From the IMG/VR virus record IMGVR_UViG_3300011114_000710, positions 1 through 39,463 of that record: a DNA stretch of 39,463 nucleotides; one strand, written 5' to 3'. This DNA comes from a virus. Each line of letters begins with the position of its first letter. The stretch's first letter is position 1. The notes under the pieces were generated by a model, which made no database searches, was not told the origin of the DNA, and saw nothing but the letters and a program-made list of their open reading frames with translations. Made by a program: the position numbers and the translations under genes. Below are positions 1-39,463 of the stretch, one piece after another.

Positions 1-94
1 TAGTTACATCTGTACCCGTTGAGGTATCAGTTAAAAAAATTAAATTTGGGGTACCGCTATTTTGTGAAGCGGTAAAACTTGGGGAGATAGCCAT
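1..94 (-). CDS. Partial CDS: N-terminus of PKD-like tail/structural protein
   Basis: An ATG at 92-94 on the minus strand opens a frame that runs off the left edge of the window, giving 31 residues beginning MAISPSFTASQNSGTPN and continuing with a TDTSTGTD motif. From memory, this pattern (a short 'SPSFT-SQS' start followed by 'TDTSTG-D') is typical of PKD-like or Ig-like virion proteins of Bacteroidota phages. The gene follows the large virion-protein gene after a 51-bp gap that carries a TAnnTTTG promoter element. Only the first strand or two of the domain is visible, so fibre, baseplate or adhesin roles cannot be separated. Confidence 0.55.
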   Translation of the reverse strand, partial: MAISPSFTASQNSGTPNLIFLTDTSTGTDVT

Positions 95-111
95 TGTACT
101 AAAATTTTACC

Positions 112-119
112 CAAATATA
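112..119 (-). promoter_or_regulatory. Candidate -7 promoter element (TATATTTG)
   Basis: The minus strand reads TATATTTG, an exact match to the Bacteroidota -7 consensus TAnnTTTG, about 18 nt before the ATG of the partial gene at the left edge. No TTG -33 element is seen at the usual distance. In DNA this AT-rich the 8-mer will also occur by chance, so support comes mainly from its position in a gap between genes. Confidence 0.4.
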
Positions 120-145
120 AGAAATTTATGGCTATTATTGACTAC

Positions 146-3100
146 CTATTTTTTCTTGAATTTACGAACAAGGCTAGATACTTTTTCAGATATTGCTTCT
201 TCCTTATTTTTAGCTCTAGATAATTTTGCTTTTGATGGCTTAAATATGCTATTTTGAACCTCCTCAAATGCCTCGTCTTTAGCTTCTGATAATAACTCCG
301 ATACAATCTTCTTTTTAATGCCATCTAGGTCATATCTTTCTGGATGCGTTATCTTGTCTACTCTTCTATTTATTTCTTCGTATTTAGCCGTTATTTGCTC
401 ATTAAACTTATTGGCTGTCTTTCTCTTAAATTCATAATACTCATCATTTGTCATAAATCTATGAGTATAGTCTGGATTGGTAATTGAGAACTTATAATTG
501 TCTTCATCTCTTGTTTCTCTATAAGCGTCTGTGGCTGCAAAGTTTATTTCACTTAAAAAAGCGTCTATTTTATCACCATATTTAGCCTTACCAAACATTT
601 TTCTTACCCCATCCGCACTATTTGCATAAATATCACCATAATCGTATTCTCTTCCTCTGTAGTCAAAATTTGGTTTGCCTGACTGGAAAGCTCTTACAAT
701 ACTCATTTGAGCTAATAAATTAGAGCCAAATTCCTTAGATGATTGAGATTTTGGGTTATATAATGTAGCTGCCTCTACCTGAAGTCTGTTAAATGGTATT
801 TGTGAGGAAATAATACCCCCCGCCAATCTGCCTAATGTTGGAGCGTACCCTTCTTCTTTCATTTCAACTAAAGATGAAGCAGCGCTTCCGTATTTCTTTG
901 CAGTGCTTAAATAAGTAGCATCAAGTAAATAACTCCCAAATGCTTGCATTGCGGCCAAAGATGAAATATAAAGCTCCATTCTTTCTTGCATGTTATTGTC
1001 TAACTTGCTTTCTCTTCTTAATTTTAGATAATCAGCCCACATACCTATGACTAATCCTTGGCTTCCTAAAAATGCCAATGGTATATTACTGCCTCTTATA
1101 TTAACTGTTTGCTTTGGTTTTCCTACGCTTTGCACTCTTTCTTGAGCATATTGTTTTTCCTTTGCTGTCCCTGTAAATGATTTGCCTAATTCTTCTCTTT
1201 CTTCATCATCGGTTTGATTTAATAAAGCAACAGCATACATAATAGCAACTGTCATAGCAGAACCAAAAACGCCTCGTGCGAGATAATCGTCCCCTAATTC
1301 ATTATACTCCTCTGAAGATATTTTAGATTCTTTACTGGTAAATTTAGCTCCTATTTTATAGCCCGCTCCTTTTAATAAACTATACGGAGCAAATAATTCA
1401 GCGGCCATTTCGCCCCATCTAGCTATAGAATTTGCAAATGGGAAGGTTATTGAAAAAGCTACATCTCCCGCTTCCGATAAAGTAGAAACTGCTTTAGATT
1501 TATTTTTTACACCTTGATTTAACTTCTTTTGTATCATATCTACCGGAAGTAAAATAATAGATGTAATACCTATTGTACTCATTTTACCTGTTTCTCTTGC
1601 AGCTTGTCTTTCTCCTCTAGCTACCAAATCTCTTGCCTCTATTGCTCCTAATGATTTATATGATTCAGCTAAAATCTCTTCTTTTGTAGGATTTTCTATG
1701 CCGTCTGCTTTTAATTTCGTTTCTGAAATATCGTTAAGCGATTCGACTTGTTTGTAAAATTCTTGTGCCAATCTTTCATTCCTAGCTCTTTCTACTCTTT
1801 CATTTACAGTTCTGTTTATTTCTGCAATTGTAGGTTCTGAAACTCCTGAATTTTTTAAATCTCTTATAGCCTTTGCTGTTTCTGCAGCTATATCACCAGA
1901 ATACATTATATCATAAACTTTCTGACTTTTTTCAGCAGCGCTTAGTTCTGGGAAATATTTATTAATCTCTTTAGTAGCTACTCTAAATTGAGTAACTCCT
2001 GATATAGCACCAGACGCCATAGTATCTGCGCTTTCTAATAATCTAGGTATGTATTTTATTTTAGAATAACCTAAATTAATTGGATTTAAATCTACTTTTT
2101 TGCCGCCAATCTCAAGATACAATGGTTTACCTAAAAATTTGCCCCCTAAAAACTTACCTTTCCCTTGCTCTAAATATCTAACTCTTGGACCAGATGCGGC
2201 ACCCACTACGTCATCAAAAGAACTACCTCTACTTACTCTGCCTTTTAAAATGGTTTTAGCTTCTTGAGATGCGTTAATAAGCTCTTTCAAGAATACTCTT
2301 GCAGCCTGTATTGGTTTGCCTGTTTTTACAGCTACAGTTCCTAATGTAGTAAATGCACGAGTAAACCCAGTTAAGTTGATTGCTTGGTTAACTACGCTAG
2401 ATAGCCTATTAGACATACTAGCTGCTCTATTTTCTAAAAAATTAATGCTTCCGCCTTTAGAATCAAATAGATATTGTATTTTCTCCTCAAATTCTTTTTT
2501 TATAAATATCGGAGTATTTTCATCATCTACCTTGCTAGACCATTCTCTTAAATTCTTTAAATCAGCATCAGTTATAGTCATTAATCCTAATTCAGCAGAA
2601 AGTATATCTTTTATTTTTGCATCATCTAAAAGCCCTTTTCTATTTAAATCTACAAGTTTATCTACGCTTGTTTTAGGAACTTTAGTACTTATTGCTTTAA
2701 CCTTATTTAAAATTCCTTTATTTAAATATTTATTTATTTGTTTGGTTTTTCTATCTGCTATTTCAGAATCAAACTTATCTAATATTGCATTAATTTCTGC
2801 TTTAGCCTCTGCTTCTGTAAAACCTAAGTCAGTTATAGATGAAATAATATTTTCTTTTGCTTCTTTTGCTGTACTTGCATTACCAATTATTTTATTCCAA
2901 TTAACTGATTTTACAGGTTTGCCATTTACGATTTTTTCAGTAAAATATCCTTTTTCTATAAGCTTTTCTCTTAGTGCTGCTGAAATTTGATTTTTAGTAA
3001 GTAATGTATCGAATATGCTTTTTCTATAATCGTCTAAAAATTCTTTTACCTCTTGCTTTTGCTCTTCAGTAAGATTTTCATCTGCATCTATTTGTTCTTC

Positions 3101-4708
3101 TAGTTCTGTTTGCGTCCTTTCCCAAATTGCATAATCTTTTTTACCATTGGCAATAGCAAAAGCTAAAACATCATTTATATTGCTTATATTTTGCTTTTTC
3201 TCTGCGTAATATTCTTTAGCCTTATTATTTATAACCTTTACTAATCTTTTTAAATAAGTCTGCTCTACTTCTGTAGATGGCAAATCTAAATTCTTTTCTG
3301 CGTCTTTTCTTATTCTTTCTGCGGCCAATGAAGGAGCTAATTTTACTGCTCTATCTGGGTTATTTTCTTCTTCTTTTTTTAACTTTGCTTGAGCTAACTT
3401 TTCACTTGCTTTTACCAATTTTTTAGCATCTGTTTCTTGCTGGAAATCATCTAATATAGATTGCGCTGATTCGTCAGTATCGAACAATTCTTTTTTTGCT
3501 CCGTTTTCTATTGCCTTATCTCTTACGCTTGAATATATATTTTTAAACTGACTTTTAAATCCTTTAAAGTCTTTAGACATTGTATTATACCAATCAGTAA
3601 ATTTGGTTACCCCATTTTCTATGTGGTATAAACCAAAATATGTCAGGTCTAATAAATCATCTTTAGAAACAATACTTCTTGCTCTTTGTTTAAATTCTTT
3701 TATTCTCTTGTCGTATTCTGTATCGTTTGTTATCCTTTTTATCTTCAAAGGATTCTTCTTTGTACCCTTTTGCGCTTTATCTCTTTCTAATATTTCTTTT
3801 CTTAAATTTTCAACTTCTTTTTCTAATTCAGAAACTTTTTTAGTAGTAGATTTTTCTATTTCATCTTCAGTTAATTTACCTGCGACCTCTTTAATATCAG
3901 AAGCTTCTTCCGTAATTATTTTCTTTATTTCTTTAACATTAGATTTGGTTTCACTAGCTCGTGCTTCATTCAATTCTTCAACACTTTGTACTAATTTTCT
4001 TTCAAGAGCTAAACTTGATAATTTATATATCTCTTTAAACGCATTAATAGCTCTTCCGTATGCTGTTCCTAATGTACCTAATGTTGAAGCTATTTTTTGA
4101 AGCTCTTCGTTTGCATCTATTTCTTTTCTAGCTGCTTTTTGAGCAGCGGAATCATCCCCTTCTTTTAAGCTTTCCTTTCCTAGATTCGCATAATAATCCA
4201 TTGCAGCACCTAAAATCATTGTTCTTTCTACCGGCTGTAATGATGTTGTTGGGCTAGATGCTTCAGCTACAGCTTCTGCAACCCCCATCTCTTGAATTAA
4301 CTCTAATGCTAATTTTTTAGTTTTAGCAATTGGAAGTACAGTATATAATGCATTTGGGTCGCTTTCTAATATAGACTTTTGCTCTTCAGTAAGTCCTGTT
4401 GCTCTCGTTATAATTTGCTTATAAAGAGAACGCATTCTTACTGCTTCTTCATCGCCTTTAGCTTCTTTGGTAACTTTAGTCCCTTGCTCGCTTGGTCGAA
4501 CTCTTTCACCACCTTCGGGGATATTTTTCCCTGCGCCTGTAGGACGTGAAACTTTTTCCTCTGCTGCTCGCTCTTGTATGGCATTTTGTATAGGTTTTAA
4601 TTTAGATAAATCTTGGTTTAAAAGATAATCTTTAAGTTCTGGCTCAGTAAATTCTTTAAATTCACCTTTAGCTATTTCAATAAGGTATTTGCAAGGGTTT
4701 TTTGCCAT
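146..4708 (-). CDS. Very large virion-associated protein (ejection/polyvalent type)
   Basis: A 1520-residue protein rich in Lys, Glu and Ala, with long predicted helical and coiled-coil stretches over roughly residues 60-700 and two hydrophobic segments at about 1043-1058 (MSTIGITSIILLPVD) and 1147-1165 (GVFGSAMTVAIMYAVALLN). No enzymatic motif was recognised. It is the last complete gene of the late operon, after proteins of 262, 464 and 1012 aa. That order and size ladder match the T7 gp14-gp15-gp16 internal core set and the giant cargo proteins of crAss-like phages, so a role as an internal protein ejected with the DNA is inferred. The membrane-like segments fit a protein that crosses the host envelope. 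A lytic transglycosylase motif, present in T7 gp16, was not found. The ATG lies just after the ferritin-like gene (2-bp gap). Confidence 0.6.
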   Translation of the reverse strand: MAKNPCKYLIEIAKGEFKEFTEPELKDYLLNQDLSKLKPIQNAIQERAAEEKVSRPTGAGKNIPEGGERVRPSEQGTKVTKEAKGDEEAVRMRSLYKQIITRATGLTEEQKSILESDPNALYTVLPIAKTKKLALELIQEMGVAEAVAEASSPTTSLQPVERTMILGAAMDYYANLGKESLKEGDDSAAQKAARKEIDANEELQKIASTLGTLGTAYGRAINAFKEIYKLSSLALERKLVQSVEELNEARASETKSNVKEIKKIITEEASDIKEVAGKLTEDEIEKSTTKKVSELEKEVENLRKEILERDKAQKGTKKNPLKIKRITNDTEYDKRIKEFKQRARSIVSKDDLLDLTYFGLYHIENGVTKFTDWYNTMSKDFKGFKSQFKNIYSSVRDKAIENGAKKELFDTDESAQSILDDFQQETDAKKLVKASEKLAQAKLKKEEENNPDRAVKLAPSLAAERIRKDAEKNLDLPSTEVEQTYLKRLVKVINNKAKEYYAEKKQNISNINDVLAFAIANGKKDYAIWERTQTELEEQIDADENLTEEQKQEVKEFLDDYRKSIFDTLLTKNQISAALREKLIEKGYFTEKIVNGKPVKSVNWNKIIGNASTAKEAKENIISSITDLGFTEAEAKAEINAILDKFDSEIADRKTKQINKYLNKGILNKVKAISTKVPKTSVDKLVDLNRKGLLDDAKIKDILSAELGLMTITDADLKNLREWSSKVDDENTPIFIKKEFEEKIQYLFDSKGGSINFLENRAASMSNRLSSVVNQAINLTGFTRAFTTLGTVAVKTGKPIQAARVFLKELINASQEAKTILKGRVSRGSSFDDVVGAASGPRVRYLEQGKGKFLGGKFLGKPLYLEIGGKKVDLNPINLGYSKIKYIPRLLESADTMASGAISGVTQFRVATKEINKYFPELSAAEKSQKVYDIMYSGDIAAETAKAIRDLKNSGVSEPTIAEINRTVNERVERARNERLAQEFYKQVESLNDISETKLKADGIENPTKEEILAESYKSLGAIEARDLVARGERQAARETGKMSTIGITSIILLPVDMIQKKLNQGVKNKSKAVSTLSEAGDVAFSITFPFANSIARWGEMAAELFAPYSLLKGAGYKIGAKFTSKESKISSEEYNELGDDYLARGVFGSAMTVAIMYAVALLNQTDDEEREELGKSFTGTAKEKQYAQERVQSVGKPKQTVNIRGSNIPLAFLGSQGLVIGMWADYLKLRRESKLDNNMQERMELYISSLAAMQAFGSYLLDATYLSTAKKYGSAASSLVEMKEEGYAPTLGRLAGGIISSQIPFNRLQVEAATLYNPKSQSSKEFGSNLLAQMSIVRAFQSGKPNFDYRGREYDYGDIYANSADGVRKMFGKAKYGDKIDAFLSEINFAATDAYRETRDEDNYKFSITNPDYTHRFMTNDEYYEFKRKTANKFNEQITAKYEEINRRVDKITHPERYDLDGIKKKIVSELLSEAKDEAFEEVQNSIFKPSKAKLSRAKNKEEAISEKVSSLVRKFKKK

Positions 4709-4710
4709 TA

Positions 4711-5208
4711 TTACAAATCATTGATATGTTGGTCAAATTCTAGTAATTCTTTTGTTGCTTCTGCTATTTTGTATTTAGCCAATAAATCACCATAATGACC
4801 TACTGCTTTACGTTGAATTTCAATGAATTGTAGTATATATTGAGCTACAGAAACATCTTCATCTTCTGCTTTCTCATAAAAATCTTTATATTGATTATAT
4901 ACATCTAATTCAGTATTATATCCTATTTCTAATGCATCTCCAATATCTGTTACTTTATCTGTAATTGCGTCTATTTTTGGTAAATCTGCACAATCACCCA
5001 TATCATTCATGAATTCTACATGCATCTGATAATGAGTTAATTCTTCAGCACTTTCTGCTAAAAAATACTTTTGGCTACCAAAATAACCTATTCTTTGTAA
5101 TTGGTTAGCTAGGCTTTTCCATAAGTTAGCTTGATACAATTCTGTATATACTGCATCTTGTAAGCCCTTTTTCATGCTTGGGCTTAATAATGATTTTAAG
5201 TTGGACAT
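4711..5208 (-). CDS. Ferritin-like protein (FtnA type)
   Basis: This 165-aa protein has the length and helix pattern of bacterial non-haem ferritins. Compared from memory with E. coli FtnA, Glu23 sits in TELY where FtnA has LELY (Glu17), Glu56 and His59 sit in AEELTHYQ where FtnA has QEEMTHMQ (Glu50/His53), and Glu100 matches Glu94. The spacings 23-56 and 59-100 equal those of FtnA (33 and 41). The fourth-helix ligands are weaker: Gln132 is one residue off register and the FtnA Glu126/129/130 cluster is replaced. So the fold is well supported but ferroxidase activity is uncertain. The ATG overlaps the end of the upstream 1012-aa gene by 13 bp, indicating co-translation within the virion operon. 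It could store iron, bind DNA in Dps fashion, or be a structural protein that reuses the fold. Confidence 0.75.
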   Translation of the reverse strand: MSNLKSLLSPSMKKGLQDAVYTELYQANLWKSLANQLQRIGYFGSQKYFLAESAEELTHYQMHVEFMNDMGDCADLPKIDAITDKVTDIGDALEIGYNTELDVYNQYKDFYEKAEDEDVSVAQYILQFIEIQRKAVGHYGDLLAKYKIAEATKELLEFDQHINDL

Positions 5209-8200
5209 ATTTTTTCTATTTTAAGTTCTTTTAATAGCTCATCAAATTTACTATTTATTATTTGTCTTTTTTGATTTATTGTCAAATCTTTATAGGCTTC
5301 AGCTAAGCCTTTGGCGGTTTCTGCTTTCTGAGCTTTAGTACTAGGAGCTTTTTCTGTAAAGTCGTTAGTTGCTTCTTTGGTGTTCCAGTAGTCATCTTGG
5401 AATTGTTGTTCTGATTCATAATTTGCATTTATTAGTTCTTGTTCTATATCTAATTGATTCTTAGGTACTTGGTTAAGCTCTTTATCTATTTCTATTTCAG
5501 CATTATCACCAAATCTTTCATAATACTTGCTCTCCAAGTCTTCAAGACTTTCTTCTTTATAACCATCTATTAATGCTTGAGCCATTTCTGCCTTGCTGTT
5601 ATATTCTGATACTGCCATCATCAAGGCGTTTTTAACATCTTGAGTATCCATTTTGTTCTGTATTTCCTCACTTAAGTCATTCCATATTGAATCAGCTGCT
5701 TCATCTAAGCTTTGGCCTTCTCCTTTTTTAGCTACATAATCTCTTGACCTTGCCTCTTCAGATTTAAACTCTCTTGCCCCTGTGTTTAATGTAGCTCTTT
5801 TTACTCTCCCAGCTACTTCGTTAATAGCATCCCAGCTTAATTTTCCACCCGTTAAATATTTTAAAGCAGCTGAACGCGCATCACTAACTTCTATTTTATT
5901 AGACTCTTCAATTGTTTTTCTTGTTACTGCTGCTTTTTCACCCGCTGTTTGTCTTGTTTGTTTCTTTTCTGCTGCTTGCTTTTCTTTTAAAGCTTCTTGA
6001 TAAGTTTTAGTTAATTTAACTTCTTCAGTTACTTTTACTTCAGTTGGTTTATTCATTTCAAATAATGGCTTACCATTTTCCGCTATTCCAACTTGTGTTG
6101 CTTCTCCAGATTTTACTAAACTATTCCATACATTAATAGCATCTGGGGTTATATCAAAATCTGATTTTAATGGGGGTTTCCCTTTATTAATTAAATCATT
6201 ATTTACAAACCTATATATTTCTTTTCCAATACCTTTACCTTTCACATCAGGGTGTAAAACAACTCCTGCTATAGAACTTTCATTTCTATTATTAAGTGTT
6301 TCATTATTAACTGTTAAAACTCCTATTTCCTTACCTTGCGAATGTAATAAATATACATTTTGATTATTTGTAATTTTATTATCTGTTCCCAACTCGGTAG
6401 CTGGGAATACATCTACATTTAATTCAGCTTTGCCATTATCTATTTTTTCAACAACATCAGAAATATTTTTTTCAGGAATTGTTTCTAATAATTCTTGATT
6501 TATTGGTTTATTAAATTTAGATTTAGTAATAATTGATTTAGTTTCTTCTTTTATAATTTGCTTAGTTCCTATAGGCTTGCCTTGCATAGCTTCAAATGCT
6601 TCTTTGCTTACTTCTTCCCCATCTACTATGTACGTTTTATCTCCAAATTCTTTTGATGGTTTCTTTGCTATATTATATACTTCTGTATCTATTTTCTTAA
6701 TTCTTTCTTCATTGGCTTTTATTTCTTCATCTATTCCTGCATGATAAGCCTCATCTGTTGTTTGTTTTTGCTGGATTAAATTATCATTAGCTTGTTTTAT
6801 ATTATTTCTTTCAACTAATAATTCAACTGATTTAACTCTACTTTCGCCTGTTACCGTTTCAGGTATTTTATCTGCAACTTGTGCTGCTTTTTCTGCAAAA
6901 ACAATACCTTCTTGGTGCTGTTCAGGAGTAATAACATTATTAGCTAAATCCCTATCTAAATTTTGAACTGCTTTTTGAATACCAATCTCAGGCCCTTGTG
7001 TAACAATATCTTTAGCAGATACTTTATTACCAGAAGTAACTTTAGGATTTTCTAAATTATCTTCATATTGCTTAACTTGATTCTCTAAAACATCTGCCTC
7101 CTGTACCTTCCCTTGTTTTCTTAATATTTTAGCATTGGCACCCATAGCGTTAAGTAAAAAACCAATTCCAAAACCAACCCCACCAGATGAACCTACGCCA
7201 TCTAAAATATCTTGATTAATATTATATATGTCTTTTGCTGTTTTATTAGCATATAATTGTTGCATTACTTCAGTAGTCATTTCTTCAATACCACCGGTAA
7301 GTCCTGCAACTCCCTTTGTTTTAATATAATTAGCTACGCTTCCTGCTGTTGACTTGTTAAATCTCTTAAAAAATTGCATTACAGGGATTGTTTCCAATAC
7401 TGACCCAACTGCTGCATTTTTATAAAAAGCTTCAAAAGCTTGGTCATCAGTAGCACCTGCTTGTATTGCTCTATCAAATTCAGATTGACCCATAGAAAGC
7501 CCCGCGCTTAAAGCCGTAGGCGAAGATAATTGAGAACCAAGCGTCTTAGCTGCCGTTATAGCCGCCCCTTTTGGCGCTTGACTAACTAAAGCAGCGGTAG
7601 CTCCTTTCCCTGCCCCTGTAAGCCCACCTGTAAGAACTAAAGAGCTTAGATACCCCAGTGCTTGCCCAGTTTGGTCTAATAAACTATTTTTAAATGCTTC
7701 ATCTTGTGGAGTTAGTTCATCTACTGCATTGTATAAATAATCGCCAAACTTAATTAAATTATCACTAAAATAACCCTCACCTGTGCCACCTAAAACTTTT
7801 TTTGTCCCAAATTGTAGCGCTGTACCTAATGCTCTAATGGGTTTGGCAATACCTTCTTTAGCAAATCCTCTATCTAAAGCAGAAACTAAATTTAATAATA
7901 AACCTTGTTGATTATCTGGGGTTTCAATTATTTCTTCTTTTGTCCCTTCTGGCTTCATTAAAAAACCTTTCTCAGCAAAAGCTTTACCTTTTTCAAAGTC
8001 TGGTAATACCAATTGTGATTTTGTAGGGGAAGATACTTCTCCACCAACTTTTTTTTTTAAATTATTTTCGAAGTCATTAAAATCTACAAATAAACCTTGT
8101 GTATTTTTATCTTTGGATATAAATTCAAATACTTCTTTAGGATTTGAATTAACTTGATTTCTAAAATCATTTTCATCTACAAAAAGATTTGATTTAGAAA

Positions 8201-8234
8201 TTATACTATATATATCTTTTATATTATCTGGCAT
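5196..8234 (-). CDS. Large virion-associated protein with embedded GNAT-like domain
   Basis: A 1012-residue protein. The N-terminus carries two copies of a short 'LFVD-NDF' motif (about residues 17-23 and 48-54). A glycine/alanine-rich hydrophobic region follows (about 185-240 and 345-365, including GVGFGIGFLLNAMG), consistent with membrane insertion. About residues 625-735 look like a GNAT acetyltransferase: VVLHPDVKGKGIGKEIY resembles the acetyl-CoA-binding motif A. The C-terminal third is acidic and helical. Position in the ejection gene set suggests a virion protein delivered with the genome, and the enzymatic domain suggests a 'large polyvalent protein' acting on host targets after entry. 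Both roles are inferences. Its stop overlaps the ferritin-like gene start. Confidence 0.55.
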   Translation of the reverse strand: MPDNIKDIYSIISKSNLFVDENDFRNQVNSNPKEVFEFISKDKNTQGLFVDFNDFENNLKKKVGGEVSSPTKSQLVLPDFEKGKAFAEKGFLMKPEGTKEEIIETPDNQQGLLLNLVSALDRGFAKEGIAKPIRALGTALQFGTKKVLGGTGEGYFSDNLIKFGDYLYNAVDELTPQDEAFKNSLLDQTGQALGYLSSLVLTGGLTGAGKGATAALVSQAPKGAAITAAKTLGSQLSSPTALSAGLSMGQSEFDRAIQAGATDDQAFEAFYKNAAVGSVLETIPVMQFFKRFNKSTAGSVANYIKTKGVAGLTGGIEEMTTEVMQQLYANKTAKDIYNINQDILDGVGSSGGVGFGIGFLLNAMGANAKILRKQGKVQEADVLENQVKQYEDNLENPKVTSGNKVSAKDIVTQGPEIGIQKAVQNLDRDLANNVITPEQHQEGIVFAEKAAQVADKIPETVTGESRVKSVELLVERNNIKQANDNLIQQKQTTDEAYHAGIDEEIKANEERIKKIDTEVYNIAKKPSKEFGDKTYIVDGEEVSKEAFEAMQGKPIGTKQIIKEETKSIITKSKFNKPINQELLETIPEKNISDVVEKIDNGKAELNVDVFPATELGTDNKITNNQNVYLLHSQGKEIGVLTVNNETLNNRNESSIAGVVLHPDVKGKGIGKEIYRFVNNDLINKGKPPLKSDFDITPDAINVWNSLVKSGEATQVGIAENGKPLFEMNKPTEVKVTEEVKLTKTYQEALKEKQAAEKKQTRQTAGEKAAVTRKTIEESNKIEVSDARSAALKYLTGGKLSWDAINEVAGRVKRATLNTGAREFKSEEARSRDYVAKKGEGQSLDEAADSIWNDLSEEIQNKMDTQDVKNALMMAVSEYNSKAEMAQALIDGYKEESLEDLESKYYERFGDNAEIEIDKELNQVPKNQLDIEQELINANYESEQQFQDDYWNTKEATNDFTEKAPSTKAQKAETAKGLAEAYKDLTINQKRQIINSKFDELLKELKIEKICPT

Positions 8235-8240
8235 TGTTTA

Positions 8241-9635
8241 TTATTTACTATGCGTTCCACCGCTACTTAAAAATTTCTGCCTATCTGCTAATGACATTTT
8301 CAAAAATTGTGCTGTTTTTATAACTTTACCAGCAGGTTTTTTATCGCTTGTTTTAGGCACTGCTGTAGTTCTTGTTATTGCACCTTTTACACCATATATT
8401 TTTTTATTTAATGCATCTTGGTATCTAGCCATTTGGTCTGCATCAATTGTACCTAATGTTTCAGAACTTACAGATGTGGCTTTTCCGTCTTTATATTTAA
8501 CTTTTACATATTCTGCAGCATCTAAATTATCCTTACTTATTCCGGCAGCCGATAATGCAGCACTAAAATCAGATGGTAATTGTTCTTTTGCAATAGTTAT
8601 TTCTCCATCATATAAACTTCCATCTTTTTTAAATGCAGTACCATCTTTAATATCTGCATTTTTTGTAGTCAACCCAGTTCCTGAACCAAAAATATCAAAT
8701 AGATGTGTTGTAGGTAATTGATTTTGATTATTATAATCTATTAAAGATTTTGACTTTGCTAGTTCTTGCGCTCTTGTAAATTCCTTTTTTTCTGAAATAC
8801 CCGAAGTACTTTCTTTAAGTGGTTGTAAATCCCAAGTATAAACACCTGCCAATGCTTGTGCATTAGGTATTTTTGTTTTATACTTATCTTCTAATCTCTT
8901 AACTTCTGTTTTGTTTGTTTCAAATACATGATTCATTTCCTTTCTTAAACCCTCGTCATTAACATAATTAGTATATCCTTCTTGTAACAAAGCATCTCTG
9001 TATTGTGGAGAAACTTTTGATGTTGTTTTTGTATAAAAATAACCCGGTTTATTTTCTACATCATAAGGAACAGGAGCGCTTTCGCTTAATGGTATTTTTG
9101 AATAAATCTTATTGGCATATTCCATTGGATTGTGCGACTTGTAAAATTTCCATTGAGTAACATCTAATGGTCTATATCTTTTATCACTTATTGGTAAATG
9201 GCTTAATTGTAATGCTTCAGCATAACCATCAGGTGCATTTAAATCTTTTTGTGCTATAAAATGCTGGGTAGCTAATTTGTCTTGAGCCATAGCTTGTTTA
9301 GATTGACCAATCGCATTTTGAGCATCTCTTAATGAAGCAAAATAATTAGATTGTGCATCTGCTCCATATTTAGCTGGATTTAATATCTTATCTCTATTTT
9401 GTAAATAATATTGTTTGGCTTGGGCTAATTTCCCTAAAAATACATTTTGGTCTTGCTTGCGCATACCAGAAGGGTCAAGTGATTTCTCATAATCCATTAA
9501 ATACTTATCTAAAGCTTCTCTTTTAGCTTGTTCTTTTTGTTCAAGTTGAATAGCTAAGTTTGTTGGCTTAGATGTTATATCTAAATTTAATCCTTTTTGA
9601 TATGGGTTAATTCCTAATAATCCTGTTGCTGCCAC
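8241..9635 (-). CDS. Putative internal virion protein (T7 gp15-like position)
   Basis: A 464-aa soluble, helix-rich protein with many Gln, Lys and Tyr residues, no signal peptide and no recognised motif. It starts MAATGLLGINPYQKG and lies 11 bp after the 262-aa gp14-like gene and 6 bp before the 1012-aa gene, in the slot held by gp15 in T7 and by cargo proteins in crAss-like phages. The call rests on gene order and general composition only. It is shorter than T7 gp15 (about 750 aa). Confidence 0.45.
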   Translation of the reverse strand: MAATGLLGINPYQKGLNLDITSKPTNLAIQLEQKEQAKREALDKYLMDYEKSLDPSGMRKQDQNVFLGKLAQAKQYYLQNRDKILNPAKYGADAQSNYFASLRDAQNAIGQSKQAMAQDKLATQHFIAQKDLNAPDGYAEALQLSHLPISDKRYRPLDVTQWKFYKSHNPMEYANKIYSKIPLSESAPVPYDVENKPGYFYTKTTSKVSPQYRDALLQEGYTNYVNDEGLRKEMNHVFETNKTEVKRLEDKYKTKIPNAQALAGVYTWDLQPLKESTSGISEKKEFTRAQELAKSKSLIDYNNQNQLPTTHLFDIFGSGTGLTTKNADIKDGTAFKKDGSLYDGEITIAKEQLPSDFSAALSAAGISKDNLDAAEYVKVKYKDGKATSVSSETLGTIDADQMARYQDALNKKIYGVKGAITRTTAVPKTSDKKPAGKVIKTAQFLKMSLADRQKFLSSGGTHSK

Positions 9636-9646
9636 TTTATATTATT

Positions 9647-10435
9647 TTAATAATTTGGATTGAAATATTCGCCTTCAATTGTTGGATAGTTATTATTATT
9701 TGCTTGAGGTAATCCACCAAAATTATTTTGGTAAGTTTTGCCAAAAGCAGATTTAAACCCATTAAGATTTGTCCCTAATGAACTTAATGAAGAAAATTTA
9801 CCATAAGGAGAACCCGGTATATTTGAAGTTAATGTTGATGGTGTGGTAATGGGTGTTTTAGCCGCGCCTGCGCCTCCATAAATAGAACCTAACATATAAT
9901 TACTTGCTGCGCCTCCAATCATATTTAATCCTGCATTATATCTTTCATTTGCCGCAGCTGATTTCATTTGTTTTATACCTAACATTGTATTAAATGGAGT
10001 AGCTTGATTGACATCATAAAGATATCTATCTTGAGCTGTTTTCATTTGTGTTGCTTGCCCTAGTCTATTTAAATTTTGACCTCTTAAACTTTCGGCATTT
10101 CTAATTGCTTGATTTTGAGCATCTGTTCTCATTAAATCTAATTTAGATATAGCATTCAAAGCCCCTCCTCTTCCTTGCATAGCTCCTATACCTGATGCTA
10201 ATCTTCTATCAGCTTCCTGCTTGGATATTAAATATTGAGCAGATTGATATGGATTTTGATTTGCTTCGCTTAAACTTCTTTGATAATAATCATTTAAAGA
10301 TTTACTTTCTGCTGCTACAGGCCTTTTTTTAGCAAAGTTTTCAAAATCTCTTTCAGCTTTTCCTGCACCGCTTGTAGCAGCTTGAATTACACCTATTCCT
10401 GCTTGCGCTAATGCTGGTACTAATAATGGTAACAT
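9647..10435 (-). CDS. Putative internal core / pore protein (T7 gp14-like)
   Basis: A 262-aa protein with a hydrophobic N-terminus (MLPLLVPALAQAGIGVIQAA), a central Ala/Gln/Asn-rich helical region (about residues 35-150) and a second Gly/Ala-rich hydrophobic stretch (about 165-190, NMIGGAASNYMLGSIYGGAG). This layout, a small Ala-rich protein with two membrane-like segments placed just after the nozzle genes, matches T7 gp14, which forms the outer-membrane pore during DNA ejection. The C-terminal 50 residues are Asn/Gly/Ser-rich and probably flexible. Sequence identity to gp14 was not tested, and the function is inferred. Confidence 0.5.
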   Translation of the reverse strand: MLPLLVPALAQAGIGVIQAATSGAGKAERDFENFAKKRPVAAESKSLNDYYQRSLSEANQNPYQSAQYLISKQEADRRLASGIGAMQGRGGALNAISKLDLMRTDAQNQAIRNAESLRGQNLNRLGQATQMKTAQDRYLYDVNQATPFNTMLGIKQMKSAAANERYNAGLNMIGGAASNYMLGSIYGGAGAAKTPITTPSTLTSNIPGSPYGKFSSLSSLGTNLNGFKSAFGKTYQNNFGGLPQANNNNYPTIEGEYFNPNY

Positions 10436-10448
10436 ATATAATTATTTT

Positions 10449-10997
10449 TTATCTATTATTCAATTGTGAATTGATATATTTGGTCGTTGCGCTGTTCAAA
10501 TATACGAAAGAATTTGCACTTACTTTCTCGAATTTTATTACTATGTAACCACCCTTTAAGCTATCCCCTTCTATAAGTCCTCCTTGGCTATTAGAATCCT
10601 TTAAAAATGATGCATGGTACTCTGATTCCAGTACTTCAAAATCTGACTCTAAAAGCTCACTTTCTTGCTTTGTGGTGCCATAGCTGTCCATTTGAGTATA
10701 TATTATTGGACAAGCCCATATTGTATTACCTGTTTCCATAATGGAAATCCAAGTCTTTTTATCCAAAGCAACTGTGTTAAATACGGTGGTTATAGAGGCG
10801 TTATACTGGTCACCATAAAAATTGCAGAAATCTGTATTATTTGTATGCCTCCAAATTCCCCCATTTTTAAACGAAAATAAGGTAGTATTTAGCTCCCCCA
10901 TCATCTCTGGATGATATGAATAAAAAGACTCAAATGAGTTACCTACCTCGTCAAAGGCTATGGTATATGGGTCTTGATGAAAATCTAATATTGCCAT
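10449..10997 (-). CDS. Nozzle/stabilisation-associated protein
   Basis: A 182-aa protein opening HQDPYTIAFDEVGNSFESFY. From memory, segments like 'DPYT-AFDE--NSF-SFYSY-PEMM' and 'FLKDSNS---LIEGDSLKGGYI' form the C-terminal part of beta-propeller nozzle/stabilisation proteins in other Bacteroidota podoviruses. Here they make a separate gene directly downstream of the 1967-aa nozzle protein (12-bp gap). The likely role is completing or closing the tail nozzle. There is no transmembrane segment and no enzyme motif. Confidence 0.5.
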   Translation of the reverse strand: MAILDFHQDPYTIAFDEVGNSFESFYSYHPEMMGELNTTLFSFKNGGIWRHTNNTDFCNFYGDQYNASITTVFNTVALDKKTWISIMETGNTIWACPIIYTQMDSYGTTKQESELLESDFEVLESEYHASFLKDSNSQGGLIEGDSLKGGYIVIKFEKVSANSFVYLNSATTKYINSQLNNR

Positions 10998-11009
10998 TTT
11001 TATTTATTT

Positions 11010-14000
11010 TTAAGGACAAGGTACTGAATTGCTAGTAACTGAACCATATCCAAAATCCATGTAAGGAGTAGGTATTCCTGAATCTAATACGCAAATATCA
11101 AATTGGTTGCCATCACCTATAAATTGAGATTGAGAAGTACCGCTGCAATCTACATAGTTAACGGTATCTCCTAGTCCAAAACCATTAAAATTAGATACTG
11201 TCCAAGATGTACAAGTTGGCGCAGCTGTAGTTGTTGTCGTTGTGCTTGTAGTTGTAGTACAATTTACTGAAACAGCTGTATTTTGAACTGATGTTTGAGG
11301 TAATGAATCTCTAACTGCTGTGTACCAATTAGAATTTGCAATACCACTAAAATCATAGAATGTAGCACCACCACCTAAAGTGACTCTAAATCCACCAGCT
11401 CCACAGCTTCCGCCTCCAACACAAGATGCTGCATTTGCTTGTGAATCTGCAATTGCTACATAAGAATATGTGCTAGTTCCCCCAGAGAATGAAGCTCTAA
11501 ATGACCCCGTTGTTCCACTACAAGTTACGGCACCATTAGTTATTACTAAAGGAGGTAATGTTGTAGTTGTCGTGGTTGTTGTGGTTGTTGTTGGAGCGGC
11601 TGTTGTAGTTGTTGTCGTAGGCGCAGCTGTTGTAGTTGTGGTTGTTGTCGTAGTTGTACAAGTATTTCCTGCATTCTTCACTAAAGACCTTGTACCTGAA
11701 TAAACATATACATAACGAGTTCCGCTTACTTGCCCTGCAAAAGACCTAGTCCCGCCTGTTACTAATGTTGTAGCTCCTGCGGCTGCTGATACAGCATCGC
11801 CATAAGTTGTAGTATTAGCATAATAATTTGTACCATCTCCACCAGCAAAGTTGTTAATTGTAATTGTTTGAGTTGTACCAGTACAAGTTGCAGTTATATC
11901 ATAAGTTACAGGAGGCAATGTAGTAGTTGTAGTTGTTGGAGCAACAGTTGTAGTTGTAGTTGTTGGAGCCGCCGTTGTGGTTGTAGTCGTAGTTGTAGTT
12001 GTAGTACAATTAGGCGTAATTGATTTAGCTAAAACATTTGTTATATTAACTTTATCTCTTAAAGCTACCCAATATATTTGGTTAGTTCCAGTTGGATATA
12101 TTTTAGCTGTTGTTACATCTACAAATACTCCGCCATATGCAGCGCTAATTGTTGTATATAGTTGTGTAGAAATTTGATAAGTACCAGCACCACCTGTAAA
12201 GGTATCTGCAGTTATTTGACTACTTACCCCAGAACAAGTATAAGACAGACTAAAATTAACAGGAGGCAATGTTGTTGTTGATGTTGTGCTAGTAGTCGTA
12301 CTTGTAGTAGTTGTTGATGTAGTTGTAGGAGCTGCAGTGGTTGTAGTAGTTGTAGTTGCACAAGAATTCCCACCATTTTTAACCAATGACCTACTTGCCG
12401 AATAAGCATAAACATAGCGAGTACCTACAGCTTGAGCTGTAAATGTTCTAGTGCCACCTGTTACTAATGTTGTTGCACCCGCTGCTGCTGCCACTGCATC
12501 TGCATATGTTACTGTGTTAGCGTAATAATCAGTACCATCTCCGCCTGCAAAATTATTAATTGTAATATCTTGGGCAGTCGTACTTGTACAAGTAGCCGTA
12601 AAATCATAAGTTAAAGGGGGTAAGGTTGTTGTAGTAGTTGTTGTAATCGGACAAGCTGTGATTTCAAATGAATGAGCTATTTTATCGCTAATATTATTTT
12701 TGTCTCTTAATGCTACCCAATATGTTCCAACAGCCAAACCACTAAACGTTCTTGTTGCTGTAACATCTGTATAAATACCTGCTAAAGCTAAAACTTCACT
12801 TGCGTATGTTATACTTGAGGCTTGATAATCACCAGACCCGCCACTAAAGCTTACCATTGCACCTACGCCATCACTAGAGCTTCCATTTTCACAGCCACCA
12901 GAAGTATCAAAACTTACAAGTGCTTGAGTAGTAGTTGTAGTAGTAGGAGGAATTGTTGTTGTGGTAGTAGGAGGAATTGTTGTTGTGGTAGTAGGAGGAA
13001 TTGTTGTTGTGGTAGTAGTCGGGGCAGCAGTTGTTGTAGTAGTAGTTGTTGGAGCCGAAGTTGTTGTTGTAGTTGTTGTAGTTGTAATAAATCTATTAAT
13101 TTCCTCCATAGCAATTATATACTTATTAGTATAAGCATCAAATACACCATAAATACATGGATTGCCTAAATATGTTAATTCATTTGAAATGCCATTATTT
13201 AATTCTTGTCTATAAGCGCTAAGAGTTGCCACAAAGAATGCATTCATCTTGTTCGTAATACTTATTGGCGTAATACCATCTTGACTTAATCTACAAACTA
13301 CACCTCTATAATTATCTACAAAGTAATCAGCAAAATTATTCCATGCAAGGCTTGTTGCCGCATCTCCAATGCCGTAATCACCAGAATAATACTGAATCTT
13401 ATTAATTAAGGTATCGGTATTTGCTTGTAATGGATTATTGGCACTATCCTTAACGATTTGCGTTAAAATAGGCACATTACCTACTTTAAACTTTTGGTAA
13501 ACCTTTAAATATCTATCTCTAACATGCAATCTTATTACATCACCAAAGCTTCTATCGTATTCATCAAAATTTTCGTAGTAAAATCTATTAGTGCCATTAA
13601 TATTTGTATTAAATTGATATGATTGCCCAAATCTAATTAAAGTTGGGAAATATCTCTTAGCTGCATTTTCGTCTATAACAGATGGTCTGCCATTACTATT
13701 AGTAACTAAGTTATAGTTATCACTAAAACTTTGTTCTATTATTGGTATAATATTATTAAATACTACACTAAAATTAAAATCAAAACTAGAAATTGTTACA
13801 CCGGCATCAAAAAGTGCTGCGCCGGTTATTATTATCCAAACTTTTGCTAATGGCAAAATAACAACTTTTTCATCTATGTTAATAGGAGTAGAAGTTTCAG
13901 TTAAAAATGCAGTTTCGCCAAGTTTTACTAAACCAGTTCTTCCACCTCTTGGGCTTAAATCATAAGGTGTTGCATACAATAAATATACATCAAACCCGTT

Positions 14001-16913
14001 GAAATTTATAGGAGCGGGAGAACTAGCCCCAAAAGCACATCTTATTTGTACTGTAATGCTATTAGTACTTGATTTATTATAAAAAAATTGAGTATCTGAT
14101 GTTGTAATAACTCGTGTATCAAAATCTTGCGTTTGTATAGAATAGCTTGCATTATCAACTCCACCATTTTGACATTTTATTTTTAATGGCACATCAATTG
14201 ATGCAGCTGCACTATCTTGCCCTTCTCCTAAAAACTTATATTGATTATTATATATTACATTTCTTTTTCTATAAAATAAATCACCATTTGTACCAGATAT
14301 TGTAGCATAATGATTTGGGCCAACTTCTGCGCTTTGAGTATGCTCTAGTCCAATATGATAAGCATTTGCAGTCCCGGGATTTCCTATTCCAAAACATTTA
14401 CCAAATTCATAAAATACCCTCAAACTATCAGATGTGTTTGCGCTTAAATTATAAATAAATATTTTATAGTGCCAATATTCTTCAGTATCAAATTGAAATG
14501 TTGGGTTAGTATTTATAAACTCTGTTGGATAATTTATTTTAATAAAATTCCCTTCTTTTGTACCATAATTTGTAGTGATACTATAAACTATTCCAAGTAT
14601 TTCGCAATCAAGATTAACAACAGGTATCTCTTCTCCTGTAACACTATATCTACTTAAAAATCTTATTCTATCCCCAGCTGTAAATGTATATGATACTATA
14701 TTTTCTGTAGAACTAATTAATATATTATATTCTTGTATATTTTTTACATCTATATATGCAAATCTAGTAGCATATGGGTCTGATGGGGCAATTATTGGTA
14801 TTATATAATCATTATCTACATGCGGACTTGTAAAAGTAGATTCACTAATCCAAAATAATCTTTTATTATATGTTGTATTGTTTGACCTTAAAACTTGATA
14901 ATATACAGCTTCTAAAGGAGGAGTATTATATATATTAAGATATGTTTGGCAAAATCTAATGCCATCAATTGCAGCTGGCGTATTAAATGCGCCATGACCA
15001 TCTTTATCTGTTTGCGCTCCAATTGTTCTACCTTGAGCATCAAAATATTGAATTGCATATTGATAACCAGATTTTGATGCATTTGCAAAAGATGTATTAT
15101 CCGGAACTCCAGTTGGAGCAAGATATTTAATTCCGCTAGAAAATAAAATAAACCCACTAGCAAAGGTTGCGGTTAATACGTTATCTAATATCGTAACAGA
15201 TGTCCATCCCTTAGCAAGTAATGAATCACGAATACCACTTAATAATGTAGCTACTGGCAAATATGTGGCGCTATTTACTGTATATGATATACCAATATCA
15301 GAACCAGCAGCACTTTCTACATTAATAACATATATTCCAGCAGGGTTGTTTAATCCTTGATTTGGAGCAATTGTTGTAGTTGTTGTAGTTGTTGTAGTTC
15401 CAGATATCGTTGTTGTTGTTGTTGATGGACAAACGCAAGCCAACGCGCCAGTTGAATAATCAGTTGTTTGCAATGTAGCAGCCCCTATAACACTATTATA
15501 AACTGTAACAGTACTTATTTGATAAGAATAAGTAGGGCATGTAGCATCTTTATACCACTTTCCGGCTATTGGAGTATACGCATTATCTGTAAAATTAACA
15601 TAAGCTCTAATAGGATTTTCAATGCCAGTATCACATCTTCTTCTTGCTGTTGCAAGATAAAAATTTACAGTAGGAGATACAGTTGTTGTTGTTGTTGTAC
15701 CCGGAGCTATTGTTGTTGTTGTAGTAGTAGTTACTGGAGGTATATCACTAATAGTCCCATACACATATACTTTCATAACAGTCCCTACGCTTCCGCTATC
15801 AATTCCATTACATGTAGCAAAAAACAAAATACCCGCATTGTCTATAAAAAATCCTGTTTCTTCGGTTTCGGTTTGTACTTGTAAAATGACATCTGTTTTA
15901 TCATACCCTTCTGTAATTCCAGAATATAATAAAACATTACCATTAGCTAATTCAGATGCATTTGCTTTTTGCGGAACCCAGTCTTGTAATTGAATAGTAT
16001 CTGCAACATCAATTTGAGTATAAATACTGTCATTATAAAAATTAAATGTATATATGTCGTTATCTAATATTGCAGCAATCGTTTTATCAATTTGCGTAAT
16101 TAAATACCAGTCACTAGTAAAACCACTTGTTGTTTCTCTAAATGACAATTCTATTTTTTGAACATTTATACCACCTGTAGAAACAGATATTGATATAGCT
16201 GAATTATTTTTAAATGTATCTTCTGTTAATTGTAATGTTGGCTGTTGCGGTAACGGCACAATACTTTTAGTACTCCATACAGACTTTTCGTTATTGTCAT
16301 AGACATATCTATATGAAAATTGAAATAATTTATTACGAAGATTATTTACCGTAACATTACTATCATTTATATATGTTACTTTTGCTGGCATTACCGGTGG
16401 AGCTTTTATTACCAAAAGGTATTCAGCTTTCCAAGAAGTGCCATAATTAGCTAAAATATTTATATTTCTAGGTGGATTTAGACCATCATTAAAAAATATA
16501 ATATCTCCTTCAACATCTCTATAATATATATTAACTGATAAAACTTTATACGAAGGATTAAAATTTAAAATGTCAATCCCATCACTGTCTGTTTTACTTT
16601 CTAAAACTTTTACAATAGTTTCTGTGCTAGCATTATAATACAAGATGCTATTATAACCATTACTATTCCAAAGAAAATAATAAGCTCTATCTCTTACTTT
16701 GTCGGCATAAAACCCAATTACTTTATTTTCACCCACAGGTAATGTGTATGGTATTTCGGTATTTCCCAAAATATTAGCAACAACCATATCACTGCCGACT
16801 CCTTGTGAATCCTTAGTTACATTTAATGCATCAATATAATCTCCATTGGAAATTCTATATTGAGCAACATCTAAATTCAGCTTACCATTAAACGGGTTAT
16901 TTATAATTGGCAT
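11010..16913 (-). CDS. Giant nozzle/adhesin with poly-Thr-linked Ig/SprB-like modules
   Basis: A 1967-residue protein, the largest here. Residues 1-390 (MPIINNPFNGKLNLDVAQYR, many Tyr/Asn/Ile strands) resemble the beta-propeller of podovirus nozzle/stabilisation proteins (P22 gp10, T7 gp12, crAss muzzle). Eight threonine-rich linkers, built from Thr runs separated by AAP, IPP, IAP or LPP, lie near residues 393-413, 496-516, 1275-1330, 1421-1432, 1518-1551, 1637-1667, 1752-1787 and 1884-1897. After residue 1275 they separate six domains of about 70-100 aa with 'SGG-Y' and 'GT-YWVALRD' motifs, like SprB-type adhesin repeats. Two of these are close duplicates. Most domains end in Cys just before the Thr run. 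The inferred role is a tail nozzle whose modular C-terminus projects outward to bind the host. Thr codons are mixed (ACA, ACT, ACG, ACC), so the runs are maintained at protein level. Confidence 0.65.
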   Translation of the reverse strand: MPIINNPFNGKLNLDVAQYRISNGDYIDALNVTKDSQGVGSDMVVANILGNTEIPYTLPVGENKVIGFYADKVRDRAYYFLWNSNGYNSILYYNASTETIVKVLESKTDSDGIDILNFNPSYKVLSVNIYYRDVEGDIIFFNDGLNPPRNINILANYGTSWKAEYLLVIKAPPVMPAKVTYINDSNVTVNNLRNKLFQFSYRYVYDNNEKSVWSTKSIVPLPQQPTLQLTEDTFKNNSAISISVSTGGINVQKIELSFRETTSGFTSDWYLITQIDKTIAAILDNDIYTFNFYNDSIYTQIDVADTIQLQDWVPQKANASELANGNVLLYSGITEGYDKTDVILQVQTETEETGFFIDNAGILFFATCNGIDSGSVGTVMKVYVYGTISDIPPVTTTTTTTIAPGTTTTTTVSPTVNFYLATARRRCDTGIENPIRAYVNFTDNAYTPIAGKWYKDATCPTYSYQISTVTVYNSVIGAATLQTTDYSTGALACVCPSTTTTTISGTTTTTTTTTIAPNQGLNNPAGIYVINVESAAGSDIGISYTVNSATYLPVATLLSGIRDSLLAKGWTSVTILDNVLTATFASGFILFSSGIKYLAPTGVPDNTSFANASKSGYQYAIQYFDAQGRTIGAQTDKDGHGAFNTPAAIDGIRFCQTYLNIYNTPPLEAVYYQVLRSNNTTYNKRLFWISESTFTSPHVDNDYIIPIIAPSDPYATRFAYIDVKNIQEYNILISSTENIVSYTFTAGDRIRFLSRYSVTGEEIPVVNLDCEILGIVYSITTNYGTKEGNFIKINYPTEFINTNPTFQFDTEEYWHYKIFIYNLSANTSDSLRVFYEFGKCFGIGNPGTANAYHIGLEHTQSAEVGPNHYATISGTNGDLFYRKRNVIYNNQYKFLGEGQDSAAASIDVPLKIKCQNGGVDNASYSIQTQDFDTRVITTSDTQFFYNKSSTNSITVQIRCAFGASSPAPINFNGFDVYLLYATPYDLSPRGGRTGLVKLGETAFLTETSTPINIDEKVVILPLAKVWIIITGAALFDAGVTISSFDFNFSVVFNNIIPIIEQSFSDNYNLVTNSNGRPSVIDENAAKRYFPTLIRFGQSYQFNTNINGTNRFYYENFDEYDRSFGDVIRLHVRDRYLKVYQKFKVGNVPILTQIVKDSANNPLQANTDTLINKIQYYSGDYGIGDAATSLAWNNFADYFVDNYRGVVCRLSQDGITPISITNKMNAFFVATLSAYRQELNNGISNELTYLGNPCIYGVFDAYTNKYIIAMEEINRFITTTTTTTTTSAPTTTTTTTAAPTTTTTTIPPTTTTTIPPTTTTTIPPTTTTTTQALVSFDTSGGCENGSSSDGVGAMVSFSGGSGDYQASSITYASEVLALAGIYTDVTATRTFSGLAVGTYWVALRDKNNISDKIAHSFEITACPITTTTTTTLPPLTYDFTATCTSTTAQDITINNFAGGDGTDYYANTVTYADAVAAAAGATTLVTGGTRTFTAQAVGTRYVYAYSASRSLVKNGGNSCATTTTTTTAAPTTTSTTTTSTTTSTTSTTTLPPVNFSLSYTCSGVSSQITADTFTGGAGTYQISTQLYTTISAAYGGVFVDVTTAKIYPTGTNQIYWVALRDKVNITNVLAKSITPNCTTTTTTTTTTTAAPTTTTTTVAPTTTTTTLPPVTYDITATCTGTTQTITINNFAGGDGTNYYANTTTYGDAVSAAAGATTLVTGGTRSFAGQVSGTRYVYVYSGTRSLVKNAGNTCTTTTTTTTTTAAPTTTTTTAAPTTTTTTTTTTTLPPLVITNGAVTCSGTTGSFRASFSGGTSTYSYVAIADSQANAASCVGGGSCGAGGFRVTLGGGATFYDFSGIANSNWYTAVRDSLPQTSVQNTAVSVNCTTTTSTTTTTTAAPTCTSWTVSNFNGFGLGDTVNYVDCSGTSQSQFIGDGNQFDICVLDSGIPTPYMDFGYGSVTSNSVPCP
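11655..11910 (-). repeat. Adhesin module copy A within the 1967-aa gene
   Basis: Encodes a domain beginning VTYDITATCTG, with NNFAGGDGTNYYANT and TLVTGGTR, ending RSLVKNAGNTC before a poly-Thr linker. It is a clear paralogue of the module at 12358-12615, with most residues matching. Boundaries are approximate. Confidence 0.75.
12358..12615 (-). repeat. Adhesin module copy B within the 1967-aa gene
   Basis: Encodes a domain beginning LTYDFTATCTS, with NNFAGGDGTDYYANT and TLVTGGTR, ending RSLVKNGGNSC before a poly-Thr linker. It duplicates the module at 11655-11910; between the two lies a more divergent module (GTYQISTQLY to YWVALRDKVN), so the order looks like B-D-A rather than a simple tandem. 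Confidence 0.75.
12946..13017 (-). repeat. Three perfect 24-bp tandem repeats (IPPTTTTT)x3
   Basis: Three identical 24-bp units at 12946-12969, 12970-12993 and 12994-13017 encode IPP followed by five Thr each, inside the longest linker of the 1967-aa protein. Elsewhere in the gene Thr codons are scrambled, so this is the one place where the nucleotide sequence itself is perfectly repeated. That points to recent expansion by slippage or unequal recombination, always in units that keep frame. Confidence 0.9.
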
Positions 16914-16919
16914 CTACTA

Positions 16920-17690
16920 TTAAGCTTTTACAGTCATTCTTTGATTATCTAAATTCCATTCGTAAGCCTGCATCAAATATAATGGTTTAAATTGAGCGTT
17001 AGCAATTCTTCTTTGATTATAAAATTCTTGCTTTCTATCTCTTTTATCACCCAAATTACCTTTTCTAGTACTTGGCATAGATGCTATATCTCTCCAAGCT
17101 ATAAATGATAATAATGCTTCTCTAAATTGAATAGGTATTCTAAATGGTTCATCTGGATTTCCGCTAGATAAATATTCTATCATCAAATAAGAATAATAAA
17201 AATATTGATTTAAAAGAACCACACCATTAGAATCGTCTATATTAAATTGGCCTACAAATGGCGAACCACTTGGTAAGCCATATATATTTTGAAATCCATA
17301 TCCATCCCAATAATTAAACCATAAAGGCAAATCTGTTTGATACCAAGTAGCTAAAGTATCGTCTTGAGTTAAAGCAAGTCTATCTGGCTGTTGGTCTGCA
17401 TAATAAGTCATTTTATTATTAAACTTTAAAGGAATAATTTCTCCTACTGAGTTTAATACACCAATCTTAGTATAACTAATATAATCATTAGGCAGTTCAG
17501 CAGTATAATTTGTTGTGTCAATTGGTATTTTAACTGTTCTGATTTTATAAAAAAAATCTAGCCCAAGTTTCTCCATGCCCCTTACTGCTATATTATATAA
17601 TTTAGCGTACTTGTGGACTGATTGTTCACTTTCATCAATGTAATCATTGATTACTGAATCTATTGTTATATAATTTCTTGTTTGTGACAT
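16920..17690 (-). CDS. Tail tubular/ring protein
   Basis: A 256-aa protein, mixed alpha/beta and Tyr/Asp/Asn-rich, with an N-terminal helix (IDSVINDYIDESEQSVHKYA), a central strand region (PIDTTNYTAELPNDYI) and a C-terminal helical part with RIPIQFREALLSFIAWRDIA. This arrangement is familiar from the adaptor/ring proteins between portal and nozzle (T7 gp11 tail tubular A, crAss-like ring proteins). It sits between the GroES gene and the nozzle gene, 6 bp from the latter. Which ring position it occupies cannot be told from sequence. Confidence 0.55.
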   Translation of the reverse strand: MSQTRNYITIDSVINDYIDESEQSVHKYAKLYNIAVRGMEKLGLDFFYKIRTVKIPIDTTNYTAELPNDYISYTKIGVLNSVGEIIPLKFNNKMTYYADQQPDRLALTQDDTLATWYQTDLPLWFNYWDGYGFQNIYGLPSGSPFVGQFNIDDSNGVVLLNQYFYYSYLMIEYLSSGNPDEPFRIPIQFREALLSFIAWRDIASMPSTRKGNLGDKRDRKQEFYNQRRIANAQFKPLYLMQAYEWNLDNQRMTVKA

Positions 17691-17692
17691 TT

Positions 17693-17965
17693 TTAATTAT
17701 TTGTTGCGTAAGCTAATATATCATTATGACGAATCAAGAAATGCAATTCATCGTTTAATAAAATGGCCTCTCCTGCTCCTTTTATATGAAAAATAATATC
17801 ATCCTTCTTTGCTTCAATTTTTACTTTAGCTGTGCCTCTTCCAGTAGAAACCACTTTAGCCTTACAGCTTCTCTCTATGTAGTTTTCAGGTAAAAATAAC
17901 CCTCCCTCTGTAATACCTTCCGCCATAAATGGTTTTACTAAAACAAAATCTCTAATTGGTTTCAT
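17693..17965 (-). CDS. GroES-family co-chaperonin (phage-encoded)
   Basis: A 90-aa protein with GroES-like layout: an N-terminal strand PIRDFVLVKP (GroES: IRPLHDRVIVKR), a mobile-loop region TEGGLFLPE (GroES: SAGGIVL), then KAKVVSTGRG matching GEVLAVGNG, a D-IIF strand and a C-terminal ILLNDELHFLIRHNDILAYA matching the VLIMSESDILAIV ending. The hydrophobic GLFL replaces the GroEL-binding IVL tripeptide. Length is close to the usual 95 aa. It should cap the host GroEL and help fold virion proteins, as T4 gp31 does for its capsid protein. Its place among tail genes rather than next to the capsid gene suggests tail or nozzle clients (inference). Confidence 0.85.
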   Translation of the reverse strand: MKPIRDFVLVKPFMAEGITEGGLFLPENYIERSCKAKVVSTGRGTAKVKIEAKKDDIIFHIKGAGEAILLNDELHFLIRHNDILAYATNN

Positions 17966-17969
17966 ATTA

Positions 17970-18599
17970 TTAGTTGTTATTATCTACTCCATCGTTTGAT
18001 GCGTCTATTGGTCTTGACCTTTCAAAGGCTAATTGAGCTTTGATATACTCTACCATAATAGGCACATAGTCATCTGGTATAATTAATGTTGAATTTAAAT
18101 CAGTTGAATCACCACCACTAACCATTCTAACATTAGCTTTATAAGCAGTTAATGGTATTCCTGTACTCATGTAAACTTCTTGACCTTGTGGCCAATAAAC
18201 TACTTTATTTTGAATTGGTCTTAATGTATCTTGGTATCCTACTTGGTTCATACTTAATGGAACCGCACCAAATGATGTTGGAGTTTTGCTATTGCTAAAT
18301 TGCAATGTAGCTATACCTTCATTTTTACCTAACGCTACTGGTATTTGTGGTAAAGTAAATTTAAAAGTAGTATTATCTACTTGTGTTATCGTCAAACTAG
18401 AATAGCTAGTATAAAATGAATTATTTACATATGCAACACCGTCCATTTGAATACTATCTGTATAATTCTTTTTAGCAGCTACGCCAATAGCATCATTTAA
18501 CCATTGGTTAATTAAATTAAAAGTAATGCTGCTATCATCTGACGGCTGACCATTATAAATTTGCCTTAATATTCTTTCTATAAATGTTTTTCTAGTCAT
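17970..18599 (-). CDS. Ring/adaptor-type structural protein
   Basis: A 209-aa protein starting MTRKTFIERILRQIYNGQPSD, followed by beta-rich sequence with SYSSLTITQVDNTTFKFTLP and ending in Asp/Asn residues. The N-terminal helix pair followed by strands is like the neighbouring 233-aa protein and head-tail adaptors in related phages. Its ATG shares an A with the stop codon of the 233-aa gene (TAATG), which shows translational coupling. It probably forms a ring in the connector or upper tail; this is inferred from position and composition. Confidence 0.45.
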   Translation of the reverse strand: MTRKTFIERILRQIYNGQPSDDSSITFNLINQWLNDAIGVAAKKNYTDSIQMDGVAYVNNSFYTSYSSLTITQVDNTTFKFTLPQIPVALGKNEGIATLQFSNSKTPTSFGAVPLSMNQVGYQDTLRPIQNKVVYWPQGQEVYMSTGIPLTAYKANVRMVSGGDSTDLNSTLIIPDDYVPIMVEYIKAQLAFERSRPIDASNDGVDNNN

Positions 18600-19300
18600 T
18601 ATTGTCCTTGTTGAGTTACTTGATTAGCATATTGCTCTAGTTGACCATCTTGCAAGTTTAACCCTATTAATTTTAATGCACGAGCTATTATCTCTAATAA
18701 ATCTACATCTGCCCATACTGGGTTTACACTACCTGTTACAGGAGTTTGTACTGGTGGTTGCGTTTGCCCCGGAGGTGCATAAACAGACCTGCCTCCAACT
18801 ATAGTATATGCCCAAACAATTTCTGGAGCTTTTTTAATATAGTTTAAAGTAACAGTTCCTATTGTTAAAGGGTAAAATTGAAATCCAGTACTTGTAATCA
18901 TATAAATAGGATTAGTAGCTACTGGGTCAATTGTACTATTGTAATAAGAATATAAACTATCTTGTTGAGTATATCTAACTCTTTGCAATGTAGAAGTCAA
19001 TAAACTATCAGCTTGAACATAATCAGCTGGATAAGTTATGGCTCCAGTACCAGAATTAACTGCAAGTGCTGAAGTTGCAAGCAAAGGAGTAAGCCTTTGT
19101 CTTATATTTTCATTTTGACTATAATTTATTCTAGCCTGTGGTCTTCCGGGTTGATATTGCTGAAACTCCCCTAACAAATAATCTTGATATGAAACCTGTG
19201 CTTGATTTATAATCAGATTAAATTCTGATGGAGTTAAATAACCATTTTGCGCTTTGTTAATTGCAAATTGGCAAATTCGATACATATCATTAACATTCAT
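18599..19300 (-). CDS. Head-tail adaptor / ring-type structural protein
   Basis: A 233-aa protein with an N-terminal helical region (MYRICQFAINKAQNGYLTPS; NLIINQAQVSYQDYLLGEF), a strand-rich middle and a C-terminal helix with DLLEIIARALKLIGLNLQDG. It is first after the terminator that follows the 297-aa gene and has its own candidate promoter. It is coupled to the 209-aa gene through a TAATG overlap. The pattern and place suggest a connector or tail ring protein. Confidence 0.45.
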   Translation of the reverse strand: MNVNDMYRICQFAINKAQNGYLTPSEFNLIINQAQVSYQDYLLGEFQQYQPGRPQARINYSQNENIRQRLTPLLATSALAVNSGTGAITYPADYVQADSLLTSTLQRVRYTQQDSLYSYYNSTIDPVATNPIYMITSTGFQFYPLTIGTVTLNYIKKAPEIVWAYTIVGGRSVYAPPGQTQPPVQTPVTGSVNPVWADVDLLEIIARALKLIGLNLQDGQLEQYANQVTQQGQ

Positions 19301-19317
19301 TGAAATAAGTTATACAA

Positions 19318-19325
19318 CAAATATA
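19318..19325 (-). promoter_or_regulatory. Candidate -7 promoter element (TATATTTG) for tail gene cluster
   Basis: The minus strand carries TCGTATATTTG, with the TAnnTTTG core ending 17 nt before the ATG at 19300. It lies between a hairpin terminator and the gene start, as expected for restart of transcription of the tail genes. No TTG -33 box lies at the usual spacing. The same extended form recurs at 32078-32088. Confidence 0.5.
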
Positions 19326-19341
19326 CGAAAAAGATACAAAA

Positions 19342-19371
19342 AAGCCCCGTAATTTTTAGGCTACAGGGCTT
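19342..19371 (-). terminator. Hairpin terminator after the 297-aa gene
   Basis: Arms AAGCCC and GGGCTT, extended past one mismatch by GTA/TAC, around a loop of about 10 nt. On the minus strand the stem is followed by TTTTTTGTATC. On the plus strand it is followed by TCTTTT, so it may also act in the other direction. It lies 22 bp after the stop of the 297-aa gene. Confidence 0.8.
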
Positions 19372-19393
19372 CTTTTATTTAGAGGGGGAAGAA

Positions 19394-20287
19394 CTACATT
19401 AACTTCTTTAATTGTTCTAAAAATGCCCTGCTATCATCTTGTGAGAACATAGCAAATTCAACTAGATAATTTTGAGGTTTTTTGTCAGCTGGTATCTTAC
19501 AGATAAAGCCTCCATTATTTGACCAATAAGCTGAACCACGCTTTGTTGTGGTATCAATTTTATTATCAATTAATGCCTTTTTAACTATAAATGCAATTTC
19601 AACTTCTTTAGAACCAGCGCTTTGCATAAACTTATTAGGTTGAGCTTCAGCGTATAATTCATAATCGTTTCTTAATGCTTCTAAAGATTTAGGCATACCT
19701 AATTCATCAACAAATGTAATTCCCAAGAAGTTACAGTGCTTACGCATTTCTTCGTCACCTGCCAATGAAGCGTATTTAATTGCTTCAACTTTAGCGACTC
19801 TTTTAGCTCTTTCAAGCTCTGCTGTTCTTTGTGGATTCCATTGGAAAAATGTAATCTTTCTAGTTCCTTTTTTGTTTGGATTATCCAAATTGGCGTTACA
19901 AAGACTTAAAAATTCTAAAGCTTCCATATCATAATCTGCAATTCTTAAAACCCTACGGTCAAAAATTAGACTTCTTCTATTTTGCTCTACGAATGATTTT
20001 TCAAGACCTTTTTGGTCTTCTACCCAAATACTTGGATAGCCTCTTAATAGCCTTATTCTCTCCATTCTTCCTTTCTTTTCATTCCAAACATCATCTATAC
20101 CTTCCATATGGTATTTGCCATTTTTCTTGGTATCTGATAATTTGAAAATTTTGTAAGTAGTTCCTGTGGGAGAAACGGGTGCATCATTAAGGGCTTGAGA
20201 AGCCTCTTCTTGTTGTCTTGATTGTCTTAGTTCACCTTGTTGTGAAAAGTTAGCTTCTGCTAACCCTACTGCCTTTAAACGAGCCAT
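19394..20287 (-). CDS. Unknown protein of the head gene cluster
   Basis: A 297-aa soluble, charged protein of unknown function. The N-terminus is Gln/Ala-rich (QQGELRQSRQQEEASQALND), followed by mixed alpha/beta sequence with KIFKLSDTKKNGKYHMEGID and FNAN-type segments, and ending EQLKKLM. It lies directly after the major capsid gene, separated by a terminator, and is closed by a second terminator, so it forms its own transcription unit or a low read-through one. The ATG has the leader ACCATTT-ATG also seen at the scaffold gene. A head completion, decoration or assembly-factor role is possible, but no motif shows it. Confidence 0.55.
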   Translation of the reverse strand: MARLKAVGLAEANFSQQGELRQSRQQEEASQALNDAPVSPTGTTYKIFKLSDTKKNGKYHMEGIDDVWNEKKGRMERIRLLRGYPSIWVEDQKGLEKSFVEQNRRSLIFDRRVLRIADYDMEALEFLSLCNANLDNPNKKGTRKITFFQWNPQRTAELERAKRVAKVEAIKYASLAGDEEMRKHCNFLGITFVDELGMPKSLEALRNDYELYAEAQPNKFMQSAGSKEVEIAFIVKKALIDNKIDTTTKRGSAYWSNNGGFICKIPADKKPQNYLVEFAMFSQDDSRAFLEQLKKLM

Positions 20288-20314
20288 AAATGGTTATTTT
20301 TAATGTTTAAAAAA

Positions 20315-20345
20315 GGTAGGGACAATCAATAAAGTTGCCCCTACC
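20315..20345 (-). terminator. Terminator downstream of the major capsid gene
   Basis: Stem GGTAGGG/CCCTACC, continued across a mismatch by CAA/TTG, with a loop of about 9 nt. On the minus strand it is followed by TTTTTTAAAC. It begins 20 bp after the capsid stop codon. This is a strong intrinsic terminator that would raise capsid mRNA relative to downstream tail genes. Confidence 0.85.
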
Positions 20346-20364
20346 CGATTATTTTGGTAACGAA

Positions 20365-21777
20365 TTAGTTACCTTGAACGATGATAAATTGGTTTGCTGC
20401 ACAAACACGAGTACCTCTGTAGGTAATCATCGCGATTTGATTAGTCATTGTACCATCTGTAGGGTTTGGAGAACCACCACCATATTGCCATACGCGAATA
20501 CCGTTACCAACAGTACCACCTTGAGGAGGTTGTTGATACATAATAGTGATATTCTTGTAAACTTGAGCGGTTTTCGCATCCTTAGTTTCACCCATTGGGT
20601 AGATAAGACCGAAATTACGGAAGTAATCTACGTTTGGAGTTAAACCAGTAGTAACCTCAGTGTTGAATTGAGCGTACTTCTTTACAGATAATAAATATCC
20701 ATCGATGAAGATTTCTTGGAAACCATAAGCAACAGAAGCCTCTTTTGACTTCTCGCCTTGTCCATAAACGAAAGCACCAGCTGGGTAAGCAGCGAAGATA
20801 CCATCAGAGAAATCTTGTCTTTGGAAGATGTCAGTTAACCAAGCAGATTGCTTAGCACAACCATTAACGTCCATGATACGAGTAATCTCATGTAATTTAG
20901 CGATATCTAATGTACCCGGAGTGTAACCAACAGTTTCACCGTCAGCAACAACTTTAGGAATGATACCTACTGAACCTTGAGAGTTAGAATCAATTGCGCT
21001 GTTATTTTGTAAATTACCACGCATTAATTTTGCTTCTACGTTGTTTTTGAAACGAACAAGAGTCTTATACATACCTTTGTAAGTAAACGCAGTTACGCCA
21101 TTTTGAGCCATATCTGGAGATACAGGGAACTCATAATATGTTTCAGCCATTTGCGCTAAGTCAGTGTTAGACCAACCATCACGAATTTCTGTTACATAGT
21201 TATCATATCTTTGGTCCAATTGGATTAAAGGATTGATTTGTTGAGAAGCTTCACCAGCATCTGCATCACCACCAAATAATAAAACCTCACCAGCTAATAA
21301 GCTAGAAGCGCCTGCTGAAGCAAAAGCTTGAGAAGTTTGTTTTGGAGCAACTTGGAAAGTCCAAGCATATGGAGTAGTATCGTCAATAGAGATGATAACA
21401 CCCTCAATGTTTGAAGACGCAACACGCAAAGTTTCATTAACTCTTAAAGGAGTTTGAGTACCACTGTTGTAGTAAGCTTCTTGTCCTAAAGTTAAAGTTA
21501 AAGTTGCACCTGTTGCAGCAACAACTGTAGATTCGTTTGTAACACCCGGCATTAATTTACCGCGGTTTTCAAACCAGAAGTAGTTTAAGTTTTTAACTTC
21601 TTCCATGCCGCTATGAGCAGCTAACCACCATGTAAAATCTTCATTGCCATACTTTTGAGTGTATTGCTTGTAATACTGTGGAGTTAATAATTGTAGGTCA
21701 ACCATAAGTTGCCTATTCTGGGTTTGCAACGAGATTGAACCCGGCTGCAAAATATTTGAGGTAGGTATTCCTGCCAT
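20365..21777 (-). CDS. Major capsid protein (HK97 fold, inferred)
   Basis: A 470-aa protein starting MAGIPTSNILQPGSISLQTQ, with mixed alpha/beta composition and no charged low-complexity region. It follows the scaffold gene (50-bp gap) in a terminase-portal-scaffold-capsid order and is itself followed by a strong terminator, the usual pattern for a major capsid gene. Its codon use is richer in G and C than that of its neighbours, consistent with high expression. Segments such as FTWWLAAHSGMEEVKNLNYF and GYLLSVKKYAQFNTEV resemble capsid proteins of uncultured Bacteroidota podoviruses. No prohead protease gene was seen. The leader contains a GGAGGAGGC stretch in an A-rich context, unusual here. 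Confidence 0.8.
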   Translation of the reverse strand: MAGIPTSNILQPGSISLQTQNRQLMVDLQLLTPQYYKQYTQKYGNEDFTWWLAAHSGMEEVKNLNYFWFENRGKLMPGVTNESTVVAATGATLTLTLGQEAYYNSGTQTPLRVNETLRVASSNIEGVIISIDDTTPYAWTFQVAPKQTSQAFASAGASSLLAGEVLLFGGDADAGEASQQINPLIQLDQRYDNYVTEIRDGWSNTDLAQMAETYYEFPVSPDMAQNGVTAFTYKGMYKTLVRFKNNVEAKLMRGNLQNNSAIDSNSQGSVGIIPKVVADGETVGYTPGTLDIAKLHEITRIMDVNGCAKQSAWLTDIFQRQDFSDGIFAAYPAGAFVYGQGEKSKEASVAYGFQEIFIDGYLLSVKKYAQFNTEVTTGLTPNVDYFRNFGLIYPMGETKDAKTAQVYKNITIMYQQPPQGGTVGNGIRVWQYGGGSPNPTDGTMTNQIAMITYRGTRVCAANQFIIVQGN

Positions 21778-21826
21778 GATATTTAGTTTTTATTTTTTTG
21801 CGCCTCCTCCAAAGGCAAATATCAAG

Positions 21827-22993
21827 TTACGAACTAAAAGCCCATTCTGCCATCCTTAGCCTTTCAGCTTCGGTGCCATTAAGGTCTGGTTTCGCTCCTT
21901 GAGGAGTGGGGCTTTGGTTGATATTTATATTCCCGTTTTTCTTTAAATGAGCCAACAATCTTTGAGATGCTGCTTCATTTGCTATTTTTGAGAAGATTTT
22001 TTCACGATTCTCAAGCAGATATTTATCTGCCATTATTTGTTGAACTTTTGGCTTACCATCCTCGGCGAACCATCTTTTCTCAAAATATGAGTCACTATCA
22101 AAATCCGTCAAATCATTCTTCATTGCCAATCTTTCATCTTCAGCCACATTAAATGAAATCGGTATTTCGACATCCTCGTCTTTTACCGAAACATTAAATC
22201 CACTAAAGGATTGGAAATCAGAATCTAGTGTTTTTTCATAAATCGACCTTGCTTGTTGCTGAATCTCAAATTCCTCTTGAGATTCAGCTTCTCTTCCAGC
22301 CTCATTATAAATATCAGGTAACTTTATTTCACTTTTTAATTTTTCCAACTCTGGTCTAATCACTTTCGCTTCAATCATCAACTTTCGTTCTGCGTAGTCT
22401 ACTTGTGATTGCCATGTTTTTACTTTCCCAGCATAATCCTCATCGGATTCATCATAACCTTGTTCAGGCTTTAAAGGTACGAAATGTTGGTCATAAAACA
22501 AAAGCTCAACATCATCTGCTGATAAGTCTTTGTATTTATTCTTAATATTCGTTTTAACAATTTCAGCAGCCAAGTCTGGCGTTAATTCTGAACTCGTTAA
22601 TTTTTCTAACCTTTTTTGCTGATTTAAAATTTCATAAACATCATCTGCTTTGCCTTCTTTAATGGCATCAAATAACGACTTGCTTACATCATCTTTAAAT
22701 TCAAAACTTGGTTGTTCTTTAAGTTTCTTAAACTCTTGTTCAGCCTGCTCTACACTATCATAACCAAATCTTTCTTTAATAAACTGATTTGGGTCAAATG
22801 ATTGAGTAGATGCTGTTTGTTCCTCTACTTTAGTTTCCTCTTGTTGAGGAGGAGCTGCTTCTTGTGCTGGCTCATTTGTTAAGATAGGGGCTTCTTCTAT
22901 CTTAGGTTGCACTTGTGGTGCGTTATCATCCGAAAACGGATTGAAGTCCTGCTGAAGTGTTATTGACGCTTCAGTCGTTTTTGTGTTTTCCAT
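21827..22993 (-). CDS. Scaffolding protein
   Basis: A 388-aa highly acidic protein. Residues 1-70 are disordered and rich in Glu, Gln, Pro and Ala (EEAPILTNEPAQEAAPPQQE), the middle is helical and coiled-coil (about 75-280), and the C-terminal region has charged helices ending LRMAEWAFSS. Acidic, helical, low-complexity sequence directly upstream of the capsid gene is the standard signature of a procapsid scaffold; its C-terminal basic helix probably touches the capsid protein. The leader is the same ACCATTT-ATG as at the 297-aa gene. The gene immediately upstream is a homing endonuclease that ends 9 bp before this ATG. Confidence 0.75.
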   Translation of the reverse strand: MENTKTTEASITLQQDFNPFSDDNAPQVQPKIEEAPILTNEPAQEAAPPQQEETKVEEQTASTQSFDPNQFIKERFGYDSVEQAEQEFKKLKEQPSFEFKDDVSKSLFDAIKEGKADDVYEILNQQKRLEKLTSSELTPDLAAEIVKTNIKNKYKDLSADDVELLFYDQHFVPLKPEQGYDESDEDYAGKVKTWQSQVDYAERKLMIEAKVIRPELEKLKSEIKLPDIYNEAGREAESQEEFEIQQQARSIYEKTLDSDFQSFSGFNVSVKDEDVEIPISFNVAEDERLAMKNDLTDFDSDSYFEKRWFAEDGKPKVQQIMADKYLLENREKIFSKIANEAASQRLLAHLKKNGNININQSPTPQGAKPDLNGTEAERLRMAEWAFSS

Positions 22994-23002
22994 AAATGGT
23001 TT

Positions 23003-23629
23003 TTACAATTTTAATTTTGAAATAATTTTATACCCTTTATGATGATTTCTAGCAAAGCCATCATAATCTTTTCCTTTATATGTTAAAAATATAGAACTTA
23101 AATTTAAATTATTTTCTTTACTAAATTTATTTAAATTATTTATTTCTAATATACCTCCATCCGGACACAATATTTTATAAATATAAGATATTTTACTATT
23201 AGACATCTTATTTTTAATACTTTCACTTTTTTTAACCCCCAATCTAACTAAAGACATATTTTTTCGTCCTAAATCTGATATTTTTCTTCCTTTTAAAGAA
23301 TTAGACATTTTTTCCTTAGAATTACTTGTATGCCTGTATCCTAATGTACTATTTGCTTTTTTACAAATATTATACTCCGGATTTATCCAATCAATAAACC
23401 ACTGTTCTTTTTCTATACATAGTTCTGGTGGGCAAAATTGTATAATATTAAAATTAAAATTATCTTTACCATATTTGTTATATGCTTTTTGCAATATATC
23501 ACTCCTATGCCTATTTTTATTTAAATCACATTTATGAGAAGTCCATCTTTTATCAAAAGAAACAGATGTGCTGCCTATATATTTTTTACCATTTATTTTA
23601 TTTAATATTTGGTAAACTCCTGTTTGCAT
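23003..23629 (-). CDS. GIY-YIG homing endonuclease with NUMOD3 repeats
   Basis: A 208-aa protein. Residues 1-90 hold the GIY-YIG nuclease: GVYQI and YIGST strands, Arg28 in FDKRWTSH, and Glu near residue 75 (EKEQWFIDW). Residues 95-150 contain NUMOD3-like DNA-binding repeats (HTSNSKEKMSNSLKGRK; SESIKNKMSNSK). The C-terminal part is a short Lys/Asn-rich DNA-binding region. It is a free-standing selfish element inserted between a small structural gene and the scaffold gene. No intron boundaries were seen. Its AT content looks higher than that of adjacent genes, consistent with independent spread. Confidence 0.88.
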   Translation of the reverse strand: MQTGVYQILNKINGKKYIGSTSVSFDKRWTSHKCDLNKNRHRSDILQKAYNKYGKDNFNFNIIQFCPPELCIEKEQWFIDWINPEYNICKKANSTLGYRHTSNSKEKMSNSLKGRKISDLGRKNMSLVRLGVKKSESIKNKMSNSKISYIYKILCPDGGILEINNLNKFSKENNLNLSSIFLTYKGKDYDGFARNHHKGYKIISKLKL

Positions 23630-23654
23630 AAATGCTTATTTGGTTTCTATTTTA

Positions 23655-23921
23655 TTAGTCGATAACTATTGCAGCCTCGCCATCAATAGTTATTGCATAT
23701 TTTACACTTTTATTAGTAAGTAATGCAACACCATACCAATTTGTTCCGTCACCATAAATTGGCTGTGTTAATCTACTATCAGCATAAAGTACGTTTGAAT
23801 TTGATAAAGTCGAAGTTGTTGTATATACAATTTCAGTTCCTTGAAAAATTCCTATATTATATGCTTCTCCTGCTGTTGGATATGTATTTTTAGATAATAC
23901 ATATGCTATTGAATTTGCCAT
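23655..23921 (-). CDS. Small beta-rich structural protein
   Basis: An 88-aa protein without known domain names. The middle reads VLYADSRLTQPIYGDGTNWY, a pattern ('LY-D--LT-P--GDG--WYG') that recurs in small tail or head decoration domains of Bacteroidota phages. It is predicted all-beta, with no signal peptide or membrane segment. It lies in the head gene cluster after the 126-aa protein (19-bp gap). Decoration protein or head fibre is possible. Confidence 0.45.
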   Translation of the reverse strand: MANSIAYVLSKNTYPTAGEAYNIGIFQGTEIVYTTTSTLSNSNVLYADSRLTQPIYGDGTNWYGVALLTNKSVKYAITIDGEAAIVID

Positions 23922-23940
23922 TTTTTATCTTTTTTAATTA

Positions 23941-24321
23941 TTAAGGGGCTGCTGTTGTTGTAGTTGTTGTGTTACCTTGTAATAACAAATATTTACCAAT
24001 AATACCAAATTCAACAATACCAGCTGCTGCAATAGATGAAACATCTGTTTTTGTTGTCAAATTAACTCCTAAAACTGAAACCCAGTTAATTGGAACTTCT
24101 GGTGCAGGTAATAATTGCCCTGTAATAGAACCATCATCGTTGGTAGTGCTGAAACTAATTGTTCCAGATGTACCTACAAATTGAACTACTGCTGAGTCCC
24201 ATCCAGATAAATCTTGGTAAAAATTATTATTAGTATTAAAAGAAGCTGTTGCATCTACAACTGTGCTAATTTTTGAACTAAATTTTTGTAGTCTTATTAA
24301 AAGTTTACTTACCGTTGCCAT
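23941..24321 (-). CDS. Small beta-rich protein ending in poly-Thr-AAP tail
   Basis: A 126-aa protein with a beta-rich body (FNTNNNFYQDLSGWDSAVVQF, SFSTTNDDGSITGQ) that ends GNTTTTTTAAP immediately before the stop. The tail is the same motif as the linkers of the 1967-aa nozzle protein and the end of the plus-strand 106-aa protein. It lies between portal and scaffold genes, a place where capsid decoration or head-fibre genes are found. Function is not known; the tail may be a glycosylated or spacer segment that once led to another module. Confidence 0.5.
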   Translation of the reverse strand: MATVSKLLIRLQKFSSKISTVVDATASFNTNNNFYQDLSGWDSAVVQFVGTSGTISFSTTNDDGSITGQLLPAPEVPINWVSVLGVNLTTKTDVSSIAAAGIVEFGIIGKYLLLQGNTTTTTTAAP

Positions 24322-24343
24322 TTTATTTATTTTTTATTTTATT

Positions 24344-26728
24344 TTATTGTTGTTGCATTTCCATTTGTTGCGGCTGCGCTCCTTGTTCAATTTGTTGCTG
24401 TTGCATTTCCATTTGTTGCTGTTGCAAAGCTAGTTCCATTTGCTGATTATCAATAGCTAAAGGCACTTCTATGTTTTGTAACATTTCAACTATCAAAGGT
24501 TTCAATTCTACTGGCATCGGGATATTAGCTTTTGCTAAATCAAACATACCTTGAATTATAATTTCTCTTTGTTTAGCTTGCGTTTGTTTATCTAATAAAG
24601 CAGAATCTCCTTGAGCTTTAGCTTGCATACTTGCTTGTTGTATTTGTGCATTTTGCTCACTATTTGCTTGCGCTTTTTCTTGCTCAGTTTTTATATATCT
24701 TTTTTGAGCTTGTCTAAAATACAATTCAGCTAATGACACATTCTCTTTTGCAATTCTCATTGCTTTGAATGGGTCTAAATAGATTATTAATTGCGGATTT
24801 GAAGCAATAGCATTATTCATCATAGCCTGCAAATTAGCTATCTCTATTTCTGTTGGTAACATTTTAACTGTAGCAACAAAATTTCTATTTTTAACATCTT
24901 CTTGTTTAAGTAAATCCCTATATTTTTTAGCGCCGTATGTTACACTTTTATTTAATAAACAAGCAATTTTTTTACAGCTTTCTTCCATTACATAAATATA
25001 TGCGTCATACATATACTCGGTAGCGTTATTAGCTAAAACTCTTGAAGCCTCAATATTTGATGCAGCAACTCTTGGCTGGGCAGCTTGATTCATTAAATTA
25101 GGGTCTTCCCCTAGCTCATCTTTTAGTACTTGATAATGGAATTGGTATAATTGAATTAATGCTTGCAATTGTGGTGCAAACCCAGTGTTAGCTAATTCTG
25201 TAATTGGGACTGGTATTCTATTGCCCTCAGCATCTCTACCACGATAATAAAGCTTACCAGTTTGTTCCCAAATCTTTTGTACATCTAATGGTTTAACTGA
25301 ATCTCCTAAACCTAAATCCAACTCTTGTAATGCATCAACATCAATAGAAGCACCTGCTGGCACCATCTTAGATACCATTTGTTGTATCTTTAATCTAGCC
25401 AAAATCATTTGCTCAATAGGTTCTTCTATTTTTTCAGGTACAGCCACATTACGCATATCGTATGGGTCGTACATATAAAAACTATATGAAAATTCTGCGT
25501 TACCTATTTCTTTCGGGTCTTGAGGGCGAATCATATTCTTTTTAATTCCCCATTTAATCATTTTTTGAGTAACAGGGCAATATACACCTTCGTATATATT
25601 CCATTTTTTCTCTTCTACATATTCTTGATTCTCATCTAATCTTTCTGGCTTACCTTTTCTTATAATCGTGCTGCCATTCTTTTTAGTTTTGGTAACTGTA
25701 TATCCATCAGAATCTAATGTTCTAATTTCAAATTGCATTAAATCAATATTCCATTCATCGTAAGGTCTTAACCAAGATACATTCCAATCTTGCATCCACT
25801 TAATCTTATCTGTTAATTGATATTCCTTACATGACTGAGCTAGCATAAATATATCTTCTTCAGATAATATGCCACCAGCTGCTATACTATATCTAGCTCT
25901 TATTTCGCTTATTTTCATAGACAAAATATGTCCACGATAAGTAGTATCTCTAAAATCAGGGAAATCAGAATATGAATAAATTGCGTTTTCTGGACGAATC
26001 CATTGAACATGAACCTCTCCTTCATCATCCATCCAAGTATATGTACACACTAATCCAACTTCTGCTGAATCATGTAATAATCTTTGTTTTAAAACATCAT
26101 TCCATCCATTAGCTTCAAGTACATTATTACATCCAATGCTATATTGTATCTCTTCTGGTAAATGATTAAATTCTGAAATCCATTGGTCTAATTCATCTTT
26201 ATCTTCAGCTACAAATTGGTCTTGTGGAATAATTTGGACTCCAGATTCTTGTTGTAATTGAGAAAGCACTTCTTTGTTTTGATAAACAAATTCTGCTTCA
26301 TCTGCTGCATCTTTCTTTAACATTGCAGATGCGCTATCAGTAGCAGTAACAGTAACTTTTTCTTTTCTACTCATCCAAGAACCAACTAATCTTGCAACAA
26401 TTGTATTACCAATAATAATTGATTTCCAATTTATGTTTACAAAGTTAGCTTTGCTATTCATTTCCAAACGGTCCATAAACACACTCATGTCTATTTTGCC
26501 ATTTGCAATTTGTCTATTTTTTCTAAATCTATTATTTCTTAACCAAAAATAAGTTTGGTTACCGTATATTGTAGAGTAGATACTTTGTGCAACATTTTTA
26601 CCGTACATGTAATCTTTCTTAGAAGATACATCGGTAGTAATTTGGAATTTTTTTAATGCTTCTCCATTACTATTTGCTGCTGATATTGATAAAGGACTAT
26701 CTGCCAATTTGAGTGTATTTTGTGTCAA
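24344..26728 (-). CDS. Portal protein
   Basis: Up to 794 aa, directly after TerL. It has the typical portal layout: an N-terminal mixed region, a long helical core with TAQ-like conserved stretches (FHYQVLKDELGEDPNLMNQA, SNIEASRVLANNATEYMYDA) and a Gln-rich C-terminal coil (QQQQMEMQQQQIEQGAQPQQ). This matches the large portals of crAss-like and related podoviruses. The longest frame starts with TTG at 26726-26728, but that TTG is also the end of a TATATTTG promoter-like box; TTG codon 8 (26707) and the first ATG, Met41 (26608), are alternatives, so the exact start is unsure. Confidence 0.8.
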   Translation of the reverse strand: MTQNTLKLADSPLSISAANSNGEALKKFQITTDVSSKKDYMYGKNVAQSIYSTIYGNQTYFWLRNNRFRKNRQIANGKIDMSVFMDRLEMNSKANFVNINWKSIIIGNTIVARLVGSWMSRKEKVTVTATDSASAMLKKDAADEAEFVYQNKEVLSQLQQESGVQIIPQDQFVAEDKDELDQWISEFNHLPEEIQYSIGCNNVLEANGWNDVLKQRLLHDSAEVGLVCTYTWMDDEGEVHVQWIRPENAIYSYSDFPDFRDTTYRGHILSMKISEIRARYSIAAGGILSEEDIFMLAQSCKEYQLTDKIKWMQDWNVSWLRPYDEWNIDLMQFEIRTLDSDGYTVTKTKKNGSTIIRKGKPERLDENQEYVEEKKWNIYEGVYCPVTQKMIKWGIKKNMIRPQDPKEIGNAEFSYSFYMYDPYDMRNVAVPEKIEEPIEQMILARLKIQQMVSKMVPAGASIDVDALQELDLGLGDSVKPLDVQKIWEQTGKLYYRGRDAEGNRIPVPITELANTGFAPQLQALIQLYQFHYQVLKDELGEDPNLMNQAAQPRVAASNIEASRVLANNATEYMYDAYIYVMEESCKKIACLLNKSVTYGAKKYRDLLKQEDVKNRNFVATVKMLPTEIEIANLQAMMNNAIASNPQLIIYLDPFKAMRIAKENVSLAELYFRQAQKRYIKTEQEKAQANSEQNAQIQQASMQAKAQGDSALLDKQTQAKQREIIIQGMFDLAKANIPMPVELKPLIVEMLQNIEVPLAIDNQQMELALQQQQMEMQQQQIEQGAQPQQMEMQQQ
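24351..24419 (-). repeat. 21-bp direct repeat in the portal C-terminus
   Basis: An identical 21-bp sequence occurs at 24351-24371 and 24399-24419, with a 48-bp period, and encodes QQMEMQQ blocks in the Gln-rich tail. The duplication probably lengthened the tail by 16 residues in frame. Confidence 0.85.
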
Positions 26729-26733
26729 ATATA
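26726..26733 (-). promoter_or_regulatory. Candidate -7 element (TATATTTG) upstream of or within portal start
   Basis: The minus strand reads AGTATATTTGACAC. The TAnnTTTG box ends exactly in the TTG proposed as the portal start. If it is a promoter, transcription begins about 6 nt downstream and the TTG cannot be used. A TTAATTAA box lies upstream at 26760-26767. The alternative is a chance match in AT-rich DNA. Confidence 0.3.
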
Positions 26734-26763
26734 CTAAATATTAAGAATTTAGTAAAATTTTAA

Positions 26764-28812
26764 TTAATTAAACACAGGAACATAACTTTTTACAAGCGCT
26801 TCTCTCTTAATTTGTTTTTGTACCGGCTCCATTAAACATACAATTAACATCAAAAAAGATACCGTAATATCATATTCAGTTCTATTGTTTGGGTCAAATT
26901 TTTTAGCATCTTCAAGTAAATTTTCAAAATCTATTGAATCAATATGTGACTCAAAATACATAATCCCTACATCGGTTTGTTTAGTTAAACTAAATGGTGT
27001 AGTAGGAAAACCTTTATGTCTGTCTGCTGTTTCTCTTTTTGCAGGGTCAATTGTTGAAAGCGGGTATGAACCAAGATATCCAACTCTTCCCCTATCTCTA
27101 AAATAGGATAGATAATCATCACTATTATGCTCGTACCAAGCTTGATAACCATAAAATTCAGCTGCTAAAAGAACTTGCTCATGTAATGTTTCTTTAATTT
27201 GCGGTCTGCCGTAAAGATGCCCAATAGCTTTCCCGGTATGCTCTGGATTCAATAAATCATACCTTCTTCCAATCCAAGCTGAAGCTTTTGAACCATATTT
27301 ACCACCTTGACTATTGCTATAGCCGTCAATTGCTATTGCACCATCTGATGTCCTAGCTGGCTTTCTTGTTTTTACATCAAATGTATGTTTATTCTCTTCG
27401 CCTGCATTAGGAAACTGTGTTATCACCCAGTGAAAATCTTCTTCTTTATCTGTAATATTCCTCCATCTTACAGTTTGGTCAATATCTCTATAAAATACGA
27501 TATGTCTTTTGAGTACTGGATTTTCTTTTAAATAAGCCTCTCTTGAACCAATATTTATTACATTAAAAATACATTTATCTGAGTCTGTACTAAAAGCTTC
27601 ATCTATGGTAAGAGGCTCTTTTCTAATACGAGCAGATAATGCTCTTTGATTGTTTTTTACTGTGTCCCTGTCGGCTAAAATTTGAGCCAAAGTTTTTTCT
27701 TCATCTGGAAACCCAAAATCATCAAAATTTCTTGTACGCTTTGCAGACATGAAGAATCTATAAAGACCGCTAGAAGTAGTTCCATTATCTTGTCGTTTTT
27801 CTTGATTACTTTCTTCCCATAATAGTTTAAAGGCATCTTGAACACCATCTTTTTCAGTTGTAAGTTTCTCTACTGTGGTCGTATATAATGCCTTACCAAT
27901 AATTTGCCCTTCATCATCTAGCAAACAATAACGCACAACCTCATGTCTATCGTACACATTAACCTCTGTGGTTTTACCGCACTCATCTGCTACATATCTA
28001 TGAAGTTTTTGTCCATCATAGGCAACTGTGTCTGCTGATTGATGGTCAATAATAGAACCCAATTCATCTTTGTCTACGCTATCTTCTGCCTTTTTACCTC
28101 TTACGTTTGTTTTTTGGAATCTCATTTCAGTCTTAGGATTAACACCTAATGACATATCATATTCTGGTCTAAAAAACTTAGGAAGCCTTCTAAATGGATT
28201 TACCACCGTCTTGGCAAAGAATTTTTTGGCATCTGAGCCGGTTTTAGACTGAATACCGCCGTTTGTCATCTTAGTCCTAGTAATGTATTCAGAAACAAAT
28301 AAACCAGCCACAAACGATTTACCAAAACGTCTTTTTGTAACTTCAAGCATCCCCATACATAATGGGTCTTGAATACAATATTCCATAAAATAGAATTTTT
28401 CTATATCTGGAATTCTAAACTTAGGATAACCTATATCTATTGGCCACCATTGTAAATATAAATAATGTAAACCAGTCAAAAATGTTGGTTTCCCGTTGTT
28501 CATATACCAAAATCCATTCAATCTTCTATCCCACTCTTGCTTTTTGTATTCTTCTAATTTTTCATCATAAAATTCAATCTCATCATCTTTCTTTTTCTTG
28601 TCAAATTCATCCCACTTCTTCATTGTATCTAAATACCAAGATGGAAGTGGAACCCTTTTCCAATATTGTTCAGATTGAATTTCAGACCTTTTATAAACTC
28701 CTCTAAATTCTACTTGTTTTGTAATTATATTAAAGACATATCCTTCTGGGGGTAAATTACATTTTAACCCTTGTATGTCAATAACGCTACCGCCTTCAAT
28801 TTTTTCGTACAT
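26764..28812 (-). CDS. terL: Terminase large subunit
   Basis: A 682-aa packaging ATPase/nuclease. Walker A is read as KRRFGKS in EVTKRRFGKSFVAG (about residues 157-170), Walker B as HRYVADECGK with the catalytic DE pair (about 270-279), and a coupling-motif region follows (ALYTTTVEK). The C-terminal RNase H-like nuclease carries AIDGYSNSQGG (first acidic residue), with further acids near HNSDD and EDAKKFDPNN. Length agrees with large terminases of crAss-like phages (about 650-800 aa). The gene starts 2 bp after the TerS candidate and is followed by the portal, the standard packaging order. It would cut and pump DNA through the portal. Confidence 0.88.
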   Translation of the reverse strand: MYEKIEGGSVIDIQGLKCNLPPEGYVFNIITKQVEFRGVYKRSEIQSEQYWKRVPLPSWYLDTMKKWDEFDKKKKDDEIEFYDEKLEEYKKQEWDRRLNGFWYMNNGKPTFLTGLHYLYLQWWPIDIGYPKFRIPDIEKFYFMEYCIQDPLCMGMLEVTKRRFGKSFVAGLFVSEYITRTKMTNGGIQSKTGSDAKKFFAKTVVNPFRRLPKFFRPEYDMSLGVNPKTEMRFQKTNVRGKKAEDSVDKDELGSIIDHQSADTVAYDGQKLHRYVADECGKTTEVNVYDRHEVVRYCLLDDEGQIIGKALYTTTVEKLTTEKDGVQDAFKLLWEESNQEKRQDNGTTSSGLYRFFMSAKRTRNFDDFGFPDEEKTLAQILADRDTVKNNQRALSARIRKEPLTIDEAFSTDSDKCIFNVINIGSREAYLKENPVLKRHIVFYRDIDQTVRWRNITDKEEDFHWVITQFPNAGEENKHTFDVKTRKPARTSDGAIAIDGYSNSQGGKYGSKASAWIGRRYDLLNPEHTGKAIGHLYGRPQIKETLHEQVLLAAEFYGYQAWYEHNSDDYLSYFRDRGRVGYLGSYPLSTIDPAKRETADRHKGFPTTPFSLTKQTDVGIMYFESHIDSIDFENLLEDAKKFDPNNRTEYDITVSFLMLIVCLMEPVQKQIKREALVKSYVPVFN

Positions 28813-28814
28813 AA

Positions 28815-29201
28815 TTAATATCTTTTACCAGCTAGCTCCCCCACAGCATCAGCCATGTTTTCTGGTGAAAATGGTTTCTTGTTAACCTGAACTACTTCTT
28901 TTTTATCAGCAGTTACTTCTTGATTTATTCCTGCTAGCACTTCTAATGCTTTAATTGAAGCTGAAATGGTTCCAGCATCTACCCATATTTTCTGCAATCT
29001 TTCAAAAGTCTTAATCTTTGGGTCGTCAATATCAATAGCTGTAAGACTAGTTTTATTTAATAGTTCAGCCATTTCATTGGCCTTTCTATTCAAAGCATGA
29101 TATAGCTTTCCAATACCATCTTGCTCATAATAAGCATTTCTTCCTTGTAAATAGGCAATTTGTTTCTCTAAATCTTTTATTTTATCTAATTCTACAGACA
29201 T
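28815..29201 (-). CDS. Putative terminase small subunit
   Basis: A 128-aa helical protein, with a coiled-coil N-terminus (ELDKIKDLEKQIAYLQGRNA) and a polar tail. It lies immediately upstream of TerL (2-bp gap) and overlaps the 226-aa gene by 10 bp. Position, size and helical content fit a small terminase subunit that recognises phage DNA, but no clear helix-turn-helix was seen, so the call rests on context. Confidence 0.5.
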   Translation of the reverse strand: MSVELDKIKDLEKQIAYLQGRNAYYEQDGIGKLYHALNRKANEMAELLNKTSLTAIDIDDPKIKTFERLQKIWVDAGTISASIKALEVLAGINQEVTADKKEVVQVNKKPFSPENMADAVGELAGKRY

Positions 29202-29872
29202 TCTACTTCTTTTAATTTTTTTGCATCTGATTTGTTATAACCAACCAATAAATCACCATTCTCAATTAATTCTGTCATATTATCATTGATAGCTATAATC
29301 TCATTTCTATCATTGCCATCTGGATAATATCTTAGTCTAATAATTCTACCCTCTGTTCCATCATCATTTTGATATATGATTTCATAATCACTTGATATTA
29401 CTGTATTAACGGCTCTGCCTTTTAATTCACCACTAGTTATGTATAATTTATTATTCATTACTTCAGGCTCAATGCCTTGAAGCATCCCATTATATGGTTT
29501 GAATATTCTTAAAGCAGTAACAAAATTATTTAGAGCGTTCCATATGGAACCTTTCCCCTCTCTCCACATAAAACATTCTTCAATGGGTATTGAAAAATAT
29601 TGAATATCTGAAGAAGCTTCAGTAGTAGGTCTTTGATAATTAAAAATCTTATAAGTATCATGAGTAGCATTATGATGGATAAGAATTTCAGCTCCCGTAG
29701 GTATATCTTTAGCATCAACAACTTCTGCATTAACTGGTTTAACATAACGCATATTAAAATTATCATAAACCCTTTCTAATTTAATTTTTGTTCCGTCTTT
29801 AAATGTATGACTATTCTTGCTTTCTAAATCAACCTTAATGATTACTTTATTACTTGGAGCTTTCAATTTCAT
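29192..29872 (-). CDS. First gene of late operon; possible GroES-like barrel protein
   Basis: A 226-aa protein. The N-terminal 75 residues alternate strands (NKVIIKVDLES; NAEVVDAKDIPTGAEILIHH), and IPTGAEILIHHNA resembles the central part of GroES-like barrels of phages, with a later ISSDYEIIY-type strand and an ending rich in ELIENGDLLVGYN. It is the first gene after the late promoter, overlapping the TerS candidate by 10 bp. A chaperonin-related role is only a possibility; it may equally be an unknown beta-rich accessory protein. Confidence 0.4.
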   Translation of the reverse strand: MKLKAPSNKVIIKVDLESKNSHTFKDGTKIKLERVYDNFNMRYVKPVNAEVVDAKDIPTGAEILIHHNATHDTYKIFNYQRPTTEASSDIQYFSIPIEECFMWREGKGSIWNALNNFVTALRIFKPYNGMLQGIEPEVMNNKLYITSGELKGRAVNTVISSDYEIIYQNDDGTEGRIIRLRYYPDGNDRNEIIAINDNMTELIENGDLLVGYNKSDAKKLKEVECL

Positions 29873-29874
29873 AG

Positions 29875-29921
29875 TTTAATTAATTTAATACAAATGTAGT
29901 GCTAATTTAATTAATTTAATA
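29875..29921. promoter_or_regulatory. Pair of identical 16-bp AT boxes flanking the late promoter
   Basis: TTTAATTAATTTAATA occurs at 29875-29890 and again at 29906-29921, 31 bp apart (about three helical turns), with the -7 element between them. A 15-bp version occurs in the opposite strand at 35906-35920, beside another promoter, in the same orientation relative to the -7 box. This looks like a binding site for a phage or host regulator, though AT-rich composition makes chance similarity easier. Confidence 0.5.
29891..29898 (-). promoter_or_regulatory. Candidate late-operon promoter -7 element (TACATTTG)
   Basis: The minus strand reads TACATTTG (TAnnTTTG) 18 nt before the ATG at 29872, the first gene of the long virion operon. 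It sits exactly between the two 16-bp AT boxes. No TTG -33 box is present; the upstream AT box occupies that place, suggesting a promoter that needs an activator. Confidence 0.55.
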
Positions 29922-29953
29922 TTTTTTCCAAAAATAAATTCGTAATAATTGCT

Positions 29954-29961
29954 TATATTTG
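29954..29961 (+). promoter_or_regulatory. Candidate -7 promoter element (TATATTTG) for the plus-strand pair
   Basis: TATATTTG lies 40 nt before the ATG at 30002 and is followed by an A/T-only leader with several A runs, the usual form of a well-translated Bacteroidota leader. It diverges from the late promoter 56 bp away. Confidence 0.55.
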
Positions 29962-30001
29962 TTTAAACAATTTTAAAAAATAAAAATTAAAACCAAAAAA
30001 A

Positions 30002-30322
30002 ATGGCAAATCACTTATCGGTTTATGTTTATCGTAGAAATCAATACGATTTAAACAACCCAAACGGAACACCTGCAACAACTGGTGTATTATTCTCACTA
30101 CCTACGGTTAACTTACAAGTTCAACCAACTACTGTAGTAGCAAATGGAGTACAAATGAATTCATTGATTCTTATGTACCCTAGCGGTCTTAATCAACCAG
30201 CTGAAAAATTGTATTCAAATGCAACTGTAGCTGCTTTAATTACTGCAATCAATGGCGGTGGCGCACAAACTACAACAACTGCAGCACCAACTACAACATC
30301 AACAACTACAACAGCACCTTAA
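30002..30322 (+). CDS. Small protein with poly-Thr-AAP tail (paralogue 1)
   Basis: A 106-aa protein: a beta-rich body of about 85 residues with RNQYDLNNPNGTPATTG, then a C-terminal tail QTTTTAAPTTTSTTTTAP. It is a paralogue of the next gene (shared RNQY-L-NPNGTPAT-G, VANGV-MNS and GLNQ motifs). The tail is the linker motif of the 1967-aa nozzle protein. There is no signal peptide, membrane segment or enzyme motif. It is encoded opposite to all virion genes, with its own promoter. A capsid decoration or secreted/host-facing protein is possible; the function is unknown. Confidence 0.6.
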   Translation: MANHLSVYVYRRNQYDLNNPNGTPATTGVLFSLPTVNLQVQPTTVVANGVQMNSLILMYPSGLNQPAEKLYSNATVAALITAINGGGAQTTTTAAPTTTSTTTTAP

Positions 30323-30350
30323 TTTAAAAAACAATTAAAAAAATAAAGAA

Positions 30351-30614
30351 ATGGCAACAATAGTATCAATTACAGCATATCAAAGAAATCAATATGCTTT
30401 ATTAAACCCTAACGGAACTCCAGCAACATCTGGTATTGCATACGGATTCCCAGTAAACACATTTGCAGCATACCCAGCACCTGCTAATACAGTAGCTAAT
30501 GGAGTAACTATGAATTCAATAGTCGAAGTAGCACCTACTGGTTTAAACCAAGTACCCGTATTATTTTATACGACTTCTACTGTAGCGCAAATCAATACTG
30601 CATGTAACGCTTAA
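30351..30614 (+). CDS. Small protein, paralogue 2 without tail
   Basis: An 87-aa protein similar over its whole length to the body of the preceding protein (RNQYALLNPNGTPATSG, NTVANGVTMNSI, TGLNQVPVLFY) but ending at NACNA-like residues (TACNA) without the threonine tail. It is 28 bp downstream, has an A-rich leader before ATG, and is followed by an intrinsic terminator, so the two form a two-gene operon. Gene duplication with gain or loss of the tail is the simplest reading. Confidence 0.6.
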   Translation: MATIVSITAYQRNQYALLNPNGTPATSGIAYGFPVNTFAAYPAPANTVANGVTMNSIVEVAPTGLNQVPVLFYTTSTVAQINTACNA

Positions 30615-30635
30615 TAAAACACAAGTTTTAGTAAA

Positions 30636-30779
30636 TTAGCCCCGATTAGGGGCTTTTTTATTTTCTTTATGCACTGTTTTAAGGTTTTTATAAATTCTTT
30701 CAGAATCTTCAATTTTACCATTAGCTGCGGCAATAGCAATTGCTAATCTTCTTAGTTTTTTTGCGGCTTTATTATTCAT
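30636..30779 (-). CDS. Small basic protein (47 aa)
   Basis: A frame of 47 codons: MNNKAAKKLRRLAIAIAAAN followed by GKIEDSERIYKNLKTVHKE and a Lys-rich end. It is a single amphipathic, basic helix pair, of a kind often seen as tiny genes in Bacteroidota phages (from memory). It ends inside the hairpin of the terminator for the converging plus-strand genes. Start ATG at 30777-30779, 9 bp after the 39-aa gene. Function unknown; nucleic-acid binding is plausible from charge. Confidence 0.6.
   Translation of the reverse strand: MNNKAAKKLRRLAIAIAAANGKIEDSERIYKNLKTVHKENKKAPNRG
30638..30660 (+). terminator. Intrinsic terminator of the plus-strand pair
   Basis: AGCCCC-GATTA-GGGGCT followed by TTTTTTATTTT. 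It lies 23 bp after the stop of the 87-aa gene. The stem overlaps the last codons and stop of the converging 47-aa gene, so it is used as coding sequence on the other strand. Confidence 0.9.
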
Positions 30780-30788
30780 ATATTTATT

Positions 30789-30908
30789 TTATCTGCCCTG
30801 CCCGCGATACACTTTTGGACGAGGCGAATGTTTGTTATAAGATTTTTTAGCTCTTCCTGTTTTTTGTTTACCAAATGTAATCTTGGTGGAGTTTGTTAAT
30901 TTTGCCAT
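30789..30908 (-). CDS. Small highly basic protein (39 aa)
   Basis: Thirty-nine codons starting MAKLTNSTKITFGKQKTGRA and ending in a Lys/Arg-rich RPKVYRGQGR. Its ATG overlaps the stop of the 74-aa gene (TAATG), so it is translationally coupled. Small proteins ending in 'SYNKH--RPK-YRGQGR' are, from memory, common in Bacteroidota phages, always unknown. The charge suggests RNA or DNA binding. Confidence 0.7.
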   Translation of the reverse strand: MAKLTNSTKITFGKQKTGRAKKSYNKHSPRPKVYRGQGR

Positions 30909-31132
30909 TATTGTTTGTTTTTAAAATAATCTTTATCTAATTCCCCACCGTCCATTTTATTGGGGTAAACAAGTATGTCGTCATCGTAAAAGTTCCGCAC
31001 CATGCCATTGTGGTATAATATGACTTTCCAAACAGTGTTTGTGTCGCTTCCGTAGTCAAGCCATGCGATTGCTTTTCCGTATCCAAGTGGGCATTCAACA
31101 TCTATTGGGTTATTTAATTCGTGAATATACAT
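30908..31132 (-). CDS. Conserved small phage protein (SH3-like barrel possible)
   Basis: A 74-aa protein, MYIHELNNPIDVECPLGYGK then AWLDYGSDTNTVWKVILY and FYDDDILVYPN. The pattern 'PI-VE-PLG-G-A---DYG---N--W-V' recalls small, probably SH3-like proteins next to replication genes in Bacteroidota phages. ATG and the upstream SSB stop share an A (TAATG). Function not known; it may act with SSB. Confidence 0.65.
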   Translation of the reverse strand: MYIHELNNPIDVECPLGYGKAIAWLDYGSDTNTVWKVILYHNGMVRNFYDDDILVYPNKMDGGELDKDYFKNKQ

Positions 31133-31473
31133 TAAAATTGGTTTTCTTCAGTTTTATTGCTTGATAATAATTGTAAACTTGTGACTCTTGCATGAAGTTG
31201 TGCCACTGTTTCTTTTGTTTTATCATTAAGATATGTTTTAGCTTCTGGCTTCCCTTCCATGTAAATCAATGTGCCTTTTTTTAAATAGTTTGCTACATTA
31301 GTTTTGTCTGTCCAATAAGCACAAGAAACCCAAGTAGTTTTATCTACATCTTGACCTTGTTGGTTTTTAAACTTTTCGCTGTAAGCCATTGAAAAATTAA
31401 TTACTGTCTTTTCATTTACATTGTTTACTGTGGCATCTTGCCCGAGTCTTCCGATTACACTAATGCGTATCAT
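31132..31473 (-). CDS. ssb: Single-stranded DNA-binding protein
   Basis: A 113-aa OB-fold protein: ISVIGRLGQDATV-NNVNEKTVINFSMAYSEKF, then TTWVSCAYW and KKGTLIYMEGKPEAKTY, the hallmark strands of bacterial and phage SSB. It is shorter than cellular SSB and lacks the long acidic tail and DDDIPF tip; it ends KTEENQF. It would coat single strands at the phage fork. It starts inside the end of the HNH gene (14-bp overlap) and is coupled to the 74-aa gene. Confidence 0.9.
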   Translation of the reverse strand: MIRISVIGRLGQDATVNNVNEKTVINFSMAYSEKFKNQQGQDVDKTTWVSCAYWTDKTNVANYLKKGTLIYMEGKPEAKTYLNDKTKETVAQLHARVTSLQLLSSNKTEENQF

Positions 31474-32062
31474 TTTTTTTAAATTTAAAATTATAAAATC
31501 TATTGTTTCTTTTTTTGTTTATATAATGAGATATTTGAGATGGATGTTTATTTAAAAACAAACCAGCTTCAGTAACTGTTTTAAATTCTTTAATTAAATT
31601 ATTTTCTTTATCATACATTAAAACACTTTTACTAGCCGGTGGTTCAATATTTTTTTCTTTATACCAGTTATTTCCTTTTTCATAAAACTTTAATCCGTTT
31701 TTATTTTTTAAAATATTTATCGAATGTTTTACATTTTCACTTTTAGAAACCCATTCAAGATTATTTACATTATTATTTAATTTATTGCCGTCTTTATGAT
31801 TAACATCTGATTTATTTTCTTTATTATCAATAAAAACTATTGCAACTAATCTGTGTACGCTATATTTTTTACTAATGCCATTTTTAAATAAAGAAACTCT
31901 TGCATATCCTTCCCTAGAAATTTCTTGTGTTTTAATTGCTTTTTTTATTAACCTTTCCCCATCCCATTTTTTAACTTTTCTTGCTTTACCATAAACAATG
32001 CCATTTGTATTAATTTCATATATACCCTCATACCCTGTAATATCTTTGATTAAATTACACAT
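31460..32062 (-). CDS. HNH homing endonuclease (NUMOD4-HNH)
   Basis: About 200 aa. The N-terminus is NUMOD4-like (DITGYEGIYEINTNGIVYGK), followed by HNH motifs: YSVHRLVAIVFI, then VNHKDGNKLNNNVNNLEWVS. The C-terminal region has a NUMOD1-like part (VLMYDKENNLIKEFKTVTEA). A longer frame begins with TTG at 32078-32080, but that TTG is the last triplet of a TATATTTG promoter box, and ATG at 32060-32062 (MCNLIKDI) fits the domain start better, so it is chosen here. It is a free-standing selfish gene between the primase-helicase and SSB, with its own promoter. Confidence 0.85.
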   Translation of the reverse strand: MCNLIKDITGYEGIYEINTNGIVYGKARKVKKWDGERLIKKAIKTQEISREGYARVSLFKNGISKKYSVHRLVAIVFIDNKENKSDVNHKDGNKLNNNVNNLEWVSKSENVKHSINILKNKNGLKFYEKGNNWYKEKNIEPPASKSVLMYDKENNLIKEFKTVTEAGLFLNKHPSQISHYINKKRNNRFYNFKFKKNDTH

Positions 32063-32077
32063 ATTTCCAATTTTTGA

Positions 32078-32085
32078 CAAATATA
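32078..32085 (-). promoter_or_regulatory. Candidate -7 promoter element (TATATTTG) of the HNH gene
   Basis: The minus strand reads TCGTATATTTG 15 nt before ATG at 32062, in the 40-bp gap after the primase-helicase. It has the same extended sequence as at 19318-19328. It decides the start codon of the HNH gene. Confidence 0.5.
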
Positions 32086-32102
32086 CGATATTTTAATCAT
32101 TA

Positions 32103-33962
32103 TTAAAAATTAATTTCTGTTCCATTATCATCTTTGTAAGGCACCCAATTATCAAATGTTTTTTGTACTGCCGCGTCTGGTCTTAAAACTATATTCTTAT
32201 CATTAATTATCTTTTGCAAAGAATCTAATCCATTAAATAAAAATCTTCTTGTTTGAAAATACATTTGAAATAAAATAAATCCTTTTTTACCAACAATCTT
32301 TTGTCTTCTAATTTTTTTACTATGGAACTCGCAAGACGGATTACTAGGGTCTGTTTGCGCAAAAGGTCTATGATATACAAGTATGTTATCTAGCTTATTG
32401 TTCCACATTGCACCATCAGTTAAGTCAAATACATCTGGACAAGGATAGTTGCCATCTGATGCTTTAACCATTTTAACAGGATGAGCAATAATCCAAAAGA
32501 AAATATTATTTATTTGTGCAAACCTTGAGAATACAGACAATACCCACTCAAGATATTTATCACTTCTTGAAAACTTTTGATACTCGTTTGTCAATTGATT
32601 GAATGGGTCAATATCTACGCCATCTACATTTTCTTTCACAATTAATTCTAAGAATACTTCCATCACATATTGTGGAGTAGGCGATACATCTTTAGGATAA
32701 ACATAAAATATATGCTTGCACACTAAATCATAAACATATTCATAAACTTGTTTAGATGGTCTATGTGGATTTGCCGGACTACAATCGCAACCCAATATAA
32801 TCTCTACAAAATCATGGTAGTATTCTTCTGGTGGATTATCCTCTGGTGAAAATGTAGCAAACTTTTCTCCATACAACATTATACGCATAGCTTGGTACCA
32901 TTTTTTGAAAGAAGATTTACCATAGTTACCTATGCCCGTTAATACTGTAATCTCTCCTCTCTTTGGTTTAAATTTATCATCCAAATCAGGCACCCCTATT
33001 CCATCTACTTTAGCATATCCTTCATCATAAATTCTCAAAGCTTGTTCCTTTACATCAATTCCATAAATAACATCTTTTAGCTTTAACCCTTCATCAAATA
33101 CGGCTTTCTCAACTTCAATTTCCTTTCTAGAAACTTTATCAACTAATATTTCTTTATCAAATGATGCACTCCCAAAGTTTTTTGAATTAGCTTTATATGC
33201 AGACCGTATTGCTCTATCTGCTTCGCTTTTTGTAAACTCTGAATTCGTTATAAATTCCATATGAATCATAGAATTTGCTGCAGTTTCATTGATACCAAAA
33301 CGACAGCAAGCGGATGCTAACTTAAAAATGAAATTATTTCTTTCTCCCGTTACAAAAGCTTCATTTTTATTTGACAACCAAGTTAAAATATTCTTAAATA
33401 TCTTTTGGTCATCATCATTTTTCTCATAAACAACAACCTTTTCAGTTTTTTTAATCTTCTTAAAAACTTCAGCATTTTGGTTTATGTAAATTTCGGGGTC
33501 GTAACTCTCGTAACAAACTCTACTTTGATTAATTCCGCTTCGGTCAATCTCTGGGAACACTTCTTGTAATGCTTGGAAATGTTCTCTATGTTTTAAACCA
33601 TTTGCTACTTTTACCAAAGCTTTTAATCCGTTACCAGAAGGACTAACCCAACATGCGTAAACAAAAGGATGTGAAATAATTTCACTTTGCTTATCTCTAA
33701 GCTCAAATACATTGTCAAAGTCTAAAACTATATATCCACTATGTGCAATAAGCTGTGCATCAGTCCTATCTGCTCCAAATTTACCACTAAAACACACTGA
33801 AGGTAGGTTTAGCTTTATCTTATTTGCTTTCTCTTTATCAATGGTCGCTCTAATTTCAGATACGGTTGATTTACTTTTACCTTCTTGTATTCTTTTTAAA
33901 GCGGCTTCAACAGAAATGTAATTTGGTTCCTTAGAAAAGATGTTTTTAAAAATTGTTATCAT
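32103..33962 (-). CDS. Primase-helicase (BT4734/VirE-N-like primase + DnaB-like helicase)
   Basis: A 619-aa bifunctional replication protein. Residues 1-170 resemble the BT4734/VirE N-terminal domain with primase-like motifs YIVLDFDNV (Asp81, Asp83) and SPSGNGLK (107-114). About 190-270 is a helical PriCT-like region (ERNNFIFKLASACCRFGINE). From about 300 it is a RecA/DnaB-type ATPase with Walker A TGIGNYGKSS (342-350), Walker B-like GVDIDPFNQL (about 446-455) and IIAHPVK as the later motif. It is comparable in plan to T7 gp4, though the primase half is of another family. It unwinds the fork and makes primers; it shares one base pair with the end of the DUF4373 gene (33962). Confidence 0.82.
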   Translation of the reverse strand: MITIFKNIFSKEPNYISVEAALKRIQEGKSKSTVSEIRATIDKEKANKIKLNLPSVCFSGKFGADRTDAQLIAHSGYIVLDFDNVFELRDKQSEIISHPFVYACWVSPSGNGLKALVKVANGLKHREHFQALQEVFPEIDRSGINQSRVCYESYDPEIYINQNAEVFKKIKKTEKVVVYEKNDDDQKIFKNILTWLSNKNEAFVTGERNNFIFKLASACCRFGINETAANSMIHMEFITNSEFTKSEADRAIRSAYKANSKNFGSASFDKEILVDKVSRKEIEVEKAVFDEGLKLKDVIYGIDVKEQALRIYDEGYAKVDGIGVPDLDDKFKPKRGEITVLTGIGNYGKSSFKKWYQAMRIMLYGEKFATFSPEDNPPEEYYHDFVEIILGCDCSPANPHRPSKQVYEYVYDLVCKHIFYVYPKDVSPTPQYVMEVFLELIVKENVDGVDIDPFNQLTNEYQKFSRSDKYLEWVLSVFSRFAQINNIFFWIIAHPVKMVKASDGNYPCPDVFDLTDGAMWNNKLDNILVYHRPFAQTDPSNPSCEFHSKKIRRQKIVGKKGFILFQMYFQTRRFLFNGLDSLQKIINDKNIVLRPDAAVQKTFDNWVPYKDDNGTEINF

Positions 33963-34681
33963 TATTCAGAAATTGGTTTAAAGGCGTTTCTAGCGGTTTC
34001 TAATTCGTTCTGATACTTCCCTCCATTTTTATTAGAAAGTGTCTGTATTGGTCTTAAAAAGGGTATAGTGTTGCGAATTTTACCCTTCCAGTCTTTAATT
34101 TGTTTATTATGCCCATCTTTCCAGCCATTAGCAACCCAAGTTTCATATTTTGATTTTAAAGAATATTCATACTCGGTATAAATAAATTTATTTTGCTCAA
34201 GGTTTTTCTTGCAATATTCTAAAAATTCTTGAAGAGGCGGCACTGTATTATTTATTTCCTTTCCTTTTATTTCCTTTCCTTTCCTTTCCTTTTTAGCATT
34301 GCCTTCGGATAGCGTTTGCAATGCGTTCGCATCTTCTTCTTTTTTATTCCATCTATAACTAGCTGATTTTCTTGCGCTTAGGCTTTTTTCATTTCTTTGG
34401 TCTAGCCTTGCTTGTACAGAAGAACTACCAAAATAATCTCCATTTATTTGAAATAAATCAAAATCATTTACCACGCTTTTTACAATGTCGCTATGCAACC
34501 TCAAATCATATGCAATACCATCGTAATCCGTTCGCAATGCGTTCGCATTATTGTATAAATCTTCAACTATAGCCCAAAAAACACCATAACCTATCATCCC
34601 ATGTTTTCTTATGAGCATTTTAATCTTTTCATCATTCCTTGCATTATAATCATGCGAGAAATAGAATGTATCTTTTGGCAT
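33962..34681 (-). CDS. DUF4373 (Lin1244/Lin1753-like) replication-associated protein
   Basis: A 239-aa protein. Residues 1-95 are a DUF4373-type winged-helix domain (YFSHDYNARNDEKIKMLIRK, GYGVFWAIVEDLY). A Lys/Glu-rich stretch (KERKGKEIKGKEI, about 130-143) links to a C-terminal domain with YEYSLKSKYETWVANGW. Such proteins commonly sit just before the helicase gene in Bacteroidota and Firmicutes phages and act like DnaD or O-type initiators/helicase loaders (known association, function inferred). Two identical 15-bp palindrome-containing segments and a TTTCC microsatellite lie inside the gene. Confidence 0.75.
   Translation of the reverse strand: MPKDTFYFSHDYNARNDEKIKMLIRKHGMIGYGVFWAIVEDLYNNANALRTDYDGIAYDLRLHSDIVKSVVNDFDLFQINGDYFGSSSVQARLDQRNEKSLSARKSASYRWNKKEEDANALQTLSEGNAKKERKGKEIKGKEINNTVPPLQEFLEYCKKNLEQNKFIYTEYEYSLKSKYETWVANGWKDGHNKQIKDWKGKIRNTIPFLRPIQTLSNKNGGKYQNELETARNAFKPISE
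34254..34291. repeat. TTTCC pentanucleotide microsatellite
   Basis: Two, then four, near-contiguous TTTCC units separated by TTTTA, giving a purine-only strand on the coding side (KERKGKEIKGKEI). A change of one unit would shift the frame and truncate the DUF4373 protein. Confidence 0.8.
34318..34548. repeat. Two 15-bp palindrome-bearing repeats in the DUF4373 gene
   Basis: GCAATGCGTTCGCAT is present at 34318-34332 and 34534-34548. Each contains ATGCG-TT-CGCAT and encodes NANAL. The second is preceded by a further TTCGCA. Iterons inside an initiator gene recall the lambda O gene, so an origin is conceivable, but two copies are few. Confidence 0.6.
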
Positions 34682-34690
34682 GTTATATGC

Positions 34691-34894
34691 TTAATCGTTA
34701 ATAAAATCGGTGTCTAAAGCTTTGTTTATTTTTGCTAGATTTGAATCTGACAAAACCATAATCCTGTGTATGAAAATGGAGTAAAGACTACCATATGGTA
34801 TATCTGTTTTTCTAGACAGCCAAGCTAGATTTCTTTCTTCAGTTTCTAAGTATAAAAGAATATCATCTTTTACGCTAGTTTTAACTTTTGCCAT
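34691..34894 (-). CDS. Small HTH (Xre/Cro-like) regulator
   Basis: A 67-aa protein almost entirely a helix-turn-helix domain: DDILLYLETEERNLAWLSRK then TDIPYGSLYSIFIHRIMVL. Recognition helix likely in PYGSLYSIF, with typical 'LA-LS-KT-I-Y-SLY-I' Xre spacing. It is the first gene of the leftward replication operon and faces the rightward NinG gene over a 168-bp divergent promoter region, as Cro/CI-type switches do. It probably regulates this region. Confidence 0.7.
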   Translation of the reverse strand: MAKVKTSVKDDILLYLETEERNLAWLSRKTDIPYGSLYSIFIHRIMVLSDSNLAKINKALDTDFIND

Positions 34895-34993
34895 TTATTT
34901 GATTTTTGATTAATGCACAAAATAAAAGATATTATTTCATATTTCAAAATATATTTTTTAAATATTTTATTTTTTTATTTAATTTTGATTACA

Positions 34994-35001
34994 TACCTTT
35001 G
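34994..35001 (+). promoter_or_regulatory. Candidate -7 promoter element (TACCTTTG) for the NinG-like gene
   Basis: TACCTTTG matches TAnnTTTG 61 nt before the ATG at 35063, in the divergent region after the HTH gene. The leader is purine-rich. No clear -33 box. The leftward promoter in the same gap (34895-34990) could not be pinned down. Confidence 0.45.
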
Positions 35002-35062
35002 AAAATGGAAAACAGAGATAAACCAGTAATTAAAAATCAAGAAAGAAATAAAATAAAAAGGA

Positions 35063-35608
35063 ATGGCATACAATAGTACAATAATAACAAAGAAAAAACG
35101 TTGCGTTAATTGTGGCAACATTGATTATTGGTTTTCAAAAAAAATGTGTAAACAATGCGCTACCGTACATTCTACGCAAAAAAGATTAGAAGAATTTGAA
35201 GATGATACAGAAAGTTTTCAAAATCTTGTTCAAGACCTTGACCATGTATTTAGTCAATACATTAGAAATAGGTATGCAGATAAAACTGGTATTGTTGAAT
35301 GTTATACTTGTGGTAAAAAACATACAATTGCAGAAATACAATGCGGTCATTTTATGGGTAGGTCAAATTTAGGTACAAGATGGCTAGAGGCTAATTGCAG
35401 ACCACAATGTATGGAATGTAATTACTTTAAAACCGGTAATATAGAAGAATTTGAGTACAAATTACATGAAGAAAACAATGCTATAGTTGAATATTTAAGA
35501 GAAACAGCTAGGCAAACAGCAAAACCTACAAAAGATGAGCTAAAAGGCTTAATCCTAGAATACAGGGCAAAGCTAAACTTGGTAAAAAAGAAATTTATTG
35601 AAAAATAA
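35063..35608 (+). CDS. NinG/Rap-like recombination protein
   Basis: A 181-aa protein with N-terminal zinc-type pairs CVNCGNIDYW and CKQC (residues about 13-33), a helical middle (QDLDHVFSQYIRNRYAD), then CYTCG, QCGHFMGRSN, NCRPQCMECN, which is the lambda NinG signature of Cys pairs around a GHF/H motif in an HNH-like nuclease. The C-terminus is a helical Lys-rich tail. It would act at Holliday-type junctions in phage recombination. Own promoter upstream and strong terminator downstream make it monocistronic. Confidence 0.85.
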   Translation: MAYNSTIITKKKRCVNCGNIDYWFSKKMCKQCATVHSTQKRLEEFEDDTESFQNLVQDLDHVFSQYIRNRYADKTGIVECYTCGKKHTIAEIQCGHFMGRSNLGTRWLEANCRPQCMECNYFKTGNIEEFEYKLHEENNAIVEYLRETARQTAKPTKDELKGLILEYRAKLNLVKKKFIEK

Positions 35609-35654
35609 TTTGTATTTTTACGGTGGTTATCATAGTTTGTAGATTAGTTTTCTA

Positions 35655-35686
35655 CCCCATGTTTTAGAATGACATGGGGTTTTTTA
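35655..35686 (+). terminator. Strong intrinsic terminator after the NinG-like gene
   Basis: CCCCATGT and ACATGGGG arms (8 bp, perfect) with a 9-nt loop, followed by TTTTTT. It begins 46 bp after the stop codon. Confidence 0.92.
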
Positions 35687-35688
35687 TC

Positions 35689-35799
35689 GCTCATATATGA
35701 GCCGTTTATCAATCAAATACGGCTCAAAGTTGCCTTATTAGGTAACTTTTGTGATTGATAAAGTTTACTATTAGCGAACTTTGTAACCAAATTGGTAAC
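35689..35799. other. Dense cluster of overlapping inverted repeats
   Basis: In 111 bp: GCTCATATATGAGC (perfect palindrome, 35689-35702); GAGCCGT/ACGGCTC (35699-35725); TTTATCAATCA/TGATTGATAAA (35705-35715 with 35752-35762); AAAGTTGCC/GGTAACTTT (35726-35749, one mismatch); AAAGTT/AACTTT (35760-35782); GTAACCAA/TTGGTAAC (35783-35799, one mismatch). Several share arms or interlock and so cannot all form together. No gene covers this stretch. Candidate origin, regulatory RNA or protein-binding array. Confidence 0.7.
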
Positions 35800-35832
35800 A
35801 AAAAAAGGCCCTCAACGTAAAAACGTAAGGGC
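35800..35832 (-). terminator. Minus-strand intrinsic terminator
   Basis: GCCCT/AGGGC and ACGT/ACGT arms (35808-35832), followed on the minus strand by a run of seven T. There is no minus-strand gene just upstream, so it must end a short transcript or read-through from the right. Confidence 0.7.
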
Positions 35833-35866
35833 GATAACCTTTAAACCTTTAACTATGTCTTATGCA
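35800..35866 (-). ncRNA. Candidate short minus-strand RNA
   Basis: A TATATTTG element at 35870-35877 (minus strand) and the terminator at 35800-35832 bound a possible transcript of about 65 nt with no long frame; it could encode only a 4-codon peptide (ATG at 35864-35866). It contains AAAGGTTTAAAGGTT before the hairpin. No known RNA family was recognised. Both ends are predictions. Confidence 0.3.
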
Positions 35867-35869
35867 TCA

Positions 35870-35877
35870 CAAATATA
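35870..35877 (-). promoter_or_regulatory. Candidate -7 element (TATATTTG) of the short minus-strand RNA
   Basis: The minus strand reads TATATTTG, pointing toward the terminator at 35800-35832. No -33 box seen. Confidence 0.3.
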
Positions 35878-35884
35878 CAAATAT

Positions 35885-35929
35885 TTAATTAAATTTATTT
35901 TTTTAATTAAATTAATTAAATTAATTTTG
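35885..35929 (+). promoter_or_regulatory. AT boxes and candidate promoter of the plus-strand recombination operon
   Basis: TTAATTAAA occurs at 35885-35893, 35903-35911 and 35912-35920, and a 15-bp stretch (35906-35920) is the reverse complement of the boxes at 29875 and 29906. The -7 element TAATTTTG (35922-35929) follows after one base and lies 16 nt before ATG 35946. As at the late promoter, no TTG -33 box exists and the AT box occupies that position. Confidence 0.5.
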
Positions 35930-35945
35930 CGTTAAAACACACAAC

Positions 35946-36143
35946 ATGGCAAGAAGTATTTCCCCCGATTCGGTTTCCAGTAAGGTAGCCGACTTAACAT
36001 TAGGCGAGCATCTTAGGTTAGATAACCCATACACATCTGTAATGGTTATGGTATCTAATTTAAAGAAAAAAGAAGCCCACAAAGACAAACTATTCAAGAT
36101 TAAAGCTACTGACAACACAACCATTGTAACCAGAATTAAATAA
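35946..36143 (+). CDS. Small unknown protein, first of recombination operon
   Basis: A 65-aa protein, MARSISPDSVSSKVADLTLG then DNPYTSVMVMVSNLKKKEAH, ending TTIVTRIK. It is not recognised. The central VMVMVSNLKKKEA and end 'VTRI' recall short phage proteins with a small DNA-binding or barrel fold, which is a weak resemblance. It is placed directly after a promoter and leads the operon of five genes; the next ATG is 10 bp downstream. A frame on the opposite strand is a shadow. Confidence 0.55.
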   Translation: MARSISPDSVSSKVADLTLGEHLRLDNPYTSVMVMVSNLKKKEAHKDKLFKIKATDNTTIVTRIK

Positions 36144-36152
36144 ACTATTATT

Positions 36153-36515
36153 ATGCACATACAAACTATTAACTACACTAGAACATTTAACTTAGGAAAC
36201 TATTCTTCTGAAAAAATTGGCGTTGAATTTGCTCTTAACGAAGGCGAGTCTGCTACCAAAGCCCTTGACTATGCAAGAGAACTTGTGGAAGAATATCATA
36301 AGCAAAATGTAATTAAATTAAAAGATTTAAACGAATTTTACCAAGAAGTTCCTGTTGAAATTATTCCCACGCAATCTAAAAAAACTTTAGCAGAAAAAAC
36401 AGCAGAGTTTATTAATGCTTGCAAGACTAAAGATGAGTTAAGAGCTTGGGAATTAATGGCTAAAAATAACCCAGACCTAATGGAAATATATAATGCAAAA
36501 CTTAAATCTTTATAA
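36153..36515 (+). CDS. Unknown protein next to exonuclease
   Basis: A 120-aa protein. The first half is beta-rich (YTRTFNLGNYSSEKIGVEFA), followed by a helix (SATKALDYARELVEEYHK) and a C-terminal helical part (KTKDELRAWELMAKNNPDLM). Such 'TFNLGNY-SEKIGVE' proteins occur beside nuclease genes in Bacteroidota phages (recollection). It lies 2 bp before the YqaJ-like nuclease and may be its partner; a recombination accessory function is inferred only from this. Confidence 0.5.
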   Translation: MHIQTINYTRTFNLGNYSSEKIGVEFALNEGESATKALDYARELVEEYHKQNVIKLKDLNEFYQEVPVEIIPTQSKKTLAEKTAEFINACKTKDELRAWELMAKNNPDLMEIYNAKLKSL

Positions 36516-36517
36516 TT

Positions 36518-37246
36518 ATGAATTGGAATGAAACACTAATCAGAGCAAGCTCTGTAGGATACTTAATGACTGAACCGGTAACCAAAGCGGATAAAGAAGC
36601 TGGGTTGCTTTCTAAGACCGCACAAAAACATTTGCTAGATGTATATATTTCTGAAAAGTATAATAGGAGAAGAGATATTCAAACAAAGCAAATGAAAAAG
36701 GGAATTGAAGTAGAGCAAGAATCAATTGATTTATTGTCTATGTTCTTAAAGAAACCTTTTACTAAAAATACGGAAAGATTTTCAAATAAACACATAACAG
36801 GATTGCCAGATATTATTGATGATGGGATTATTGATATTAAATCTAGTTATGACCTTTGGACATTTTTAGGTAACATTCCAGATAAATTAGATAATCTATA
36901 CTATTGGCAGATGATGTCTTACATGTGGCTTACTGATAAAACCAAAGCGACCATTGCCTATTGTCTTGTAAATACCCCAGATAATATTATCCAACAAGAA
37001 AAGTATTATCTACTTAAAAAGCTAGATGTAATCTCAGAAGAAAGCCCAGAGTTTGTAAGAGAAGCAATGAAGCTAGAATTGAACATGAAGTTTGATGACA
37101 TAGCTATTGAAGAAAGAATACTAATGTTTGACGTTAGTAGAAACGAAGATGATATTTTACGCATTCAGCAAAAAGTAGAAAGAGCAAGAGAATTTTTACA
37201 AGATATTGAAAACACCCACAAAAACTTTAACAATGGCAAAAGCTAA
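36518..37246 (+). CDS. YqaJ/lambda-exonuclease-like nuclease (PD-(D/E)XK)
   Basis: A 242-aa nuclease. Motifs: RASSVGYLM at the start, KKGIEVEQESIDLL (residues about 61-74, Glu of the first helix), ITGLPDIIDDGIIDIKSSYD (about 93-112: D, D-x-K catalytic core) and YYWQMMSYMWLT (Q-x3-Y) after it. These are the order and spacing of the YqaJ/lambda Exo/RecB nuclease family. It probably resects double-stranded ends for phage recombination. No recognisable annealing protein (Erf, RecT, Beta) was found beside it. Confidence 0.82.
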   Translation: MNWNETLIRASSVGYLMTEPVTKADKEAGLLSKTAQKHLLDVYISEKYNRRRDIQTKQMKKGIEVEQESIDLLSMFLKKPFTKNTERFSNKHITGLPDIIDDGIIDIKSSYDLWTFLGNIPDKLDNLYYWQMMSYMWLTDKTKATIAYCLVNTPDNIIQQEKYYLLKKLDVISEESPEFVREAMKLELNMKFDDIAIEERILMFDVSRNEDDILRIQQKVERAREFLQDIENTHKNFNNGKS

Positions 37247-37511
37247 AAAAGAAAAACAATTAAACCTTCCTCAAGATGCACAACCATTAGACGGATGTGA
37301 TTTCTGTATGCAATTTGATTATGATGAGCCTCATGTAATTGGCGCAAGTGAAGATTCTGATGGTGTAATGGAATTAGTAATCAAAGCTTATTTAGATGCT
37401 GGTGTTACATTCGTGTGTCCTATTACCGGTAAAAAATTAAGAATATATGCTAGACCATTATCAGACACAGGTAAGGCAATTCTAAATCAACAAAAGGAAG
37501 TTAAAAATTAA
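37233..37511 (+). CDS. Unknown small protein with Cys pair
   Basis: The frame extends upstream to 37206, but ATG at 37233 (MAKAKKEKQLNLPQ) with an ACA-ATGG context and a 14-bp overlap with the nuclease gene is the better start, giving 92 aa. It contains DGCDFCMQF and TFVCPITGKKLRIYA, with three cysteines, so a zinc site is only partly satisfied. Function unknown; its coupling to the nuclease suggests a role in DNA processing. Confidence 0.5.
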   Translation: MAKAKKEKQLNLPQDAQPLDGCDFCMQFDYDEPHVIGASEDSDGVMELVIKAYLDAGVTFVCPITGKKLRIYARPLSDTGKAILNQQKEVKN

Positions 37512-37513
37512 CG

Positions 37514-37891
37514 ATGAAATACTCCTCAAGTTTTAGCCACGATTTAAACTTTGGAGAAAAGGCAGAAGATTGGCTTCATAATTTATTTAATAGTGGTAAG
37601 CTTATTGAAGTAAAAAATGATAGGCTTATTCACAAGACCGGAAATTTATATATTGAATACAGGTCAAGAAACAAACCAAGTGGGTTATCTACCACTACAG
37701 CTAATTATTGGATTTACAGAATGGATGCTCTTGATGCTGCAATTTTATTACCAACCGAATCGTTAAAAAAAGTTTGTAGAGTATATTATAAAAACAATGA
37801 GTTTAAAATGAAAGGAGGAGATAACAATACTTCTGAAGGATTTTTAATACCCCTAATAAGATTGCTAAATGATTTAGCATTATTGAAATAA
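37514..37891 (+). CDS. PD-(D/E)XK endonuclease, resolvase-like
   Basis: A 125-aa protein with FGEKAEDWLHNLF (Glu in first helix), KLIEVKND (E-V-K core strand), then GNLYIEYRSRNKPSGLSTT and ANYWIY. This is the pattern of small phage PD-(D/E)XK enzymes of the Holliday-junction-resolvase type. It would resolve branched DNA before packaging. It is the last gene of the rightward operon; its stop is 1 bp from the stop of the converging 94-aa gene. Confidence 0.65.
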   Translation: MKYSSSFSHDLNFGEKAEDWLHNLFNSGKLIEVKNDRLIHKTGNLYIEYRSRNKPSGLSTTTANYWIYRMDALDAAILLPTESLKKVCRVYYKNNEFKMKGGDNNTSEGFLIPLIRLLNDLALLK

Positions 37892-37892
37892 G

Positions 37893-38177
37893 CTATGATT
37901 TTTTATGAGCATTGGCAAATTTGCGAGCAGCTTTAACGCTACCAAAACCCCAAGCTTTTAATGCTAACGCTTTTCTTGTTGGTTCGCCATTAGGTTTTTT
38001 CATTGCTCCAAGCATACCAGCAAATCTAGCTGCAAAAGAAACTCTGCGAGGATTAACGCCAGACTTAACCGGAGCTTTTAGATTGCCACCAGTTTCTGCA
38101 TTATAAGATGCACGACCTTTAGCGTTTAAACCACCTTCAGGATTTTTACCTTCTTTACGTTGCCAAGCTCCAGCCAT
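37893..38177 (-). CDS. DUF6321-like small basic protein
   Basis: A 94-aa protein with AWQRKEGKNPEGGLNAKGRA near the start, then GGNLKAPVKSG and RRVSFAARFAGMLG. The 'W-RKEGKNP-GGLN-KGR' opening is the DUF6321 signature found widely in aquatic phages; function unknown. Basic, probably nucleic-acid binding or virion-packaged. Last in the leftward cluster. Confidence 0.7.
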   Translation of the reverse strand: MAGAWQRKEGKNPEGGLNAKGRASYNAETGGNLKAPVKSGVNPRRVSFAARFAGMLGAMKKPNGEPTRKALALKAWGFGSVKAARKFANAHKKS

Positions 38178-38179
38178 AA

Positions 38180-38794
38180 TTATTTTTTTTCTTGTGCTAA
38201 TTGGTTTAAAATAAATTCTTGACCATAAGGAGGAACTCCCATTCTTTTAAAATCTTCAGGTTTAACATATTCTACAGTTCCATCTTTCTTTTTAGTACCT
38301 ATAAACGCACCACCCCCACCACCTAGTCTATCTGGCATACGCAACATTATAGATTCCCCTTCATCGTAATTATTTTGTTTTTTAACAATTACTTCTGGTT
38401 TTTTCATTAAAGACAATGGGGTAGATTGAATATCTTCTGATTTTTGATATTTAATTGGTTGTACAGGTTTTTTATAATGTGGTAAATATCCTTTATTTTC
38501 TTTAGGAGTTCTAGTACCTAATACATAGTCTGGTTTAATTCCTTCATATGAAAATGGCATACCTACATTACCACGATAGTTAACTTCTTTAAGAGCCATC
38601 TTATCTCTTACTTGCTCTCTGATTCCTTGATTACCTTCTTTTCCCTGTTTTAGTAATTGTTTATATAAATCATTAGATTTATTATATGCAGTTAAGCTAT
38701 CTTGATACTTTTTTAATTTAGAGTCATCTTTGCTAGCTACAAATATAGTATCACTTGCATTTTTTTTCATTGATTTCAATAAATCTTGCGGCAT
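38180..38794 (-). CDS. Unknown phage protein
   Basis: A 204-aa Lys/Pro/Gly-rich protein, likely partly disordered. A recognisable end segment, RLGGGGGAFIGTKKKDGT then EYVKPEDFKRMGVPPYGQEF, resembles short conserved phage proteins of unknown role. No enzyme motif or membrane segment. It follows the 51-aa gene by 2 bp and precedes the DUF6321-like gene by 2 bp. A minor structural function is one possibility. Confidence 0.5.
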   Translation of the reverse strand: MPQDLLKSMKKNASDTIFVASKDDSKLKKYQDSLTAYNKSNDLYKQLLKQGKEGNQGIREQVRDKMALKEVNYRGNVGMPFSYEGIKPDYVLGTRTPKENKGYLPHYKKPVQPIKYQKSEDIQSTPLSLMKKPEVIVKKQNNYDEGESIMLRMPDRLGGGGGAFIGTKKKDGTVEYVKPEDFKRMGVPPYGQEFILNQLAQEKK

Positions 38795-38796
38795 AT

Positions 38797-38952
38797 TTAC
38801 TTTTTTTCTTCTGCTTTAATTTTCTTTTCTTGCTTAAGCATTTCGGCTGTAGGTTTTTTTCCACTGCCTTTGTTAGCACGAATATTATCCCATAAACCGC
38901 GAGGAGAATACGAGCCATCAGCTCGCTTCATCATTTTTAATTTACTTTTCAT
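38797..38952 (-). CDS. Small conserved basic protein (51 aa)
   Basis: Fifty-one codons: MKSKLKMMKRADGSYSPRGL then WDNIRANKGSGKKPTAEMLK and a Lys/Glu tail. The 'KRADGS-SPRGLWDNI--NKGSGKKPT-EML-QEKKI' pattern is a familiar tiny protein of many aquatic phages, function unknown. It lies between the ribbon-helix-helix gene (16-bp gap) and the 204-aa gene. Confidence 0.75.
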   Translation of the reverse strand: MKSKLKMMKRADGSYSPRGLWDNIRANKGSGKKPTAEMLKQEKKIKAEEKK

Positions 38953-38968
38953 ACCACTAAGATACGAA

Positions 38969-39265
38969 TTATTTCCAATTCTCAGACTTCCAAATAAGCA
39001 AATCTAGCCCTTTTAAGCCCTTTGGCGGCGTTTTCATGTTTTCATGAGGTATTGCTACCACTTTTGGATAATCTGCCGTTATTGAGCTATCTATGTCGTA
39101 AGGAGGCATATTCTTGAAAGGCGCTCCTCTTTTAACTTCTTTTGAACCATAATTGTCCATAAGATAATTTACTACCTGTTGAACAGATGTCAAATTCTGC
39201 TCTTTTTGAATTATATCCAACTTATCTAAGTCAAATCTAACTCCAATTGGTTTGCTTTTTGCCAT
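38969..39265 (-). CDS. Ribbon-helix-helix regulator
   Basis: A 98-aa protein. Residues 5-12 (PIGVRFDL) form the DNA-contacting strand, followed by helix DKLDIIQKEQN and helix SVQQVVNYLMDNYG, the ribbon-helix-helix (CopG/Arc) plan. The C-terminal half (MPPYDIDSSITADYPKVVAI) is unrelated and may contact another molecule. Two identical palindromes sit just upstream over its promoter, so autoregulation is likely. It leads the leftward cluster 39265-37893. Confidence 0.7.
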   Translation of the reverse strand: MAKSKPIGVRFDLDKLDIIQKEQNLTSVQQVVNYLMDNYGSKEVKRGAPFKNMPPYDIDSSITADYPKVVAIPHENMKTPPKGLKGLDLLIWKSENWK

Positions 39266-39273
39266 ATAAATAT

Positions 39274-39316
39274 TTTGTAGCTACAAAGTTAGGAAAAATT
39301 TACTAATGTAGCTACA
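39274..39316 (-). promoter_or_regulatory. Paired operator palindromes over the promoter of the RHH gene
   Basis: TGTAGCTACA, a perfect 10-bp palindrome, occurs at 39276-39285 (extended to TTTGTAGCTACAAA, 39274-39287) and 39307-39316, centres 31 bp apart, about three helical turns. The first overlaps the -7 element, the second overlaps the only TTG near the -33 position. This is a typical operator arrangement for ribbon-helix-helix dimers. Confidence 0.75.
39284..39291 (-). promoter_or_regulatory. Candidate -7 element (TAACTTTG) of the RHH gene
   Basis: The minus strand reads TAACTTTG 18 nt before the ATG at 39265; a TTG lies 23 nt upstream of it inside the second palindrome's flank, slightly more than the usual 19-21 spacing. 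Confidence 0.55.
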
Positions 39317-39463
39317 ATAATTAATTTAAATTCCCCCCTTCCCCCTACTAATACATAGGAACAAACCACCCAAACCACCTACCAAACCATACTAATAGCA
39401 AGACCAAAACCACAATACCAAAACCCCACCAAACCCACAACAGCAAAGAAACAGCAAGAGCCT
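39317..39463. other. G-poor, C/A-rich non-coding edge
   Basis: After an AT-rich stretch, CCCCCC and CCCCC runs (39333-39345) precede more than 100 bp made almost wholly of A, C and some T with irregular CCAAACC-like units. No frame with a start codon is seen on either strand. On the minus strand this is GT-rich with G runs. It may be a regulatory, packaging or terminal region. Confidence 0.5.

Follow-up and report, generated by a model that had tools for sequence, protein, structure and literature searches.

In T4-type phages, promoter early stem-loops (PeSLs) are stem-loop cassettes tied to gene shuffling between phages (PMC4503421). The array described here is alike in that it also consists of stem-loops in phage genomes and may lie at sites of gene exchange. 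A PeSL is a promoter joined to one stem-loop and occurs many times per genome, whereas no promoter-like site was found in the array studied here, and such arrays string together as many as ~17 different hairpins in one order, mostly as one array per record. In organelles, the repetitive hairpin-forming elements of sponge mitochondria and the palindromic repeats of Volvox are structurally alike but sequence-diverse palindromes, which enlarge intergenic gaps and are scattered among relatives (PMC2800124, PMC2670323). Organelle palindromes multiply within one genome, whereas the phage array is single, ordered and common to several lineages. The head unit of the array, termed U, has 11-bp inverted ends and in this resembles a miniature element. 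In contrast to the REP/BIME and MITE-like elements of bacteria, the phage array is not high-copy, and neither a RAYT nor any other transposase was seen among the genes neighbouring arrays. In chloroplast DNA, small hairpin-loop inversions flip a hairpin in place between its arms. A hairpin of our array is likewise flipped in place in one relative, but the chloroplast flips occur neither in phages nor in ordered arrays. The array is near in kind to mobile hairpin elements and PeSLs and differs from them by its order, copy number and spread. Our literature search, which cannot show absence from print, yielded no recognisable description of such an array.

The array was studied in a virus record of 39,463 bases from IMG/VR, and we refer to this whole stretch of DNA as the window. 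The repeats lie in the gap between a NinG/Rap-like junction endonuclease gene (35063..35608, + strand; Pfam NinG 5.6e-13; PHROG 5034 1e-23) and a conserved 65-aa gene (35946..36143, + strand), beyond which a RecE-like exonuclease gene is found (36518-37246). Terminator prediction placed an intrinsic terminator on the + strand 3' of the NinG gene (35654..35685, with the hairpin at 35654-35680 followed by a T tract). Unit U starts at 35683 within this T tract, so that the two overlap. At the right border of the array stands a - strand terminator-like hairpin with T7 (35800..35832, hairpin 35807-35832), which was recognised by eye and is missing from the terminator prediction list. The large terminase of the window belongs to PHROG 6681, and 86 of its 87 deposited relatives, all below 60% identity, are named after Flavobacterium, Cellulophaga, Tenacibaculum or Maribacter; the deposited NinG relatives are of mixed origin. 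Judged from these sequences, the host of the virus is likely a member of the Bacteroidota. The -7 promoter consensus of Bacteroidota is TAnnTTTG. By pattern matching, a promoter-like site (TAATTTTG, 35922..35929, + strand) was located ahead of the 65-aa gene, and TATATTTG (35870..35877, - strand) fits TAnnTTTG. Between 35683 and 35799 neither TAnnTTTG nor a listed sigma-70-like site was found. On the - strand of 35800-35877, the promoter-like TATATTTG is followed after ~40 nt by the terminator-like hairpin, a constellation that could yield an RNA of ~65 nt.

The initial annotation had described six inverted repeats within the 111 bp of 35689-35799, and all of them are present. The first palindrome, GCTCATATATGAGC (GCTCAT/ATGAGC, 35689..35702), overlaps a motif termed A and, as had been claimed, shares 35698-35702 with the second, the GAGCC hairpin P2 formed by TGAGCCGT / ACGGCTCA (35698..35726). 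The pair TTTATCAATCA/TGATTGATAAA (35705-35715 with 35752-35762) matches exactly and indeed interlocks with the GAGCC hairpin in pseudoknot order. Hairpin P3, AAAGTTGCC..GGTAACTTT (AAAGTT..AACTTT, 35726..35749), is flipped or replaced in some relatives, and a further AAAGTT..AACTTT hairpin, AAAGTTTACTATTAGCGAACTTT (35760..35782), is the module after U. Module h4, GTAACCAAATTGGTAAC (35783..35799, delimited by eye), ends this short array. It is the sole imperfect repeat of the six, with one A.A mismatch, and comes after U in many arrays. The density of inverted repeats at 35689-35799 is high, though not unique by arm counts alone. The perfect-arm coverage of the exact 111 nt is 37, a value matched by 0.6% of scanning windows; the top 111-nt scanning window of the record starts at 35654 (score 55) and overlaps the repeats, but two windows elsewhere, at 23037 and at 49, score 43. 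With other settings (200-nt windows, loops <=16), position 22760 ranked first (42) and 35579 second (32). Folding of the 111 nt gave -32.2 kcal/mol on the + strand (z -5.1, 0/200 shuffles as good) and -25.8 on the - strand (z -3.2, 2/200 shuffles as good).

Unit U covers ~79 nt (35683..35762, + strand) and is composed of motif A, the GAGCC hairpin with motif B in its loop, P3 and motif C. All three motifs are forms of TTRTCRNTCA. Motif A (TTTATCGCTCA, 35683..35693, + strand) lies in direct orientation 22 nt ahead of B (TTTATCAATCA, 35705..35715, + strand, within the P2 loop), and C (TGATTGATAAA, 35752..35762, - strand) is an inverted copy that can pair with A or B. A degenerate pattern of the GAGCC hairpin matched at least 119 viral stretches. 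Once neighbouring loci were added, U was recovered in 59 distinct sequences, with the layout A (TTTATNNNTCA), a short spacer, TGAGCCG, the B-bearing loop, CGGCTCA, P3 and C (TGANNGATAA). Its length is 79 nt in 54 of them, 80 nt in four and 67 nt in one; this steady length is partly imposed, because the unit pattern fixes ranges for each part. The 54 units of 79 nt were aligned and the five others excluded. In the alignment, the positions of A, B and C are near-invariant, and so is the P2 stem, which is partly built in by the search design.

Pairing of B with C is retained in 95.2% of cells, with many A-to-G changes opposite the base U, and its covariation score was matched by 17/500 shuffles. 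For A-C, 89.8% of cells are paired and 365/500 shuffles matched the covariation score. B matches C better than A does in 28 of the 54 units, equally well in 24 and worse in 2. A nested A-C helix as the native form was dropped, given its 89.8% pairing without covariation against 95.2% for B-C. In the covariation analysis that the initial annotation had called for, the pairs are conserved, while covariation is weak for B-C and absent for A-C. Pairing of P3 survives sequence replacement in some contexts (covariation 0.188 vs 0.115, 0/500 shuffles). When the structure was slid by -1, more doubly changed cells were counted for P3 (26 vs 15), yet only 42.9% of cells pair; we attribute this excess to P3 hairpins that have been replaced and whose pairing register is shifted. 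RNAalifold retained the GAGCC stem alone on the aligned units, without covariation. The interlock of A or B with C exists because the loop motif B copies the end motif A and both are complementary to the inverted C, and its conservation in relatives chiefly reflects that of the three motif copies. The competing pairs, which had been regarded as typical of a switch, are therefore conserved as three motif copies, and a switch function is not supported by the strand and family tests described below.

Relatives of the locus were collected in two scans, with 80 loci taken from 230 and 80 from 232. Both flanking genes were present in 146/159 loci, which gave 72 distinct intergenics with lengths from 133 to 1607 nt. 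Since a good part of the loci come from overlapping contigs of nearly identical phages, identical sequences were removed, and the counts ignore kinship. The NinG proteins of these relatives are mostly 80-99% identical. The core of the array is present in 57 of the 72 distinct intergenics, and hence the region is conserved rather than absent from near neighbours. A terminator-like site near NinG (first 110 nt) occurs in 60/72 intergenics and a comparable - strand terminator-like pattern in 50/72. TAnnTTTG is found on the - strand of the last 140 nt in 56/72 and within the last 60 nt in 70/72. The - strand promoter-like site and terminator-like hairpin noted above both recur in many relatives. 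In six of the 72 intergenics the NinG terminator is absent (L039:3480-3500, L018, L051, L057, L058, L126); here the NinG frame extends into the unit and its stop is the TGA of TGAGCC, with an earlier NinG stop present too in L058.

Comparison of these intergenics shows gain, replacement and inversion of single hairpins. The longer ones contain many extra palindromes, and that of locus L062 contains a gene resembling T5orf172 proteins. In L052, P3 is the exact reverse complement of the P3 of the window; the GAGCC hairpin on its left is unchanged, whereas to the right of P3 similarity to the window breaks off after a short distance and C is absent. Compared with L070, L072 carries a 48-bp insertion in the terminator T tract, bounded by TTTATCAATCA and TGATTGATAAA (A and C motifs), and at this place L075 has a different hairpin of 32 bp. 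The ends of the 48-bp insertion are terminal inverted repeats of the MITE type, and the ends of U are similar, often imperfect. A target duplication is unreadable in L072 because the insertion lies in a T tract.

Seventeen module patterns, composed by hand from sequences seen, recovered 102 distinct arrays, each made up of four or more and at most ~17 palindromic modules. Reading of the arrays gave the order U, h4, catg, ccga, taaca, gtagt, tgcaag, gttcac, gttgca, ttgtac, cactt, agtaac, gtaaag, actca, inverted U, tagtgtca, ggtggat. U heads the longer arrays, or closes them in inverse direction, and each array is a subset of the modules in this one kept order. Among pairwise module orders, 1554/1705 follow the majority (0.911), whereas 500 shuffles averaged 0.599 and never exceeded 0.632; these counts rest on 82/102 arrays, the 20 that were not orientable being left out. 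An order learned solely from 26 arrays of context I (NinG junction, membership assigned by hand) was upheld in 56 others by 821 pairs and violated by 23, with 100 pairs carrying no information.

The arrays occupy at least seven gene contexts, and the phages that carry them encode large terminases of three kinds, which are unlike each other (cluster 2 scores best against Terminase_3 and cluster 28 against Terminase_6, while that of the window is in PHROG 6681). Context I is the gap between NinG and the 65-aa gene, plus a variant with other left-hand genes. Context II lies between a small terminase (PHROG 4044, 4.5e-5) and a large terminase gene, context III, found also in the phage-like contig L273, in a block of genes one of which encodes a virion structural protein, and context IV between two small proteins without family. 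Further contexts include a site adjoining the cluster 28 large terminase and single cases, e.g. L175, L204/L207 and L249. Context III gaps range from 80-99 nt without recognisable modules, via one or two hairpins, to 763 nt; among 62 distinct gaps U is forward in 15, reverse in 1 and missing in 46. In context IV, 13 listed cases comprise 1 forward and 12 reverse units. In context II, 38/63 gaps contain U, all 38 in one orientation. One contig (L267 / L106 / L303) has context-III genes upstream of the array and context-I genes downstream; either recombination at the array or a chimeric assembly would account for it.

Within a record the array is mostly single. The GAGCC hairpin (<=3 mismatches) was found in 25/30 records, once in 24 and twice in G013; the five records without it had been picked for NinG sites without core. 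Two units, one per direction, were seen in 3/115 loci (L219, L239, L252), and in L252 several genes lie between the forward and the inverted unit. Array-like 15-mers formed one large cluster (137 to 353) in the window and in four long records, other clusters reaching at most 3; in the 66-kb record G026 this search found no cluster and detected no array. A dispersed multi-copy repeat was ruled out by these counts per record. An origin from host chromosomes was rejected as well: genome contigs gave 4 pattern matches, of which three lack other modules and were judged by eye to be chance, and the fourth, L273, appears by eye to be a phage-like contig of a Chitinophagaceae MAG. With three queries, blastn against deposited phages, a collection that may omit records very near the window, returned no array; one query gave a 42-nt match in the A+T-rich promoter region.

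These observations show that the unit is conserved, that arrays are subsets of modules in a kept order, that they stand in several contexts and in both orientations, that one hairpin has flipped exactly, and that empty as well as filled sites exist. We consider it reasonably probable that the 111 bp are a short copy of a DNA-level, non-coding palindrome array common to phages of probable Bacteroidota hosts, whose modules are gained, lost, replaced and flipped. In favour of this reading stand the kept module order, the different contexts and unlike large terminases, the two orientations, the exact flip of P3, the insertion in L072, the range from empty to filled gaps, the lack of strand preference over whole arrays and the mostly single array per record. 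The array would lodge in intergenic gaps, often directly 3' of an intrinsic terminator, where an insertion should cost little. Template switching at hairpins together with recombination might drive the turnover of modules, and whole arrays would pass horizontally between phage lineages. The array may then be selfish or neutral, and not a signal that the phage needs. Several findings argue against this reading. If the hairpins were selfish, several copies per genome would be expected, and yet records as a rule have a single array. The steady 79 nt of U and the hardly varying positions of A, B and C suggest selection on a recognised site, although the search patterns favoured such sequences. An excess of G.T over A.C cells within U would suit RNA but is small by distinct states, and all 38 unit-bearing gaps of context II share one orientation. 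Terminator-like sites are also more frequent on the canonical strand, in part through the inclusion of flanks, and neither a transposase among the neighbours nor a legible target duplication was seen.

More tentatively, such arrays might constitute a hitherto undescribed class of phage element: non-coding, mostly single-copy and ordered, with a head unit of ~79 nt, exchanged between phages that are unrelated but infect the same host group, and lodged behind terminators either way, possibly as a recombination platform for the exchange of genes including junction and homing endonucleases. Idle DNA is thought to be scarce in phages, and an optional, ordered, non-coding array that occurs alongside unlike terminases would amount to a passenger of a new kind or else to a new device for recombination or insulation. 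It could explain swaps of gene blocks at these junctions, and its empty, partial and full sites let the gain and loss of palindromes be read directly.

Alternatively, the array could be kept as a two-way transcription insulator, in which a strong terminator and many weak hairpins, A-rich on their left flanks and T-rich on their right, block read-through between two transcription units. The context I array does sit between a + strand terminator and a - strand terminator-like hairpin, and elsewhere arrays repeatedly start in the T tracts of different terminators, as judged by eye. Terminator-like sites number 0.72 per array on the canonical strand vs 0.07 in shuffles (controls 0.19 vs 0.10), an excess that arises partly because flanks, in some cases with the flanking terminator, were included in the stretches counted. 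On the other strand there are 0.25 per array vs 0.09 in shuffles (controls 0.09 vs 0.16). However, relatives manage without the array at the same junction, with gaps of 80-99 nt, and insulation has no need for a kept module order. We regard this explanation as improbable.

A somewhat less probable explanation is an RNA element, either a switch in which A and B compete for C or a large non-coding RNA built of many hairpins that include optional ones. Strong folding, the kept hairpin order, the persistence of P3 pairing and the preference for B-C with its A-to-G changes are in line with this idea. Cells within U also show more G.T than A.C (B-C 61 to 5, A-C 57 to 5, P3 63 to 14), which reduces to 5 to 4, 4 to 2 and 6 to 5 when distinct column states are counted. 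On the contrary, whole arrays revealed no strand preference. Single stem mismatches were G.T in 26 cases, A.C in 21 and other in 85 (control 132, 123 and 532), counted on arrays cut by a different rule than those used for order, n=102 in both being a coincidence. Folding of 32 arrays sampled from the 102 gave z -6.2 for one strand and -5.9 for the other (controls -0.7). Rfam returned 0 matches at gathering threshold in the window and, at E<=1 in 8 array loci, one sub-threshold tmRNA match (12.2 bits vs 47). The weak or absent covariation, the terminator-like hairpins on both sides in context I and the wide range of intergenic lengths also speak against an RNA element. The switch proposed in the initial annotation is consequently unsupported, since whole arrays showed no strand preference and the unit stands in both orientations at two junctions. 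Furthermore, the + terminator cuts the unit off from the upstream gene, and the downstream gene has its own promoter-like site.

Least probable in our view is a replication, recombination or packaging signal, in which A and B, 22 bp apart, and inverted C would be protein-binding motifs read as DNA or as a cruciform, perhaps by a phage junction endonuclease: mostly one array per record, the steady unit with its near-invariant motifs, the NinG/Rap and RecE-like neighbours in context I, the terminase genes in context II and an Endonuclease VII-like gene within some arrays fit such a role, but location and orientation vary, other contexts have different neighbours including a virion structural protein, and the search of G026 found no array. 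The initial suggestion of a single-strand origin likewise gained no positive support, as GC skew broadly follows gene strand and that 66-kb record is without an array.

Compared with these alternatives, a shared palindrome array acting at the DNA level remains our preferred reading. Some further observations concern the ends of contigs and the genes at arrays. Contig ends form inverted repeats of exactly 1295 bp in G027 (L290/L293) and of 123 bp in G004 (L282/L285), and in G006 (L286/L289) the final 99 bp repeat, in reverse complement, positions 4569-4667, which adjoin the array; such ends are either real inverted termini or an assembly effect. Genes beside or within arrays, of which one representative each was searched, resemble Endonuclease VII (L167, L217, L204, L265), T5orf172 plus HTH (L188, L201, L252) and HNH_3 (L198, L268), and L175 has a GIY-YIG-like protein at the array, as identified by eye. 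The window itself encodes an HNH endonuclease (31460-32080, - strand; PHROG 59, 4.9e-39) between the genes for a single-strand binding protein (PHROG 44) and a primase/helicase.
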